This document shows, piece after piece, positions 1 to 64,000 of a stretch of DNA of 64,000 bases. The notes beneath the pieces are model-generated. The model saw only the letters and a program-made list of their open reading frames with translations. It had not been told where the DNA came from and did no database searches. Position 1 is the stretch's first letter. Every line of letters starts with the position of its first letter. A program made the position numbers and the translations under genes. This DNA is from Candidatus Sulfotelmatobacter sp. (GTDB taxonomy: Bacteria; Vulcanimicrobiota; Vulcanimicrobiia; Vulcanimicrobiales; Vulcanimicrobiaceae): positions 62,001-126,000 of the forward strand of contig DATJRY010000011.1 in the NCBI GenBank assembly GCA_035504415.1, given 5' to 3'.

Positions 1-426
1 CAGCGGCACGTTCGCGGCCGGGGTCGCGTGCGGTTGACGCGCCAGCTCGGCGAACACCGCCAGATCGCGCGATTTCGTTTGCCGCAGCATGAACGCGCGC
101 AGCGGCGAGGAGGCACGCCCGAGGAACGCCGATTGCGTGAGACGACCGGCCGCGTACGGGCGGATCGCGTCGCGTTCGATCGCGCTGAAGGTCGGCGTCA
201 TGATGACGCAGGTCAGCACCAGCGCCAGGCCGGTCAGCACGGTGTTGGGCGGCAGCGTCGCCGCGCCGAGCGCCGAACGCACGATGCCAAGCACGACGAC
301 GATTCGCACGAACGAGGTCGAGAGCACCAGCACGAACGGCGCGACCGAGAGCAGCGTCAGCGCCGCGAGCACGTCGAGCGGCAACGTGCTGTGCGCGTGG
401 TGCGCGATCTGCAAGACGGCGTCCAT
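1..426 (-). CDS. fliP: Flagellar export gate protein FliP (partial, runs off the window start)
   Basis: The 142 codons visible here encode the N-terminal part of FliP, an inner-membrane component of the flagellar type III export gate (FliPQR). The ATG at 426 opens a frame that stays open to base 1. Visible family features are the hydrophobic first helix, the TSFVRIVVVLGIVRSALG stretch (family: TSFxRIxxVLxxLRxALG), PPNTVLTGLALVLT with a following ATG-rich helix, and FMLRQTKSRDLAVFAELA (family: FMLRQTxxxDLxLF). The C-terminal half lies outside the window. It follows the VOC gene by 56 bases, too little room for a separate FliO. There is no long cleavable signal peptide ahead of the first helix, as in many short FliP forms. 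Confidence 0.9.
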   Translation of the reverse strand, partial: MDAVLQIAHHAHSTLPLDVLAALTLLSVAPFVLVLSTSFVRIVVVLGIVRSALGAATLPPNTVLTGLALVLTCVIMTPTFSAIERDAIRPYAAGRLTQSAFLGRASSPLRAFMLRQTKSRDLAVFAELARQPHATPAANVPL

Positions 427-482
427 GTGCCGATCGTGCGCCGCCGACGCGAACGCGACGTGTCCGCCGCGTTACGACGCGG

Positions 483-887
483 TTACCGATGCTTCTCCTT
501 GGCGCCGTTCTGAACGGAGAGCTCCCAGCGGTACCCGTCGGGATCGTGGAACCACAAACCCAGGTGCGGCGAGCCGGGGCCTTCGGGGCCGATCTCGTCG
601 CCGGGATCCTCGAGCTTCACGCCCCCTGCCCGAAGCGCGTCGAGCGCCGTGTGCAGCGCCGTCATGGTCGGCAGATGGAACGACATGTGACCGAACGTTC
701 CGGGATGGGGGACGCCGCGGTGCAGCGCGATCGTGACGGCGTCGTTACTGATCGCCACGCCCTGGTCGAACCGGAAGATCTCCTCGAGGTCGAAATGCTC
801 CGTCCACCACGCCGCGCTGGCGTCCGGATCGCGCACGGCCAACCCGAAGTGGCCGACCTGCCCCAGCTTCACTCGCATGCCGGGCAT
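483..887 (-). CDS. VOC-family (glyoxalase/dioxygenase-like) protein inside the flagellar operon
   Basis: A 134-aa single-domain vicinal-oxygen-chelate protein. The first beta-alpha unit contains GHFGLAVRDPDASAAWW, and the C-terminal half has the typical FHDPDGYRWEL ending. Likely metal ligands are His13, His67 and Glu122, in the usual glyoxalase-type positions. Such enzymes act on small metabolites as homodimers or paired domains; the substrate cannot be told here. Its position between fliN and fliP, on the same strand, is unexpected because it has no known role in flagella. It may be a passenger in the operon. The start at 887 could instead be the in-frame ATG at 878. Confidence 0.8.
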   Translation of the reverse strand: MPGMRVKLGQVGHFGLAVRDPDASAAWWTEHFDLEEIFRFDQGVAISNDAVTIALHRGVPHPGTFGHMSFHLPTMTALHTALDALRAGGVKLEDPGDEIGPEGPGSPHLGLWFHDPDGYRWELSVQNGAKEKHR

Positions 888-908
888 CGTACCCGAGGGG
901 CTCGGGGC

Positions 909-1166
909 TTACGGTTTTTCGATCAGCTCGGTGACGCGGACGCCGAAGTTGTCGTCGATCGCCACGACCTCGCCGCGGGCGACGAGCCGGTCGTTGACCA
1001 GCAGGTCGACGGGTCCGCCGGCCAAGCGGTCGAGCTCGACGATCGAGCCCGTCCCCAGCTTGAGGATGTCCCGGACCAGCATCTTGCACGTGCCAAGCTC
1101 CGCCGTCACCTTCAGCGGCACGTTCATGAGGAGATCGAGATTCTTGGCGGACTCGGACATGATCAC
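909..1166 (-). CDS. fliN: Flagellar switch protein FliN
   Basis: An 85-aa SpoA-domain protein of the FliN type, a C-ring component that sits under the basal body and helps cargo-chaperone docking. The [21 protein letters not shown] segment followed by [22 protein letters not shown] and [18 protein letters not shown] matches the FliN core closely. The variable N-terminal extension of many FliNs is absent. The GTG at 1166 overlaps the stop of the upstream SpoA gene (GTGA) and has a GGGAG ribosome-binding site 7 bases upstream; the in-frame ATG at 1160 is a less likely start. Confidence 0.9.
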
Positions 1167-1957
1167 GAGGGGACTCCCGAAACGACGCTGTTGACGAGGA
1201 AAGCCGCACGCACCCCGAGGTTACCTGGCTCCCCGAAGGCGCAACGTCGCCCTTCGATGTTCAAGCATGCCGGAGCACCGACCTTGGTGTCCAGCTTCAC
1301 GATCGAACCCGGCCGAATCTTCACGAAGTCCGCCGCGTCCAACGACCCGCGCGCGAACTCGATCCGCGCTTCCACGGTCACCGAGGCGAGCGCGTCGGCG
1401 GTCAACGCGCCGCTCGGCCCGGGGTCGGGCAACTCGCGGACGATCCCGACCCCGAGGAGCAACGGGACCGGTGCCGCGACCCGGACGTCGACGTACGCGA
1501 CGCAGGCCGGGACCTCGTGCGCGGCGATCGCGCGCGGGGGGCCGACCCGCTCCGCACAGAGCGGCTCGCAGGCCGGCGCGCAGCGCCCGGCGATCCGTTC
1601 GAGCGCGTGCAGCTCGAGCGCCGAACAGGCCTCGTCCGGGGCCGCCTCGATCTCTCCGAAGGCGCGGCGAACCAGCCGACGCGCGTCACGCTGCGGCAAC
1701 ACCAGCACGACGTCGGTTTGGCGACCGCGCATGAGAAATAGACACGCCTCGCGCGCCAGCTGTGTCCAGGTCGCGGCGTCGAGCGCGGCCGGCTCGCCGA
1801 GCTCGAGCTCGCAGCGCTCACCGAACAGCTCGCGCAACGTCTCGCGCACGCCGTTGGCGACCAGGCACGCGGCTTCGAGCGGGATCGAGCAGCGGCGGAC
1901 GAAGCGCGCGCGGCGCACCCCGCGCGTCGGCGCGGTGAACGCCAGCTCGGCGATCAC
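1163..1957 (-). CDS. FliM-like SpoA-domain switch protein
   Basis: A 264-aa protein whose last ~70 residues form a SpoA domain ([19 protein letters not shown], then [21 protein letters not shown]), like the FliN encoded just downstream. The middle part resembles the CheC-like core of FliM: a helical segment followed by [19 protein letters not shown], comparable to the TxxExR helix of FliM. It lacks the N-terminal CheY-binding peptide (LSQxEIDALL) and is shorter than usual FliM (~330 aa). It probably builds the cytoplasmic C-ring or sorting platform with FliN. The start is a GTG at 1957 inside the stop of the preceding gene (GTGA). An alternative is a type III sorting-platform SpoA protein (SctQ-like). 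Confidence 0.7.
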
Positions 1958-2676
1958 TTGACCAGATCCAGCGTGGTCTTCTGCAGCCCGGCGCGCGTGC
2001 GCACGACCGCACCCAGCGCTTCGAACGCGCGATACGCCTCGTCGAGCTTCGCGACCCCTTCGAGCAGGTCGACGCTGCCGGCGCCGCGGCGATACGGTGC
2101 CAACGCCGCGAAGCCGCCGTCGCCGGGCGTGCCCAGGTGCGGGACGACGCCCGGCGGCGCGGCGCTGCGCGCGCCCTCGCGGCGCAGCGGCTGCGTTCCG
2201 GCCGGGAAGCGCGCCAGCGCGACGCGGCCGAGGACGACGCGTTCGCGCCGGCGCACGCCGGTGCGCGGATCGACCGCCAGGCGCGTATAGGCGAAGGTCC
2301 CGTCCGGCCCGACCTGCGCATCGGTCGTACGGCCGAGGATACGATCGGTGTCGGGCAGACGCAACGGAACGGGAACGGCGGCACGGGCGCTGCCGCCCGG
2401 ATACCCGAGCACCGCCGCGCCGTCGGCGGTGCGCAACACGCCGTCCTCGACGTGCAACGCCCCCGCGCGGCTGTAGGCGCGCGTTCCGTCGGCATCGGTG
2501 ACGACCAGCCATGCCTGCTCGGGCAGCGCGACGCTGAGCGGATCGGCGGCCGGCAACGTGCGCTCGGGACCGCGCACGTCGTCGAGCGGCTGCGCGCCGG
2601 GGCGGAACGCCTCGCGCAAGTCGTGGACGCGCGCGGCGATGCGCGCCAGCGCTTCGGACGGTGCCGGATCGATCAC
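1954..2676 (-). CDS. Divergent flagellar rod/hook-like protein (FlgF/FlgG family)
   Basis: A 240-aa protein with traces of the flagellar hook/basal-body fold. The AYSRAGALHVEDGVLRT segment followed by DGAAVLGYPGG corresponds to the YTRDGxFxxDxxGxLVTxxGxxVLGxxG of FlgF/FlgG. The region VVLGRVALARFPAGTQPLRREG corresponds to GxIxLARFxNPxGLxxxG, and the C-terminal helix (LLEGVAKLDEAYRAFEALG) corresponds to the FlgG C-terminal helix. The sequence is strongly diverged. Start: GTG at 2676 overlapping the upstream stop (GTGA); an upstream extension of the frame to 2790 lies inside the neighbouring gene and is not used. It would be an exported axial rod or hook component. Confidence 0.65.
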   Translation of the reverse strand: MIDPAPSEALARIAARVHDLREAFRPGAQPLDDVRGPERTLPAADPLSVALPEQAWLVVTDADGTRAYSRAGALHVEDGVLRTADGAAVLGYPGGSARAAVPVPLRLPDTDRILGRTTDAQVGPDGTFAYTRLAVDPRTGVRRRERVVLGRVALARFPAGTQPLRREGARSAAPPGVVPHLGTPGDGGFAALAPYRRGAGSVDLLEGVAKLDEAYRAFEALGAVVRTRAGLQKTTLDLVK

Positions 2677-3203
2677 GGCTCGACCTCGCACCGCACGCCC
2701 CGCGCCGCCAACGCGAAGCGCGCTTGCGCGAGCGCGCGCTCGACCCGCGCTCGCAGCGGCGGCGCGCACACGGCCACCACGCGCGTGCACGTTCCGTCGC
2801 TACGCAGCAGCACGTGGACGCGACCCTCGCCGGTGCGCACCGCGAAGCTGGCCGGCAAGCCGCGGCGCACGCGCCGCGCGATCGCGCGCTGGAGCCGCCG
2901 CGCGAGCTCGCTCTGCGGCACGCGTCGCTCGGCGAGGTGCGCGGTCCGCTCCGGCTGCGGGACGCGAGCCCGCGGCGGCACGATCCCGGCGCGCGCGGCG
3001 GCGGCGTGGGCCGCCGGCTCACCGGCGAGCCGACTCGGCGGCAGCGGCGGCGCGTCGGGGCGGCCCCGGCGGACGGACGCCTGCGGCGCGCGCCCGTCCC
3101 CGCCGGCCAGCCGCAACGCGCTGTACCAGGCTTCGGAGAGCGCGCGGCGATCGGTCAGCGCGAGCTGCGTCGCGACGAGCGAGAGCGGAACGGTCTGCGG
3201 CAT
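2673..3203 (-). CDS. Proline/arginine-rich protein, possibly FliK-like
   Basis: A 176-aa protein of unknown function in the flagellar operon. Residues ~1-35 form a small helical region, ~36-100 are rich in Pro, Ala and Arg and look disordered, and ~105-176 form a compact domain (SFAVRTGEGRVHVLLRSDG, then RARVERALAQARFALAARGV). The layout of a disordered N-terminus with an alternating beta/alpha C-terminal domain ending in a 'Lxxx L xxxGV' helix resembles the hook-length regulator FliK, but I cannot prove it. It overlaps the next gene by four bases (GTGA). ATG at 3203 is the only sensible start. Confidence 0.5.
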   Translation of the reverse strand: MPQTVPLSLVATQLALTDRRALSEAWYSALRLAGGDGRAPQASVRRGRPDAPPLPPSRLAGEPAAHAAAARAGIVPPRARVPQPERTAHLAERRVPQSELARRLQRAIARRVRRGLPASFAVRTGEGRVHVLLRSDGTCTRVVAVCAPPLRARVERALAQARFALAARGVRCEVEP

Positions 3204-3275
3204 ACGGTCGAACCTCCGCCGCGAGCATGACGCCGGGCGGTGTCGACGATGTTGCCGGTGTGTGAGCGATTCGCG

Positions 3276-4895
3276 CTAGCGCGAGGTCGCGCCACTCGGA
3301 CCGGCGACGCCGCTGTCGAAGCTCGCGCCGGGCGTCAGGTACATCGACGCGTTGGCCAGGTCGAAGGTCGCCACGAAGTTGCGCAACACGCCCAAGCCGA
3401 CGTTGCCGGCGTCGACGCGATCGGCGAAGGCGCCGGTCTGCGCCAGCACGACGTCGACCGGCCGGTGGTAGAGCTGATAGCTCGCCATCTGCAGCTCGTC
3501 GAGCGAGGTGCGATAGATCGCGTTCGAGCCGCCGATGCCGTAGTTCCAGGAGCCCGCGCCGGTCGTCGGCACGACGCCGGGGTGTTTGTCGAGGAACGGG
3601 CGGTAGAGCAGCATGTCCTCGCTGTTGCCGGTGTCGACGATGAACGGCGCGTCGAGCCGGCCGTTGACGACGAAGTTCGCCTCGGCCAGCTCGCGGTCGA
3701 CGTCGAGGTCGACGCGCGCGCCGGTCGGCACGAACGAACCCGGCGCGCCGAAGCGCAGCTGCCCGTGCGCGAAGTCCATCTCGACGATTGCCGACGCGAA
3801 GAACGGATAGCCGAGGATGCCGTCGATCTTCATCCCGCCCAAGTTCGCGCCGATGTCGAGCGAGGAGACGATGACGTCGCTCATGGTCGCGCCGTCGATC
3901 GAGATCGACGGCAGCGTCGCGGTGCGCAGACCGCCGCTGCGCGCGGCGCCGCGCACTTCCATCGCGCCCTCGCCGGTGACGCCGGCCGCCTTGAGCACCG
4001 CCGTGTCGACCAGGATCGACTGCGCGCCGGTGTCCAGCAAGAAGAACCAGTCGCGGTTCGCGATCCGGACCGTGACCCCGTAGTGGCCGTCGCTGCTCCG
4101 GATCAACGGGACGGTGTGCACGCCGTCGCTCTCGAGCAAGCGCGGGACGAGCGGCACGAACGCGCTGCGATCCACCGGCTGATCGATCTGCACCGACGTC
4201 GTCTGCTGCACGGTGTCGAAACGGTGGTCGCCGTCGGTCATCACCGCCCGGAACGGGATCCGGCTGGCGCCGACCATGCGCCAATCGCCGTAGTCGACGT
4301 ACGAGGGACCGTCGCCGTCGAGATACTCGAGCCGCACCGGCAACCCGCTGTCGGGATCGATCCACAGCGTCTCGGGCTCGCCGCCGACCGCGTCGACCTC
4401 CAACCGCCACACGCGCTTGCCGTTGAACGTGCTCCAGCCGACGAAGCGCGCCAGCTCGGGGTGCTTGACGAAGTCGCCCGAGTCGAGCAACTCTTCGGTC
4501 AGCGCGCGGCGGTGCAGATAGCCGCGCAGCTCGCGCACGTTGCCGTTCGCGTTGCGCACGAACAGCCGGTCCCCCAGCCGCAGCGTCGTCTCGTGGCGCG
4601 GGCCGAGCACGTCGTCCTCGCGTTCGTCGGTCTGATCGCGCTCGACGTGGAACGAGCCCTGCAGTCCCTCGCCCGCGAGCGTCCCGTCGGCGACGAACGT
4701 CTTGACGTCGTCGGAGCGCGTCGCGTTGTCGTAGGCCGCCAGGATCGTCGCCACCGGCACGTCGGGGTCGCGCGGAGTCGATGCGTTCGCGGGCAGCGCG
4801 AACACGGCGAGGAATGCGACCAGGGCGAGGCTACGGCGTACGGTAGCGGTCGGCCGAGGCCAAGACGTTCTGGACGTAGTTTTGCGTCTCGGCAT
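3276..4895 (-). CDS. Secreted double-domain retropepsin-like aspartic protease
   Basis: A 539-aa exported protein. Residues 21-38 form a signal peptide ([19 protein letters not shown]). Residues ~45-250 resemble an outer-membrane lipoprotein-sorting-like beta domain ([16 protein letters not shown]). Two retropepsin-like lobes follow, the first with DTGAQS at 288-293 and GILGYPFF near 359, the second with DTGNSE at 421-426 and LGVLRNF near the C-terminus. Having both catalytic-type Asp motifs in one chain suggests a pseudo-dimeric protease. The ATG at 4895 lies inside the end of the transglycosylase gene (overlap 65 bases); no nearer start exists in frame. Its link to the surrounding flagellar genes is by position only. 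Confidence 0.8.
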
Positions 4896-5430
4896 AGGGA
4901 GGAACCCCGCCGTACTTCTCCACGGCCTCGGGTCCCGCATTGTAGGCGGCCACCGCGAGCCGCGAGTCGCCGCCGAAGCGGTCGAGCAGGCTGCGCAGGT
5001 AGCGGGTCCCGCCGGCCACGTTCTGCACCGGGTCGTACGGGTTGCGGACGCCCAGCGAGGCGGCCGTCTCGGGCATCAACTGCATGAGCCCCTGCGCCCC
5101 GACCTTCGAGGTGGCGGCGGCGTTGAAGCCGGACTCGTTGGCGATCACGGCCTTGATCAGGGACGGGTCGACCTGCCAGGTCGAGGCGTTCTGCTCGACC
5201 AGCGCGTCGATCTGCTCGGGGGGCACCGGTGCCGGCGCCGCGGCCAGGACGGACGGGTCGACCGTTTGCGCGTCGCTGCCGCCCAGCGCGCTGGCCAGGG
5301 CGTTCGCGAAGCGCGGCGCGCCGACGGACGCGGTCGTGACCGGGGCCGGAACCGCGCCGGGCGGCGGGGCACCGGAGATCTCCGCGATCCGGCTCTGGAC
5401 CGCGGACATGTCAGCGAGGACGTCCATCAT
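4831..5430 (-). CDS. Lytic transglycosylase (SLT domain) of the flagellar cluster
   Basis: A 199-aa protein with a C-terminal soluble-lytic-transglycosylase domain from about residue 75. Motifs are [12 protein letters not shown] (catalytic Glu99), [28 protein letters not shown] and [16 protein letters not shown], all standard for family 1 lytic transglycosylases. The N-terminal ~70 residues (Ala/Pro-rich) resemble those of transglycosylases encoded in flagellar operons, where the enzyme opens peptidoglycan for the rod as the FlgJ muramidase does in enterobacteria. There is no obvious signal peptide, so export through the flagellar apparatus is likely. The ATG at 5430 overlaps the fliI stop (ATGA). 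Confidence 0.9.
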
Positions 5431-6455
5431 CTGAGGGTATCGGCCAGGAGCTCGAGCCGCCTGAGCGTCTCGGCCGGCGGCGCGGGGGCGTCGTCTTGGC
5501 GCAGGAAGCGGTCGAGTTCCGCCTCGGCGCGCAACGAGCGGGCAAGGAACGGGTCGCCGCCGGCGACGTCCAAGCCCAGCGCGCGGGCCTCGCGCGATTC
5601 GGCCAGCGCGGCGACCGCGGCGCGCACCAGCCGCCCTGCCTCGCGGTGCTTGGCGCTCGCGGCATCGGCCGCGGTGCGGCTGATGCTGCGCGCCAGGTCG
5701 AGGGCGGGAAAGTGGCCGGCGCGCGCCAGCCGCTCGGAGAGGACGAGATGGCCGTCGAGCGCCGCGCGCGCCGCTTCGGCAACCGGGTCGTGCTCGTCCG
5801 GCCCCTCGCCCAGCACCGTCGCGAGCAGCGTGATGCTGCCGCGGCCGAGCGCGCCGGCACGCTCGACCAAACCCGTCAGGTGCGCGAACGCCGAGGCGGG
5901 ATAGCCGGCGCGTCCGACCGGCTCGCCGGCGGCGACCGCGCGATCGCGCGCGGCGTGGCAGACCCGCGCCAGCGAGTCGAGCACCAGCACGACGTCGAGC
6001 TCGCGCTCGCACAACGCCTCCGCTTGCGCGAAGGCCAGCTCGGCCGCGGCCAGACGTTCGGACGGATCGCGGTCGGCGGTCGCGCAGACGATCGTCGTGC
6101 GCGCACCGACCGCGCGCACGCGCCGCTCCGCTTCGCGGCCGCGCTCGCCGATCAGCGCGACCACGATCGCGTCGGCGTCGACGCCGCGTTCGATCGCTTC
6201 CACCAGCGTCGACTTGCCGGCGCCGGCCGGGCCGAGGACGCCGATCCGCGCGCCGCGGCCGAACGGCAACGGCCCGTCGATCGCGCGCACGCCCGTCCAG
6301 CACACCTGCGTGCACGGCCGGCGCTCCAACGGCGCCGGCAACGGCCGCGGAAACGCGCGCACCGCGCCGCGCGGCGCCGGGCCGTCGTCCAGCGGTGCGC
6401 CGAACGCGTCGACCGCGCGCCCGAGCAGCGCCGTGCCGAGCACCGCGCGCGTCAC
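5427..6455 (-). CDS. fliI: Flagellar export ATPase FliI, lacking the N-terminal beta-barrel domain
   Basis: A 342-aa ATPase that energises flagellar protein export. Walker A is GPAGAGKS at residues 75-82 and Walker B is [29 protein letters not shown] and [19 protein letters not shown] are FliI/F1-beta signatures. It begins almost directly at [20 protein letters not shown], the segment that in ordinary FliI (~440 aa) follows a ~90-residue beta-barrel. About 100 N-terminal residues are therefore missing. The upstream frame is occupied by fliH, and the GTG at 6455 overlaps the fliH stop (GTGA), so the short form looks genuine. Confidence 0.88.
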
Positions 6456-6943
6456 GTGCGCGCCGCGAGCAGTGCGGCGAGGCGCACCCCGAGCCGCGCG
6501 TCGATCGTGCCGCCGGCCAGCTCGACGATCGCATCGCCGGCGCGCAACGCGGGATCGACGGTGACCGGCAACCCGAGGTCGATGCGCGCGTCGTCGGGAG
6601 CGACCCGCACGCGCACGACCGGCGCGCTCGAACGGTGCCGCGCCACGATCGCGGCCAGATCGCACGGCGCCAACCGCAGCTCGCGCGCCAACACGTCGGT
6701 CGCCAGCTCGCGCAGCATCCGCGTGGCGGCCGCGTCGAACGCGTCCGCGAGCCGCGCGCGAAACAACCGCACATCGCGCAGATGTTCGTCGAACGAAGCC
6801 GAACACGGTGACGGACCGAGCGCGGCAACATCGAGCCCCGTCTCACACCCCGTTGCGAGGTCGGACCGGGGGGCCTGCGCGTCGCGCGGGGGGCGCGCAG
6901 GGGAGGCCGGAGCGCCCGCCGATGCGCGCAGCGCATCGGCCAT
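6452..6943 (-). CDS. fliH: FliH-like regulator of the export ATPase
   Basis: A ~163-aa protein directly upstream of fliI and coupled to it. The N-terminal ~40 residues are Ala/Pro-rich. The rest has the FliH/SctL layout: a helical segment ([19 protein letters not shown]), then [27 protein letters not shown] and an alternating beta region ([34 protein letters not shown]) like the C-terminal ATPase-binding domain, which typically contains V.V.P.D and a G.I..R ending. FliH normally holds FliI at the export gate. The start is uncertain: ATG 6943, or GTG 6961 which would overlap the fliF stop by 8 bases. Confidence 0.75.
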
Positions 6944-6953
6944 CGAAACGAAC

Positions 6954-8435
6954 TCAGGCACGGATGAGCTCGTCGACGGGTGGGACCAAGTCGGCGTGGC
7001 CGCGCGCGAGACGCCGCACGATCGCCGCGCGCTCCTCGGGCGGATACAGCTCGAGCACCGCAGCCGCCGTCGCCGCCGGCAGCGCGGAGATGATCGCGGC
7101 GGCGACGTGCGGCGGCTCGCCGGCGAGTGCCCCGCGCACGCGCGCGGGCGGAACGCCGATCGCCTCGCGCGCGGCGTGCCGCGCCGACGCCGCCTCGACC
7201 GCACGCACGACGACCGCCGCCGCCGGCCGTGCCGCGAACGCGACGACCGCCACCACCGCGACGGCCGTCAGCAGTTGCGGCGCCAGGCCCGCGAACGCGA
7301 GCAGCCAGCCCGGGGCCGGCGCCCGCGGCAGGCGTGGCGGGCTGCCGAACGCGACCGCTTCGACCTGCAGCGCGTCGCCGCGCGCCGGCCGCAGGCCCAC
7401 CGTGGCGGCGGCCAGCGCGCGGATCGCCCCGACGTCCAGACCGCGCGCCGCGTCGACGAAGATCGCGACGCTCAGCCGGGCGGTCGCGTCCGGCGCGCTG
7501 CTGCGCCGCTCTTCGCGCGTCTCGCTGCCGCGATCCTCGCTGCCGCCGCTGCGTGAGTAGCGCTTCTGCGCCGACGCGTAGCGCTCGTCGTCGCTGGTGC
7601 GCGCGATCGTTCCGCCCAGCGCCGAACGGCGCACGTCGTCGAGCTCACGCCGTTCGCCTTGCGCCTCGCGGTGCACGCGCACGATCGTCGCGCCGGCCCC
7701 GAAGGCCGCGTCGAGCGCGCTCTGCAGGGCCGCCTGCACGTCGGTCGCGTCGTCGCCGGCGTCGGCAGCGAGGGCGAAGCCGTGATCGTCGAGCACGACC
7801 ACGCGTTGCGCGTCCAGCCCGGGCACGCCGCCGGCCACGAACGCCTGGATCCCGGCCACCGTGCGCGCGCCCAGGCGCGCGCCGGGCGCGAGCGTCACGC
7901 GCACGCTGGCGCTGGCGTCGCGCCGCGGCTCGTCGGCATACATGCCGCCGCTGGCCGGCGCGATGACGACTCGCGCGTCGTCGATCCCGTCGACGCCGCG
8001 CAGCGCCAGCGCGAGGTCGGCCGCCAATGCGTCGCGGGTCTGCGCTTCGAGGACGGCCGGCGGCGTCAGCGCGCCGACGTGCGCCAGCGCTTCGTCGCTG
8101 CCGGCCAAGTGCGGGTGCGGCACGCCGGCCAGCGCCAAGCGCAGCAACAGATCGCCACGCCGCGCGCGCTCGACGCGCACGTTGTCGGCGAGCGAAACGT
8201 ACGGCACGCTCCAGGCCGCGAGCCGCTGCTCGACCTCCGCCAGCTGTTCGGGACGGAGCGGCGTCGCGAACAGGACGACCCGCGTATCGCGCGTCGCCAC
8301 CGCGGCGAGCACGCCGAGGACCAACGACGCGGCCAGGGCCGCGACCGCCAGCAACCGCACGCGCGGCGAGAGCGAGCGCACGCGCTCGAGCGCAAGCCGG
8401 GCCGCGTCGCGGCGAACCGGCGGCGCGACGTTCAT
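6954..8435 (-). CDS. fliF: MS-ring protein FliF with a FliG-like C-terminal tail
   Basis: A 493-aa inner-membrane ring protein. The first membrane helix is at ~27-48 ([18 protein letters not shown]). The YscJ/FliF-type ring-building domains include a '[13 protein letters not shown]' helix and a '[15 protein letters not shown]' strand. A polar, charged region follows at ~280-330, then a second membrane helix at ~385-420. Ordinary FliF ends with a short FliG-binding peptide. Here the last ~65 residues ([19 protein letters not shown], then [20 protein letters not shown]) match the FliG middle-domain pattern (EHPQxxAxILxxL...AAxVLxxLP...R.xVVxRIA). The torque-helix domain of FliG is absent. It overlaps fliE upstream (ATGA). 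Confidence 0.85.
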
Positions 8436-8704
8436 ACCTGCATGCCGAGCACGGCGGCGAGCGCCTGCGCGGCGCGCTGCGCGCCGGCGGTCGCGATCTG
8501 CAGCGCGACGTCGGCGCGCGCGCGTTCGACGATCATCTCTTGCAGGCCGCCGCGGTGCGCGACGAACGCGTCTTCGGCGCGCTGCGCGCCCTCGAGCAGC
8601 GTGCCGGCCGCGTCGACGAGGCGGCCGAACGCACCGGCGTCCGCCTGCGCGCGCGGCGTGGTCGTGTCCGGCGCGAGGTCGGGGACGAGCACCTCGACGC
8701 GCAT
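8432..8704 (-). CDS. fliE: Flagellar hook-basal body complex protein FliE
   Basis: A 90-aa protein matching FliE, the rod adaptor that anchors the rod to the MS ring. The body is helical, with GAFGRLVDAAGTLLEGAQRAEDAFVAHRGG, then [37 protein letters not shown]. The last residues correspond to the FliE ending (xxxNKxVxAYQEIMxMxV). The gene lies between flgC and fliF, as in the standard flgB-flgC-fliE-fliF order, and overlaps both (TGATG with flgC, ATGA with fliF). Confidence 0.85.
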   Translation of the reverse strand: MRVEVLVPDLAPDTTTPRAQADAGAFGRLVDAAGTLLEGAQRAEDAFVAHRGGLQEMIVERARADVALQIATAGAQRAAQALAAVLGMQV

Positions 8705-9093
8705 CAGAGCCGCCCCAGGTCGATCGTGCGCTCCGCGAGGCGTTTGCCGACGTCGAACACCGACGCGTCGGCCTCGTACGCGCGTTGCGCGTCGAGCACC
8801 GCGATCATCTCGGTCAGCGCGTCGGGGCCGGCGCCGCCGGCGAGCGTCCGCACCAGCGGCCCCGGCGCGCTCGGGCCGTCGTCGTCGCCGTCGTCCTCAC
8901 GCAACGTCACCGTCGGATCCTCGCCGTCGGACTGCGCCGGGACGACCTGCGCCACCAGCCGTTGATACGGATGCGCGGGCGTCGAGGCTTGCGCGGCGGC
9001 GACGTTGCGCGCCGCCACGTCGAGCAGTGCGCGCTGCACGTCCATGCCGTCGGCCGCGACCGAGAGGAGGTCGAATTCGCTCGAACCGGACAC
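8704..9093 (-). CDS. flgC: Flagellar basal-body rod protein FlgC
   Basis: A 129-aa rod protein (usual length ~134-150). The N-terminal FDLLSVAADGMDVQRALLDVAARNVAAAQAST corresponds to the FlgC/hook-family start (sASGLxAQRxxxDVxAxNIANxxT), PYQRLVAQV follows, and the C-terminal DALTEMIAVLDAQRAYEAD matches EMxxMIxAxRAYEAN. The central acidic part (DDGDDDG) is atypical. The start is a GTG at 9093 with no strong ribosome-binding site. It is second in the operon after a short ORF that sits where flgB is expected. Confidence 0.85.
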   Translation of the reverse strand: MSGSSEFDLLSVAADGMDVQRALLDVAARNVAAAQASTPAHPYQRLVAQVVPAQSDGEDPTVTLREDDGDDDGPSAPGPLVRTLAGGAGPDALTEMIAVLDAQRAYEADASVFDVGKRLAERTIDLGRL

Positions 9094-9107
9094 GTGCTGA
9101 TGCCCGC

Positions 9108-9299
9108 TCAGCGCGCGACGCCGCGCAGCTCGGTCAGGCGCGCCTTGAGCGCCGCCAGCAACGCTTCGTCGAACAGCGCCGCGCGCGCGAGCTGAGCCGC
9201 GGCACGCTGATCGTGCGCGGCGGCCGGGGCGAGGCGTGCGACCTGTGAGCGCGCGGCCGACGCGGCGTCGGCCGTCGAGAAGAAACCGTCAGTACGCAT
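9108..9299 (-). CDS. Small protein at the head of the flagellar operon (possible FlgB remnant)
   Basis: A 63-aa ORF, Ala- and Arg-rich and predicted helical. The C-terminal helix (QLARAALFDEALLAALKARLTELRGVA) resembles the end of FlgB (QxxxRYxxxxxxLNxxLxxLRxAI), and the gene sits exactly where flgB lies in the classical flgB-flgC-fliE order. The long N-terminal part of FlgB, with its AxNIANxxTPGY motif, is missing. It may be a shortened rod protein or an unrelated small protein. The ATG at 9299 is the only start. The 171-base gap upstream must contain the promoters of this operon and of the divergent cyclase gene, but I see no convincing -35/-10 pair. Confidence 0.5.
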   Translation of the reverse strand: MRTDGFFSTADAASAARSQVARLAPAAAHDQRAAAQLARAALFDEALLAALKARLTELRGVAR

Positions 9300-9470
9300 G
9301 TCCCGAGTCTGCACGAATCGTATGTCCGGCAGGTTAACGCCGGATGGCCGCCCGGTGAGCGGGACGGCATCGGCCCGTAGGGAAGAACCGGATGTGCTGT
9401 TCCGCCGAACGGTGCGACGTCGGTTGCCCTCCCCCCGGGGTGCCGCCCTCACTCCGGCAATCGTGGCGTC

Positions 9471-11186
9471 GTGAACGTTCCCGAAACGGGTGTCGACGCG
9501 CTCAACCTGCTGAGGGCCCGGATCTCCGCCTTGGGAGACCCGGCCTTGCAGGCCGCGCTCGCCGACGCGGACCGGGCCGTCGAGACCCTCAAGCTCGAGC
9601 GCGCCTCGCTGCAGTCCAAGCTCGCCGCGACCGCGACCAACGCCGAGCGCGAGTTGGCCAAGCTGCACACGCTCGGGCGCGTCGCCGAGACGGTGAACTC
9701 CTCGCTCGAGTTGGACGTCGTCTTGCGGCGCGTGCTCGACACCGCGGTCGAGGTGATGAAGGCCGAGCGCGGCTTCGTCATGATCGCCGACGGCAACGAC
9801 GAGCTCGAGCTCACGACGACCTACGGCATCGATCGCGCGACGGTCGAAGGCGACGACATGCGCCCCTCGCAGACGACGGTGCGGCGGGTGTTCGAGACCG
9901 GCGAGCCGATCGTCACCACCGACGCGCAGCAAGACCCGCGCTTCAACATCAACCTCTCGGTGCGCGCGCTGCGGCTGCGCTCGATCGTGTGCGTGCCGCT
10001 GGCGATCAAGTCGCGCATCATCGGCGTCGTCTACCTCGACTCGCGCGTCGCGCCGGGTTTGTTCTCGCCGGCCGACCCCGATCTGCTGACCGCGTTCGCG
10101 AACCAAGCCGCCCTGGCCATCGAGAACGCACGACTCTTCGACGCGATGCGCGCGCAAGTCGTCGAGATCAGCCGGCTCGAGCAGCTGCAGGCGCGCGTGC
10201 TGGCTTCGATCACCAGCGGCGTCATCACCGTCGACGGCGCCGGCAACGTCGCCAGCTTCAACGACGCCGCGGCGCAGACGTTCGGGATCGAGAGTGCGAT
10301 GATGCTCGGCCGCCCGGCGCGCGCCCTCGACGCGCTGATCCCGGGCATCACCGGTCTACTCGCCACCGGCGGCCTCCCCGCCAAGGGCGAAGAGATGGAA
10401 GCGCGCCATCCCACCCGCGGCGCGCTGGCGCTGCAAGTGCGCATCGCACCGATCGAGCTGCCCGAAGAAGACAACGCGCGCCACGGCTGGGCGATCGCGG
10501 TCACCGATCTCACCGAGCGCCGGAACCTCGAACGGATGCACGCTGCCGACGTCGAGCAGCGCCGCGCGATCCGCGAGGCCTTCGCGCGCTATCTCGCGCC
10601 GCACGTCGTCGAGCAGCTGATGAGCGCGCCGGGCGGCGTCGCGCTGGGCGGCGAGCGGGCCGCGGCGACGATCCTGTTCGCGGACATCGATGGCTTCACC
10701 GAGCTCGCGGGCCGGCTCGACGCCGAGCGCGTCGTCGAGATCCTCAACAGCTTCTTCTCGGCGGCCGTCCAGATCGTCTTCGACAACGACGGCCTGCTCG
10801 ACAAGTTCTACGGCGACGGCTTGATGGTCGTCTTCGGACCGCCGCGCGTGCGCGAGGACGATGCCGCGCGTGCGCTGGCCGTCGCCGGCGCGCTGCACAA
10901 GGCCGCCGCGACGATCAACGCGGACGGTCATCCGCTGCAGCTCGCGATCGGCATCGCGACCGGCGAGGTCGTCGCCGGCCACATCGGAAGTCCCAAGCGG
11001 ATGGACTACACCGTCATCGGCAACGCGGCGAACCTGGCCAGCCGTCTGCAAGGCGCCGCGCCGCCGAACCACACCTACCTCGACGACCGCACCTACCAGC
11101 GCCTGCGCGACAAGCCGAAAGCGGAGACGCTGGTGGCGAAGATCCGCGGCAAGGCCGATCCGGTAACGATTCACGACGTGACCTAG
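9471..11186 (+). CDS. GAF-PAS class III nucleotidyl cyclase
   Basis: A 571-aa cytoplasmic signalling enzyme. In order: a coiled coil at ~25-65, a GAF domain at ~65-225, a PAS domain at ~240-345 and a class III cyclase domain at ~395-565. The cyclase has both metal-binding Asp motifs (LFADIDGF and FYGDGLMVVFG). The base-selecting positions read Lys (LLDKFYGDG) and Asp (MDYTVIGNAANLASR), as in adenylyl cyclases, with the catalytic Asn and Arg in the last motif. It should make cAMP in response to a ligand or redox signal sensed by GAF/PAS. GTG start at 9471, divergent from the flagellar operon. Confidence 0.92.
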   Translation: MNVPETGVDALNLLRARISALGDPALQAALADADRAVETLKLERASLQSKLAATATNAERELAKLHTLGRVAETVNSSLELDVVLRRVLDTAVEVMKAERGFVMIADGNDELELTTTYGIDRATVEGDDMRPSQTTVRRVFETGEPIVTTDAQQDPRFNINLSVRALRLRSIVCVPLAIKSRIIGVVYLDSRVAPGLFSPADPDLLTAFANQAALAIENARLFDAMRAQVVEISRLEQLQARVLASITSGVITVDGAGNVASFNDAAAQTFGIESAMMLGRPARALDALIPGITGLLATGGLPAKGEEMEARHPTRGALALQVRIAPIELPEEDNARHGWAIAVTDLTERRNLERMHAADVEQRRAIREAFARYLAPHVVEQLMSAPGGVALGGERAAATILFADIDGFTELAGRLDAERVVEILNSFFSAAVQIVFDNDGLLDKFYGDGLMVVFGPPRVREDDAARALAVAGALHKAAATINADGHPLQLAIGIATGEVVAGHIGSPKRMDYTVIGNAANLASRLQGAAPPNHTYLDDRTYQRLRDKPKAETLVAKIRGKADPVTIHDVT

Positions 11187-11209
11187 CGACGGCCGGGTTC
11201 CGACGCCCC

Positions 11210-12354
11210 ATGCTGGCCGCGCTGGCACTCGCCTACGCGTTCGGCGCGGCGATCGTCATCCCGCACGCACTCTCGTTTCCCGACGCGCTCTTTCACGGTG
11301 GCGCACCCGGCAACAGCCAAACCTCGATCTGGCTCTGGGTCGCCTGGCACGCCGCCTTTCCGCTCTTGGTCGCGCTCGCGCTCCTGGCACGCGATCTCCC
11401 GCCGCTTCCGCGCCGCCGGGTCGCGCCCGCCGCGATCGCCGTGATGGCGGTCGGCTACGGTCTGGTCGCGCTGTGCGGAGTGCTGGCCTTCGACACGACG
11501 CTCCCGACGCTCGTCGTCAACGGCAACTTCACCGCCGGCTTCGCCAACGGCACGTGGGAAGCGGTCCTCGCGATCGACGTTTTCGCCCTCGTCACCGTGG
11601 TCGCCATCGGTCGCACGAGCAGCACGCTGAGCCTGTGGCTCTCCGTCTCCCTGGTCGCCGTCGTCGGCGACGCGACCCTCACGCTGCTCTCGGCGGCCGC
11701 TTCCACGTCGGCTGGTACCTCTCACGCGTCTACTCCGCACTCGGCTCCGGCTTCGTCCTGGCCGCGCTGCTCGCCGAGTTCAACCGCATGTACCGCCGCT
11801 TCGCGCGCCTGGCGACGATCGACGGCCTGACCGCCGTCGACAACCGGCGCGCGTTCGACGAGCACCTCGAAGCCGAGTTGCGCAACGCGACGCGTCACGA
11901 GGAGCCGTTGGCACTGCTGCTCATCGACGTCGACGACTTCAAGCGCTACAACGACACCTACGGCCACCTCGCCGGCGACGAAACGCTCCAAAGCGTGGCC
12001 GCGATCATCCGCTCGACGCTCGCGCGCCCGAGCGACACCATCGCCCGCTACGGCGGCGAAGAGTTCGCGGTCCTCCTCCCCCGCACGAGCGCCTCCGGCG
12101 CTTTCACCGTCGCCGAGCGCATCCGCACCGCCGTCGTCGCCGCTCGCCGCGACCACAAGACGAACCGCGCCACCCACGTCGTCTCGATCAGCATCGGCGT
12201 CGCCGTCACCACCACCGGCACTCCGGACGCCCTCATCGCGGCAGCCGACGAAGCCCTCTACCGAGCAAAAGCGGAAGGCCGCAACCGCACCGCTATCGCC
12301 GCAACCGCCTCTCCGGTGCCCGCGGCGGCAACCCCACAACCCCCAACGCGGTAA
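11210..12354 (+). pseudogene. MASE4-like membrane diguanylate cyclase interrupted by a frameshift
   Basis: The ATG at 11210 opens a frame encoding several membrane helices of MASE4 type (PHALSFPDALFHGG, then WLWVAWHAAFPLLVALALLARDLP). At about 11687-11696 (ctctcggcgg) the reading frame breaks. The expected continuation GGRFHVGWYLSRVYSALGS is in another frame and leads into a complete GGDEF domain. Restoring one base near 11691 joins the two parts. The GGDEF domain has ARYGGEEF at the active site and an RPSD inhibitory site just before it, so it would make c-di-GMP. Either this is a true inactivating mutation or a one-base sequence error; the domain after the break shows no decay. Confidence 0.85.
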
Positions 12355-12568
12355 GCGCGAACCCAACGAACCCAACGATCGCCCACCGGTCCGCCACGGC
12401 CCCGCGATGATACGCCGCCGCCAACGACCCGCCGACGGCAAACATCACCGCCCCGACCGCATACACCCACGGCAACCGCAACACGACCTGCCGCGCATTG
12501 ATCGCCGCCACGACGAGGACGCCAACCATCCAAACCACGGTCCCAACCGAAACCGGACTCACGCGCAC
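12293..12568 (-). CDS. Small three-helix membrane protein
   Basis: A 91-aa hydrophobic protein with three likely membrane helices: VGTVVWMVGVLVVAAI, WVYAVGAVMFAVGGSLAAA and WAIVGFVGFALTALGVVGL. The ends are basic (VVGLPPRAPERRLRR). No family is recognised. It overlaps the 3' end of the diguanylate cyclase gene by 62 bases on the opposite strand. GTG 12568 or GTG 12562 could start it. The well-spaced hydrophobic segments support a real gene, but there is no other evidence. Confidence 0.5.
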   Translation of the reverse strand: MRVSPVSVGTVVWMVGVLVVAAINARQVVLRLPWVYAVGAVMFAVGGSLAAAYHRGAVADRWAIVGFVGFALTALGVVGLPPRAPERRLRR

Positions 12569-12598
12569 CCTTTAGGCGCGTCCCCTCCGCATCCCGCC

Positions 12599-12742
12599 GT
12601 GTCGCGTCGAGCGGCACCACCCTGGCGGACCGTCTGAACGAGCGAAGCGCAGGATGCGCGAGAGCGATGTGAAGACAGAGCGGCCCCCGGCAGGAAGCCG
12701 GGGGCCGCGTGTCCGCCAGGGTGGTGCCGCTCGACGCGACAC
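12599..12742. repeat. 32-bp perfect inverted repeat enclosing a G/C hairpin
   Basis: Bases 12599-12630 are the exact reverse complement of 12711-12742 (32 of 32). The 80 bases between the arms contain a second, 12-bp perfect hairpin. Single-stranded DNA or RNA from either strand could fold into a long nested stem. No transposase, target duplication or second copy is visible in the window. It lies just downstream of rpsI, between convergent transcripts. Confidence 0.9.
12680..12708 (-). terminator. Terminator-like hairpin after rplM-rpsI
   Basis: A perfect 12-bp GC stem (12680-12691 with 12697-12708) with a five-base loop lies 55 bases past the rpsI stop. On the minus strand it is followed by TCTGTCTTC, only moderately T-rich, so termination efficiency is uncertain. 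It sits inside the larger inverted repeat. Confidence 0.5.
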
Positions 12743-12762
12743 CGCCACAAAATCAGATCGGA

Positions 12763-13158
12763 TTAGCGCTTCGAGAACTGGAACCGCTTACGCGCGCGCT
12801 TGCGCCCGTACTTCTTCGACTCTTTCTCACGCGGATCGCGCGTCAGCAACCCATTGCGACGCAGCGGCTCACGCAGCGACTCGTCCATCTCGAGCAGCGC
12901 GCGCGCGATGCCGTGACGGACTGCGCCGGCCTGCCCGGCGACGCCGCCCCCGGTGCACTTGACGTCGACGTTGAAACGCGTGAGCGACTGGGTCACGTCC
13001 AGCGGCTGGCGCACGATCTGCTGCAGCGAGGGACGCGGGAAGTAGTCGTCGATCGGCTTCGAGTTGACGGTGATAACGCCCTGACCGAGCGAGAGCCGGA
13101 CGCGGGCGATACCGCGCTTGCGGCGGCCGGTACCGTGGAAGTTGTCGGACGTCTGCAT
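12763..13158 (-). CDS. rpsI: 30S ribosomal protein S9
   Basis: A 131-aa S9. The start [21 protein letters not shown], the middle [22 protein letters not shown], and the basic tail ending [13 protein letters not shown] are the family signatures; the C-terminal KR reaches the ribosomal P site. It immediately follows rplM (rpsI ATG next to the rplM TAA), the normal order of this operon. Confidence 0.97.
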
Positions 13159-13584
13159 TTAAAAGAGGGGCTCCGGCTTCTGCGCCGTGTGCGGGTGCTC
13201 CGCGCCGGCGTAGACGTTGAGGCGATTGAGCAGCACGTCGCGCATGCGGTTCGTCGCCAGCATGCCGCGCACGGCGCGCTCGATCAGGCGCTCCGGGTAC
13301 TTGTCGCGCACTTGACCGGCCGTCTCGGTTCGCAGGCCGCCGGGGAAACCCGAGTGGCGGTGGTAGACCTTCTGGGTCCACTTCCGCGGTGCGAGCTCGA
13401 CCTTGTCGGCGTTGAGGACGATGACGTGGTCACCGTCGTCGATGTGCGGGGTCCAGGTCGGCTTGTGGCGGCCCGAGAGGGCGCGCGCGATCCGCACCGC
13501 GAGCGTGCCGAGCCGTTGCCCGGTCGCGTCGACGATGTACCAATCGTGCTTGGTCTCGGCCGTCTTCTGCTGATATGTGCGCAT
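13159..13584 (-). CDS. rplM: 50S ribosomal protein L13
   Basis: A 141-aa L13, an early-assembling large-subunit protein. Family segments seen: WYIVDATGQRLGTLAVRIARALSG, VIVLNADKVELAPRKWTQKVYHRHSGFPGG, and RAVRGMLATNRMRDVLLNRLNVYAG followed by HPHTAQKPEPL. The ATG at 13584 gives the usual N-terminus (MRTYQQK). It is transcribed first in the rplM-rpsI operon from the promoter at 13638-13667. Confidence 0.97.
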   Translation of the reverse strand: MRTYQQKTAETKHDWYIVDATGQRLGTLAVRIARALSGRHKPTWTPHIDDGDHVIVLNADKVELAPRKWTQKVYHRHSGFPGGLRTETAGQVRDKYPERLIERAVRGMLATNRMRDVLLNRLNVYAGAEHPHTAQKPEPLF

Positions 13585-13637
13585 GGAGTCCGTCGGAACG
13601 TACAGAACGCCACGGCGAGCGCCGCGGCAACCTGAGG

Positions 13638-13667
13638 AGTATACCGGCCCCGAGGGTCGGAAGTCAA
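13638..13667 (-). promoter_or_regulatory. Sigma-70-type promoter of rplM-rpsI
   Basis: On the minus strand TTGACT (13667-13662) and TATACT (13643-13638) are separated by 18 bases. Each differs from consensus at one position. The -10 lies 54 bases upstream of the rplM ATG, a suitable leader length. Confidence 0.8.
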
Positions 13668-13758
13668 CCGCGGCGACGGCCCCGGGCCCTGCCGGTTGCT
13701 CTCCTAGGAGGGCCAGGGGCAATCCGACGAAGACAATTTTCGCTACGAGGAGACGCCC

Positions 13759-15186
13759 ATGGATTCGGCTACCGTCGGACTGATCGCAGTCACCGTCCTC
13801 GCCGTCGTGGTCGCCCTGGCGTTCGGCATCGCGTACGGGCGCGCGCGAGCCGGCTGGGCGGCGCAAACGAAGGCGCTCCGCTCGGCCTACGACGAGGCCG
13901 GGGTCGACTCGCTCGCTGAGGCCGTCCTGGCCCTGGGCGAGGCGCGCCGACGGACCGAGGCGGTCGCGGCGCTGGCGCCGGCCGTCGACGAGATTGCCGA
14001 GCGGCACCAGCGCGCCATCACGGCGATCGTGGCGCGCGACTCGGTCGGAGCGGCCGCCCAGGACAACCTCGAGACGGCGCTGCGGGCGCAGGACACCGCC
14101 GGCGAGCAGATCGGCGAGCTGACCCGCGGCGTGGTTGAAGCCGGCGCGGCGGTCGAGGAGACCGTCAGCTCGATCAGCACCGTCTCCGACAACATCACCG
14201 GCATCGCCGACAACGTCACCAGCGTCAGCTCGGCCGTCGGCCAGCTGGCGGTTTCGGTCAACCAAGTCGCCGGCAGCGCGCGCGACGCCTCGACGCTCTC
14301 GCTCGAAGCGGATCGCAAGGCGAAGGACGGCGGCGTCGCGGTCGAACGGCTGGTCCGCTCGACGCGCGAGATCGCGGACGACATCCAAGGGATCGTCGGC
14401 AAGATGCAGGAGCTCGGCACCGCATCGGATCGCATCGGCGCGATCGTCGAGGTCATCGACGCCATCGCCGACCAGACGAACCTGCTCGCGCTCAACGCGG
14501 CGATCGAAGCGGCGCGCGCCGGCGAGCACGGCCGCGGCTTCGCGGTCGTCGCGGACGAAGTGCGCAAGCTGGCGGAGAGCTCGGCGCAGTCGACCCGCGA
14601 GATCGGGATGCTGGTGAAGGACATTCAGGCGAAGACCAGCGAGGTCGTGCGCTCGACCACGACGTCGGGCGAGAAGGCCGCCAGCGGCTTGCAGATGGCC
14701 GACCTGGCCGGGCGCGCGATCGGCGACATCTCGACCGCGGTCGCCGAGGCGAACCGTTTGATCGAGCAGATCTCGATGGCGGCGCGCGAACAGGCCACCG
14801 GCGCGTCCGCCATCGTCAACTCGGTCGAGCAGATGAACGGGCTGATGCGCCAAGCCGCGCGCTCGCTCGAGGAGCAGAACCTCTCGAATCAGCAGATCGT
14901 CACCATCATCACGGCGATTCAGCGCAACGCGTCGGGCGTCGAGGACGCGATCTCCGCGCAGCGCACGGCCTGCACGACGCTCTACGAGAGCTCCAAACAG
15001 CTGGCCAAGACCAGTCGCGCCGCGCGCGACGCGGTGACCGGTCTGGACGGCGTCGCCGACGCGCTGCGCGAGCGCGTGCTCGCGATCGGCACGCCGGCGC
15101 GGAACGGCTTCGAGAACCAGCTCACGGGCGATCGCGAGCAGCGCCGGTTGACCGGCAGCTACGGCGCCAGCTCGACCGGGCGGTAG
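13759..15186 (+). CDS. Methyl-accepting chemotaxis protein without a periplasmic sensor
   Basis: A 475-aa chemoreceptor. A single membrane helix at ~5-26 ([22 protein letters not shown]) is followed by a long cytoplasmic coiled coil. The hairpin tip [20 protein letters not shown] with [16 protein letters not shown] is the conserved CheA/CheW-binding signature. There is no second membrane helix or ligand-binding domain, so it probably senses internal or membrane state. ATG 13759 has a GAGGAG ribosome-binding site 7 bases upstream. Its 3' end overlaps truA by 28 bases, convergent. Confidence 0.93.
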
Positions 15187-15938
15187 GAGTCGAAGCCGGC
15201 GTAGCGCACGCCGGCGAGATAGAGGCCGTGCGCCGGCGCGGTGACGCCGGCGACGGTCCGGTCGCGCGCGTGCAGCGCGCGTTCAGCGTGGTCGGGCTCG
15301 CGATAGCCGGTCGCCGAACCGACCAGCGTACCGACGAGGACGCGCACCATGTGGTGCAGGAACGCGTTGCCGCGCACGGTCACGCGCACCAGCTCGCCGC
15401 GACGGGTGAGGTCGAGCGCGCGCAGCTCGCGCACGGTGGTGCCGCGCTCGGGCGGCTCGCCGCAGAACGCCGCGAAGTCGTGCTCGCCCAGCAACGGCGC
15501 GGCCGCGCGCGCGAACAGCGCGTCGTCGATCGGGCGCGGCACGTGCCACGCCCGATGCGACCAGACCGCCGTCGGCGTGCGCCGGTTGAGGATCAGATAA
15601 TCGTAGACGCGCTCGAGCGCGTCGAAACGAGCGGAGAACTCGTCGGCGACGACGGCGGCGTCGTGCACGACCAGATCGGCCGGCGTGTTGCCGTTGATGG
15701 CCGGCGTCAGCCGCCCGGGAGCGAATTCGCGTGCGGCGGTGAACGAGACGACCTGGCCGGTGGCGTGGACGCCCGCATCGGTACGGCCGGCCGCCGTGAT
15801 CTTCACCGGCTCGTCGAAGATCCGCGTGAGCGCGGCTTCGAGCGCGCCCGCGACCGTTCGCAGCGTGGGCTGATACTGCAAGCCGTGAAAGCGCGAGCCG
15901 TCGTACTCGACGACGAGCCGATACGTCGGCACGCCCAC
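15159..15938 (-). CDS. truA: tRNA pseudouridine(38-40) synthase TruA
   Basis: A 259-aa TruA. The N-terminal [19 protein letters not shown], the catalytic Asp54 in [15 protein letters not shown], and the later [14 protein letters not shown] are diagnostic. It modifies uridines 38-40 in the anticodon arm of many tRNAs. Length is typical (~250-270). It may be translated alone; the next gene on the strand starts 74 bases downstream of a separate unit. Confidence 0.96.
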
Positions 15939-16011
15939 CCGTTCCCGACAACGACGAGACCGCCCCTCTCGGGACGGTCTCGTTCGGCGGCTCGGGCGTC
16001 AGCCGGAACGC

Positions 16012-16461
16012 TTAGGCGGGCACGCGCTGGGGAACGGGGCGCTTCTCGTCGAGGTCGAGCAGGTCGACCCACTCGGTGACGTCGGTGCGGTCGGGCGCCA
16101 CCTGGTTGCGCAGCTCGAGGAAGTACTTCTCGCCGTCGCTGCCCGGGGCGGGCTTGCCGGCCAGGAACGTCGCGTTGAACTGCGCGATCTCGGCGGCCGA
16201 CTTCTTGGCGATGAAGGGCTTGAGGTAGTTCTCGACGTCGGCTTCGCTCTGCGCGGACTTGATGACGTCCAGCACCGCGTTGCCGTCGACGCCGAGGAAT
16301 CCGAAGACGCCTTTGTCCATCGGGCAGTCGAAGCTGTACTCGCCCTGCGTACCGTTGGCGGTCGCGATGCCCTTGTCGATCGCGCGCGGCAGCTGCACGA
16401 CGCCGTCGAGCGTTTCGCGCGCGGAGCGCGGGTAGGACGTGGTCAGATCTTTCTTCAGCAT
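16012..16461 (-). CDS. DUF5069-domain protein
   Basis: A 149-aa protein of the DUF5069 family, function unknown. Recognisable family segments are DLTTSYPRSARETLDGVVQLPRAIDKG, GTQGEYSFDCPMDKGVFGFLGVDG (family: GTxGEYxxxCPLDxxxFxFLGID) and a Trp-Asp C-terminal motif (VTEWVDLLDLDEKRP). Cytoplasmic, no membrane helix. It follows the acetyltransferase gene with an 8-base gap and may be co-transcribed with it. Confidence 0.85.
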   Translation of the reverse strand: MLKKDLTTSYPRSARETLDGVVQLPRAIDKGIATANGTQGEYSFDCPMDKGVFGFLGVDGNAVLDVIKSAQSEADVENYLKPFIAKKSAAEIAQFNATFLAGKPAPGSDGEKYFLELRNQVAPDRTDVTEWVDLLDLDEKRPVPQRVPA

Positions 16462-16469
16462 GGCAACGG

Positions 16470-17078
16470 TTAGGACGCCGCGCGGTCGCGCGCGGTTGCG
16501 CCCGGCTCGGCGTGGACGAAGTAGCGGGTGACGCGTTGCCCGCGGTAGGAGGCGGTGCCGGCCGGCACGGCGCCGATCCGGCGCGCGACGGCGATCGAGG
16601 CGCGGTTCTCGGCGTGCAGAATCACCGTGAGCCGCCGCAGCTGCAAGGTCGCGAAGGCGTAATCGCGCAGGGCAAGCGCCGCCTCGGTCGCGTAGCCGCG
16701 TCCCCAGGCGCTCGGTGCGAGCCACCAGCCGATCTCGACCTGCGGCAAGTCGTCGACCTCGCAGCGCAGCAAGCCGGCCTGTCCGATACGCTCGCCGTCA
16801 GCTCTGCGGGTGACGATCTTGAACCCGTCCCAGCGCGGGTGCGCCGGGTCGCGCTGCATCGCGTCGATGCGTTCGTAGCGTGCCTCGACCTCCCGCCGCC
16901 CGTAGATCGAACCGTCGCCGATCCAACGCATCACCTGCGGGTCGGCGTACAGCGAGATCAGGAACTCGAGATCGTCGGGCGTTCGGTCCAGCAGCCGCAG
17001 CCGCGCCGTTTCGAGAAACGGCGTGCGCAGCTCAGTACTTGACGGGACTTCCGGTCGGGGTCGTCGCGGTTGGGGCAC
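16470..17078 (-). CDS. GNAT acetyltransferase (RimJ/RimL type)
   Basis: A protein of up to 202 aa with a RimJ/RimL-like GNAT fold: ETARLRLLDRTPDDLEFLISLYADPQVMRWIGDG at the start, EIGWWLAPSAWGRGYATEAALALRDYAF with the acetyl-CoA-binding GRGYATEA loop, and NRASIAVARRIGAVPAGTASYRG near the end. Likely N-acetylates a ribosomal protein or small-molecule amine; the substrate cannot be told. The GTG at 17078 overlaps the end of the lipoprotein gene by 47 bases; the domain itself begins ~20 residues later, so the true start may be a rarer codon downstream. Confidence 0.85.
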   Translation of the reverse strand: MPQPRRPRPEVPSSTELRTPFLETARLRLLDRTPDDLEFLISLYADPQVMRWIGDGSIYGRREVEARYERIDAMQRDPAHPRWDGFKIVTRRADGERIGQAGLLRCEVDDLPQVEIGWWLAPSAWGRGYATEAALALRDYAFATLQLRRLTVILHAENRASIAVARRIGAVPAGTASYRGQRVTRYFVHAEPGATARDRAAS

Positions 17079-17712
17079 TGGAGAGCACGAAGGCGTACGT
17101 GTCGAGCGCGTTGACCGTGAACGTCCCCGTCGCCGCGGGTGCCGCGAAGGTGAGATCGTCGTTGGTCACGGCCGACGTCGCGAGCTGTCCGTACGACACA
17201 CCGGACGAGATGTCGTAGATCGACTCGTAGAACACCAGGCCGGTGGTGCTGAAGCCGTTGGGCAGCATCATCTCCGAGACGTACGGCGTGCTCCCGAAGA
17301 CCCAGCCGGAATTCAGTTGGAGCTCGAACGCTGCGAGCGCCGTGCCGGTCGGCGCGGGGCTGGGCAGCGTCGGCACGTTGGTCGTCACCAGCAGCGTCCC
17401 GGTCACGGTCCCGCTCGACGAGCTGGTGGGCTCGGCCAGGATGCCGCCGAGCGAACCCGGTCCGCCGGAGATTCCCTGGCTGCCGCCCGCGTCGGTCACC
17501 GTGATGCCGGCCTGCGCGCTGGTCGGCGGGAGCGTCGGCGCCGGGGTGGGCGTCGGGCTGGCGGTCGGCGTCGCGGTCGGGCTTCCGACCGGGCTGGGCG
17601 TCGCGGTCGGGCTGACCGGCGGGACGACCGAGTCCTTCTTGTGGCAACCGACCGCCACGACCGCGACGGCGAGAGCCAAGAGCCACGGACGCAGCCCGGA
17701 GGGAACGCTCAT
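17032..17712 (-). CDS. Threonine/proline-rich lipoprotein
   Basis: A 226-aa exported lipoprotein. The signal peptide (WLLALAVAVVAVGCHKK) has a lipobox ending in Cys at ~23. A low-complexity Pro/Thr/Ser/Ala segment follows at ~31-68, then a Gly/Ser/Thr-rich linker and a beta-rich C-terminal domain (TALAAFELQLNSGWVFG onward). No family is recognised. The linker would hold the domain away from the membrane. ATG 17712 is chosen because the lipobox lies at the normal distance from it. Confidence 0.75.
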   Translation of the reverse strand: MSVPSGLRPWLLALAVAVVAVGCHKKDSVVPPVSPTATPSPVGSPTATPTASPTPTPAPTLPPTSAQAGITVTDAGGSQGISGGPGSLGGILAEPTSSSSGTVTGTLLVTTNVPTLPSPAPTGTALAAFELQLNSGWVFGSTPYVSEMMLPNGFSTTGLVFYESIYDISSGVSYGQLATSAVTNDDLTFAAPAATGTFTVNALDTYAFVLSSAPTATTPTGSPVKY

Positions 17713-17789
17713 GCGCGAAGCGTTCCAACCGGGTATCGCCGGCTCCTCGGGTTCCCCACTACCAAAAATGAGCGTTCGATGAGAGTCGC

Positions 17790-19304
17790 TCAGGGGGCCG
17801 GTTCGAGCTCCTCGTCGTCGTCCTCGTCGGCCACGTCGGGCGGCAGCGGCCGCTGCAGCGGAAAGAGCAGCACGTCGCGGATCGAGGCGTTGCCGGTCAG
17901 CATCATGACCAGGCGATCGACCCCGATGCCGATCCCGGCCGTGGGCGGCATTCCGTACTCGAGCGCGGCGACGAAGTCCCAGTCGGGCGGCGGGACCTCT
18001 TCGTCGCCGGCTTCCTTCTCGGCGACCTGCAGCTCGAAGCGGCGCCGCTGGTCGTCGGGATCGTTCAGCTCGGTGAAGGCGTTCGAGATCTCCATGTGTG
18101 CCGCGAACAGCTCGTAGCGCTCGGTCAGCTCGGGATCGTGCGCCATGCGCTTGGCCAGCGGCGAGAGCACGACCGGATAGCCGTACACGAACGTCGGCTG
18201 GACCAGATGCGGCTCGACGATGCGCTCGAACAGCTTGTCGAGCGCGTGCGCGTGCGTGGGCGAGTCGGGGACGCCGTACGCGCGCAAGAGCGCGAAACAC
18301 GCGCCGGGATCGAGCAGCTGGTCGCGCGTGACGCCGGCGTACTGCTCGAACGCGCCCAGATAGTCGATCCGGCGGAACGGCGTCGCGAACGAGATCGTCT
18401 CGTCCTTGAACACGAACGACTCGCCGCCGTGCACGCTGCGCGCCAGATGCGCCATCAGCCGCTCGTTGAAGTCCATCATGTCGCGCACGTCCCAGTAGGC
18501 CGCGTACAGCTCGAGCATGGTGAACTCGGGGTTGTGGGTCGCGTCGATCCCTTCGTTACGCCAGATGCGCCCGATCTCGTAGACGCGCTCCATCCCGCCG
18601 ACGATCAGCCGCTTGAGGTTCAGCTCGGTCGCGATGCGCAGCACCAGCGGGATGTCCAGCGCGTTGGAGTGGGTGTAGAACGGGCGCGCGGTCGCGCCGC
18701 CGGCGATGTTGAGCAGCGTCGGCGTCTCGACCTCGAAGAAACCCTCGCCGTCGATGAAGCGCCGCATCTCGGCGACGATGCGCGAGCGCGCCAGCATGAC
18801 GTCGCGGACGTTCGGATTGACGATGAGGTCGACGTAGCGGCGGCGGTAGCGCTTCTCGACGTCGACGAGCCCGTGCCACTTGTCGGGCAGCGGCCGCAAC
18901 GACTTACCGATCACGGCGAACGTCCGCACGTGCAGGGAGAGCTCGCCCATCTTGGTGCGAAAGACCGTGCCGCTCGCACCGACCAAATCGCCCCGCTCGA
19001 GCTCCTTGAACAGCGCGAACTGCTCCTCCCCGACGTCGTTGCGGCGCACGAAGAGCTGGAAGCGCCCGGTGCGGTCGTGCAGGTCGGCGAAGATCACGCC
19101 GCCCTGGGCGCGCACGCTCATCAGCCGGCCCGCCAGCGACCACCGCTGTTCGTCGTCGCGGCCCTGTTCGCCCAGCGACGCGTAACGGGTGGCCAGCTCC
19201 GCGGCGTGCGCCGTGACGTCGTACCGCGTCGCGGCGAACGGATCGACGCCACGCTCGCGCAACGCGGCGAGTCGAGCCCGCCGGGCTGCGACGAGATCGC
19301 TCAT
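17790..19304 (-). CDS. lysS: Lysyl-tRNA synthetase, class II
   Basis: A 504-aa class II LysRS. The N-terminal OB-fold anticodon domain spans ~55-150 (SLAGRLMSVRAQGGVIFADLHDRTG). Motif 1 lies near FIDGEGFFEVETPTL, motif 2 is RNEGIDATHNPEFTMLE, and motif 3 is GIGIGVDRLVMMLTGNASIRDVLLFP. The C-terminus has an acidic extension (DEDDDEELEPAP). It charges tRNA-Lys. It follows greA by 4 bases, as the last gene of a four-gene coupled operon. Confidence 0.97.
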   Translation of the reverse strand: MSDLVAARRARLAALRERGVDPFAATRYDVTAHAAELATRYASLGEQGRDDEQRWSLAGRLMSVRAQGGVIFADLHDRTGRFQLFVRRNDVGEEQFALFKELERGDLVGASGTVFRTKMGELSLHVRTFAVIGKSLRPLPDKWHGLVDVEKRYRRRYVDLIVNPNVRDVMLARSRIVAEMRRFIDGEGFFEVETPTLLNIAGGATARPFYTHSNALDIPLVLRIATELNLKRLIVGGMERVYEIGRIWRNEGIDATHNPEFTMLELYAAYWDVRDMMDFNERLMAHLARSVHGGESFVFKDETISFATPFRRIDYLGAFEQYAGVTRDQLLDPGACFALLRAYGVPDSPTHAHALDKLFERIVEPHLVQPTFVYGYPVVLSPLAKRMAHDPELTERYELFAAHMEISNAFTELNDPDDQRRRFELQVAEKEAGDEEVPPPDWDFVAALEYGMPPTAGIGIGVDRLVMMLTGNASIRDVLLFPLQRPLPPDVADEDDDEELEPAP

Positions 19305-19308
19305 GGCG

Positions 19309-19812
19309 TTACGAGGCTTTCTTGGTTTTCTTCGGGTCCTTGTTGATCGCTTCGATCTTGTACTTCATCTGGCCGCGCGGCGTGGTGACGTCGATCGTCT
19401 CGCCCTTCTTGCGGCCCATGAGCGCACGGCCCAACGGCGACTCGTTCGAGAGCCGCGCGTTCTTCGGATCGGCCTCGGCCGAACCGACGATGGTGAACTC
19501 GTGCGAGGTGCCCGAGCCCGTCTCCTTGACCTTGACCGTCGCGCCCAGATGGACTTCGTCGGCGACGTAATCGCTCGCGTCGATGACGCGCGCGTTGCGG
19601 ATCATCCCTTCGAGTTTGAGGATGCGGCCCTCGACGAACGCCTGCTCTTGCTTGGCGTCTTCGTACTCCGCGTTTTCGGAGATGTCGCCGAACTCTTTGG
19701 CCTGACGGATGCGTTCGTTGACCTCGCGACGATGCACGGTCTTGAGCTCGTCGAGTTCGTCTTCGAGCTTCTTGAGGCCGTCTCGGGTCAAAACGATTTC
19801 TTTGTCGTTCAA
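19309..19812 (-). CDS. greA: Transcription elongation factor GreA
   Basis: A 167-aa GreA: N-terminal coiled coil (LTRDGLKKLEDELDELKTVHRREVNERI) with the tip Asp/Glu of GDISENAEYEDAKQEQAFVEGRI that stimulates RNA cleavage in RNA polymerase, and a C-terminal FKBP-like domain (SPLGRALMGRKKGETIDVTTPRG). The only workable start is TTG 19812, which overlaps the permease stop (TTGA) and has GGGAG 6 bases upstream. greA-lysS pairing is common; being downstream of permeases is less so. Confidence 0.95.
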   Translation of the reverse strand: MNDKEIVLTRDGLKKLEDELDELKTVHRREVNERIRQAKEFGDISENAEYEDAKQEQAFVEGRILKLEGMIRNARVIDASDYVADEVHLGATVKVKETGSGTSHEFTIVGSAEADPKNARLSNESPLGRALMGRKKGETIDVTTPRGQMKYKIEAINKDPKKTKKAS

Positions 19813-21173
19813 AAGCGACTCCCGGTGGAATGACCGACCCCCCCGGTTCCCCCTGCGCGGCGGAGGACCCTGCCGCGCCAGAGCGCGAGGGGAAGCCCCA
19901 GGATTGCGGCGCCCGCGATGAATCCCCTGGTCGCACCGTCGTCGCGGACCAGCGCGATCGCCAGAATGCCGGCCAACGCGAGGGCCGCCAGCCCGGGCAG
20001 GATCACGCCCGACCAACGGGCGGCCGGGTCGGCGACGAACGTGCGCACCGCCGCGAACGCGCTGAGCGCGAAGAGCAGCCCCAAGAACCACGACGTCCCC
20101 TGCAGCGCCAGCGCGAAGGCTCCGTTGGCGGTCGGCGAGAGGGCGTCGACCAGGCAGAACGCCAGCGAGATGCCGGTCACCAGCGCGATCGAGAGGGCGG
20201 GCTCGTCGCGGTGATCGAGCGCGCCGAGCGGGTGCGGCAAGAGTCCGTCGCGGCCCATCGCGTACAGGCTGCGGCTGAGGTAGACGAGCGTCGTTTGGAG
20301 CGAGGCGGCCAGCGAGATCAGCACCGTTACCGCGAGCACCGGCCGCCAGCCGCGCCCGAGCAGGTCGCCGACGTACGAGAGCGCGTCGGCCTGATGGGCG
20401 TCGTAGCCGGCCGCCGTTCCGACCCGCAGAAACGCCGCGATCGCGGCCAGCATGACCGCCGCCGTCAGCAGCAGGCCGACCAGGCCGCCGGAGCCGGGCC
20501 GCGAGGCGTCCCCCTCGGTCTCCTCGGCGGTCGAGGCCGAGACTTCCCACCCGTCGAGCATCCAGATGCCCACCACCATCGCGCCGATCAACCCGGTCCA
20601 GGAGAGCGGGGGGCCGGCGAACGCGACGGCGTCCGGATGCGGGTGCGCGGCGGCGACGATCGCCGCGACCGTCAGCACGAGCAGCTCGGCGACCAGCAAC
20701 AGTCCGGCCAAGAGCGCCGTCGGGCGCAGCCCGTACCACAGCAAGAGCGCGCTGGCGGCGGTCCAGCCGCAGGCGACCAGGGCGACGGCGAGCGCGTTCC
20801 CGGCCAGCGCCGGCGCCAGCAGATCGAGGGTGTACGCGCCCGCCGGCAGCGCCGTCGCCTGGACCGCGAACAGGTTCGCGACCAACAGCACCCAGGCGCC
20901 GTACGCACCCGTCGTGCCGCCGAGCGCGGTGCGGATCCAGGCATACGACGAACCGGCGTCCGGCATGCGCTCGCCCAGCTTGCGGTACCCGATGGCGACC
21001 ATCGCCATCACCAGCGCGACCAGCGCCAGCGCCAGTTCCGTCCCGCGACCGGCGGCGGCGATCATCGCCGCCATCGTCGTCGCCAGCGAGAAGGCCGGTC
21101 CGATCGCGGCCGCCGCGACGACGATCAGATCGCGCAGCGCAAGGACGCGCCGCAGCCGCGGAGCCCCGGTCAC
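19809..21173 (-). CDS. APC-family amino-acid permease (first of two)
   Basis: A 454-aa polytopic transporter with about 12 hydrophobic segments. The start RDLIVVAAAAIGPAFSLATTMAAM corresponds to APC helix 1 with its unwound Gly-rich part; GERMPDAGSSYAWIRTALGG corresponds to the conserved loop after helix 2-3; VGIWMLDGWEVSASTAEE corresponds to helix 6 (FxaFxGfexxxxxAEE). It probably takes up amino acids. GTG 21173 overlaps the stop of the upstream permease (GTGA), and its own stop overlaps greA. Confidence 0.88.
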   Translation of the reverse strand: MTGAPRLRRVLALRDLIVVAAAAIGPAFSLATTMAAMIAAAGRGTELALALVALVMAMVAIGYRKLGERMPDAGSSYAWIRTALGGTTGAYGAWVLLVANLFAVQATALPAGAYTLDLLAPALAGNALAVALVACGWTAASALLLWYGLRPTALLAGLLLVAELLVLTVAAIVAAAHPHPDAVAFAGPPLSWTGLIGAMVVGIWMLDGWEVSASTAEETEGDASRPGSGGLVGLLLTAAVMLAAIAAFLRVGTAAGYDAHQADALSYVGDLLGRGWRPVLAVTVLISLAASLQTTLVYLSRSLYAMGRDGLLPHPLGALDHRDEPALSIALVTGISLAFCLVDALSPTANGAFALALQGTSWFLGLLFALSAFAAVRTFVADPAARWSGVILPGLAALALAGILAIALVRDDGATRGFIAGAAILGLPLALWRGRVLRRAGGTGGVGHSTGSRF

Positions 21174-22591
21174 GGCCGTGCGCGCAGTTGCGAGCGGTGA
21201 TAGCCGTAGGCCGCGTAGATGCCCAGGCCCACCAAGAACCAGACCAGGAACCGCAGCCAGGTCAGCGGCGCGAGCCCTTCGACCGTCAGCCAGGTGCACA
21301 GAACGATGCCGGCCGCCGGTACGACGATCGGTCCGAACGGCACGCGGAACGGACGGACGGCGTCGGGCTGCGAGAAGCGCAGCGCCATCACGCCGGCGCA
21401 CACGATGACGAACGCCGAGAGCGTGCCGATGTTGACGAACTCGAGCAGCACGGTCAACGGAACCCCGAGCGCCAGCACGGCGATGACGGCGCCGGTCGCA
21501 AGCGTCATGACGACCGGCGTGTGCGTGCGCGCGCTGACCGCCCCGAACGCGCGCGGCAAGAGCCGGTCGCGCGACATGACGTAGAAGATGCGCACCTGAC
21601 CGAGCAGCGAGGTCAGCATCGAGGCCGTCGTCCCCGTCACCGTGCCGATCAGCACCAGCCCGAACAAGAGCTTGTTGTTGCCGGCGTGCACGACCGCGTC
21701 GAGCATGCCGGAGTTGACGTCGATCGTGTTCCAGGCCACGACGCCGACCGCGACCGCGGCGACCGCCGAGAACAGGATCGCACCGATGATCAGCGAGCCG
21801 ACGATCGCGCGCGGCACGTCGCGGATCGGATCGTGCGCTTCTTCACTCGCGACGGTGACCGTATCGAACCCGATGTACGCGAAGAACACGACCGCGGCAC
21901 CGGTGACGATGCCGTGCACGCCGTGCGGCGCGAACGGATGGAAGTTCGCCGGATGGACGACCGCCGCCAGACCGAGGATGAACGCCACCAGCGCGACCAG
22001 CTGCACGACGACCAGCACCGTGTTCGTGCCGGACGACTCGCGGATGCCGATGGCCAGCACGATCGCGATCGCCAGCACCGACAAGCACGCCAGCACGTCG
22101 ACCTGCGTGTGCGCGAGGTCGATCCGGCCATGCGCCATGACGACGTTCGCCGTCTGCGCCCAGCCCGGCAACGTGATGCCGATGCCGCCGAGCAGCTGCT
22201 GCAGCGAACCCGACAGCGTCGCCGCCAGCGGCGCGACGCTGATGCCGTACTCGAGGATCAAGTCCCAGCCGATCACCCAGGCCACGATCTCGCCGAGCGC
22301 GGCGTAGGCGTACGTGTACGCGCTGCCCGCGACCGGCACCATCGACGCCAGCTCGGCATAGCAGAGCGCGACGAACAGACAGGTGACGCCCGAGAGCGCG
22401 AAGGCGGCGACGACGCCGGGACCGGCCGCGTGCGCGCCGCTGCCGACGGTGGTGAAGATGCCGCCCAGCATCGTGCCCAGGCCGACCGCGATCAGCGCGC
22501 GCACGCCCAGCGCGCGGCGCAGCGGGACCCCGTCGGGCAGGCGTTCGCGGTCGTGCGGCTGCCGCGCGAAGAGTCGGCCCAGGAGCGACAA
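21170..22591 (-). CDS. APC-family amino-acid permease, cationic amino-acid transporter type
   Basis: A 473-aa transporter with ~12 membrane helices. ALIAVGLGTMLGGIFTTVG, YAELASMVPVAGSAYTYAYAALGE, FFAYIGFDTVTVASEEAHDP and RIFYVMSRDRLLPRAFG are close to the CAT-like APC transporters (YfnA type). Likely amino-acid uptake or exchange; specificity unknown. It is the first gene of the permease-permease-greA-lysS operon, 3 bases downstream of the gene ending at 22595. ATG start. Confidence 0.92.
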   Translation of the reverse strand: MSLLGRLFARQPHDRERLPDGVPLRRALGVRALIAVGLGTMLGGIFTTVGSGAHAAGPGVVAAFALSGVTCLFVALCYAELASMVPVAGSAYTYAYAALGEIVAWVIGWDLILEYGISVAPLAATLSGSLQQLLGGIGITLPGWAQTANVVMAHGRIDLAHTQVDVLACLSVLAIAIVLAIGIRESSGTNTVLVVVQLVALVAFILGLAAVVHPANFHPFAPHGVHGIVTGAAVVFFAYIGFDTVTVASEEAHDPIRDVPRAIVGSLIIGAILFSAVAAVAVGVVAWNTIDVNSGMLDAVVHAGNNKLLFGLVLIGTVTGTTASMLTSLLGQVRIFYVMSRDRLLPRAFGAVSARTHTPVVMTLATGAVIAVLALGVPLTVLLEFVNIGTLSAFVIVCAGVMALRFSQPDAVRPFRVPFGPIVVPAAGIVLCTWLTVEGLAPLTWLRFLVWFLVGLGIYAAYGYHRSQLRARP

Positions 22592-22594
22592 GCG

Positions 22595-23506
22595 TTACGC
22601 GGCCTGGAACTCGATGACCCGCGGGCGCAGGTCGAGCCGGTGCAGCAGGTCTTGGTAGTCACCCTCGGTCACGTCGGCCCAGCGTTTGCCGAGCAGCGCG
22701 ACCAGCGCCGCCTCGATCACGTTCGTCCCGAAGGAACGTCCGCCGAAGTCGGGCGTCGTCGTGATCAGCCGCGCGATCCCGCGCTCGCGCAAGAAGTCGA
22801 CGTCGCCGGCGGTGACGGTGTTGGTCAAGATGGTCTTGCCGTCGAGCCGGTCGGGCATGAACTGCCGCATGAAGTGATAGTCGCCCGCGATGATCTCCGC
22901 ATCGTCGTAGTACTCGGGGTACTTCGGCTGCGGCGCGCGGTCTTGCTTCTTACCGGTTGGATAGAAGAACTGGAACGGAAGCTTACACGCGTCGGGGAGA
23001 TACTTGCGCGCCATCTCCTCGAACTCGTCGAGCCCGCGCACCGGCCGGTCGAGGTCCAGCGCGAAGATGAAGTCGCCGAACACCACGTCGCTGCCCGCCT
23101 GGACCAGCGCTTGGGCCATGCCGAACCGGTCGAGCGCGCTGACCATCAGCACGCGCTTCCCGTCGAGCTGCACGCCGAGCCTCTCGGTCAGATACGCCAC
23201 GGCGTTGCGCTCGAGCGTGTTCTTCAAGCCGCTGCCGTCGACGACCGGCGTCTTTTTCACCGCGTCGAGCAGCTTGAGACCGTCGCGCAGCGCGTAGCGA
23301 TCCTTGCCCGCGTACAGATAGACGTCAATCCCGCCAAGTCCCAGCGCGTCGACGGTTCCGTCCAGCTCGTGCAGCCGCGCGATCGCCTTGTCGAGACTGC
23401 CGTCCGTCCCGACCCGCGCAATGTCGAACTGCTCACCGAGCAGCTCGACCTGCGCCCGATGATCGCGCGACGACGATCCGAGCGAAACCGAAACGACCCG
23501 TTTCAC
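22595..23506 (-). CDS. Conserved protein of the family annotated as quinate 5-dehydrogenase
   Basis: A 303-aa soluble protein. The opening MKRVVSVSLGSSSRDHR, the VDALGLGGIDVYLYAGKDRY segment, TPVVDGSGLKNTLERNAVAYL and a C-terminal TNTVTAGDVDFLRERGI match a conserved family usually labelled quinate/shikimate dehydrogenase-like. To my knowledge the activity is not established for this branch, so I do not assign one. The gene is downstream of the acyl-ACP-reductase-like gene on the same strand, with a 130-base gap that contains a palindrome, and is followed directly by the permease operon. Confidence 0.7.
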   Translation of the reverse strand: MKRVVSVSLGSSSRDHRAQVELLGEQFDIARVGTDGSLDKAIARLHELDGTVDALGLGGIDVYLYAGKDRYALRDGLKLLDAVKKTPVVDGSGLKNTLERNAVAYLTERLGVQLDGKRVLMVSALDRFGMAQALVQAGSDVVFGDFIFALDLDRPVRGLDEFEEMARKYLPDACKLPFQFFYPTGKKQDRAPQPKYPEYYDDAEIIAGDYHFMRQFMPDRLDGKTILTNTVTAGDVDFLRERGIARLITTTPDFGGRSFGTNVIEAALVALLGKRWADVTEGDYQDLLHRLDLRPRVIEFQAA

Positions 23507-23591
23507 ACGCTGGCCTTTCCAGCCCGGTGTTGCGGTATCGGAGTAGGTTTTGTAGGATAGTCGGGTCGGGGCTCTTCTGTTGAACCGCTAC

Positions 23592-23620
23592 GGGCATCGT
23601 GTCCACTGGACACGGTGCCC
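23592..23620. promoter_or_regulatory. Near-perfect palindrome between two dehydrogenase-like genes
   Basis: The site is a 14-base arm, one central base and a 14-base arm with a single mismatch. Its core, GTGTCCA-C-TGGACAC, is a perfect odd palindrome. No run of T follows on the minus strand, so it looks more like an operator or an mRNA stabiliser than an intrinsic terminator. Confidence 0.6.
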
Positions 23621-23636
23621 GCCGCATTTCCGCGCA

Positions 23637-24746
23637 TCACGCGCTCACCGCGCGGCGGTCGGCGGCGGCGGCGCGGATGCGGGCGATCTGCTCGCGGGTG
23701 ATGGCGGCGTCGAAAGCGCGCATGTCGGCCAGCGTGAAGCCGGCGCGCTCGGCCAGTGCGTCGATCTCGCGGACTTTGGCCAGGTCGATGCCGCGGCCCA
23801 GCGTGTACGACTCGTTGCGATTCTCGAGCGCGAGGACCATCGTCTCCGACATGCACGCCAGCGCGGTGCCTCGCGGGAGGTTGAGGTCGAACTCGGTGCC
23901 CGGCTCGCGCACGCGTTCGACGAACATCGAACCGGGGACGCGCATGTTGCCGCCTTCGAGGACGAGCACGTCGGGACGCTCGCTCGCGACCCGTCGGCTG
24001 ACGTCGTGCGGCAGCGAGAGCTCGCAGACGACGGCGCCCGGCCGCAAGTCCTCCGGCTCGATGACGTCCTGGGTCGAGGAGGTGGCCGTGAGGACCAGGT
24101 CCGCCGACCGTACCGCCGCGGCCAAGTCGGTGCTCGCCGACGAGCTGCACGGCAGCGTCGGCGCGATCTCGGCGTGAAACTTGCGCAGCCGCGTCTCGTT
24201 GCGCGCGACCAGCACGACGTGCGCGACGTGCGGTGCGATCAGCGCGACGCAGGCCGAGCCGATCGAGCCGGTCGCCCCGACGACGACGGCCGTCGCCCGC
24301 GCGGCCTCGATGCCCATCTCTTGCGCGCCGCGGAACAGGCTGCGCACGCCGGCGGCGATCGTGAGCGAGTTGCCGGTCGTCACCGGGATCGGCGAGCGTT
24401 CCGCGACGGTGACACCGCCGTCGCCCACCACCCCGGTGAACGCGCCGAGTCCGGCGACCTGCGCGCCGAGCGACGCGCCGACCTCGATCGCCTTGACGAT
24501 GCGCTCGTATACCTGCTCGCGCGGCAGCTCCAACATCTGCTCCGGCAACAACGGGGCGGCGACGAACCAACCTTCCGTCTCGCGGCCGTCGGGCGTTTTG
24601 ATCCCCGTCACATGTGCCGCCGCGTACGCGGGCATCCACTCGAGGATTTTCGCGATGATCGGCTTTCCTTTGCCTTTTGCACCGGGCTCGTACCGCACCA
24701 CGTCCTCGAATGAGAGCGGGTGGATGACGAAACAGAATTTGGACAT
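23637..24746 (-). CDS. Acyl-ACP/CoA reductase-like dehydrogenase (cyanobacterial AAR family)
   Basis: A 369-aa enzyme. The Rossmann motif VVVGATGSIGSACV lies at ~154-166. The C-terminal segment TALACMSETMVLALENR contains Cys298, matching the thioester-forming active-site Cys (ACxAExM) of cyanobacterial acyl-ACP reductase; GRGIDLAKVREIDALAERAGF follows as in that family. It would reduce a fatty acyl thioester to an aldehyde with NADPH. The aldehyde-deformylating oxygenase that makes alkanes in cyanobacteria is not nearby. ATG 24746 is 66 bases from a divergent gene. Confidence 0.8.
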   Translation of the reverse strand: MSKFCFVIHPLSFEDVVRYEPGAKGKGKPIIAKILEWMPAYAAAHVTGIKTPDGRETEGWFVAAPLLPEQMLELPREQVYERIVKAIEVGASLGAQVAGLGAFTGVVGDGGVTVAERSPIPVTTGNSLTIAAGVRSLFRGAQEMGIEAARATAVVVGATGSIGSACVALIAPHVAHVVLVARNETRLRKFHAEIAPTLPCSSSASTDLAAAVRSADLVLTATSSTQDVIEPEDLRPGAVVCELSLPHDVSRRVASERPDVLVLEGGNMRVPGSMFVERVREPGTEFDLNLPRGTALACMSETMVLALENRNESYTLGRGIDLAKVREIDALAERAGFTLADMRAFDAAITREQIARIRAAAADRRAVSA

Positions 24747-24812
24747 TCCGGGGGCCGTTTCGCCGGTCCGGAGCCGGGAGCCCGCGGCCCCGGGCGGGAA
24801 ACACTCCCGGGC

Positions 24813-25472
24813 ATGAACTCCACCCTCTCCGAGATCGAGGAGTGCCTCCGGATCCCCGCCCCGTGCCCGGCCCCGTTGGGGCTCGCGTGCGACGGGACGG
24901 ACCTCTGGATCGCCTCCAATGAGACCAACCGCATTTACGGCCTCCGGGCCCAACGAGGAACGGTTTTCGAAGAGGCGATCGCACCTGGTAGGCCATTCGG
25001 GATCACGGTGACGGGCGACGCGTTGCGCGTCGTGACGGGCGAGGGAGACGATGACGACCGGTACATCCGGCGGTACATCATGGGCAAGGACTTCAAGTCC
25101 GAACGCATCCCCACGCCCGAGCACACCGGTTCGTTCCTGGCCTACGACGGCGATCGGCTATATCTCAGCCAGCGCGACAACAAGCTCATCCTCGAGCTCG
25201 ACGAGAACGGGAGCGTGCTGCGCACGATTCCGGTCCCGCGCCAGGTCACGGGGATGGTCGTCGTCGCCGGCAAGTTCTATCTGGTCACGACGGAAAGCCG
25301 CGACATCGACGACTACCGTTTGCTCTGCTTGGACGCGCGGCGCGAACGGCCTGAAGTCGTGGAGCTCGCCGCGATTCCGTTCGCCGCACGTAGCTTGGGC
25401 TTCGACGGGACGAAGTTCTGGACGAACGCTCGTTCCGAAAACACCATCGTCGCGTTCGCGCGCCCGGATTGA
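24813..25472 (+). CDS. Beta-propeller protein (SMP-30/NHL-like)
   Basis: A 219-aa protein made of repeated four-stranded units: LGLACDGTDLWIASNETNRIYGL, FGITVTGDALRVVTGEGDD, GSFLAYDGDRLYLSQRDNKLILELDENG, VTGMVVVAGKFYLVTTES and RSLGFDGTKFWTNARSENTIVAF. The pattern 'hydrophobic-D-G-x-x-L-W/Y' marks propeller blades. No signal peptide. No catalytic residue set can be assigned. Divergent from the AAR-like gene; ATG 24813 precedes the first blade. Confidence 0.7.
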   Translation: MNSTLSEIEECLRIPAPCPAPLGLACDGTDLWIASNETNRIYGLRAQRGTVFEEAIAPGRPFGITVTGDALRVVTGEGDDDDRYIRRYIMGKDFKSERIPTPEHTGSFLAYDGDRLYLSQRDNKLILELDENGSVLRTIPVPRQVTGMVVVAGKFYLVTTESRDIDDYRLLCLDARRERPEVVELAAIPFAARSLGFDGTKFWTNARSENTIVAFARPD

Positions 25473-25511
25473 CGCGCGCGTCGTCGCCCCTCCGCTGAAA
25501 GGCGCACGGGG

Positions 25512-26579
25512 ATGACGACGCCGCGCTATCGCCGGTCCAGCGTACGGTCCGTGCTCGAGGCGGCGGTGACGAATCACGTCCTGTCCGCCTCGATCCACGA
25601 CGCGTTGTGGGCGGTGCTTTGGAACCGTCGCCACGACGACGTCGACGAGCCGGTCTGGCTGCCCGATTCGGGATACGGCGGCGTGCTGGTGTTCGCGCGC
25701 GCGCTCGACGACGAGCAGAGCCTGGTCGGCGTCGACACGACGGAGTCGCTGATCGTCTTTCGCATCAGCGGGAGCGTCCCGGCGCTCGGCAGCCGCGTGC
25801 GCGTGTTGCCCGCCGCGCGCGAGCTGTGGCGGCTGAGCGACGTGCACCCGCTCGGGCTGGGCATGGTGCTGGAGTTCGACGATCGCGGCAGCACGCCGGA
25901 CACCGCCTGGGTCGCCCCCTTGCGCGAGGCGGTCGGCGGCTTGCGCGCGATCTTCGAGGCCCGGCGCGACCGGTTGGCGGCGCGTCGCGCCGAGCTGGGC
26001 GCGCTCCAGGAGCCGCCGAGCATCGACGCCGTCTGGCGCGACCAGATCGCCGGCATCGGCGAGCGCGCGCAGATGGAGACCGAGCTGACGCCGCAGGAGC
26101 ACACGGCGCTGCAACGCGCCCGCGCGCGCGGCGGCCGCGTCGCCGCCGAAGAGGAGCGCCGCATCAACGCGATCCGCCAGAAGCGCTTCGCCGAGCGCGC
26201 GAACGCGGAGATCGCGCGCTTTCGCGAGACCGATTGGCCGGCGCTGCGCGACCGGGCGGCCGCCGATCTCAAGCGCTACACCGACTATCACGCCGAGATC
26301 GTCCGCCTCGAGGACGCGCTCTCGCGCATCCGCGCGCTGACCGACCGCGCCGCCAAAGCGGTCCGGTCGCTCGATGCGATCGAACGCGCCGAGTTCCGCG
26401 TGCGCACGCTCGCGCTCGACCCGGCGCGGCTCGAGGAAGCGGCCTACGCCGAGGAGCTGTTGCGCACCGTCGAGCTGCTCGACGCCGCGATTCCCAAGCG
26501 CGGCAGCGCGTCCGCGTCCAGCTTCAGCGCGTACCGTGCGCCGACTGCGGGACCGTCCGTGATTCCGCCTCGGTTTTGA
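25512..26579 (+). CDS. Hypothetical coiled-coil protein
   Basis: A 355-aa protein, family not recognised. Residues ~1-150 look like a compact alpha/beta domain (VWLPDSGYGGVLVFARALDDEQSLVGV). Residues ~155-330 are Arg/Ala/Glu-rich with long heptad-like helices, including a charged stretch ARARGGRVAAEEERRINAI. The last ~25 residues are Ser/Ala/Pro-rich. It follows the propeller gene by 39 bases and may share its transcript. Its 3' end overlaps the convergent SRPBCC gene by 56 bases. Confidence 0.65.
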   Translation: MTTPRYRRSSVRSVLEAAVTNHVLSASIHDALWAVLWNRRHDDVDEPVWLPDSGYGGVLVFARALDDEQSLVGVDTTESLIVFRISGSVPALGSRVRVLPAARELWRLSDVHPLGLGMVLEFDDRGSTPDTAWVAPLREAVGGLRAIFEARRDRLAARRAELGALQEPPSIDAVWRDQIAGIGERAQMETELTPQEHTALQRARARGGRVAAEEERRINAIRQKRFAERANAEIARFRETDWPALRDRAAADLKRYTDYHAEIVRLEDALSRIRALTDRAAKAVRSLDAIERAEFRVRTLALDPARLEEAAYAEELLRTVELLDAAIPKRGSASASSFSAYRAPTAGPSVIPPRF

Positions 26580-26991
26580 GCGCCGCCAGCATCATCTGCG
26601 AGTTCTCGCGCACCTTCTTCTCGAGCGTCGGGCCGATCAGCTCGGCCAGCGTCGGTACGCCGAAGTCGTACTCGACGCCAAGCACGACGGTCGTGACGTC
26701 GCCGTCTTGGGTGAACGTCCAGCTCCCCTGGAAGGTGTCGAGGTCGCCCTCGATCAGCGCGTAGTCGATCCGCAGCGCGGCGTCGTCGAAGCGGTCCTCC
26801 TCGGTCCACTCGATCGGCGCGTCCTCGACCAGCGTCTTCCAGCGGGTCACGACGGCGTCAGGACGGCGCTCGAGCACGACGACGGTCTCGACGTCGGGCA
26901 TGAAGTCGGGGAAGCGCTCTTGCTCTTTGGCGAGCTCGTACACGACCGCCGCCGGAGCGGCGATCGCGATCGTGCACTCGACGGACGGCAT
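26524..26991 (-). CDS. SRPBCC/polyketide-cyclase-like lipid- or ligand-binding protein
   Basis: A 155-aa START-like fold protein. The signature is an N-terminal strand (VECTIAIAAPAAVVYELAKEQERFPDFMPDV) followed by alternating strands (VTRWKTLVEDAPIEWTEEDRF; FQGSWTFTQDGDVTTVVLGVEYDFG) and a long C-terminal helix. Members bind hydrophobic ligands, for example the Coq10 type. The ATG at 26991 overlaps the aminotransferase stop (TGATG), so it is translated with that operon. Confidence 0.8.
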   Translation of the reverse strand: MPSVECTIAIAAPAAVVYELAKEQERFPDFMPDVETVVVLERRPDAVVTRWKTLVEDAPIEWTEEDRFDDAALRIDYALIEGDLDTFQGSWTFTQDGDVTTVVLGVEYDFGVPTLAELIGPTLEKKVRENSQMMLAALKTEAESRTVPQSAHGTR

Positions 26992-28250
26992 CAGTCGAGC
27001 GTTCCCAGCTGTTCGAACGCGGCGCCGACGGCTTCGTCGAACGCGCGCAGGGCCGTCGCGACCTGCTCGGCGGTGACGATCAGCGGCGGCTCCAGGCGGA
27101 TCACACGCTGCTCGTTGAGGGTCCAGGCGGCGGTCACGCCGCGCTTGAGCAACTCCGGGATGATCGTTCCTCCGTACCCCTCGCGCCGCAGTTCGACGCC
27201 GACCAAAAGTCCGATGCCGCGCACGTCGGCGACGACCTGCGGGAAGCGGCGCTGCGTCTCGCGCGCGCCCGCCATCAGCTGCTCGCCCCGCGCACGCGCG
27301 TTGGCGGCCAGGTTCTCCTCGATCAGCACCTCGAGCGCCGCCAGCGCCGCCGCGCAGGCCAGCTCGTTGCCGCCGAAGGTCGAGGTGTGCAGCAGCGGCG
27401 CCTTGCCGTAGGCCTTGTTCCACACCGACGGGCGCGCGACGTACGCGCCGATCGGGATGACGCCGCCCGAGAGCCCCTTGGCCAGCGTCATGACGTCCGG
27501 AACGACGTCCTCACGGTCGCAGGCGAACAGCATGCCGCAACGGCCGAGCCCCGTCTGGACCTCGTCGGCGATCATCAGCGCGCCGTGCTCGTCGCACAGC
27601 GCGCGCACCGCGCTCAGGTAACCCGTCGACGGGACGTTGACCCCGCCCTCGCCTTGCACCGGCTCGACGATCACCGCCGCGACGGTGTCGTCGAGCGCGC
27701 CGCGCAGCGCGGAGGCGTCGCCGAACGGTATCCGGCGCACGTCGGCCAGCAGCGGCGCGAACGGCGCGCGAAACGTCTCGCGCCCGCTGACGGAGAGCGC
27801 GCCGAACGTCTTGCCGTGGAAGGCGGCGTCGGTCGCGACGATGGTCGGGCGGCGCGTCGCCGCGCGCGCCAGCTTGAGCGCGCCTTCGACCGCCTCGGTC
27901 CCGCTGTTGGCGAAGAAGCTGATCGTCAGATCGCCCGGCGTCAGCTCGGCCAGCCGCTTCGCGAGCCGCCCTTGCAGCGGGTTGAACATCGTGCGGCCCG
28001 AGAGCGCCATGCGGTCGAGCTGGTCTTTGACGGCCGCGACGACGCGCGGATGGCGGTGGCCGAGCGTGAACACGCCGTAGCCGCCGGCGAAGTCGAGGTA
28101 CGCTTTGCCGTGCTGGTCGACGATCGTGACGCCGTCGGCGGCCACCTCGACCGGCGAGCCCGAGAGCTTCATGACGCGCGCCAGCGGCGGGTTCAGATAC
28201 GCGCGGTAGTTCTCGAAGGCTTCCTGCGCGAGATCGGTGTCGGTCGTCAC
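26991..28250 (-). CDS. Class III PLP-dependent aminotransferase
   Basis: A 419-aa fold-type I transaminase of the ornithine/putrescine/acetylornithine group. FANSGTEAVEGALKLAR, VAAVIVEPVQGEGGVNVPS, LMIADEVQTGLGRCG and the PLP-lysine motif VMTLAKGLSGGVIPIGA are visible, followed by HTSTFGGNELACAAALAALEV. The likely substrate is an omega-amine such as putrescine or ornithine; the sequence alone does not decide. GTG 28250 overlaps the dus stop (GTGA). Confidence 0.92.
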   Translation of the reverse strand: MTTDTDLAQEAFENYRAYLNPPLARVMKLSGSPVEVAADGVTIVDQHGKAYLDFAGGYGVFTLGHRHPRVVAAVKDQLDRMALSGRTMFNPLQGRLAKRLAELTPGDLTISFFANSGTEAVEGALKLARAATRRPTIVATDAAFHGKTFGALSVSGRETFRAPFAPLLADVRRIPFGDASALRGALDDTVAAVIVEPVQGEGGVNVPSTGYLSAVRALCDEHGALMIADEVQTGLGRCGMLFACDREDVVPDVMTLAKGLSGGVIPIGAYVARPSVWNKAYGKAPLLHTSTFGGNELACAAALAALEVLIEENLAANARARGEQLMAGARETQRRFPQVVADVRGIGLLVGVELRREGYGGTIIPELLKRGVTAAWTLNEQRVIRLEPPLIVTAEQVATALRAFDEAVGAAFEQLGTLD

Positions 28251-29260
28251 GCGACGGCCAGCTCGGCGGCCGCGCTCTCGAGCCGCGCGATCGTGTCGTG
28301 CAGGATGGCCAGCGTTTCGGCCGCGGTCTCGGTGCGCATCAGCCGCTCGCGCAGCGCGCTCGCGCCGGCGAAGCCTTTGAGATAGTAGCCCAGGTGCTTG
28401 CGCATCTGCGGCACCGCGCGCGGCTCGCCCCACTCCGCGACCATCGTCTCGTAATGATGCACCGCGAAGCGCAAGCGGTCCGGCGCCTCCGGCGTCGCGG
28501 CGGGCTCCTCGCCCGCCATCAGCGCGCGCAGCCGCGAGACCAGCCACGGGTTGCCCAGCGTGGCGCGGCCCAGCATCACCGCGTCGACGCCGCTCTCGCG
28601 CATGCGCTCCATGGCGACGTACGGGTCGGCCAGATCGCCGTTGCCGATGACCGGGATGTCGACGGCGCGCTTGAGCTCGGCGATGCGCGACCAGTCGGCG
28701 CTGCCCTTGTAGAACTGCCGCGCGGTGCGCGCGTGCAGCGTCACCGCCTGCACGCCGACCGCCTGCGCGCGCTTGGCGACCTCGACGAAGACCAGATCCT
28801 GCTCGGTCCACCCCAGCCGCATCTTCATGGTGACCGGACAGTCGACGGCCTCGACGACCGCTTTCATGATCGCCTCGCAGCGGTCGACGTCGCGCAGGCA
28901 CGCGCTGCCGCCTTCGGTCTTGGTGACCTTGGGCGCGGGGCAGCCGAAGTTGATGTCGACGATGTCGGCACCGCACTCGCGCACGACCTTGGCCGCCAGC
29001 GCCATCACCTGCGGATCGTTGCCCCACAGCTGCGTCGAGACCGGCTTCTCGACCCCGTGCTGGTCGATCATCTCCATCGTGCGCTTGGCGCCGTACTGCA
29101 GCGCGTTCGAGGAGACGAACTCGGTGACGGTCAGCCCGAACCCGAACGGCTTGTAGAGGGCCCGCAGGGTGCGGTTGGTCACCCCCGACATCGGCGCGAG
29201 GACGATGGGAGGCCAGATCTGGTGCGGGCCGATCCGAAGCGGCGGGACGGGACGGGTCAC
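28247..29260 (-). CDS. dusB: tRNA-dihydrouridine synthase (DusB type)
   Basis: A 337-aa flavoenzyme that reduces uridine to dihydrouridine in tRNA. It has the TIM-barrel start PPIVLAPMSGVTNRTLRAL, VSTQLWGNDP, DINFGCPAPKVTKTEGGSACL with catalytic Cys107, TMKMRLGW, VTLHARTARQFYKGSADW, VIGNGDL and GVDAVMLGRATLGNPW. The C-terminal ~80 residues form the helical tRNA-binding domain. GTG 29260 is the likeliest start; GTG 29278 is possible. First gene of the dus-aminotransferase-SRPBCC unit. Confidence 0.94.
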   Translation of the reverse strand: MTRPVPPLRIGPHQIWPPIVLAPMSGVTNRTLRALYKPFGFGLTVTEFVSSNALQYGAKRTMEMIDQHGVEKPVSTQLWGNDPQVMALAAKVVRECGADIVDINFGCPAPKVTKTEGGSACLRDVDRCEAIMKAVVEAVDCPVTMKMRLGWTEQDLVFVEVAKRAQAVGVQAVTLHARTARQFYKGSADWSRIAELKRAVDIPVIGNGDLADPYVAMERMRESGVDAVMLGRATLGNPWLVSRLRALMAGEEPAATPEAPDRLRFAVHHYETMVAEWGEPRAVPQMRKHLGYYLKGFAGASALRERLMRTETAAETLAILHDTIARLESAAAELAVA

Positions 29261-29462
29261 GACCCCAGAGTCTACCACATCCGGAGGGCCCGAGAGAAAC
29301 CGCCCGCATTGGTCGTCCAAAAACCTGACCTCTGACAGGGTCGTTTCTCGCGAAAGAATCCAACCCGAAGCCAGCCCGATTGAGATCGACGCACCACGAA
29401 GCAACCGAGCTCCTTCGCGAGCGTTCTCCGCGTCAGAAACGGCACCCAACGATTCTGGCTGC

Positions 29463-29834
29463 TCAGCCCTTCCGGAGCAACGATCGCCGAATTTCATGGC
29501 GGGTGAAGTCAGAGACGAGCACCCCGTCGTAGACTTTCTTGAGGAGGTTCTCGCTACACCGCGCTTGCTTCACGAACGATCCACCGGCGAGATTGCGCGC
29601 TATACGCTTCGACGACATAAGCTCAGCGTGCTGGTAAGCGACAGCGCTCCGAGTTTTGATAAACGGATGCTCCCCGGGATTGCAAATCGTCGTCGGATCC
29701 GTCCAATCTTGCGCCGTAACGAAGCAAACACAGACGACCTTCTCGGCCTCGTCAGGGTTTGTTAGCACGACCCATAAATGGCCCTTGCCATCTACCGAAG
29801 GGTCGACGCGAAATGTGTCTCCTGGCTCTAACAA
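29463..29834 (-). CDS. Probable toxin paired with a Panacea antitoxin (MazF/PemK-like barrel)
   Basis: A 123-aa basic protein. It starts LEPGDTFRVDPSVDGKGHLWVVLTNP, then VVCVCFVTAQDW, and later NPGEHPFIKTRSAVAYQHAEL. The alternating strands and the 'GD-F ... GHLWVV' start recall the SH3-like barrel of MazF/PemK RNases, but the similarity is weak. Its position 8 bases after a Panacea-domain gene, the usual antitoxin-toxin layout, is the main evidence. TTG 29834 is the probable start (M-LEPGD). The base composition is lower in G+C than in the flanking genes. Confidence 0.6.
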   Translation of the reverse strand: MLEPGDTFRVDPSVDGKGHLWVVLTNPDEAEKVVCVCFVTAQDWTDPTTICNPGEHPFIKTRSAVAYQHAELMSSKRIARNLAGGSFVKQARCSENLLKKVYDGVLVSDFTRHEIRRSLLRKG

Positions 29835-29842
29835 GACGCGGC

Positions 29843-30394
29843 TTAGTCAACGAGGAGGGCTTGAACCCTTCTCACACTCTCAAGCTCGCGGACCATCTCC
29901 TCGCGCTGCTTTGCGCCAATGCCTCCGGCTTCTAGAATGTCGTCTATCTCGATGGACGTACTACTTCCGTTTGGATGCTTCCACTCCGGCAACTTGTGGC
30001 TCTTTTCGACGAGTTTCCAACGATCGAGGCCGCGATTTTCTGAAACGATTTCGTCGATCAGTCGCTCTTCAGCTGGCGAAAGCTGGTCGTTCCCTGCCTC
30101 ATCGATCAGTTCGACTCGGTAGTTTGTCGGGCTCGATATATGATGCGACCAAAAACCCGGTGCCGGATCCTCTTCGGTCATCAGGTCTTTGACGCGGCTC
30201 AATACCGGTCCATTGTCCATTGAAAAGTACGCGTCGTTTGTAAGAGGCGTTCCCCAGCGCAGCAGTGCCGCGCGGTCAATAAAATACATCAGCTTCATGA
30301 GGCTGAGGTAAGGCATACGACCGCCGACAGAGGCGAGGATGCGAGCGGCTACCTGCGTAGCCTTTCGCTCGTTAAATCGTGGGCGGCGCGCCAT
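29843..30394 (-). CDS. Panacea (SocA/DUF4065)-domain antitoxin
   Basis: A 183-aa protein with a Panacea domain spanning most of its length: KATQVAARILASVGGRMPYLSLMKLMYFIDRAAL, then LTNDAYFSMDNGPVLSRVKDLM, FWSHHI, LSPAEERLIDEIVSENRG and KLVEKSHKLPEWKHP. The pattern 'LMKLMYFIDR...P.T...Y..M..GPV' is the family signature. Panacea domains neutralise diverse toxins encoded beside them. It is the first gene of a two-gene unit with lower GC than its surroundings. ATG 30394 is preferred because the domain starts soon after. Confidence 0.85.
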   Translation of the reverse strand: MARRPRFNERKATQVAARILASVGGRMPYLSLMKLMYFIDRAALLRWGTPLTNDAYFSMDNGPVLSRVKDLMTEEDPAPGFWSHHISSPTNYRVELIDEAGNDQLSPAEERLIDEIVSENRGLDRWKLVEKSHKLPEWKHPNGSSTSIEIDDILEAGGIGAKQREEMVRELESVRRVQALLVD

Positions 30395-30584
30395 CGGGTT
30401 AGAAGGATTCTCCTGGCGGGATTCAGAGGCCTCCGCCGGCCCGCGAATGCGCGACTGGGCGAAGATCCTTAAGAGCGTCATCGGCAGCATGCGGGTTTCA
30501 TCTTCAAGCCCTAGGCGTGCCCTGCGATCGCCTCCGCAATCACCGACCAGTCGCTTTTACGCCCACTCGAATCCGGCACCCCAA

Positions 30585-31370
30585 CTAGGCGCCGTTCCCC
30601 GACAGCCCGTTCTTGAGGTAGGCGAGCCGGAGGCCGTGCAGCACCAGGTGCGGCTCGACCATCTCGATCGAGCGCGACTCGGTGGCCACCACGGCGGCCA
30701 GGCCGCCCGAGGCGATGACCCGCGCCTGCGGCCCCAGGACGGTCCGGAAGCGGGCGATCAGCTCCTCGGCCTGGCCGACGGCCCCGAAGACGAGTCCGGC
30801 CTGGATCGAGCCGACCGTCTCGCGGCCGATCGGCGAGGCCGGAGCGACCAGCGGAACCTGCGGCAGCTTGGCGGTGCGCCCGACCAGCGCGTCGAGCGAG
30901 ACCTGCAGCCCGGTCGCGATCGCGGCGCCGACATAGGCGCCCTCGCGGTCGATCGCGCCGAAGGTCGTGGCGGTGCCGAAGTTGATCGCGATCGCGGGCG
31001 CGCCGACGAATTGCACCGCGCCGATCGCGGCCGCGATCAGATCGCTACCCGCCTCGCGCGGCCGATCGGTTTTCACCACGATCGCCTTCTGGTTGGCGGC
31101 GGTGAAGAACTCGGGCTTCACGCCGAAGTACTTCTCGCAGCCCTCGCCGAGCGGCCGGTCGACGACCGGAACGACCGACGAGACGACGATCGCCTCGACG
31201 TCGTCGATCGCGAAGCGCGCCGTCGAGAAGAACGCCGAGAAGAGCACCCCGAACTCGTCGGCGGTGCGCCGGTGCGCGGTCGTGATGCGCCACGTGCCGA
31301 CCAGCACGCCGCTCGCGTCGAACGCGCCCAGCTTGGTCTCGGTGTTGCCGACGTCGATGCAGAGCAGCAC
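30585..31370 (-). CDS. coaX: Type III pantothenate kinase
   Basis: A 261-aa CoaX, which phosphorylates pantothenate in the first step of CoA synthesis. The ASKHA-fold motifs are LCIDVGNTETKLGAF, TADEFGVLFSAFF, the DLIAAAIGAVQFVG segment, AIAINFGTATTFGAIDREGAYVGAAIATGL and VIASGGLAAV. It is the third gene of a panC-coaBC-coaX operon, so the pathway from pantothenate synthesis to phosphopantetheine is encoded together. GTG 31370, 2 bases after the coaBC stop. Confidence 0.95.
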   Translation of the reverse strand: MLLCIDVGNTETKLGAFDASGVLVGTWRITTAHRRTADEFGVLFSAFFSTARFAIDDVEAIVVSSVVPVVDRPLGEGCEKYFGVKPEFFTAANQKAIVVKTDRPREAGSDLIAAAIGAVQFVGAPAIAINFGTATTFGAIDREGAYVGAAIATGLQVSLDALVGRTAKLPQVPLVAPASPIGRETVGSIQAGLVFGAVGQAEELIARFRTVLGPQARVIASGGLAAVVATESRSIEMVEPHLVLHGLRLAYLKNGLSGNGA

Positions 31371-31372
31371 GA

Positions 31373-32572
31373 CTAGGTGCGCCCGTTCGCGCTGCGCAGC
31401 TCGACGATCGCGTCGAGCAGGTGCGCCGCGAGCTCGCGCTTGGAGCCCTGGCCCAACTCGCGGCGACCGTTGGTGCCCCACAACAGCGTGAGCGCGTTCT
31501 CGACCGGACCGAAGCCCTTCTGGCCGCGCACGTCGTTGACCGCGATCGCGTCGAGGTGCTTGCGCACCAACTTCTCGCGCGCATTGCGCTCCCAGTCTTC
31601 GGTCTCGGCGGCGAAGCCGACCAGGAACATCCCCGGTGGTTTGCTCGCGCCCAGCCCGGCCAAGACGTCGGGGGTGCGCTCGAGCGCGAGCGCTTGCGGT
31701 TCGTCGGTCTTCTTCACCTTGTGCTCGTGCGCGACGGCGGGCCGCCAGTCGGCGACCGCGGCGGTCGCGATCGCGATCGTCGCCTCGGCCGCGTGCGCGC
31801 GCACCGCGGCGTCCATCTGCTGCGCGGTCGTGACGCGCACGGTGTTCGCGCCGGCCGGCGGCTCGAGCCAGGTCGGACCGAGCACGAGGTCGACCTGCGC
31901 ACCGCGCGCCAGCGCTTCGCGCGCCAGCTCGATGCCGGTCGAGCCGCTCGAGGCGTTGGAGAGGAAGCGCACCGGATCGATCGGCTCGCGCGTCGGGCCG
32001 GCGGTGATCAGCACGCGTTCGCCGCGCAAGTCGCCGCCGCGCGAGAGCGCGGCCTCGATCGCGGCCAGCAGCGCGTCCTCGTCCGCGAGCCGGCCGGGGC
32101 CGTGCTCGCGCTCGGCGAGAAAACCGACGCCGGGCTCGACGATCGTCGCGCCGCGCGCGCGCAGCGTCTGCAGATGCGCGAGCGTCGCCGGGTGCGCGAG
32201 CATCGAGCTGTTCATCGCCGGCGCGATCACGAGCGGCGCTTGCGTCGCGAGCGCGACGTTGGTCAGCAGGTCGTCGGCGAGCCCGAGCGCGAGCTTGGCG
32301 ATCGTGTTCGCGGTCGCCGGCACGATCGCGAGCACCTCGCACTCGCGCGCGAGGCGAATGTGCGGGATCTCGTCGACCCGCTCCCAGAGCGAGGTGTGGA
32401 CCGGCCGGCGCGCGAGCGCGGCGAAGGTCGCGGCGCCGACGAAGCGCAGCGCGTCCTCGGTCATGACGACGTCGAGCTGCGCGCCGCGCTGCACGAGCCG
32501 GCTGGCCAGCGCGGCCGCCTTATAGGCCGCGATGCCGCCGGTCACGCCGAGCAGGATCAAGCGGCCGTTCAC
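31373..32572 (-). CDS. coaBC: Bifunctional phosphopantothenoylcysteine decarboxylase/synthetase
   Basis: A 399-aa fusion. CoaC (flavoprotein decarboxylase) occupies ~1-180: ILLGVTGGIAAYKAAAL, HIRLARECEVLAIVPATANTIAKLALGLADDLL and the PAMNSSML motif. CoaB (synthetase) follows from ~185: VLITAGPTREPIDPVRFLSNASSGSTG, the HKVKKTDEP lysine cluster and FLVGFAAETED. Together they convert 4'-phosphopantothenate to phosphopantetheine. GTG 32572 overlaps the panC stop (GTGA). Confidence 0.96.
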   Translation of the reverse strand: MNGRLILLGVTGGIAAYKAAALASRLVQRGAQLDVVMTEDALRFVGAATFAALARRPVHTSLWERVDEIPHIRLARECEVLAIVPATANTIAKLALGLADDLLTNVALATQAPLVIAPAMNSSMLAHPATLAHLQTLRARGATIVEPGVGFLAEREHGPGRLADEDALLAAIEAALSRGGDLRGERVLITAGPTREPIDPVRFLSNASSGSTGIELAREALARGAQVDLVLGPTWLEPPAGANTVRVTTAQQMDAAVRAHAAEATIAIATAAVADWRPAVAHEHKVKKTDEPQALALERTPDVLAGLGASKPPGMFLVGFAAETEDWERNAREKLVRKHLDAIAVNDVRGQKGFGPVENALTLLWGTNGRRELGQGSKRELAAHLLDAIVELRSANGRT

Positions 32573-33399
32573 GCGCCGCCCTCGATCGGCTCGTTGTCGA
32601 TCAGGCGGGTTGTCCCCAGCCACACGCTGCCGACCGCCAGCGTGTGGCGCGCCGACTCGGCCGGGACGAAGCGGTCGCGGTCGACCACGTCGAGGTACGC
32701 TTCCCGCGCCGGCGGGACGAGCAGGGTCCGTCCCAGCGCCACCGCTTGCTCGCGGCTCTCGCCCGCCCGCACCGCGTCCGCGATCGTGCTCAGCGCGCGG
32801 TGGAGGGTGGGCGCCACCGCCCGCTGCTCGGGGTCGAGGTAGACGTTGCGGCTCGAGAGCGCCAGGCCGTCCGCCTCGCGGACCGTCGGCAGCACGACCA
32901 ACTCGACCGGCAGGTTCAGGTCGGCGACGACCCGGCGCAGGACGGCCACCTGCTGAGCGTCCTTCTGGCCGAAGTAGGCGCGCTCGGCGCCGACGGTCGA
33001 GAACAGCTTCACGCAGACCGTCGCGACGCCGCGGAAGTGCCCGGGCCGCAGCGCGCCCTCGTAGCCCGCGGCCACCGGCCCGGCGTCGATCGAGGTGCCG
33101 AAGTCCGGCGGGTACATCGTCTCGACCGCCGGCGCGTAGAGCAGGTCGACGCCGGCCGCCTCGAAGGCCGCCGCGTCGCTCTCGAAGGTCCGGGGGTAGC
33201 GGTCGAAGTCTTCGTTGGGGCCGAACTGGAGCGGGTTGACGAAGATCGTGGCGACCACGGTCGCACACTCGGCGCGAGCCCGCTCGACCAGGGCGAGATG
33301 CCCGGCGTGGAGGGCCCCCAGGGTGGCGACCAGACCGACCGGCCGCGGCAAGTCGGCCAAGGTTTTCCGGACCTCGGCCGGGGTACGAAGGACGAACAT
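32569..33399 (-). CDS. panC: Pantothenate synthetase
   Basis: A 276-aa PanC that condenses pantoate and beta-alanine. LVATLGALHAGHLALVERAR contains the HxGH nucleotide-binding motif (family usually HEGH), then FVNPLQFGPNEDFDRYPRTFE, VSLxxxx-type pocket PGHFRGVATVCVKLFS, AYFGQKDAQQVAVLRR and a DGLALSSRN KMSKS-like region. First gene of the panC-coaBC-coaX operon; panB and panD are not in the window. ATG start. Confidence 0.96.
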   Translation of the reverse strand: MFVLRTPAEVRKTLADLPRPVGLVATLGALHAGHLALVERARAECATVVATIFVNPLQFGPNEDFDRYPRTFESDAAAFEAAGVDLLYAPAVETMYPPDFGTSIDAGPVAAGYEGALRPGHFRGVATVCVKLFSTVGAERAYFGQKDAQQVAVLRRVVADLNLPVELVVLPTVREADGLALSSRNVYLDPEQRAVAPTLHRALSTIADAVRAGESREQAVALGRTLLVPPAREAYLDVVDRDRFVPAESARHTLAVGSVWLGTTRLIDNEPIEGGA

Positions 33400-33405
33400 G
33401 GTCCG

Positions 33406-33702
33406 CTAGGCCTGGACGACCCGTAGGGTGGTGCGGCCCACGACGAAGGCCTGGCCCAGGTCGATTGGCTCGGGGTCGCCAAGAGAACGCCCCCCTACTC
33501 TGGTCCCATTCCGGCTGGCGAGATCGGCCAATCGTAACCTTCCGTCAGGTTCCTCGTAGAGTCTCGCATGTTTCCGGGAAATATACCGATCGATGGTGAT
33601 GCATGCGGTTGCTACCGCATCATCACGGCCGATGGTGATCTCCCGCTCGAAGGTCCAGGTCTTCCCGTCGAGCGGGCCACTCATCACCTCGAGGACGTAC
33701 AT
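33406..33702 (-). CDS. FHA-domain protein
   Basis: A 98-aa protein consisting of a single forkhead-associated domain: GKTWTFEREITIGRDDAVATACI, then YISRKHARLYEEPDGRLRLADLASRNGTRVGGR with the phosphothreonine-binding Arg (IGRD), Ser-Arg-Lys-His and SRNGT motifs. It binds phosphothreonine peptides, so a Ser/Thr kinase elsewhere in the genome is likely. It lies 6 bases upstream of panC on the same strand and could share its transcript. Confidence 0.93.
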   Translation of the reverse strand: MYVLEVMSGPLDGKTWTFEREITIGRDDAVATACITIDRYISRKHARLYEEPDGRLRLADLASRNGTRVGGRSLGDPEPIDLGQAFVVGRTTLRVVQA

Positions 33703-33749
33703 CGCCGGTCCGCCTTCGCGCGGGTCGGACGGCCGCTCCTCTGCGAAGG

Positions 33750-33974
33750 ATGAACGAACCGGTGGTAAATTCGGACGAACAGGACCTCCTCGACATCGAA
33801 CCCGACGCCTTGCGCGCCGCCGAGTTCATGCAGGCCCGGGACATCCTTCACGGCATGGAGGGCCGCCGCATCGTCGCCGCCCGCCTAGGCGAGACCCGCA
33901 TCGAGATCGAGACCGACGACGGAGCCGTCTACTATTTCTACGGCTTCATGGGCGAGCAAGCGCCAGGGCAGTAA
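33750..33974 (+). CDS. Small acidic hypothetical protein
   Basis: A 74-aa acidic protein (MNEPVVNSDEQDLLDIEP at the start; GRRIVAARLGETRIEIETDDGAVYYFYGF in the C-terminal half), probably a small beta-rich domain after a helical start. No family recognised. It is divergent from the FHA gene, with 47 bases between them, and has a GAAGG ribosome-binding-like sequence directly before ATG 33750. Confidence 0.6.
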   Translation: MNEPVVNSDEQDLLDIEPDALRAAEFMQARDILHGMEGRRIVAARLGETRIEIETDDGAVYYFYGFMGEQAPGQ

Positions 33975-34330
33975 TAGCCTAAGCTGACCGAAGTCGAGGC
34001 TTCTCGCCTCAGGTTGCCTGCGCGGGTCCTAAAGGCAAAGATCGACAACGATCTTGCTTCCGAGCCGCGCGGAAACATCAATCAGCCGCCGGGACGAACT
34101 CGCCTTCAGCTACCGCCGCGTTGCGTCCCATGCGGTGCAGGCGAGTGGATAGCCCCCAAACGCTTTACAAGCGCCGCTGCGGCATGCGCCTTCCTAGCGC
34201 GTTTTAGGCTCGCATCACCGCGGCCTGAGTAATAAGATCCCGCGCTGCTGTGATACGACGACGTTCGTTTCAGGGGTCGTCATCACGCCGCAAATTTGCA
34301 CATAATCGCGACATCATTTCAAAGAGGAGT
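33975..34330. other. Gene-poor stretch at the start of the accessory patch
   Basis: No convincing coding sequence. A short + frame at 34014-34232 has no family features or ribosome-binding site. A small stem, GAGGC-N5-GCCTC at 33997-34011, lies 22 bases past the preceding gene and may be a weak terminator. Composition becomes more A+T-rich towards 34330. Confidence 0.5.
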
Positions 34331-34732
34331 CTAGGTCATTTGCACACAGTGAGCGCGCTCTACTACGCAACTGAGGACATCGATATGGGACGCGATTTCC
34401 CAATACGATGAGTCAAAGCAAATCAGTCTCAAAGGATGCGGAGGTCCAATGCCGACTATGGCTCTTCCGGTGATGTCGCAGTCATAGACTTGGAAGAACT
34501 GCGCCATCAGCTTCTCAAGTTCTTCCCACGTCATCGGCGAATCCGTCGACTCACTCTGCTGCTTGTATATTTCGTCAGCCCGCCCGACAAACTCAGGTAG
34601 AACCTGTCCCTCTAGGGCCAAGACCGCCCAACACCGTCCTAGATCAACAATATCGTTCAAGATCTCTGCGATTCCGGCGAACCCTATGAGCACGCCTTCG
34701 GACTTCTCGTCATAAATTCGCAGTGCTCTCAC
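34331..34732 (-). CDS. Hypothetical protein in the low-GC patch
   Basis: A 133-aa protein, family not recognised. It starts MRALRIYDEKSEGVLIGFAG with an alternating beta/helix region, then EILNDIVDLGRCWAVLA, a helix MTWEELEKLMAQFF, and ends with a Cys-containing strand (HIDVLSCVVERAHC). It looks like a small soluble alpha/beta domain. GTG start at 34732; no clear ribosome-binding site. Codon use and composition are clearly less G+C-rich than the core genes, suggesting recent acquisition. Confidence 0.5.
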   Translation of the reverse strand: MRALRIYDEKSEGVLIGFAGIAEILNDIVDLGRCWAVLALEGQVLPEFVGRADEIYKQQSESTDSPMTWEELEKLMAQFFQVYDCDITGRAIVGIGPPHPLRLICFDSSYWEIASHIDVLSCVVERAHCVQMT

Positions 34733-35004
34733 GGATTAGGTACCTCTGGGATGGCGCGGCCACGCGGATGATTGACGCGGTCCGGAGCGCGGATGATAGT
34801 GCGGGTTGATCTGATCACCCCTACCATGATCGGACCAGTGAACATCGTTCGTAGGCCCGGTGTCCCCTTCGCCCACTCACGCGCTACAGGGTACTCGTTC
34901 CCATCACTCCCTGTACGCGTTGGTCCGACCTAACCGCAGTAATAGTGCCCCTAGGGATCGCGCTTACTTCCTTGACGTCTGTCCCTTCGTTCTCGTTCGC
35001 TGTT

Positions 35005-35226
35005 CTATCGGCGGGAAAAGAAATTCAGCGCGGCTCCAATAACGAAAAATGAAACCGCGGCGACTACGACAGCATTACGTGAATCGCCGGCCTGAGGAAG
35101 CCACGGCCACGGCAACCTGACGAGCGCGATCAGGACGAGCGTCCCGACCGCGCCGCCCAACGCCGCGTAGACACCGAAGTAAACGCTTCGAATAAATCGG
35201 CTCGCAACGAAGGTCAATTTGGGCAT
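35005..35226 (-). CDS. Small two-helix membrane protein
   Basis: A 73-aa protein with two hydrophobic segments (YFGVYAALGGAVGTLVLIAL and AVVVAAVSFFVIGAALNFF) and a basic C-terminus (SRR). The ATG at 35226 has AGAAAGGA just upstream. It ends the DUF4279 unit: the DUF4279 stop is 9 bases upstream, so the pair may be co-transcribed. No family recognised. Confidence 0.55.
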   Translation of the reverse strand: MPKLTFVASRFIRSVYFGVYAALGGAVGTLVLIALVRLPWPWLPQAGDSRNAVVVAAVSFFVIGAALNFFSRR

Positions 35227-35235
35227 AGATCCTTT

Positions 35236-35703
35236 CTAAGCGCAGCAAGCTATTTCGACGATTTTTTCACCGATCGAACTCGCCGTCTTCGTGGTCAAGC
35301 GTGCAATAGACATCAAATTGCAAGTTAGCACCAAGGCACCGATACCGCTGCATATCTCGCTGGACAGGATGGGGCCATCGCCGCGGTCCAGAGAATCAGA
35401 GTCCCAAAATACCCAAAAGAATACGTTCGAGGTCTTGGCAAGATTACGAATGATATCCGCTCGAGGCAGCGTGATCTCGAGCAAGACGCGAAGATGATCT
35501 TCGAGCTCGCTCGACGTCACTCGTGCCTCTGAGGATAGCGCCCATCGCGTCTTCCGCTTCCTGCCAACCTCGAGCCCGGTCGTCATACTCATGCCCGGGT
35601 CGCCTTCGCTATACGACCGGTCGGCGGGAAAACCCAACAGCTCCGAGATCTGAGCGGCGGACATCTCCCTTGTCAAAACGATGAATTCAGCGTTGGCTGA
35701 CAT
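35236..35703 (-). CDS. DUF4279-domain protein
   Basis: A 155-aa protein resembling DUF4279: EFIVLTREMSAAQISELLGFPADRSYSEGD near the start (family: 'I.p.eIT..LGi.P......G'), TRWALSSEARVTSSELEDHLRVLLEIT, then FFWVFWDSDSLDRGDGPILSSEICSGIGALVLTCNL. Members are small soluble proteins of unproved function, often in accessory or polymorphic-toxin regions as candidate immunity proteins. ATG 35703 is preferred over a longer frame because the domain starts there. It is followed by a small membrane protein gene. Confidence 0.7.
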   Translation of the reverse strand: MSANAEFIVLTREMSAAQISELLGFPADRSYSEGDPGMSMTTGLEVGRKRKTRWALSSEARVTSSELEDHLRVLLEITLPRADIIRNLAKTSNVFFWVFWDSDSLDRGDGPILSSEICSGIGALVLTCNLMSIARLTTKTASSIGEKIVEIACCA

Positions 35704-35840
35704 CGCACTGAGAGCCCTTTTGGGCAACGTACATCGGCAATTGTGTCTCGGAAATGTCGAACAGCCTGTTTTTTCGATCGGAGACGATCTTTGGCCCTTT
35801 CTCGACGAGCAACTGTCGGGCGCAGCGAGACGGGGGGGGT

Positions 35841-36221
35841 TCATTTCTTAAACGGATGGATCAGGAAGTATGCGATGGCGAGCGGCAGCGCCAGAACGAC
35901 AAGAGCGCCGAGCCCGCGGATGAGCGACCACTCGAGCATCGCGAGGACGCCGTAGCTTTCGCCGGTGACGCCGAGGATAACGGCCGTACTCGCGAGCGAG
36001 CACGCAGCGTACGCGATGATGCCGCGGACGACGCCGACGCTGGCGATGTAGGCGAGGACGATCGCAATCAGAGACGGCCCGAGCTGTTCCACGAACCACA
36101 ATAGACCGAAATCCCCCCTCTCCAACACAGCCTCGGCCTCGCTTGCGATCGCCGTGAAAGCCGCGACGATGAAGACGATGAAGACGATGGAAACGGACTT
36201 ACGGTTCACGCGTACGATCAT
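35841..36221 (-). CDS. Membrane protein coupled to the methionine gamma-lyase-family gene
   Basis: A 126-aa protein with about four membrane helices (VSIVFIVFIVAAFTAI; LIAIVLAYIASVGVVRGIIAY; CSLASTAVILGVTG; LGALVVLALPLAIAYFLI). No family recognised. The ATG at 36221 overlaps the stop of the upstream gene (ATGA), so the two are probably made together; this is the main support that the gene is real. Confidence 0.65.
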   Translation of the reverse strand: MIVRVNRKSVSIVFIVFIVAAFTAIASEAEAVLERGDFGLLWFVEQLGPSLIAIVLAYIASVGVVRGIIAYAACSLASTAVILGVTGESYGVLAMLEWSLIRGLGALVVLALPLAIAYFLIHPFKK

Positions 36222-37468
36222 TCGAAGCGGCAGACCGCCTGGGCGGCCATGAGTGCGCCGAGGGCGGTGTGCTCGGCGGCCAGGCCGCCTTGGAGGTAGA
36301 CCTCATATGGTGGACGGAGCGGGGCGTCGCACGAGAGCTCGATCGTTGCGCCGCTGACGAACGAACCGCTCGACATGATGACGGGGTCGACGTAGCCGGG
36401 CACGGGGCCGGGTTCGGGTGCGAAGCGCGCGTTGATCGGCATCGCTTTTTGCAGGCCGCGCGCGAACGCGATCAGGCGCTCGGGCGTGCCGAGGCGGATG
36501 GCTTGGACGATATCGGTGCGGGCCTCGCCAGGAAGCGGGTCGACATCGACTCCTAGCTCCGCGAACAGGGCGGCGGCGAAGTCCAGCCCGCGCAGCGTCT
36601 CCGCGACGACCAGCGGCGCGTAGAACAATCCTTGCACGAGCGCGCGGCCGAAGCCCAGCGTCGGCCCAAGGCCGGCGCCGATGCCGGGGGCGAAGACGCG
36701 CGTCGCGATCTTTTCGATCGCGTCGGCGCGGCCCGCGAGATAGCCGCCGGCGGGTGCGAGGCCGCCACCGAGGTTCTTGATCAGCGAGCCGGCGATGACG
36801 TCGGCGCCGACCTCGAGCGGCTCGCGCTCTTCGACCAGCTCCCCGTAGCAGTTGTCGACGAACACCATCGCCGGTGCATGCGCGGCGCGCACGACCTCGA
36901 CGATTCGCGCGATCGCGTCGATCGTCAGCGAACGACGTGCGGCGTAGCCCCGCGAACGCTGCACGAAGACAACCGCCGGCCGCTGCGTGCGCGCGGCCTC
37001 GGCGAGGGCCGTGAGATCGGTGTCGCCTTCGGGCGTGCGCGCGACCTCGGCATAGCGCACACCGCGCGATGCGAGCGAGTACGGTGCGTCCGCGATCGCG
37101 TAGCGCAGCGTATCGTACGGCGCGCCGTTGGCCGCCAGCAGCGTTTCGCCTGACGGCACCAGGGCGTCGAGGCCGGCCACGATCGCGTGCGTTCCGCTCA
37201 CGATCGAGAGTCGCGCCAACACGCGCTCCGCGCCGAACAACCGGGCTAGGAGAGACTCGTACCGTTGGCGCGCGGCGTCGTCGTAGCCGTAGCCGGTCGT
37301 GCCGGCGAGGTCGCTCTCGGCGATCCCCTCGTCGAGGAACGCGCGCATCACGCGCGTGCGCACGCGCGCCGCGCGCGGTTCGCGGCGTTCGAGCCACGGT
37401 GCGGCGGCCTCCGCGGCGGTGCGCACGCGCGGATCGACGGTCAGGCCGTCCAGCAGCGCGTCGATCAT
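36218..37468 (-). CDS. Methionine gamma-lyase-family PLP protein (aluminium-resistance family)
   Basis: A 416-aa PLP enzyme of the Alum_res / YnbB group related to cystathionine and methionine gamma-lyases. Features: GTTGYGYDDAARQRYESLLARLFGAE, SGTHAIVAGLDALV, VFVQRSRGYAARRSLTI, AMVFVDNCYGELVEEREPLEVGADVIAGSLIKNLGGG with the PLP lysine, and PVIMSSGSFVSGATIELSCD. The biochemical role is not settled for the family. It is coupled to the PTS EIIC gene upstream (ATGA) and to the membrane protein downstream (ATGA). Confidence 0.9.
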   Translation of the reverse strand: MIDALLDGLTVDPRVRTAAEAAAPWLERREPRAARVRTRVMRAFLDEGIAESDLAGTTGYGYDDAARQRYESLLARLFGAERVLARLSIVSGTHAIVAGLDALVPSGETLLAANGAPYDTLRYAIADAPYSLASRGVRYAEVARTPEGDTDLTALAEAARTQRPAVVFVQRSRGYAARRSLTIDAIARIVEVVRAAHAPAMVFVDNCYGELVEEREPLEVGADVIAGSLIKNLGGGLAPAGGYLAGRADAIEKIATRVFAPGIGAGLGPTLGFGRALVQGLFYAPLVVAETLRGLDFAAALFAELGVDVDPLPGEARTDIVQAIRLGTPERLIAFARGLQKAMPINARFAPEPGPVPGYVDPVIMSSGSFVSGATIELSCDAPLRPPYEVYLQGGLAAEHTALGALMAAQAVCRFE

Positions 37469-38712
37469 GCGAGCTCCGCCTGCGCGCGCTCGTAGACGCG
37501 CACGAACGGTTGCCAGATCGCGCCGGCGATCACCAGGTTCGCCACCGCGAGCGCCACGGCGCGGCCGTCGAGCGTCGCCAGCCCGACGTTGAACAGCACC
37601 GGCACCGTCGATGGGATGTAGAAGATCGGCCGCCCGACCCAGCCCAGCGCAACGGCCGTGTACGTGATCGCCGCCAGCACGACCGGCGCGAGCACGAACG
37701 GCACCGCCAGGACCGGATTGTAGATCAGCGGCAACCCGAAGATGACCGGTTCGTTGACGTTGAGCAGCGACGGCACGACGGTCGCGTAGGCGAACTTGCG
37801 CAGCCGCGGGACCCGCGAGCGCAACAGCAGCAGCACCAGCGGCAGCGTCGCGCCGACCCCGCCGGGGAAGATGAATAGGAACGTCGAGACCACGACGATG
37901 TGCGGGAGCGGCTCGTGGTGCGCGTAGGCGGCCGTGTTCGCGAACTGCAGACTGGTGTACGCCGGCAGCACCAGCGCCGCCATCAGCGCCGGGCCGTGGA
38001 TGCCGACCAGCCACAAGACCGACTCGATCGCCGCGAGCGCGGCCAGCGCGACAAAGCCGTCGCCCAGCGTCGCCAGCGGCGCCAACGCTCGCGCGAGCGC
38101 GCCCGCGACGGAGACGTGTAGCGCGAACAGCACGCCGAACCCCGTCAGCGCACCGAGCGCGCCGACCAACGTGCCGACCGGCGGACCGAAGCGCTCACGC
38201 CCGTAGTGCAGCGCCGTGGCCGTCGCCAGACAGACGACGATGGCCGTGAACAATCCGCTGGCGCCGAGCGTGCGCGCGAAGTCGTCGAAGGAGCCGAGCG
38301 CGGCGCGCGGCAACGAGAGCGCGAAGGCGATCAGCGTCGTCGCGACCAGCGGGATCAGCGGCAACCCGGTCCGCCGCGCGAGCCGCACCGAGAGCACCAG
38401 CACCGTCGCGACCGAGGCGATGGCGAACGCGGGTGCGATGCCGCTCAGCAGCCGGCGCGGAACGAGGTTCCAGGCCTGCGGCGGCGCCAGGGCCAGCTGG
38501 GCGAGCAACGCGACGACCGCGACGGCGAAGGCCACCGGCAGGGTCTCGCGCAGCGCCAGCACGGCCGGCGCTTGCGCGAAGCGCTGGGCGTAGGGCGCGA
38601 CCGCGCGCTCCAGGCGCGCGACGACGCCGTCGCCGGCCGGGAACGCGAGGCTGCGTTCCGGCGGGTCAGAGTCTTCGGATGACCGCCTCGACGCGACCGA
38701 CGATGGTGACAT
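37465..38712 (-). CDS. PTS EIIC permease, cellobiose/lactose type, without EIIA or EIIB
   Basis: A 415-aa polytopic protein with ~10 membrane helices. The signature LLNVNEPVIFGLPLIYNPVLAVPF is the EIIC substrate-site motif of the lactose/cellobiose PTS family (NEP-IFGxPI). GIHGPALMAAL is the conserved helix-loop. No EIIA, EIIB, EI or HPr is nearby, so phosphotransfer is uncertain and it may work as a non-PTS permease. ATG 38712 lies within lexA (47-base overlap). Confidence 0.85.
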   Translation of the reverse strand: MSPSSVASRRSSEDSDPPERSLAFPAGDGVVARLERAVAPYAQRFAQAPAVLALRETLPVAFAVAVVALLAQLALAPPQAWNLVPRRLLSGIAPAFAIASVATVLVLSVRLARRTGLPLIPLVATTLIAFALSLPRAALGSFDDFARTLGASGLFTAIVVCLATATALHYGRERFGPPVGTLVGALGALTGFGVLFALHVSVAGALARALAPLATLGDGFVALAALAAIESVLWLVGIHGPALMAALVLPAYTSLQFANTAAYAHHEPLPHIVVVSTFLFIFPGGVGATLPLVLLLLRSRVPRLRKFAYATVVPSLLNVNEPVIFGLPLIYNPVLAVPFVLAPVVLAAITYTAVALGWVGRPIFYIPSTVPVLFNVGLATLDGRAVALAVANLVIAGAIWQPFVRVYERAQAELA

Positions 38713-39280
38713 CGTCGGCGTAGATTGGCGCCATCGCCGCGTTCTCCGGCTGGAGCCGGAACCGGCCGTCCTCGCGGTAGAAGCGCTTGACGGTCGCCTC
38801 GCCGTCGATCATCGCGACGACGATCTCGCCGTTGTGCGCCGTCGGCTGCGGCTCGACCACGATCAGGTCGCCGTCCAGGATCGCGGCCTCGATCATCGAG
38901 TCGCCCTTGACCCGCAGCATGAAGCCGCCCTTACGCGGCGCCCAATCGGCCGGCAGCACGAAGTTGTCCTCGAGGTTCTCGGCGGCCGTGATCGGTACGC
39001 CGGCGGCCACGCGGCCGACGATCGGCAGCGTCACCGACGGCACCATGGGCGGCTCGTCGCCCGTGCGCGGCGCCACGAGCGCGCGCGGCTTGGTGGGATC
39101 GCGCTTGAGCAGCCCGCGCCGCTCGAGCGTCTTGAGGTGCGATTGCACCGTCGAGGACGAGGAGAGCCCGACCCGCTCTCCGATCTCGCGCACCGACGGT
39201 GGGTAGCCCCGCTCGGCCGTGAAGGAACGGATCACCTCGAGGATGCGCTGCTGTTTCTCCGTCGTGGCCCGCTCGGCCAT
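38666..39280 (-). CDS. lexA: SOS repressor LexA
   Basis: A 204-aa LexA. The winged-helix domain has PPSVREIGERVGLSSSSTVQSHLKTLERRGLL. The self-cleavage site is Ala93-Gly94 (RVAAGVP). Catalytic Ser128 (GDSM) and Lys165 (ATVKRF) form the dyad of the S24 domain. Length and spacing are normal. It represses SOS genes and probably itself: a LexA box overlaps its -35 at 39398-39403. The EIIC gene begins inside its 3' end. Confidence 0.97.
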   Translation of the reverse strand: MAERATTEKQQRILEVIRSFTAERGYPPSVREIGERVGLSSSSTVQSHLKTLERRGLLKRDPTKPRALVAPRTGDEPPMVPSVTLPIVGRVAAGVPITAAENLEDNFVLPADWAPRKGGFMLRVKGDSMIEAAILDGDLIVVEPQPTAHNGEIVVAMIDGEATVKRFYREDGRFRLQPENAAMAPIYADDVTIVGRVEAVIRRL

Positions 39281-39373
39281 CCCGACCTCCTCATGCAGAA
39301 TGCCACCCAGTAGGCATAGCGCTCTGCGACGCTGCCATCGGCGGCCACACCCGTGACCGTCGCCATTGCCGCG

Positions 39374-39403
39374 ATCCTACCATAGGTACGGCCATGGAAG
39401 CAA
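39374..39403 (-). promoter_or_regulatory. lexA promoter
   Basis: On the minus strand TTGCTT (39403-39398) and TAGGAT (39379-39374) with an 18-base spacer. The -10 is 93 bases upstream of the lexA ATG. The -35 shares bases 39401-39403 with the LexA box at 39401-39414. Confidence 0.65.
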
Positions 39404-39414
39404 ACATACGTTCG
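39401..39414. promoter_or_regulatory. LexA box 1
   Basis: CAAACATACGTTCG: one mismatch from the Gram-positive-type LexA site CGAAC-N4-GTTCG. It overlaps the -35 of the lexA promoter. Confidence 0.75.
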
Positions 39415-39422
39415 AAATACTC

Positions 39423-39452
39423 TTGACGGAAGGTCCCTCGTCTTGGTACCAT
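39423..39452 (+). promoter_or_regulatory. Promoter of the LysM gene
   Basis: TTGACG (39423-39428) and TACCAT (39447-39452) with an 18-base spacer. The start point expected near 39459 touches LexA box 2. Confidence 0.55.
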
Positions 39453-39460
39453 ATGGGGGA

Positions 39461-39474
39461 CGAACGAACGTTCG
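39461..39474. promoter_or_regulatory. LexA box 2
   Basis: CGAACGAACGTTCG matches the palindromic consensus CGAAC-N4-GTTCG exactly. It lies just downstream of the LysM-gene -10, where bound LexA would block transcription. Confidence 0.85.
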
Positions 39475-39507
39475 CCGCTATATCTAGGGATTGGAGCGAA
39501 GCTGACG

Positions 39508-39792
39508 ATGCGCGTGACCACTCGACGGAAGCCGACCCTGATGCCGCTGGTCGCGCTGGCCGCACTCGGCCTCTCGGTGACGCTCCCGGTCCTCTCGACC
39601 TCCGTCCACGCCGCTTCGCCCGTCGCGTACACGAACGTGACGGTCCGCCCCGGCGACACGGTCTGGTCGCTCGCCGAGCGCCGCACGGCTGCAGGCGGCG
39701 ACGTGCAGAGCACCGTCGACGCGATCCTGACTGCGAACCACCTCGGCGCCGCGAACCTGAGCGTCGGCCAGCACCTGCGGGTCCCGCAGTAG
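39508..39792 (+). CDS. YneA-like LysM cell-division suppressor (SOS-regulated)
   Basis: A 94-aa protein: a membrane/signal segment at ~12-34 (LMPLVALAALGLSVTLPVL), a short linker, and one LysM domain at ~43-92 (NVTVRPGDTVWSLAERR, then VDAILTANHLGAANLSVGQHLRVP). This is the build of Bacillus YneA and of mycobacterial Rv2719c, which are SOS-induced, divergent from or beside lexA and block division or act on the wall. The promoter and LexA boxes between it and lexA support the same role. It ends at a strong terminator. Confidence 0.85.
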   Translation: MRVTTRRKPTLMPLVALAALGLSVTLPVLSTSVHAASPVAYTNVTVRPGDTVWSLAERRTAAGGDVQSTVDAILTANHLGAANLSVGQHLRVPQ

Positions 39793-39818
39793 ACTCTGGC
39801 CCGGCGCCAAGCCGGACG

Positions 39819-39844
39819 AGCCCCGCGATATCGCGGGGCTTTTT
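39819..39844 (+). terminator. Intrinsic terminator after the LysM gene
   Basis: A 10-bp perfect stem (39819-39828 with 39831-39840) around TA, followed by TTTTC. It lies 26 bases past the stop. Confidence 0.85.
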
Positions 39845-39875
39845 CATGTCCACATGCGCCCCGCGTGTCGCGGGC

Positions 39876-39910
39876 AACAAAAGAGGCGCCCGGCCGAAGC
39901 CGGACGCCTC
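39876..39910 (-). terminator. Intrinsic terminator of the receptor gene
   Basis: On the minus strand a GC-rich stem (39910-39899 with 39894-39883, one G-U-type mismatch) with a TTCG loop is followed by TTTTGTTG. It lies 24 bases past the receptor stop. Confidence 0.8.
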
Positions 39911-39934
39911 TCGCGTCGTGCTACGCGACTCGGG

Positions 39935-42900
39935 TCAGACCTTGACCCGCGCCTCGAAGTACATGGTGAACGGGAAGCCCGTCAACGGGAACCCGCCGAA
40001 CGACGGGGCGTACGGGTACTTCAACAGCGGCTGAATCACGTCGCCGGGGTTGTAGTTGTTCCCGATCGGCTGGATCGCGCCGCCACCGACGACGCCATAG
40101 CCACAGGCACCGGCGACCGCCCACGGCACCGACGACCCACCGAAGCAGTGGGTGTAGATGTTCGCGAACGTCCCCACGAGCGTCACGCGCGGCGAGACGT
40201 CGTAGCTGGCCTGCAGGTTGAGGCTGACGTAGTTGGGGTTGACGTACGACCCGATCCCGTCGAACACGCCGGTGTACGTATCCGGGATCGGCACCGTGAA
40301 CGTGCTGCCACACGTCGTGACGTCGTAGCGGGTCGTTCCGGGGAGCGCGCCCGTGCACGTGTCAGGCGCGACGCCTGACTCCGTCAGCGGCGCTCCGTAC
40401 CGCTCGCCACCGACGAACTGCATCGCCGGGGTCAACGCGAGCCGATTGTGCTTGTACTGCACCATCAACGTCGCCACGTATGGAGCCCCGTACGCGTCGT
40501 ACGACGACCCGATACCACCCGGGAAGATGTCGAAGGTCGGGAAGTCCGCGTTGTCGTTGATCAGCGACTGCACCGGGCTGTTCCAGTACGGGTTCGCGAC
40601 CGAACCCGTTGGACATGCGCCGCCCGCTCCGGCCGCCACGCCGACTCCAGCAAGGTAGCACGGGTACGCCACGGAGGTACCGGCGCCGCCATCGGTCAGA
40701 CCGCCGGCGCACTTCGGCGACGTCGGATTGGCCTGGCAGAACGAAGTGTAGATGTTGTAGTTCTTGATGTTGGCGTTGAGCTGCGAGAGGATCGTGCCCG
40801 CACCGTTCGGCAGCTCACCGTACTGGATGTAGCTGTTGGTGTAGGTGAAGCTCAGCCGCCCGGCCCAACCGTTCCGCGCGAAATCGCCCTTGTCGATTTC
40901 GAGCTCGATCCCGTCCGACGTCTGATGACCGACGTTCAGACCGGAGACGAAGCCCTGCTTCTGGTTCAGGAAGAAATCCTGAATCTGGTTCTGGGTGCTG
41001 CGGTAGAACGGTGAGAACTTCAACGACCAGCCGGTGCTGCCGAACTGGTGCTCGATCGAACCGTCGATGTTGTTCGAGACTTCCGGCTGCACCGGGTGAT
41101 CCGGCGTGTCGAAACCGAGCGTGTTGAAGCCGTAGACGTTGTACAGCGAGTTCGGCGCGTCCGGCTGCAGGAAGTTGTACTGCTCGAACGCCGTGTTCGG
41201 CGCCTGAGCGTACCGCCCATAGCTGACACGCAGAACCGTGAGGGGATCGAGCGTGTACGTCGCCCCGATGCGTGGCTGGAGCTCGTTGTACGAGGCCGTC
41301 GACGCCGCCGAGGCGGTGAAGTTGGCGGGTACACTTCCGGCCGGACACGCCCCACCGGCGACCGCCCGCTGAACGAGCTGGTTACCCGGCGTCGTCACGC
41401 AATACGACTCGTTGAACGCGTTGTAGAACAACGTGCGCGCGCCGGACCCGAGCGTCGACGGGAGATCGAACGTGAAGTCGTCGTAGCGCAAGCCGAGGTT
41501 GATGTTCAGCCGCGAGGTCGGCGTCCAGGTGTCCGTGATCGAGAACGCGCTGAACTTCGGCACGACGGTGTTGTAGGTTGCCGTCGGCCCACCGGCCACG
41601 ACGACGTATTGGCACGGACCCGTGCCGCACGTCCCGGTCGCCGGCGTCACGGTCCCGCCTTCGGCGTCACCGATGGTGAACGCGTTGAACGCGGGCACGC
41701 CGCCGACGACGTTGCCGGCACCGAAGTTGCAGCCCACGTAGGCAACACCGCCGGCGCCGTAGCAGGTCCCGTTATACGGGTTGCTGCCGTTGACCATATA
41801 GCCGGCATACGTGCCGGGTTGATTGGCGTAGAACGAGTTGTTGTCGCGGACCGACGTCGCGGTCGTGTAGTTGCCCTGTACCGTCAACAGGTGCTGCGAG
41901 TTGAGCTGATCGGAGAACTCGAGGCTCAGACCACGGGTGTGGCTGCTCAGCTCGTAGTCCGGCGACGCGACCCCGAGGTAGTCGTCGTACGTCGTGTCCG
42001 GCCCGTTCTCGAACCAGTGCGAGTAGTACGTGTAGCCGTACACGCGCAAGAACGCGCTGGTGCCGAAGTTGTGCTGGTACTGGACTTTGACGATCGACTG
42101 ATCGTTGTCCAGCGTGTCGGACTCGTTCGGCGGAATGTTCGAGAACTCGTCGCGACCCTGCGGCGAGGACGGGAAGAGGTACTGAGACGCGCCGCCGCCG
42201 GTGTACGTCTGCGGGAGGACCGTCCCGTACGGGATCAGCATCTGCTGCGCGTCGATGAACACCGGCGGGATGCCGATGTCGGTGAGGTAGTTCGTACCGC
42301 CCAGATCGTCGGGGGCGTCGTAGAACGTGCTCAGCAGGTGGCTGTTGTCGTACAGCACCTGGACGTCGTCCTTGTTGCCGTCCTTCTGCGGGATCCCGAA
42401 GTGGAAGTTCAGGACCGCGTCACGCTGCAGCTGTTCCTTCTGCGCGTAGCCGTTGAATGGCCCGAGGACGTACGCCGGGGTCGTGCCGCCGTTCGTGTAG
42501 TCGGCGCCCCCGGGCCCGTTGCACGTCGCCGCGTAGAAGTAGCCGGCCGACCCGGGCGCCTGGCACGGGGCGAGCTCGGGGCCGTAGTTTTGGCTGAGTC
42601 CCGCGCCGTTGAACGGGTCGACGTAGCGGAAGGTCTGGTCGTAGCCGCCGATGCCGCCGTAGTACGAGAACGTACGCGACGGGTTGACGCCGCCCGTCTC
42701 GAAGGCGAGGCGGTTGTACAGGGTCGGCGTGCCGATCGCCAGGTCGAGCGACTTGTACGGCGGCGCCGTACCGGTGCGGATGACTTGGTTGATGTAGCCC
42801 GAGAGCGAGTCGCCTTCCGAGTTGGCCGGCGGCGCGCCCGTATAGACCTGGACTTCTTGCTGGCCGAGCGAGGACAGCGAGGTCGACGGATAGTTGTCGA

Positions 42901-43546
42901 ACGAGCGGTTGATCGGAACGCCGTCGAACTCGTAGCCGATCTGGTCGTAGTCGCCGCCGCGGATGCTGAGCGACGCTCCGGCACCGATGTAACCGTTCTG
43001 GTTGGGCGCGACGAACACGCCCGGAACGGTCGAGATGGCCGACCAAGCGCTGTTCAGCGTGCCGCCGCCGTTGACGCCCGACGCCTTGTCTTGCAGCGTC
43101 GAGTTGATCGAGTACACGTCTGCCGTCGTACCGGGCTTGACCAGCGCGGTCGAGGAGCGAGAGGTGACGGAACCGATCGTCTTCAGCTTAAGTGGCTGAC
43201 CGAGCGTGAGCGAGATGGTCTGGTCCGCTTGGACCGTGATCCCACTTTGGACCACCTGGTCGCGCGAGGACGTCGCCTCGACGCTGACCGCGTACGTGTC
43301 CGGTGCGAGCGAGAGGAACACGAAGCGTCCCCCCGCGTCGGTCGTCGTGGTCGAGCTCTGCGACGGGCTCACCGCGGTGACGCGTGCGCCGGCGATGGCG
43401 CTTTTGGTGACCGGGTCCTGCACGGTCCCCGAGATCGTCCCTGTCGTACCTGCCAGAACGCTTGCTGTTCCCTGGAGGACGAACGAGACACCCACGAGGA
43501 GGGCGAGGAGCGCCCGCTTCACCCGATTGGGATAAGCCATAGGCAC
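39935..43546 (-). CDS. TonB-dependent receptor with N-terminal carboxypeptidase-regulatory-like domain (1)
   Basis: A 1203-aa outer-membrane protein. Signal peptide at ~8-33 (ALLALLVGVSFVLQGTASVLA). A CarboxypepD-reg-like beta-sandwich at ~35-115 (GTISGTVQDPVTKSAIAGARV). A plug at ~150-270 with SLSIRGGDYDQIGYEFDGVPINRS and SLGQQEVQVYTG. Then a large beta-barrel ending MYFEARVKV. It resembles the SusC/Oar-like TBDR group, probably importing a large or bound substrate with TonB energy. Sixteen cysteines, mostly in loop-like pairs, are unusual. GTG 43546 or ATG 43540 starts it. It is the second of two tandem paralogues. Confidence 0.9.
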   Translation of the reverse strand: MPMAYPNRVKRALLALLVGVSFVLQGTASVLAGTTGTISGTVQDPVTKSAIAGARVTAVSPSQSSTTTTDAGGRFVFLSLAPDTYAVSVEATSSRDQVVQSGITVQADQTISLTLGQPLKLKTIGSVTSRSSTALVKPGTTADVYSINSTLQDKASGVNGGGTLNSAWSAISTVPGVFVAPNQNGYIGAGASLSIRGGDYDQIGYEFDGVPINRSFDNYPSTSLSSLGQQEVQVYTGAPPANSEGDSLSGYINQVIRTGTAPPYKSLDLAIGTPTLYNRLAFETGGVNPSRTFSYYGGIGGYDQTFRYVDPFNGAGLSQNYGPELAPCQAPGSAGYFYAATCNGPGGADYTNGGTTPAYVLGPFNGYAQKEQLQRDAVLNFHFGIPQKDGNKDDVQVLYDNSHLLSTFYDAPDDLGGTNYLTDIGIPPVFIDAQQMLIPYGTVLPQTYTGGGASQYLFPSSPQGRDEFSNIPPNESDTLDNDQSIVKVQYQHNFGTSAFLRVYGYTYYSHWFENGPDTTYDDYLGVASPDYELSSHTRGLSLEFSDQLNSQHLLTVQGNYTTATSVRDNNSFYANQPGTYAGYMVNGSNPYNGTCYGAGGVAYVGCNFGAGNVVGGVPAFNAFTIGDAEGGTVTPATGTCGTGPCQYVVVAGGPTATYNTVVPKFSAFSITDTWTPTSRLNINLGLRYDDFTFDLPSTLGSGARTLFYNAFNESYCVTTPGNQLVQRAVAGGACPAGSVPANFTASAASTASYNELQPRIGATYTLDPLTVLRVSYGRYAQAPNTAFEQYNFLQPDAPNSLYNVYGFNTLGFDTPDHPVQPEVSNNIDGSIEHQFGSTGWSLKFSPFYRSTQNQIQDFFLNQKQGFVSGLNVGHQTSDGIELEIDKGDFARNGWAGRLSFTYTNSYIQYGELPNGAGTILSQLNANIKNYNIYTSFCQANPTSPKCAGGLTDGGAGTSVAYPCYLAGVGVAAGAGGACPTGSVANPYWNSPVQSLINDNADFPTFDIFPGGIGSSYDAYGAPYVATLMVQYKHNRLALTPAMQFVGGERYGAPLTESGVAPDTCTGALPGTTRYDVTTCGSTFTVPIPDTYTGVFDGIGSYVNPNYVSLNLQASYDVSPRVTLVGTFANIYTHCFGGSSVPWAVAGACGYGVVGGGAIQPIGNNYNPGDVIQPLLKYPYAPSFGGFPLTGFPFTMYFEARVKV

Positions 43547-43714
43547 CCATTCCTTTCGAAAGGGCGAGTGGAGCCGTCAGGCCTTTGCCCGCGGCTTGCC
43601 AGCCATTTCTCAGGGTCCCCCCTGGTGTCCCCCTGTGCATTTAGTTAAAAGGTCGGCCGCTACCGTTGGCCGGCCCCCGCTTGCCGCTTCCCCGACAAAA
43701 GTCGCAAGACAGGA

Positions 43715-43740
43715 AGGGCCGGCGCCGGAACGCCGACCCT
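43715..43740 (-). terminator. Possible terminator between the two receptor genes
   Basis: On the minus strand a 10-bp stem (43740-43731 with 43724-43715, one G-U pair) and six-base loop lie 24 bases past the upstream receptor stop. The following TCCTGTCTTG is only partly T-rich. Confidence 0.45.
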
Positions 43741-43763
43741 CCCCCTGCGTCCTGGGGCCGGGT

Positions 43764-46700
43764 TCAGACCTTGAGACGGGCCTCGAAGTACATCTGGAAC
43801 GGGAACATCGTGTTGGCCGAGTTCCCGAACGTTGGGATGTACTCGGTTTGGAGGGTCGGCTGAACGACCTCGCCCGCGTTGTACGCGTTCCCGATCGGTG
43901 AGGCCAGGCCGACGATCGGTTCGGTATAGCCGCACGCGCCCGCGACGTTCCAGGGCTCCTTCGTCCCGCCGAAGCAGGTCGAGTAGATGTTCACCAGGCT
44001 GGCCACGAACGTCAGCCGGGGCGTGACGTCGTAGCTGATCTGCATGTGCAGCTGCATCGCCGACGGGTTGACGAAGGCGCCGATCCCGTCGAAGATCCCG
44101 GTTTGCGGATTCGGGATCGCGACGTCTTGCGCGCAGGTCGCGGCGTCGTACGCGTCGCCGCCCGCGGCACCGTACGGGTAGAGCGGCGCTTGCGGAATGC
44201 CGCTGCGCGTCACCGGCCCCAGCCCGGTGGTCGCCAAGCAGCTGGTCGGATCGATGCCGTCCGCGGCGATCGGTCCGCCGTACCGCTGGCCGCCGGAGAA
44301 CTGGAGCGCCGGCACCACCGCCAGCTTGTCGTGCTTGTACTGCACGAGCAGGGTGGTGACGAAGGGCGCCCCATAGGTCGGGGTGGTGAACGAACCGACG
44401 CCGGCCGGGAACAGGCTGAACGTCGGGAAGTTCGTGTTCAGCGAGAGCAGCGGCTGCTCGGGCGCGTTGTAGTACGGGTTCGCGACCGTGCCCGCTCCGC
44501 ACGGCGTCGCAACGCCCGCCGCCGTCGCCGTGGCGACGCTGTAGCAGGGCGCACCACCACCGGCCTTGGTGAAGCCGTTGTACTGCGAGATCGCGGCGTT
44601 GATCCCGGTGAGAACCGAGAACGGGCCGCTCGAGCCTTCCTGTTCTTCGTAGTTGATGTAGCTGGCCGTGTACGTGAACGCCAGCTTGCCGGCGAAGCCG
44701 TTGCGCGCGAAGTCGCCCTTGTCGACCTCGAGCTCGACGCCTTGCGAGCGCTGCCGCCCCACGTTCAAGCCGGAGACGAAGCTGGTCTGCTGGTTCAGGA
44801 AGAACTCCTGGATCTGGTCTTCGGTCTGCCGCAAGAACGGCGAGATCTTGATCGCCAGATCGCGTCCGAACTCGTGCTCGAACGAGAGGTCGTAGTTGTT
44901 CGAGACCTGCGGGCGCACGTCGTGCATGGGCGTGTTTCCGACGCCGTAGGCGGCGAACTGGCCCAATCCCGCCGGGAAGCCGATCGGCGCGTCGGGCTCG
45001 GTGAAGTCGTATTGCTCGTAGGCCGTGATCGGCGCTTCGGCATAGCGCCCGTAGCTGGCGCGCAGCACCGAGTTCGGATCGAGCGTGTAGGTCACGCCGA
45101 GCCGCGGCTGGATCTCGGTGTACGTCTCCGTCTGCTGGACGACGTTGTCGAGCGGCGCGTCCGGGAACTGCGCGTTGTACGCGTTGTACCAGAAGGTGCG
45201 CGCGATCGAGTTGTACGTGTTGCCGCCGACGAACTGGAACGAGTCGAAGCGCACGCCGAAGTTGACGGTCACCTTCGTGTTCGGTTGCCAGTTGTCGGTC
45301 AGCGACGCCGCCATGAAGTTCGGCTTCACCGTGTTGTACTCGTTGAAGGCGCCGTTCTGCGCGACGAGGTACTCGCACGGCCCCGTACCGCACGTGCCGG
45401 CGGCCGGCATGACCGTCCCGCTCTCGGCGTCGTTAAGCGTGAAGAACCCGACGCCGGTCGGATTGGTCGTGCTGTAGAGGTTGAGCCCGACCCCGTACGC
45501 CCCGCTCGGGTTGGGCACGTAGCACGGCGTCGCCACGCCTTTGGGCGAGTAGCAGACGCCGCTGTACGGCGCGCTGCCGTTGACCAAGACTCCCACCACC
45601 GGCAGCTGTGAAAGGTTCGGCGGCAGCCCGGCAACGACGTCGTCGGGAAGCGTGCCCAGCGCGTTCACGCCGTTGATGTAGTAGAAGTTGTTGTTGCGCA
45701 GCGAGGACGCCGTCGTGTAGTTGGTGTCGAACGTCAGCAAGTGCTGCGAGCTGAGCTGATCGGAGAACATCAAGCTGACGCCGCGCCCGTGCGAGTTGAG
45801 CTCGTAGTCGGGCGAGACCGGGCCGATATAGTCGGTGTTGTCGTCCAGCGGCCCTTGGTTAAGCCAGTCGCTGTAGTCCGTGTATCCGTAGATGCGCAGG
45901 AAAGCGCTGGTGCCGAAGTTGTGCTGGTACTGCAGCTTGAAGATGCTCTGATCGTTGACGAACGCGTCGTCGACGTTCGGCGGAATCTCGGCGTTGAACG
46001 CGCGTCCCGACGGCGTCCCCGGCGCCAGATACGGCGTCGTTCCGCCGCCGGTGTACGTCTGCGGCAGCACCGTTCCGAGCGGATACCCGGTGAACATGTA
46101 CGAGTCGTCGTACGTCGTCGCGAGCCCCAGCGAGCTCAGCAGCGCCGCGCCGCCCGCGTCGTTCTCCGAGTTGTAGTAGATGTTGTTCAGGTGCGAGTTG
46201 TCGTAGAGCACCTGCACGTCATCTTTGTTGCCGTCCGCGCGCGGAATGCCGAAGTGCAGGTTGACGATCGTGTCGCGGTCCTGCACCTGGTTCAGATCGC
46301 CGTAGTTGTACGGTCCGAGCGCGAACGAGGGCGTGTTCGGCCCTCCGGTGACGGCGTTCGTGCCGTTCGAGTACGGCAGCCCTTGCGGCGAAGAGCAGCT
46401 GGGAACGCCCGCCGGTACCGGAATCGGACACGGCGCGAGCGGCGTCCCGTAGAAATACGAGAGGCTGGCGCCGTTGAACTGGTCGGCGTAGCGATAGTCT
46501 TGGTTGTACGCGCCCAAGCCGAGGTAGTAGCTGAACGTGCGCGACGGGTTGGCGCCGCCCGCCTCGAAGGCCAGCCGCCCGTAGCCCGACGGCGAGCCGA
46601 TCGAGAGGTCGAGATCCTTGCTCGCCGGCAGCGTCCCGGTGCGGATGACCTGATTGATGTAGCCGGAGAGTCCCTCCGACTCGCCACTGGCCGGCTCCGC

Positions 46701-47414
46701 GCCGGTGTAGACCTGGACTTCCTGTTGTCCGAGCGAGGACAGCTGGCTCGACGGATAGTTGTCGAAGGAACGGTTGACCGGCACGCCGTCGAGCTCGTAG
46801 CCGATCTGGTCGTAGTCGCCGCCGCGAATCGAGACGCCGTCGCCGGCACCGATGTAGCCGGCTTGTCCCGGCGCGACGTACACGCCGGGAACGGACGAGA
46901 TCGCGGACCAGGCGCTGTTGAGCGTACCACCGCCGCCGAGGACCGCGGCTTTGCTCTGCTGCGTCGAGTTGATCGCATAGACGTCGGCCGTGGTCCCCGG
47001 TTTCACCAGCGACGCGGCGCTGCGCGAGGTGACCGCGCCGATCTGTTTGAGGTGCTCCGACTGTTGGAGCGCCACGGTGAGGCTCTGGTCCGCCTGGACG
47101 GTCACGCCGCTCAGGCTGAAGGTGTCGTACTGGCTCGTGGCCGCGACCGTCAGCGTGTACGTGTCGGGCGCGAGCGAGGCGAAGGTGTAGTGACCGCCCG
47201 CATCGGTCGTCGTGCTCACGGTCTGCGAGGGACTCGCAGCCGTGACGCGGGCACCCGCGATGGGGTGACTGTTGTTCGAGACGTCGACGACGGTCCCGGT
47301 GATGGCCCCGGTCGTGCCTGCCAGAACGCCGATCGTTCCCTGGAGCACGAGCCCGAGGCCCACGATGACCGCCAGAATGCCTCGCAACAACGGGTTCCGG
47401 ATGCTCACATCCAC
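43764..47414 (-). CDS. TonB-dependent receptor with N-terminal carboxypeptidase-regulatory-like domain (2)
   Basis: A 1216-aa paralogue of the downstream receptor with the same order: signal peptide (~10-31, GILAVIVGLGLVLQGTIGVLA), CarboxypepD-reg-like domain (GAITGTVVDVSNNSHPIAGARV), plug (GTLNSAWSAISSVPGVYVAPG; GVSIRGGDYDQIGYELDGVPVNRS) and barrel ending MYFEARLKV. The two share blocks such as GTCGTGPC and PWNVAGACGY. Twelve cysteines are visible, again in pairs. The GTG at 47414 lies after AAAGGATGG, matching the start region of the paralogue. No TonB/ExbBD genes are nearby. Confidence 0.9.
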   Translation of the reverse strand: MDVSIRNPLLRGILAVIVGLGLVLQGTIGVLAGTTGAITGTVVDVSNNSHPIAGARVTAASPSQTVSTTTDAGGHYTFASLAPDTYTLTVAATSQYDTFSLSGVTVQADQSLTVALQQSEHLKQIGAVTSRSAASLVKPGTTADVYAINSTQQSKAAVLGGGGTLNSAWSAISSVPGVYVAPGQAGYIGAGDGVSIRGGDYDQIGYELDGVPVNRSFDNYPSSQLSSLGQQEVQVYTGAEPASGESEGLSGYINQVIRTGTLPASKDLDLSIGSPSGYGRLAFEAGGANPSRTFSYYLGLGAYNQDYRYADQFNGASLSYFYGTPLAPCPIPVPAGVPSCSSPQGLPYSNGTNAVTGGPNTPSFALGPYNYGDLNQVQDRDTIVNLHFGIPRADGNKDDVQVLYDNSHLNNIYYNSENDAGGAALLSSLGLATTYDDSYMFTGYPLGTVLPQTYTGGGTTPYLAPGTPSGRAFNAEIPPNVDDAFVNDQSIFKLQYQHNFGTSAFLRIYGYTDYSDWLNQGPLDDNTDYIGPVSPDYELNSHGRGVSLMFSDQLSSQHLLTFDTNYTTASSLRNNNFYYINGVNALGTLPDDVVAGLPPNLSQLPVVGVLVNGSAPYSGVCYSPKGVATPCYVPNPSGAYGVGLNLYSTTNPTGVGFFTLNDAESGTVMPAAGTCGTGPCEYLVAQNGAFNEYNTVKPNFMAASLTDNWQPNTKVTVNFGVRFDSFQFVGGNTYNSIARTFWYNAYNAQFPDAPLDNVVQQTETYTEIQPRLGVTYTLDPNSVLRASYGRYAEAPITAYEQYDFTEPDAPIGFPAGLGQFAAYGVGNTPMHDVRPQVSNNYDLSFEHEFGRDLAIKISPFLRQTEDQIQEFFLNQQTSFVSGLNVGRQRSQGVELEVDKGDFARNGFAGKLAFTYTASYINYEEQEGSSGPFSVLTGINAAISQYNGFTKAGGGAPCYSVATATAAGVATPCGAGTVANPYYNAPEQPLLSLNTNFPTFSLFPAGVGSFTTPTYGAPFVTTLLVQYKHDKLAVVPALQFSGGQRYGGPIAADGIDPTSCLATTGLGPVTRSGIPQAPLYPYGAAGGDAYDAATCAQDVAIPNPQTGIFDGIGAFVNPSAMQLHMQISYDVTPRLTFVASLVNIYSTCFGGTKEPWNVAGACGYTEPIVGLASPIGNAYNAGEVVQPTLQTEYIPTFGNSANTMFPFQMYFEARLKV

Positions 47415-47546
47415 CCATCCTTTCGAGGTTCGAGGTCATGGTTTCAACGCTGCCGGAGGCACGCTCGCGTGCTCGGCTAAGCGTGCGCTCCTAATTCCTT
47501 AGGAAGACCAAGCGATCCTCCTAATGATACCGGAGTAGCAGCCTGC

Positions 47547-47759
47547 CTAGCGGCCGCCGGTGACGACGATGACGCTGTGCCCGTCGTGCGCGTCGATGAA
47601 GGTCAGGCCCTCATCCATCCAGGTGTCGAGCCCGGCGCTCAGATGACCGCGGACTTCGCGCACGACGTGGACGCGCGACAACAGCCAGTGCAGCTCGGCC
47701 CGCGTCGTGGCGAGCCACACGGCTATCTCACATTCCTCGCAGCGCAGGCCGACGCGCAT
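47547..47759 (-). CDS. Small CxxC-containing protein after sucD
   Basis: A 70-aa protein (MRVGLRCEECEIAVWLATTRAELHWL, ending TFIDAHDGHSVIVVTGG). The CEEC pair near the N-terminus could bind a metal. No family recognised. It starts 5 bases after the sucD stop, so it is likely co-transcribed with sucCD. There is no frame conflict with other genes here. Confidence 0.55.
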   Translation of the reverse strand: MRVGLRCEECEIAVWLATTRAELHWLLSRVHVVREVRGHLSAGLDTWMDEGLTFIDAHDGHSVIVVTGGR

Positions 47760-47764
47760 GCGCT

Positions 47765-48646
47765 CTAGCGCGCAGCCGTCGCGAGCCGCTCTCCCAGCAG
47801 GCGCGGGATGTCCGACGGGCGGTCGGCGACCGGGACGCCGGCCGCGGCGAACGCCTTGACCTTCGACTCGGGAGTGCCGGTGTTGCCGGAGATGATCGCG
47901 CCGGCATGACCCAGGCGCTTTCCCTTGGGGGCCGAGCGGCCGCCGATGAACGCGACGACGGGCTTGTCGGGCAGATGCTCGGCGATGAACGCGGCGGCGT
48001 CCTCTTCGTCCGAGCCGCCGATCTCGCCGGAGACGACGACGGCGTGCGTCTGCGGATCGCGGGCGAACTCGCGCAAGCAGTCGACGAACGTGGTGCCGAT
48101 GATCGGATCGCCGCCGATGCCCACGCACGTCGACTGGCCGAAGCCGGCCCGCGTCAGCCCGTCGACGATCTCGTAGGTCAGCGTTCCCGAGCGCGAGATC
48201 ATCCCGACGTTGCCTTCTTTGAAGACCTGCGCGGGCATGATGCCGACCAGCGACTTGCCGGGCGAGATGAGGCCGGGGCAGTTGCCGCCGATGATGCGCA
48301 TGCCGGGCGTCGTGTTGACGACGCGCAGCATGTCGGTGGCCGGGATCCCTTCGGTGATGCAGACCGCGAGCTGGATCCCGGCTTCGTGCGCTTCCCACAG
48401 CGCGTCGGCGCCGGCGAACGGCGGCACGAAGATGATCGAGTGGGTCGCGCCGGTCTGCGCGACGGCTTCCTTGACGGTGTCGAACACCGGAATGCCGCCT
48501 TCGACCGTCTGTCCGCCCTTGCCGGGCGTGACGCCGCCGACGATGTTCGTCCCGTACGTTCTCATGCGCCCGGTGTGGAACGCGCCCTCGCGGCCGGTGA
48601 TCCCCTGAACGATGACCTTCGAGTTCTTATCCAGGAATATAGACAC
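47765..48646 (-). CDS. sucD: Succinyl-CoA synthetase alpha subunit
   Basis: A 293-aa alpha subunit: [20 protein letters not shown], the CoA-binding [11 protein letters not shown] region, [27 protein letters not shown] and the phospho-histidine His247 in [12 protein letters not shown]. It interconverts succinyl-CoA and succinate with ATP/GTP in the TCA cycle. GTG 48646, 3 bases after the sucC stop. Confidence 0.97.
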
Positions 48647-48649
48647 GGT

Positions 48650-49840
48650 CTAGTTGCTCCCGTTCGCGAGCGCGACGGCTTTGGCCGCGCCTTCGTCCAT
48701 CGTCTCGACCGGGAAGAACCCCGCGTCGGCGAGGATCTTGCGGCCCTCTTCCGCGTTGGTGCCGGTCAGCCGGATCACCAGCGGGACCTTGCGCACGTCG
48801 TTGCCTTTGAGCGCCTCGACGATGCCCAGCGCGACTTGATCGCCGCGCGTGATCCCGCCGAAGATGTTGATGAACATCGCCTTGACGCGCGGGTCGGAGG
48901 TGACCAGCTTGTAGCTGTTCTTCACCAGCTCCGCTTGCGCGCCGCCGCCGATGTCCAGGAAGTTCGCCGCACCGCCGCCGGCGATGCGCACCGCGTCCAT
49001 CGTGCCCATGCCCAGACCGGCGCCGTTGGCGATCGTGCCGATCGTCTTCGCCGGTTGGCCGGGCTCGTCGGCGAACTTCGCGTAGTTCGACATGCCCAGC
49101 CCGATCGCGACCGCCGCGGCCTGATCCTCATCGGTCGGCTGCGCCTTGTTCCACTGCGCGATGTCCGGGTGCTTGTAGAGCCCGTTGTCGTCGAGGTCGA
49201 CCTTGGCGTCGCTGGCGATCACGCGGCCGTCCTTGGTCAACACCAACGGGTTGATCTCGACCAGATTCGCGCCGTAGTCCATAAACAGCGTGTAGAGCCC
49301 GGCGAGGATAGACGGAAACGCCTTGCGGAAACCTTCGGGCAGCTTCGAACGGAACGCCAGCTGACGGCCGATGTAGGGCGAGTAGCCGGCGGCCGGATCG
49401 ATCCAGAACTTCTGGATCGCCTCGGGATCCTTCTCGGCCACTTCCTCGACGTCCATCCCGCCTTGCGCGGTGACGAGCACGACCGGCTTCTTGGCGGTGC
49501 GATCGATCGCGATCGAGACGTAGGCCTCGCTGGCGATGTCGACCTTCTCCTCGACGAGCAGCGACTTGACTTCCTCGCCCTCGGGATTCTGGATCGACTT
49601 GAGCACCTTGCCGATCAATTCGCGCGCCAAGGTCTCGCCTTGCGCCGCGTCGTCGGCGAACTTGATGCCGCCCGCCTTGCCGCGGCCGCCCATCAGCACC
49701 TGACTCTTGAGGACCCACGAGCCGGGGTGACCTTCGATGAAGGTCTTGACCTCGCCGGGCTCGGTCGCGAAGACGCCGCTGGGCGTCGGGATGCCGACGC
49801 GCCGGAACAGGTCCTTCCCCTGATATTCCATCAGTTTCAT
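48650..49840 (-). CDS. sucC: Succinyl-CoA synthetase beta subunit
   Basis: A 396-aa ATP-grasp subunit: MEYQGKDLFRRVGIPTPSG, VLKSQVLMGGRGKAGGIKF, the VEINPLVLT metal site, GRVIASDAKVDLDDN, ANGAGLGMGTMD, GGAANFLDIGGGA and MFINIFGGITRGDQVA. First gene of sucC-sucD. ATG 49840; it is divergent from an exported protein gene, with 112 bases between. Confidence 0.97.
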   Translation of the reverse strand: MKLMEYQGKDLFRRVGIPTPSGVFATEPGEVKTFIEGHPGSWVLKSQVLMGGRGKAGGIKFADDAAQGETLARELIGKVLKSIQNPEGEEVKSLLVEEKVDIASEAYVSIAIDRTAKKPVVLVTAQGGMDVEEVAEKDPEAIQKFWIDPAAGYSPYIGRQLAFRSKLPEGFRKAFPSILAGLYTLFMDYGANLVEINPLVLTKDGRVIASDAKVDLDDNGLYKHPDIAQWNKAQPTDEDQAAAVAIGLGMSNYAKFADEPGQPAKTIGTIANGAGLGMGTMDAVRIAGGGAANFLDIGGGAQAELVKNSYKLVTSDPRVKAMFINIFGGITRGDQVALGIVEALKGNDVRKVPLVIRLTGTNAEEGRKILADAGFFPVETMDEGAAKAVALANGSN

Positions 49841-49952
49841 GGCGGGCGTGGCGTTCCGCGCCTCGTCACGGGAGCCCTGGACGACACAAGTCGCAGAGAG
49901 GCGGCGCTCGCCGCCGGCGGCGAATCCGAACCCCAGACGCAAGGAGGTCGTG

Positions 49953-50699
49953 ATGAATCTACGCTCGCTCGCCGCCCCCGCCGCCGCGCTGGCGTGCGTG
50001 CTCACCGCCGCCCCCTGTGCAGCGGCGGGCGCGACCAAACCGCTGCGTACCCTCGTCTACGACCTGCACTACACCGCCTTCAACCGCAGCAACGAGCAGA
50101 CGTCCGGCTTCACCGGCGGCGGCGGGGGAGCGGGGACCGGCGGCGGCGACGTCGAGCGCACCTCGGACATCGACGATCACGGCACGCTGACGATCGACGT
50201 CATCGCCGCGACGCAGGACGGGGGACTGGTCGTCGACACGACCTACAGCGGACAGAACTCGATGCAGCCCAAGCTGCGCGTCGCGATCTTCTCCGACGGC
50301 CGGTTGGGGATGGACCCGGCGGCGCTGCCGTCGGTCGCCACGCTCTACCTCGCCCCGCTGCTGGCGCGCGGGTTGGTCGCCGGCCGCAACCTCGACACCG
50401 GCGTGACCTGGACCGAGCCCGCGCAGCCCGGCGTCAAGGGCGACTGGAACTACAAGGTGACCGGGATCGACGGCGACGTCGCCACCCTCGAAGTCGACGC
50501 CACGCGCAGCGTGGCCGGACCGCGCGGCTTCGACGAGACCGACAGCGAGACGACGCGCTACGACACGACCAAGCTCTGTCCGGTCGCGGTCGACCTGACT
50601 ACGACCTCGCATCACGTGGTCGCGACGCAATCGCAATACGTCATGACCAAAGCGCATCTCACCGCGACGCTGGTGAGCGACACGTTTGCAAACCGCTGA
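49953..50699 (+). CDS. Exported hypothetical beta-rich protein
   Basis: A 248-aa protein with a signal peptide (SLAAPAAALACVLTAAPCAAAG) and a beta-rich body, including a Gly-rich loop (FTGGGGGAGTGGGD). TLRVAIFSDGRLG and WNYKVTGIDGDVATLEVDATRS are typical of small secreted domains, but no family is recognised. ATG 49953 has a strong AAGGAGG 5 bases upstream. Its 3' end overlaps the DCC gene by 14 bases. Confidence 0.7.
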   Translation: MNLRSLAAPAAALACVLTAAPCAAAGATKPLRTLVYDLHYTAFNRSNEQTSGFTGGGGGAGTGGGDVERTSDIDDHGTLTIDVIAATQDGGLVVDTTYSGQNSMQPKLRVAIFSDGRLGMDPAALPSVATLYLAPLLARGLVAGRNLDTGVTWTEPAQPGVKGDWNYKVTGIDGDVATLEVDATRSVAGPRGFDETDSETTRYDTTKLCPVAVDLTTTSHHVVATQSQYVMTKAHLTATLVSDTFANR

Positions 50700-51093
50700 C
50701 GGCGCGATTCTCGCCTTCGACGGCGTCTGCACGCTGTGCAACGGCCTGGTGCGCTTCGTCGTCGCCAACGATCCGATCGGGCGCGTGCGCTTCGTTCCGC
50801 TCCAATCGCCGCAGGCCGTCGCGCTGGTCGGCGGGCCGGTCGACGACTCGGCGACGGTCGTCCTGCTCGCCGGCGGTCGGCGCTACGAGCGCAGCGATGC
50901 GATCCTGCACCTGCTGCTCGAGCTGCGGCCGCCCTGGCCGGCCGGGTTCGCCGCCGTTCTGCTCCCGCGCGCGCTGCGCGACGCCGTCTACCGCTGGGTC
51001 GCGCGCAACCGCTACGCCTGGTTCGGCCGCACCGAGAGCTGCCTGCTGCCGCCGCCGGGAGTCCGCCGGCGCTTCCTGGACGTCGGCGGCTGA
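50686..51093 (+). CDS. DCC-family thiol-disulfide oxidoreductase-like protein (DUF393)
   Basis: A 135-aa protein with the DUF393 signature FDGVCTLCNGLVRFVVAND (Cys15, Cys18), then FVPLQSPQAVALV, VVLLAGGRRYERSDAILHLLLEL and AVYRWVARNRYAWFGR, which are all typical. The redox function is inferred from the CxxC. TTG 50686 overlaps the previous gene, and no better start is in frame before the domain. Confidence 0.85.
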   Translation: MQTADGAILAFDGVCTLCNGLVRFVVANDPIGRVRFVPLQSPQAVALVGGPVDDSATVVLLAGGRRYERSDAILHLLLELRPPWPAGFAAVLLPRALRDAVYRWVARNRYAWFGRTESCLLPPPGVRRRFLDVGG

Positions 51094-51113
51094 CGGAGGC
51101 GCGAGCGGCCGCG

Positions 51114-52270
<1,157 letters not shown>

Positions 52271-52274
<4 letters not shown>

Positions 52275-53158
52275 GACGCTCCGGCGGTCGCGGCGGGAAC
52301 GGGCGCGCCGTTCGCCGCCGCACGGTAGTCGTAGAAGCCGCGGCCCGTCTTCTTGCCGAGCCACCCGGCGGCGACGTACTGGCGCAGCAGCGGCGACGGG
52401 CGGTACTTGGTGTCGCCGAAGCCTTCGTGCAACACCTCCATGATGGCCAGACACGTGTCCAGACCGATGAAGTCGGCCAGCGTCAACGGTCCCATCGGGT
52501 GGTTCATCCCCAAGCGCATCACGGTGTCGATGTCTTCGGCCGAGGCGACGCCCTCGTAGAGCGCCTGGATCGCCTCGTTGATCATCGGCATCAGGACGCG
52601 GTTGGAGATGAAGCCCGGGAAGTCGCGCACCTCGACCGGCGTCTTGTCGAGGCTCAGCGCGAGGTCGTGGATGAACCGATACGTTCGCTCGCTGCTCTGC
52701 AGGCCGCGAATGATCTCGACCAGCTTCATCACCGGGACGGGGTTCATGAAGTGCATGCCGATCACGCGATCGGGCTTCGAGGTGGCGGCGGCCAAGGTCG
52801 TGATCGAGATCGACGAGGTATTCGAGGCCAAGATCGCTTCGGGCGGCGTGTTGCGGTCCAGCTCGCGGAAGAGGGCGAGCTTCGTCTCGAGGTCTTCCGA
52901 GGCGGCTTCGATCGCCAGCTCGACCTCGAGGTCGCGCAGGTGATCGCGCGCGTCGATGTGGGTGAGCACCTCGCCGCGCTGCACCGGGCTCATGCGCCCC
53001 TTCTCGACCTCACGGTCGAGCCGCTTGGCGATGCCGTCGATGCCGCGCCGAATGCGCGCCTCGTCGACGTCGTGCAAGAGCACCTCGTGCCCCTTGGCGG
53101 CCAGCACCTGTGCGATGCCGCCGCCCATCTGGCCCGCGCCGACGACCACGACCCGCAC
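52271..53158 (-). CDS. 3-hydroxybutyryl/acyl-CoA dehydrogenase
   Basis: A 295-aa NAD-dependent dehydrogenase. Rossmann motif VVVVGAGQMGGGIAQVLAAKGHEV, ASNTSSISITTLAAAT, GMHFMNPVPVMKLVEIIRG with the catalytic His, DFPGFISNRVLMPMINEA and NHPMGPLTLADFIGLDT. It oxidises or forms 3-hydroxyacyl-CoA. GTG 53158, 3 bases after the thiolase stop. Confidence 0.95.
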
Positions 53159-53161
53159 TGA

Positions 53162-54493
53162 TCAGCCGACCTTGACCAGCAGCGCGTCGCCTTGGCCGCC
53201 GCCCGAGCAGATCGCGGCGATCCCGTAGCCGCCGCCGCGCGCGCGCAGCTGGTGGATGACCGCGCCGACGATGCGCGCGCCCGAAGCGCCGATCGGGTGG
53301 CCGAGCGCGACCGCGCCGCCCTGCAGGTTGACGACCTCCGGGTCCAGGCCCAGCTTCGTCGCCGCGGTGAGCGCGACGGCCGCGAACGCCTCGTTGATCT
53401 CCCACACGGCGATGTCGCGCACGCTCAGCCCGTGACGGTCGAGCAGCTTCTGCGACGCCATCGCCGGCGTGAGCGCCAGGTACGGCGGATCCCACGCGAC
53501 GCCGGCGTGATCGATGATCTCGGCCAGCGGTTCGACGCCGGTCGCGCGGGCGTATTCGGCCGACGAGAGCACGACCGCCGCCGCGCCGTCGTTGACGCCG
53601 GGCGCGTTGCCCGCGGTGATCGTCCCGCCGGCGTCGAGTGCCTTGAGCTTCGTCATCGCGTCGAGCGAGGCGTCGGCACGGACCGGCTCGTCGCGGTCGA
53701 CCAGGGTGGCCGGGACCTCGCCGCTGACGTACGGCGAGTAGACGGCCGGATCGGCGACCATCGCTTGCGGGGCGACGTGGTCCCAGACCGACGGGGCGCC
53801 GCCCGCCATCGCCGGCACGCGCGCCGTGGCCGTCGCCGGGACGGCGTCGACGACGATCTTTCCCTTGGCCTTGGCGGCCACGCGGATCGGGGCGATCTCG
53901 GCGTTCAGCTTGCCGCCTTCGTGCGCCGCGTGCGCGCGCTGATGGCTGCGCAGGGCGAACTCGTCTTGCACCGCGCGGGTGACGCCCAGCTCGGCCGCGA
54001 CCCGCGCCCCTTGCGAGGCCATCGCTTCGTCGAAGTACGGATCCCACAGCCCGTCGTGCACCATCGCGTCGACCAGCACGCCGTCGCCGTACCGATAGCC
54101 GCTGCGCGCGTTGGGCAGCAGGTAGGGCGCGTTCGACATCGACTCCATCCCGCCGGCGACCACGACGCGGTGGTCGCCGTCGGCGATGACGCGGGCGCCG
54201 TAGGCGACGGCCAGCAGCCCCGAGGCGCAGACCTTGTTGACGGTCTCGGCCGTGGTCGTCTTGGCCAGCCCGGCTTTGAAGGCGGCCTGGCGCGCCGGCG
54301 CCTGCCCGACGCCCGCTTGCAGCACCTCCCCCATGATGACGTGCTCGACGTCGGCCGGATCGATCCCGGCCCGCAGCAGGGCGTTGCGGATGGCGTCACC
54401 GCCCAGGGTGGTGGCGGAGAGCGAGCTGAGCGCACCGCCCAGCCGCCCAAACGGCGTGCGTGCGGTGGCGAGAACGACGGTACCAGGCTTCAT
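53162..54493 (-). CDS. Thiolase (acetyl-CoA acetyltransferase)
   Basis: A 443-aa thiolase: VVLATARTPFGRLGGAL, nucleophile Cys89 in VNKVCASGLLAV, GGMESMSNAPYLL, NEAFAAVALTAA, GGAVALGHPIGASGARIV with the catalytic His, and CSGGGQGDALLV with the second Cys. It is ~45 residues longer than usual because of an insertion around 215-265 (AKGKIVVDAVPATATARVPAM region). First gene of the thiolase-dehydrogenase-acyl-CoA dehydrogenase operon, which suits beta-oxidation or butyryl-CoA/PHB metabolism. An upstream in-frame ATG at 54526 is a less likely start. Confidence 0.93.
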   Translation of the reverse strand: MKPGTVVLATARTPFGRLGGALSSLSATTLGGDAIRNALLRAGIDPADVEHVIMGEVLQAGVGQAPARQAAFKAGLAKTTTAETVNKVCASGLLAVAYGARVIADGDHRVVVAGGMESMSNAPYLLPNARSGYRYGDGVLVDAMVHDGLWDPYFDEAMASQGARVAAELGVTRAVQDEFALRSHQRAHAAHEGGKLNAEIAPIRVAAKAKGKIVVDAVPATATARVPAMAGGAPSVWDHVAPQAMVADPAVYSPYVSGEVPATLVDRDEPVRADASLDAMTKLKALDAGGTITAGNAPGVNDGAAAVVLSSAEYARATGVEPLAEIIDHAGVAWDPPYLALTPAMASQKLLDRHGLSVRDIAVWEINEAFAAVALTAATKLGLDPEVVNLQGGAVALGHPIGASGARIVGAVIHQLRARGGGYGIAAICSGGGQGDALLVKVG

Positions 54494-54580
54494 AGCCCGC
54501 GAGACTTCCATAGACGCGAGTTCCATGGCCTTCTTCCGGCCCAAGGATCATCACGCCGGCCTGCGAACGCGAGGCGCCAG

Positions 54581-55873
54581 GTGACTGTCGATCGTGCCGC
54601 GCGCCTCGGCCGCATTGCTCCATTGGTTTGCGCGGTCGCGATGCCGTATGGCGTCCTGGCGTTGATCGTCAAGTATCAGGTGAACCTTCCGCTCATGGAC
54701 GAGTGGATGTGGGCGGACTTCGACTATCATCTGCATCGCGGAACGCTCACGCTCGGCGAGCTCTGGGCGCCGCACAACGAGCATCGCATCCTCGTCCCCA
54801 ACCTCGTGATGATCGCACTAGCACGCCTGGGCGGCTGGTTCATCGTGCGCGAGGAGCTCGTCGGCTTAGCTTTTTTCATCGCCTGTCAACTCTTGCTGTG
54901 GCGCTTGATCAGCCGCACCGTGGTCGAACGGTCCGCGCCCGTGACGTTCTTCTGCGTCTCGGCGCTGCTCTTTTCGCTCGGGCAGCACATGAACTTCGGC
55001 TACGGCTTTCAGCTGGGCTGGCCGTTGTGTACGCTCAGCCTGCTGATCGTCGTGACGTTGCTGAGCACTTCGACGATCCCGCTCCGTCACGTCGGGTTCG
55101 CAGCGATCGCGGGGGGCGTCGGCAGCTACAGTTCCGCGCAAGCCTTACTCGTTTGGCCGCTCGGCATCGGGCTGCTCCTCCTCGCTCGGCGCCGTTCGGT
55201 GACGGCCATCACGGTGTGGCTTGCAGCCGGCCTCGTCGTCATCGCGATCGATCACCTCGGGCGCGGCGCCCCCTCCGCGCAGACGCCGTTCGACGTCGGC
55301 GCGCTGCTCGGGTACAGCCTGACGTATCTCGGAAGTCCGCTTGCGGGTTGGGCCGGCATTCTGCCCGCCGCGACGGCCGGATTCGTCTGCGTGGCGGCGA
55401 TCTGCGGTCACGCCGTTGGAGACGTCGTGCGGCGCGATCGCGTCACGCTTGATCGTCGCGCGCCGTGGTATGCTCTGGCCGCCTACGCGATCCTCGCGGC
55501 CCCGATAACCGGAATCGCACGATTGGACAGCGGCGGCGGCGTGCAGGCGCTTTCGAGCCGTTACATTTCGATTTCGTCGTTGTTGACGATAGCGCTCCTC
55601 GTTCTGCTCGTCCAAGACGTCTCTGCGAGCCGGCGTGCGATCGTCCGCGCTCTCGCCGTCGCGTCTATCGCGGTGCTGACGCTCCTGGTCGTTCCGGAGA
55701 GCCAAAGCGGTCTCGCGTACTGGCAGGCGAACGCGGCTCAGCTCGAGACGGATCTTGCCGAAATCCGCAGCGGCAACACGGCCGCCGTGACGGACATATA
55801 CCCTTCCATGACGATGCTCGAGAAATACGTTCGCCGACTGCGCGAGATCGGCGATGGGCCCTTCCATCCATGA
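54581..55873 (+). CDS. Polytopic membrane protein, GT-C glycosyltransferase-like (paralogue 1)
   Basis: A 430-aa protein with about ten membrane helices. After the first helix comes an outer loop VNLPLMDEWMWADFDYHL with LWAPHNEHRILVP, then helices including PVTFFCVSALLFSLGQHMNFG. The acidic DEW in the first outer loop resembles the catalytic-loop Asp/Glu of GT-C enzymes, which move lipid-linked sugars. No named family is recognised. GTG 54581 fits the conserved start shared with the next gene. Convergent end on a 68-base gap to its paralogue. Confidence 0.75.
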   Translation: MTVDRAARLGRIAPLVCAVAMPYGVLALIVKYQVNLPLMDEWMWADFDYHLHRGTLTLGELWAPHNEHRILVPNLVMIALARLGGWFIVREELVGLAFFIACQLLLWRLISRTVVERSAPVTFFCVSALLFSLGQHMNFGYGFQLGWPLCTLSLLIVVTLLSTSTIPLRHVGFAAIAGGVGSYSSAQALLVWPLGIGLLLLARRRSVTAITVWLAAGLVVIAIDHLGRGAPSAQTPFDVGALLGYSLTYLGSPLAGWAGILPAATAGFVCVAAICGHAVGDVVRRDRVTLDRRAPWYALAAYAILAAPITGIARLDSGGGVQALSSRYISISSLLTIALLVLLVQDVSASRRAIVRALAVASIAVLTLLVVPESQSGLAYWQANAAQLETDLAEIRSGNTAAVTDIYPSMTMLEKYVRRLREIGDGPFHP

Positions 55874-55940
55874 CCAACGCCGAACCGTCAGTGTGCAAAC
55901 GCAGGATCGTCGCACCAGGTTGCGAACGTCGAGCCGCCAC

Positions 55941-57239
55941 GTGACCCTCGACCGTCCTGCACCCCTTGGTCGCACAGCTTTACTCGTCGGCGCGCTCGCG
56001 ATGCCCTATGCGATTCTGGCGCTGATCATCGCGTATCGAGTGAACGTCCCATACATGGACGAATGGCAATGGACGGATTTCGTCTACGACTTGCATCGTG
56101 GGACGCTTACGTTCGCCGAGTTGTGGGCGCCGCACAACGAGCATCGCATCTTCGTTCCCAACCTGATCATCGTCGTGCTGGCACGGCTCGGCGGCTGGTA
56201 CATCGTACGCCAACAGATGGTCGGCCTGGCCGGTTTCGTCGCGTGCCAGTTCCTGCTCTGGCGTCTGATCCGACGGACCGTGCCCGTTGTCGTCGTTCCG
56301 CTCACGTTCTTCTGCGTGTCGGCGCTGCTCTATTCGCTCGGTCAGTCGATGAACTTCGCCTTCGGCGATCAGCTGGGCTGGCCGATCTGCACATTTGCGG
56401 TGCTCAGCGCCGCACTGCTGCTCACGAAGCCGGACGTCTCGGCCGCCGACGTCGCTCTGGCCGCGCTCGCCGGCGTGGTGGGCAGCTACAGTTCCGGCCA
56501 GGGATTTCTCACCTGGCCGGTCGGCGTGCTGTTGCTCTTGTTTGCACGGCGGCGCTCCGCAAGGCTGCTTGCCGTCTGGATCGCCTGCGGCGTTATGGTC
56601 GTCGTGCTCGATCGGCTCGGGCGGCACGCGACCGGCGCCTACCCCCCGGTCGGTGCCGGCATGCTGCTCGAGTACAGCTTGGCGTATGTCGGCAATCCGC
56701 TGGCAGGTTGGGCCGGCATCATGTCCTCAATGGAAGCCGGTCTGCTGTGCGTGCTTGCGATCGTCGCGTTCGCCGTCGACGACGTGATCCGGCGCGACCG
56801 CAACACATTCGACCGCCGGCTACCGTGGTACGGCCTGGCGGCGTATGCGATCGCAGCGGCTCCGATCACCGGCTTTGCCCGGTTCGGCAGCGGCGGACTG
56901 GCCGAAGCGCTCGCCTCCCGCTACGTCTCGATCTCCTCATTGCTGACGATGGCGCTGGTGGTTCTCCTGGTGCAATACGCGGTGACGCACCGTCACGTTC
57001 TCGCGCGCACGACGGCGATCGCCGCGGTCGGAGTGATGATGCTGCTGCTCATCCCGACGAATGAAGGCGGTCTCGCGTTTTGGCAGGGCTTCGCGATTCA
57101 GCGCCAGGCCGACCTCGACGAGATCCGCCGCGGCGACGTCGCTGCCGCGACCGACACCTTCCCGAACATGACGTTGCTCTTCCGCTACGTGTGGGAGCTG
57201 CAGCAGACGCACGACGGACCCTTTCGGCCCGGCGGATGA
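55941..57239 (+). CDS. Polytopic membrane protein, GT-C glycosyltransferase-like (paralogue 2)
   Basis: A 432-aa tandem paralogue of the preceding gene. The shared features are VNVPYMDEWQWTDFVYDLHRG, LWAPHNEHRIFVPNL, TFFCVSALLYSLGQSMNF, VGSYSSGQGFLTWPVG, GNPLAGWAGI and SRYVSISSLLT; the C-terminal outer tail (IPTNEGGLAFWQGFA) is also conserved. Even the bases before the GTG start are similar in the two genes, pointing to a recent local duplication. Likely role: transfer of a sugar or related unit at the outer face of the membrane. Confidence 0.75.
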   Translation: MTLDRPAPLGRTALLVGALAMPYAILALIIAYRVNVPYMDEWQWTDFVYDLHRGTLTFAELWAPHNEHRIFVPNLIIVVLARLGGWYIVRQQMVGLAGFVACQFLLWRLIRRTVPVVVVPLTFFCVSALLYSLGQSMNFAFGDQLGWPICTFAVLSAALLLTKPDVSAADVALAALAGVVGSYSSGQGFLTWPVGVLLLLFARRRSARLLAVWIACGVMVVVLDRLGRHATGAYPPVGAGMLLEYSLAYVGNPLAGWAGIMSSMEAGLLCVLAIVAFAVDDVIRRDRNTFDRRLPWYGLAAYAIAAAPITGFARFGSGGLAEALASRYVSISSLLTMALVVLLVQYAVTHRHVLARTTAIAAVGVMMLLLIPTNEGGLAFWQGFAIQRQADLDEIRRGDVAAATDTFPNMTLLFRYVWELQQTHDGPFRPGG

Positions 57240-57245
57240 ATTCGG

Positions 57246-58169
57246 CTAACCCGAACCGACTTGCGTGCAGACGATCGTCGTATCGGGGTCGCAGCTCTCG
57301 CACTCGAACTGCACGGTCACGTGGCTGATGGCGAAGTCGTCGTGCATGGCGGCGTCGATCGCCCGCATGATCGCGCTGGCCTCGCTGAGCTTGCGGTCGT
57401 CGAGCACGACGTGGGCCGAGAGGGCGTGGGCGCCCGAGCCGATCGTCCAGACGTGCAGGTCGTGCACGTCGACGACGCCGTCGACGACGGCGATGCGCGT
57501 CCGCACCGCCGGGACCTCGACGTGGCCGGGGACGCTCTCGAGCAGCACGTCGGTCGCTTCGCGCGCGATGCGCAGCACGCCGACGACGATGATCGCCGCG
57601 ACCAGCAGCGAGAGCAGCGGGTCGATCCAGGCCGCGCCGGTCACGGCGATCGCGATGCCGCCGACGATCACCGCGAACCCGCCGAGCACGTCGCCGAAGA
57701 CGTGCATCAGCGCCGCGCGCACGTTGAGGTTGCCGCGCGCGCCGCGTGCCAGCGTGATGCCGACCGCGGCATTGACCACCAGGCCGATCGCGGCCACCCC
57801 CGCCATCAGCGCGGCCGCGGGCAGCTCGGGGTGCATGAAGCGCTTCACCGCTTCGATCGCGATCAGCACGGTGACCGCGGTCAGCAGCGCGCCGTTGGCC
57901 AGCGCGGCGAGGATCTCGTAGCGCGCGAACCCGTAGGTCTGGCGCTGGGTCGCCGGCCGGCGCGCCTGCACCGCGGCCGCCAGCGCGATGCCCAGCGCGA
58001 CGACGTCCATCGCGACGTGCGCGGAGTCCGAGAGCAGCGCCAGCGAGCCCGAGCGGATGCCGCCCAGCAGCTCGACCACGAACACGGCGGCCGTCGCCAG
58101 CAGCGCGACCTTCAGCCGGCCCGGCGAGCCCGTGCTCGGACCGTGCTCGTGGCCGGCGTGTCCGCTCAC
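57246..58169 (-). CDS. Cation diffusion facilitator (Zn/Co/Cd efflux)
   Basis: A 307-aa CDF transporter with six membrane helices and a C-terminal cytoplasmic domain. The metal-site motifs SDSAHVAMDVVAL (HxxxD) and ALMHVFGDVLGG (HxxxD) are in helices 2 and 5. The N-terminus is His-rich (SGHAGHEHG), as in Zn transporters. The C-terminal domain VDGVVDVHDLHVWTIGSGAHALSAHVVL is typical. It ends in a Cys pair-containing tail (ECESCDPDTT). GTG 58169 follows the ICMT-like stop by 7 bases. Confidence 0.95.
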   Translation of the reverse strand: MSGHAGHEHGPSTGSPGRLKVALLATAAVFVVELLGGIRSGSLALLSDSAHVAMDVVALGIALAAAVQARRPATQRQTYGFARYEILAALANGALLTAVTVLIAIEAVKRFMHPELPAAALMAGVAAIGLVVNAAVGITLARGARGNLNVRAALMHVFGDVLGGFAVIVGGIAIAVTGAAWIDPLLSLLVAAIIVVGVLRIAREATDVLLESVPGHVEVPAVRTRIAVVDGVVDVHDLHVWTIGSGAHALSAHVVLDDRKLSEASAIMRAIDAAMHDDFAISHVTVQFECESCDPDTTIVCTQVGSG

Positions 58170-58176
58170 GGATCGT

Positions 58177-58767
58177 TCACACGCGCGCGGCCTTGAGCGC
58201 GAGCACGCCCAGCATCGCGGCGAAGGTGGCAAACGTTCGGGACTCGGCTTTGGCGATCACGTCCGGGTCGTACGACCCCTGCTGGGGCTCGGCCGGTTCC
58301 ACCAGCGGGACGATGCGCGGCACGCGCGCCACGTAGTCGTCGAACGCCTGACCGAAGGTCTGCCGCAGGTAGTCTTCCTCGTGCGGGACGATGGTGGCGT
58401 ACACGGCCAGCATGGCCGCCAACGAGCCGCCGACCAGCAGCGCGCGGGTGCCGGCGCGGTTGCGTCCGGTGAAGGCCCAGGCGAAGCCGGCCGCGGTCAG
58501 CAGGTTGCCGACGTAGAGCGGGTTGCGCACGTAGGCGTACGGCCCCGCCGTGATCAAGCGCGGCGCGGTGACCTTGTCGCCGCGGGTCGTCACCCCGCTG
58601 TAGCCGACCGCCCACATCCGCACCGCCTCGCCCAGGAAGGCCAGCGGCAAGCCGGTCGCGATCGAGAGCGCGCTCGGCTTGCCCAGCGCGGCCAGCACGA
58701 CGGCGGGCAACGCCAGCAGCTCGCCGCGACGGCCGAAGACGAAGGAGCGGAAAGTATCGTCGTTCAC
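58177..58767 (-). CDS. Isoprenylcysteine carboxyl methyltransferase-like membrane protein
   Basis: A 196-aa ICMT/PEMT-family protein with four or more membrane helices. GPYAYVRNPLYVGNLLTAAGFA and the later PHEEDYLRQTFGQAFDDYVARVPRIVP (EE...FG..Y..Y...VPR) are the S-adenosylmethionine-site signatures. The substrate cannot be told; the location beside polysaccharide genes suggests a lipid or quinone-like target. GTG 58767 overlaps the rmd stop (GTGA). Confidence 0.88.
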   Translation of the reverse strand: MNDDTFRSFVFGRRGELLALPAVVLAALGKPSALSIATGLPLAFLGEAVRMWAVGYSGVTTRGDKVTAPRLITAGPYAYVRNPLYVGNLLTAAGFAWAFTGRNRAGTRALLVGGSLAAMLAVYATIVPHEEDYLRQTFGQAFDDYVARVPRIVPLVEPAEPQQGSYDPDVIAKAESRTFATFAAMLGVLALKAARV

Positions 58768-59699
58768 GAGTGCACCAAGCGCGTACGCGCGTCGTCGTAG
58801 ACCGCGCGCAGCGCGGCCTGCAAGGGAATTCGAGGAGCCCAGCCCGTCGCGCCGCGCAGCTTCGCGGCGTCGCCGACGCTGAGCGGGACGTCAGCCGGGC
58901 GCATTCGCTCCGGGTCTTCGCGCACCTCGACCGGGACGCCGGCGATCGTGATCAGCGCGCGCAGGACCTCGCGGATCGTCGTCGCCGTGCCGCTGCACAC
59001 GTTGTAGACCTCGCCTGCCTCGCCGGTGCCTTCGAGCAGGTCGGCGTAGGCCTCGCAAACGTCGCGCACGTCGAGAAAGTCGCGACTGGCCTCGAGGTTG
59101 CCGACCAGCAGCTGCGGCGCGCCGCCGGCGGCGATGCGGGCCAGCTGCGTCGCGAAGGCGGTGACCGCGAAGCGCTCGTCCTGCCCGGGTCCGATGTGGT
59201 TGAACGCGCGCGTGATGACGGCGTCGACGCCGTACGAGTGCACGTAGCTCATCGCGAGCGCTTCGGCGGCGACCTTGCTGGCGGCGTAGGGGTTGCGCGG
59301 CGCGCACGCGACGGTCTCGCGCAGCGGGTACGCGCCCGGCGGCTGCGCGCCGTAGACGTCGGCGCTGCTGACGACCAGGACGCGCGGCGAGCGGCCTTCG
59401 TCGCGCAGCGCGCGCACGGCGTCGAGCACGTGCAGCGTGCCGAGCGCGTTGACCGCGAAGGTCGCGTCGGGGTCGCGCTGCGCGTCGGGCACGAAGGCCT
59501 GGCCGGCCAGGTGCGCGACCGCGTGCGGCTGCGTGAGCTCGAGCGCGCCGCGGACCGTCAGCGGATCGGTGACGTCGACGAGGATGCCGTCGTCGCCGGC
59601 GCGGCGGTCGGCCGGAATCACCTCGTGGCCGCGGCCGCGCAAGGTCGCGACGAGGTGGCGTCCGACGAACCCCTGCGCGCCCGTCACGAGCACGCGCAT
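58764..59699 (-). CDS. rmd: GDP-4-dehydro-6-deoxy-D-mannose reductase
   Basis: A 311-aa short-chain dehydrogenase of the extended type: VLVTGAQGFVGRHLV, VAHLAGQAFVPDAQRDP, VSSADVYGAQPPGAYPLRE, NPYAASKVAAEAL (YxxxK) and RAFNHIGPGQDERF. Rmd reduces the Gmd product to GDP-D-rhamnose; a fucose-type epimerase is not nearby, which supports rhamnose. It starts 4 bases after gmd ends. Confidence 0.92.
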   Translation of the reverse strand: MRVLVTGAQGFVGRHLVATLRGRGHEVIPADRRAGDDGILVDVTDPLTVRGALELTQPHAVAHLAGQAFVPDAQRDPDATFAVNALGTLHVLDAVRALRDEGRSPRVLVVSSADVYGAQPPGAYPLRETVACAPRNPYAASKVAAEALAMSYVHSYGVDAVITRAFNHIGPGQDERFAVTAFATQLARIAAGGAPQLLVGNLEASRDFLDVRDVCEAYADLLEGTGEAGEVYNVCSGTATTIREVLRALITIAGVPVEVREDPERMRPADVPLSVGDAAKLRGATGWAPRIPLQAALRAVYDDARTRLVHS

Positions 59700-59703
59700 C
59701 AGC

Positions 59704-61363
<1,660 letters not shown>

Positions 61364-61478
61364 TCCCTGCTAGGGTTGGCGCTCGGCCGCGGGAAGTCCC
61401 TGGCCACGTACGAACCGTGACCGAAACGTGACCGTCCGCCCCGACTCTGCCGGTCGACGGGATCCCGAAAAGCACCGC

Positions 61479-62114
61479 ATGGCACAACCCTTCGTCGGCG
61501 TCCACTTCCCGAAAGCTGGGGGCAGCTCTCTCTCGGTCCAGCTCAGCGAGCATCTCGCCGATCGAGTCGAGTACGATTACGGGCACGACCCGCTCGGTCC
61601 GGCCGCCTTTGAGACGGCCGGCCGGTTGCCGCCCGGCCGGACCGGCGTCTACGGCCACTTCCGGCCCGAGCGTTACGCGCAGGTTCCCGACGTGCTGCGC
61701 TTCACGTTCCTTCGCGAGCCCGTCGACAACCTGATCTCGATTTACTTCTTCTGGCAAACCCGGCCGGAGCAGCCCAACCGTCCCGTCCTCTCGCGCTTTC
61801 TTCGCGAACGCCCGAGCATCGAGGCGTTCGCCGCTTACGAGCCCATGCGGCGCTTGCTCTCCGAGACGTACTTCGGCGGCTACGACGTGAGCCGGTTCGA
61901 CTTCATCGGCTTTCATGACTCGCGGGCCGGCGATGTGGAGCAGCTGGGCAGGATGCTGGGCCTTCCGCTCGTCCCGGCGGTGAAGGTCAACGTGACCGTG
62001 CACGGCGCGTCCGAGCGAGAGGCCCTGCGCTCCGACCCAGCCCGGCTGCGTGCGCTGCAAGATCTGCTCGTGGACGACATCCGTTTCTACGAGCGCCTGC
62101 GCAGCCGGCGGTGA
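61479..62114 (+). CDS. Sulfotransferase-like protein
   Basis: A ~211-aa PAPS-dependent sulfotransferase-like protein. FVGVHFPKAGGSSLSVQL is the 5'-phosphosulfate-binding loop, and LRFTFLREPVDNLISIYFFW is the 3'-phosphate-binding segment (FxxLREPxxR). It could sulfate a surface glycan or lipid. ATG 61479 is chosen; an in-frame GTG at 61428 would add 17 residues. It is on the opposite strand between PilZ and a second sulfotransferase. Confidence 0.85.
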   Translation: MAQPFVGVHFPKAGGSSLSVQLSEHLADRVEYDYGHDPLGPAAFETAGRLPPGRTGVYGHFRPERYAQVPDVLRFTFLREPVDNLISIYFFWQTRPEQPNRPVLSRFLRERPSIEAFAAYEPMRRLLSETYFGGYDVSRFDFIGFHDSRAGDVEQLGRMLGLPLVPAVKVNVTVHGASEREALRSDPARLRALQDLLVDDIRFYERLRSRR

Positions 62115-62126
62115 CGTGAGACGGGG

Positions 62127-62849
62127 CTACGGGCTGACGACGGGATAGCCGAGCAGTTCGAAGTCGTCGCGGAACAGCTCATTGATCCGGCGGATCGACG
62201 CGCTGTTCATTCGTGAGGTGTACTTGTAGTCGCCCGGTCGAAGCGGAAAGGGCGCGACGTCGACGTTGGCGCTCGTCCGTTCGGGAATCGGGATGCCGAG
62301 CCGGCGGCAGAGGAGCTCGAAATCAGCCTCGAACTCCTCGACCCGGCCGACGAAGTCGACGGCCTGTGCGCCCGCATAGTGCGTCCAATAGTGAGCCGGG
62401 TGGAGCGGAAGACTGCTGTTGCGCCCGATCTCGTAGACTTGGTGTTCCTCGAGGCTCGCCATCCAGGCGTCGAAGTCGTAGCCGGCGGCGATCAGCTGAG
62501 CGGCGTTCTCGCTCAGCTGCCGCACGACCAGCGATCGAACCCACGGTGTGCGGAACGGGACGAGCGGCTGCTGGTCGCGATCGCGCAGCAGCTGACGAAA
62601 GCCGGAGTATGCACGGTCGTACGGGTTGCGCACGAAGGCCGCGGTGAAGTAGCCAAGGCTCGCCTCGGGCAACGCGCGATAATCCGCGAGGGTAAGATGG
62701 CGGTGAACGACCCGCTGGAGCGCCGCATTGAAGTCATAGAACCGCTCGTGCTCGCTCTCGTCGTATGCGACCAGACGCGTCCAAACTGTACTGCTCGCGC
62801 ACTTCCACGGTACCAAGAGCACGAACCGGTACCGGTGTGAGACGATCAT
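62127..62849 (-). CDS. Sulfotransferase of the carbohydrate (Sulfotransfer_2) type
   Basis: A 240-aa protein. YRFVLLVPWKCASSTVWTRL is the 5'-PSB loop (family: VPKxASTS), and FTAAFVRNPYDRAYSGFRQLL is the 3'-PB segment (RNPYxRxxSxY). The family adds sulfate to sugars. It ends 13 bases from the first sulfotransferase (convergent). Both lie inside the rhamnose region, so a sulfated surface polysaccharide is plausible. Confidence 0.88.
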   Translation of the reverse strand: MIVSHRYRFVLLVPWKCASSTVWTRLVAYDESEHERFYDFNAALQRVVHRHLTLADYRALPEASLGYFTAAFVRNPYDRAYSGFRQLLRDRDQQPLVPFRTPWVRSLVVRQLSENAAQLIAAGYDFDAWMASLEEHQVYEIGRNSSLPLHPAHYWTHYAGAQAVDFVGRVEEFEADFELLCRRLGIPIPERTSANVDVAPFPLRPGDYKYTSRMNSASIRRINELFRDDFELLGYPVVSP

Positions 62850-62894
62850 CGAGACGAGAGCGCGCCCAGCGCGGGCGAGGCTGCGGCGCTCAAC

Positions 62895-63779
62895 CTACCC
62901 GGCGGCGATAGCGCGCGTCGCGCGAGCAGCGAGGAAATCGTCGAGCGCGTCTTCCCACGCCGGGAGCGGTGCAATTCCGGCTGCGGCGAAGGTCGTGTTC
63001 TCGAGCGGCGAGTACATCGGCCGCTGCGTCGGGTTGCCGAACGAGGCGTACGTGATCGGCTCGAGCCGCGCGTTCGCGAAACCAGCCTTGCGAAATGCGC
63101 ATTGCACGAACTCGAACCACGAGCAGGCGCCGGCGTTGGTGACGTGGTGCGTTCCGTACGCGTTCGCGTCGATGAGGTCGCGCATCGCGCGTGCGACGTG
63201 AGGCGCGTACGAGGGCGAGAAGATCATGTCGGCGACCATGCGCGTCGGCTCACCGCGCTCAGCCTGCTGCAAGACTTTCTCGATCAGCGTGTAGCCCTTG
63301 TTCGAGGTGCCCGCCGCGCCGAAGACGCCGCTCGTTCGCACGATGTAATGCCGCGGCCCGAGCCGGCGCGCCAGCAGCTCGCCGGCGAGCTTCGAGGCGC
63401 CGTAGGCCGTGCGCGGCTTGGCTGCGTCGTCCTCCCGGTATGCGCGCCCGAGCGTTCCGTCGAAGACGTAGTCGGTGCTGACCGTCGCGAACGCGATGCC
63501 CCGCTCCGCGCACGCTCGGGCCGCGGCGTCGACTGCGAGCGCGTTGATCGCGAACGCCCGCTCGGGCTCGCGTTCACAGATGTCGACGTGGTGGAATGCC
63601 GAGCAGTTGACGAGCACGTCGGGGCGCTGCTCGTCCAGAAATCGCGCGATCGCGGTCTGGTCCTCGAATGCAAGCTCGGCGTGCGCGGGCGTCACCAGCT
63701 CGCGCCCCGCAAAGGTCTCGACGAGCGCCGACCCCAGCTGTCCGGACGCGCCGACGATCGCGATTCGGCGTGCGCTCAC
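62895..63779 (-). CDS. rmlD: dTDP-4-dehydrorhamnose reductase
   Basis: A 294-aa Rml[86 protein letters not shown] (YxxxK) and a C-terminal [13 protein letters not shown] (family: RPxxSxLxxxK). It makes dTDP-L-rhamnose. GTG 63779 overlaps the rmlA stop (GTGA). Confidence 0.93.
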
Positions 63780-64000
63780 GTCGGCGCCAGCTTCCGCTGG
63801 CGCTCCTCCGCCACCAGCTGCGCGGCACGGAACAGCGATTCGAATTGGCCGGCGTCGGTCCACCAGCCCTCCAGCTCGTCGAAGTAGCAGTCACCGGCGG
63901 CGATGTAGGCGTTGTTGACGTCGGTGATCTCGAGCTCACCGCGCTTGGACGGCTGCAGGTTGCGCGCGTAATCGAAGACGCGGTTATCGTACATGTAGAT
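63776..64000 (-). CDS. rmlA: Glucose-1-phosphate thymidylyltransferase RmlA (C-terminal part, runs off the window)
   Basis: The last 74 residues of an RmlA-type nucleotidyltransferase are visible. [33 protein letters not shown] is the C-terminal RmlA signature (xFYDxxV...[16 protein letters not shown]), and [19 protein letters not shown] follows (WxDxGT type). The frame remains open to base 64000. It provides dTDP-glucose for the rhamnose pathway; rmlB and rmlC must lie upstream, outside the window, or elsewhere. Confidence 0.92.

Follow-up and report, generated by a model that had tools for sequence, protein, structure and literature searches.

A LexA-boxed lexA-LysM gene pair as a candidate SOS division checkpoint in outer-membrane-bearing Eremiobacteria

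Introduction

Can a bacterium with two membranes halt its division after DNA damage by means of a LysM protein made under LexA control? LexA-linked LysM division inhibitors have been described as a Gram-positive feature, and the characterised Gram-positive division inhibitors are one-helix proteins encoded next to lexA, several of them with a LysM domain (PMC6851548). The question is raised by a locus in the window, the 64,000-nucleotide stretch of Candidatus Sulfotelmatobacter sp. DNA analysed here. The original prediction, made from the letters of this stretch, saw two LexA boxes between lexA and a divergent LysM gene, likened the arrangement to lexA-yneA of Bacillus and lexA-Rv2719c of mycobacteria, and proposed that SOS arrest by a LysM protein is older or wider than the Gram-positive groups.

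Results and Discussion

The lexA locus and its operators

The coordinates and letters of the locus bear out the predicted gene pair (Table 1): lexA and a small gene for a LysM protein predicted to sit in the membrane; the two diverge from a gap of 227 bp. LexA reaches 220.6 bits with TIGR00498 (cut-off 110.95) and has in Pfam both its DNA-binding and its S24 protease domain; the LysM domain of its neighbour scores 40.9 bits in Pfam against a cut-off of 20.9. Because a terminator-like hairpin follows it, the LysM gene appears to be monocistronic. On the other side, downstream of lexA (36218-38712, reverse strand), are found a PTS EIIC-like membrane protein and a methionine gamma-lyase family gene.

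Table 1. Features of the lexA-LysM region, with positions in the window
Feature	Position	Strand	Basis or remark
lexA, SOS repressor, 204 aa	38666..39280	-	TIGR00498; Pfam LexA_DNA_bind, Peptidase_S24
Candidate lexA -10, TATGGT	39379..39384	-	Motif recurs here in the class alignment; putative assignment
LexA box 1, CAAACATACGTTCG	39401..39414	.	One mismatch to the strict palindrome CGAAC-N4-GTTCG
LysM gene promoter, TTGACG-18-TACCAT	39423..39452	+	Promoter scan; conserved in relatives
LexA box 2, CGAACGAACGTTCG	39461..39474	.	Exact palindrome; covers the expected LysM transcript start
Small LysM protein, 94 aa, candidate SOS-induced division inhibitor	39508..39792	+	Pfam LysM
Terminator-like hairpin 3' of the LysM gene	39818..39841	+	LysM gene appears monocistronic

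Both LexA boxes, the exact one and the one with a single mismatch, were confirmed. They flank the -35 and -10 of the LysM gene, whose promoter is the single promoter-like match in 39250-39860 (mean of 0.1 in shuffles). For the lexA promoter, a conserved -10-like motif guided the placement, made by eye, and box 1 covers its expected -35. The layout fits the claim that each box blocks one promoter, with the exact box at the LysM start region and the other at the -35 of this putative lexA promoter.

Conservation across the class Eremiobacteria

The LysM gene is present in 51 of 60 genomes (our own genome counted), which rules out a spurious reading frame. Among the 53 class loci examined, lexA lies divergently next door in 51; one exception lies at the end of its contig, the other is a second copy that has no lexA beside it. 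This second copy (L075/L120, G013:C42), which also has no LexA box at up to one mismatch, is apparently a paralogue freed from SOS control. Box 1 reads CAAAC-N4-GTTCG in all 51 divergent pairs, and in 50 of them a partner box is found 56-63 bp off, with the LysM -35 and -10 in between; in base-shuffled intergenic DNA, a box fell at that distance from a random anchor in 1 of 2550 trials. The 51 loci share ancestry and are not independent, although the families have diverged widely, with LysM identities as low as about 35%. Eleven loci (L034, L035, L036, L038, L040, L041, L043, L048, L049, L050 and L056) carry an additional LexA box ca. 23-25 bp 5' of the LysM start.

One might argue that the second box serves the autoregulation of lexA only, and that a housekeeping gene for the LysM protein has stayed next door by chance, since both genes share one intergenic region and boxes alone cannot tell their target. 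Against this, the exact box overlaps the start region that the conserved LysM promoter would be expected to use, some relatives have the third box just before the LysM gene, and the pair persists across phyla (see below); we regard this explanation as very improbable.

The SOS regulon of the genome

The box pattern, CGAACRNNNGTTYG, is matched 43 times in the 4.17 Mb genome, compared to 3 times for the reversed control pattern; this control and the class-wide footprint rule out that the boxes arise by chance. Sites are found shortly 5' of recA, imuA, imuB, dnaE2, an AlkB-type oxygenase and a radical SAM protein, as well as of a class II ribonucleotide reductase (nrdJ) and an Lhr-type helicase. 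The names imuA, imuB and dnaE2 are assigned here to RecA-like, Y-polymerase-like and DNA polymerase III alpha-like genes clustered on contig C11. Some further matches fall within genes and are probably due to chance. Because the same box precedes recA, imuA, imuB, dnaE2 and the others, it is, judged by these sites, the SOS operator of this genome, with a regulon typical for LexA. The box type is that of Bacillus and Actinobacteria. LexA control of the lexA-LysM pair is predicted with near certainty, since throughout the class both boxes are retained on either side of a conserved -35 and -10, and the same box stands before SOS genes.

Two sets of sites merit mention in their own right. At nrdJ (L013, G000:C10:57013) the box falls on, or just ahead of, the start of a ribonucleotide reductase whose frame appears to enter an intein (CVTGDTMVATADG); SOS control of nrdJ is likely. 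Strict boxes also precede two members of a small unknown protein family (L009 and L010, G000:C6:160927 and G000:C7:360), both near contig ends and the latter without a Pfam match.

The LysM protein

The 94-residue product starts with a basic N-terminus and a single hydrophobic helix, which a short linker joins to the LysM domain (Pfam, residues 45-93). The structure model gives a helix at 13-30 followed by the LysM fold, with a pLDDT of about 90 over the LysM part and lower values for the helix. A single transmembrane helix at the N-terminus and a single LysM domain at the C-terminus make up the design of YneA as well; membrane insertion is predicted from the hydrophobic stretch of ca. 20-23 residues. 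Within families, conservation of the helix equals or exceeds that of the LysM domain (61.6% versus 54.0% in family f1; 68.5% versus 60.4% in family f3) and its region holds the invariant residues L11, P13 and P27, which suggests that it has a specific partner and is not merely a signal peptide. As the helix sequence is unlike those in other phyla, its docking site could be a different one.

In the family of the window protein the helix ends in V/L-H/Y-A-A (V-H-A-A in the window protein itself), where signal peptidase might cut. The N-terminal segment could accordingly be a signal peptide that is cleaved off to leave a soluble LysM protein in the periplasm, as the V-H-A-A behind the hydrophobic stretch would allow. 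Yet the stretch of some 20-23 residues is modelled, at modest confidence, as one helix, the segment is more conserved than expected of a signal peptide, and the sister family f3 is mostly without the motif; a soluble product therefore seems rather improbable to us.

The best named NCBIfam match is YneA (NF010723, E=1.7e-11), aligned across both the helix and the LysM domain. The score of 43.9 bits lies below the curated cut-off of 60 bits, and for this reason the protein is not filed as YneA. None of the 60 genomes has a protein above this cut-off (the best reaches 59.3 bits), though the model picks up the gene in almost all genomes of the class. Lower-ranking NCBIfam matches are to hydrolases of the wall or to proteins that regulate them.

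These weaker matches, and the fact that LysM domains mostly occur in proteins of that kind, bring up a second possibility: an SOS-induced factor that works on the wall without blocking septation itself, for instance by recruiting or tuning peptidoglycan hydrolases or by protecting the wall while damage lasts. Rv2719c, described as a cell wall hydrolase (PMC6851548), would be a precedent. The 94 residues of helix and LysM leave no room for a separate catalytic domain, YneA is the best named match, and the synteny with lexA points to division inhibitors, so that we consider a wall factor unlikely.

Comparison with known systems

YneA of Bacillus subtilis (NF010723) shares with the window protein a divergent lexA neighbour, SOS boxes, one N-terminal helix, one C-terminal LysM domain and a size of ca. 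90-100 residues. The window protein differs by its subthreshold score, its diderm host, and a helix with two invariant prolines and a sequence of its own. Rv2719c (ChiZ) of Mycobacterium tuberculosis is likewise lexA-adjacent, SOS-controlled and made of one helix plus LysM (PMC6851548), a likeness drawn from its description; unlike the window protein it has a reported wall hydrolase activity and resides in a mycobacterial envelope. SosA of Staphylococcus and DivS of Corynebacterium are lexA-adjacent, SOS-controlled one-helix division inhibitors too (PMC6851548), but both are without a LysM domain. SulA of Escherichia coli is the example of an SOS-induced division block in a diderm, but it is an unrelated, cytoplasmic FtsZ inhibitor. 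The predicted likeness to lexA-yneA and lexA-Rv2719c thus holds for the arrangement: the LysM gene is lexA-adjacent, divergent and LexA-boxed, as are the genes of the Gram-positive SOS division inhibitors. A literature search of incomplete coverage found no paper joining Eremiobacterota with LexA. The SOS unit, real and well conserved by all the genome comparisons above, has within that coverage not been described before in these lineages.

Two-membrane hosts

That the host is a diderm, as originally claimed, is supported by Omp85, found in our own genome and in Eremiobacterota genomes, and by outer-membrane receptors, one of which, a TonB-dependent receptor gene, lies next door in the window at 39935-43546. 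Vulcanimicrobium alpinus, a cultured member of the phylum, has in electron microscopy an outer membrane with LPS and a thin peptidoglycan, and grows as rods or filaments of 1.5-92 µm (PMC9758169).

The pair also occurs elsewhere. An alignment of six LysM proteins, with lexA left out of the query, was run against 84,980 species genomes. This gave 80 loci, 52 of them outside Eremiobacterota. In 46 of these 52 lexA is adjacent (45 divergent, one co-directional), whereas a random gene would seldom have lexA within 4 kb; the loci were picked by LysM likeness and include many close relatives (e.g. Microbacterium), so that the counts are not independent. The outside carriers of the pair belong to Actinomycetota (including Coriobacteria), Bacillota and Dormibacterota, plus one Chloroflexi genome. 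A spacing of 56-62 bp between two boxes is common to freshwater Actinobacteria and Dormibacterota. Two loci need comment: a contig labelled Stenotrophomonas maltophilia (L164) carries a Microbacterium-like lexA-LysM pair and is, by this likeness, probably contamination, and the Armatimonadota match (L154) was rejected as a lexA pair because its LysM gene adjoins penicillin-binding-protein-like genes and not lexA.

When other pair-bearing genomes were tested for Omp85, it was present in three Bacillota genomes. In one Bacillota order, represented mostly by metagenome-assembled genomes, Omp85 is found in 12 of 12 genomes and the divergent lexA-LysM pair in 10, five of which have the two-box spacing. 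A pattern this consistent in 12 genomes argues against contamination. In one of the genomes (G151), the Omp85 gene adjoins TamB-like and OmpH-like frames, as read from the sequences. Since this order combines Omp85 with the pair, the phylum of the window is, going by these markers, not the sole diderm carrier.

Age and origin of the pair

The proposal that SOS arrest by a LysM protein is "older or wider" than the Gram-positive groups holds for the gene pair in its second part: the pair is wider, being class-wide in Eremiobacteria and present in the Omp85-bearing Bacillota order. Greater age does not follow. A profile search found no LysM gene in 20 lexA regions from the phylum's other classes, on which ground phylum-wide inheritance was rejected. 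Several sister-class lexA regions, unlike those of the window's class, use TGAAC-N4-GTTCA; in five of them (L087, L089, L090, L092 and L094), one or two such palindromes stand before lexA. In the unrooted LexA tree the class forms one clade (100/99), apart from the main sister-class LexA type; its closest neighbours are Dormibacterota/Chloroflexota and a single Coriobacterial LexA (88/94, not starred). The pair may have come by horizontal transfer, or by ancestral inheritance with loss or replacement in the sister classes; the tree is compatible with both histories. A bolder scenario is that the divergent unit, its promoter bracketed by boxes ca. 60 bp apart, was already at work in an outer-membrane-bearing Terrabacteria ancestor as an ancient alternative to SulA and was passed to the Gram-positive groups upon loss of the outer membrane; this we hold to be conceivable, but doubtful.

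Proposed mechanism

The LysM protein likely acts on division in the manner of YneA, by analogy, and the locus as a whole is probably the SOS checkpoint module of a diderm in which the LysM protein halts septation. LexA bound to the two boxes would repress both lexA and the divergent gene of a small inner-membrane protein. Upon DNA damage, active RecA would bring about LexA self-cleavage and the LysM protein would be made. Its same design of helix and LysM as in B. subtilis YneA suggests a periplasmic brake. In YneA, the helix binds TM7 of the septal polymerase FtsW, and the LysM domain must bind peptidoglycan to block septal synthesis (PMC13396833). By analogy, the N-terminal helix would serve as the inner-membrane anchor and probably dock on the divisome; three SEDS-family polymerase genes are present in the genome, and its FtsW candidate lies at G000:C12:93670-94731. 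The periplasmic LysM domain would bind nascent septal peptidoglycan, and septum synthesis would be stopped until repair is done and LexA is back. Even related proteins may act in different ways, as Rv2719c is reported to be a wall hydrolase (PMC6851548).

As the pair and its operator layout occur in two lineages that carry outer-membrane markers, neither a thick wall nor a single membrane would be a requirement for this checkpoint, and diderms without SulA gain a candidate brake. The question of its ancestry becomes testable, and the cultured V. alpinus puts experiments within reach.
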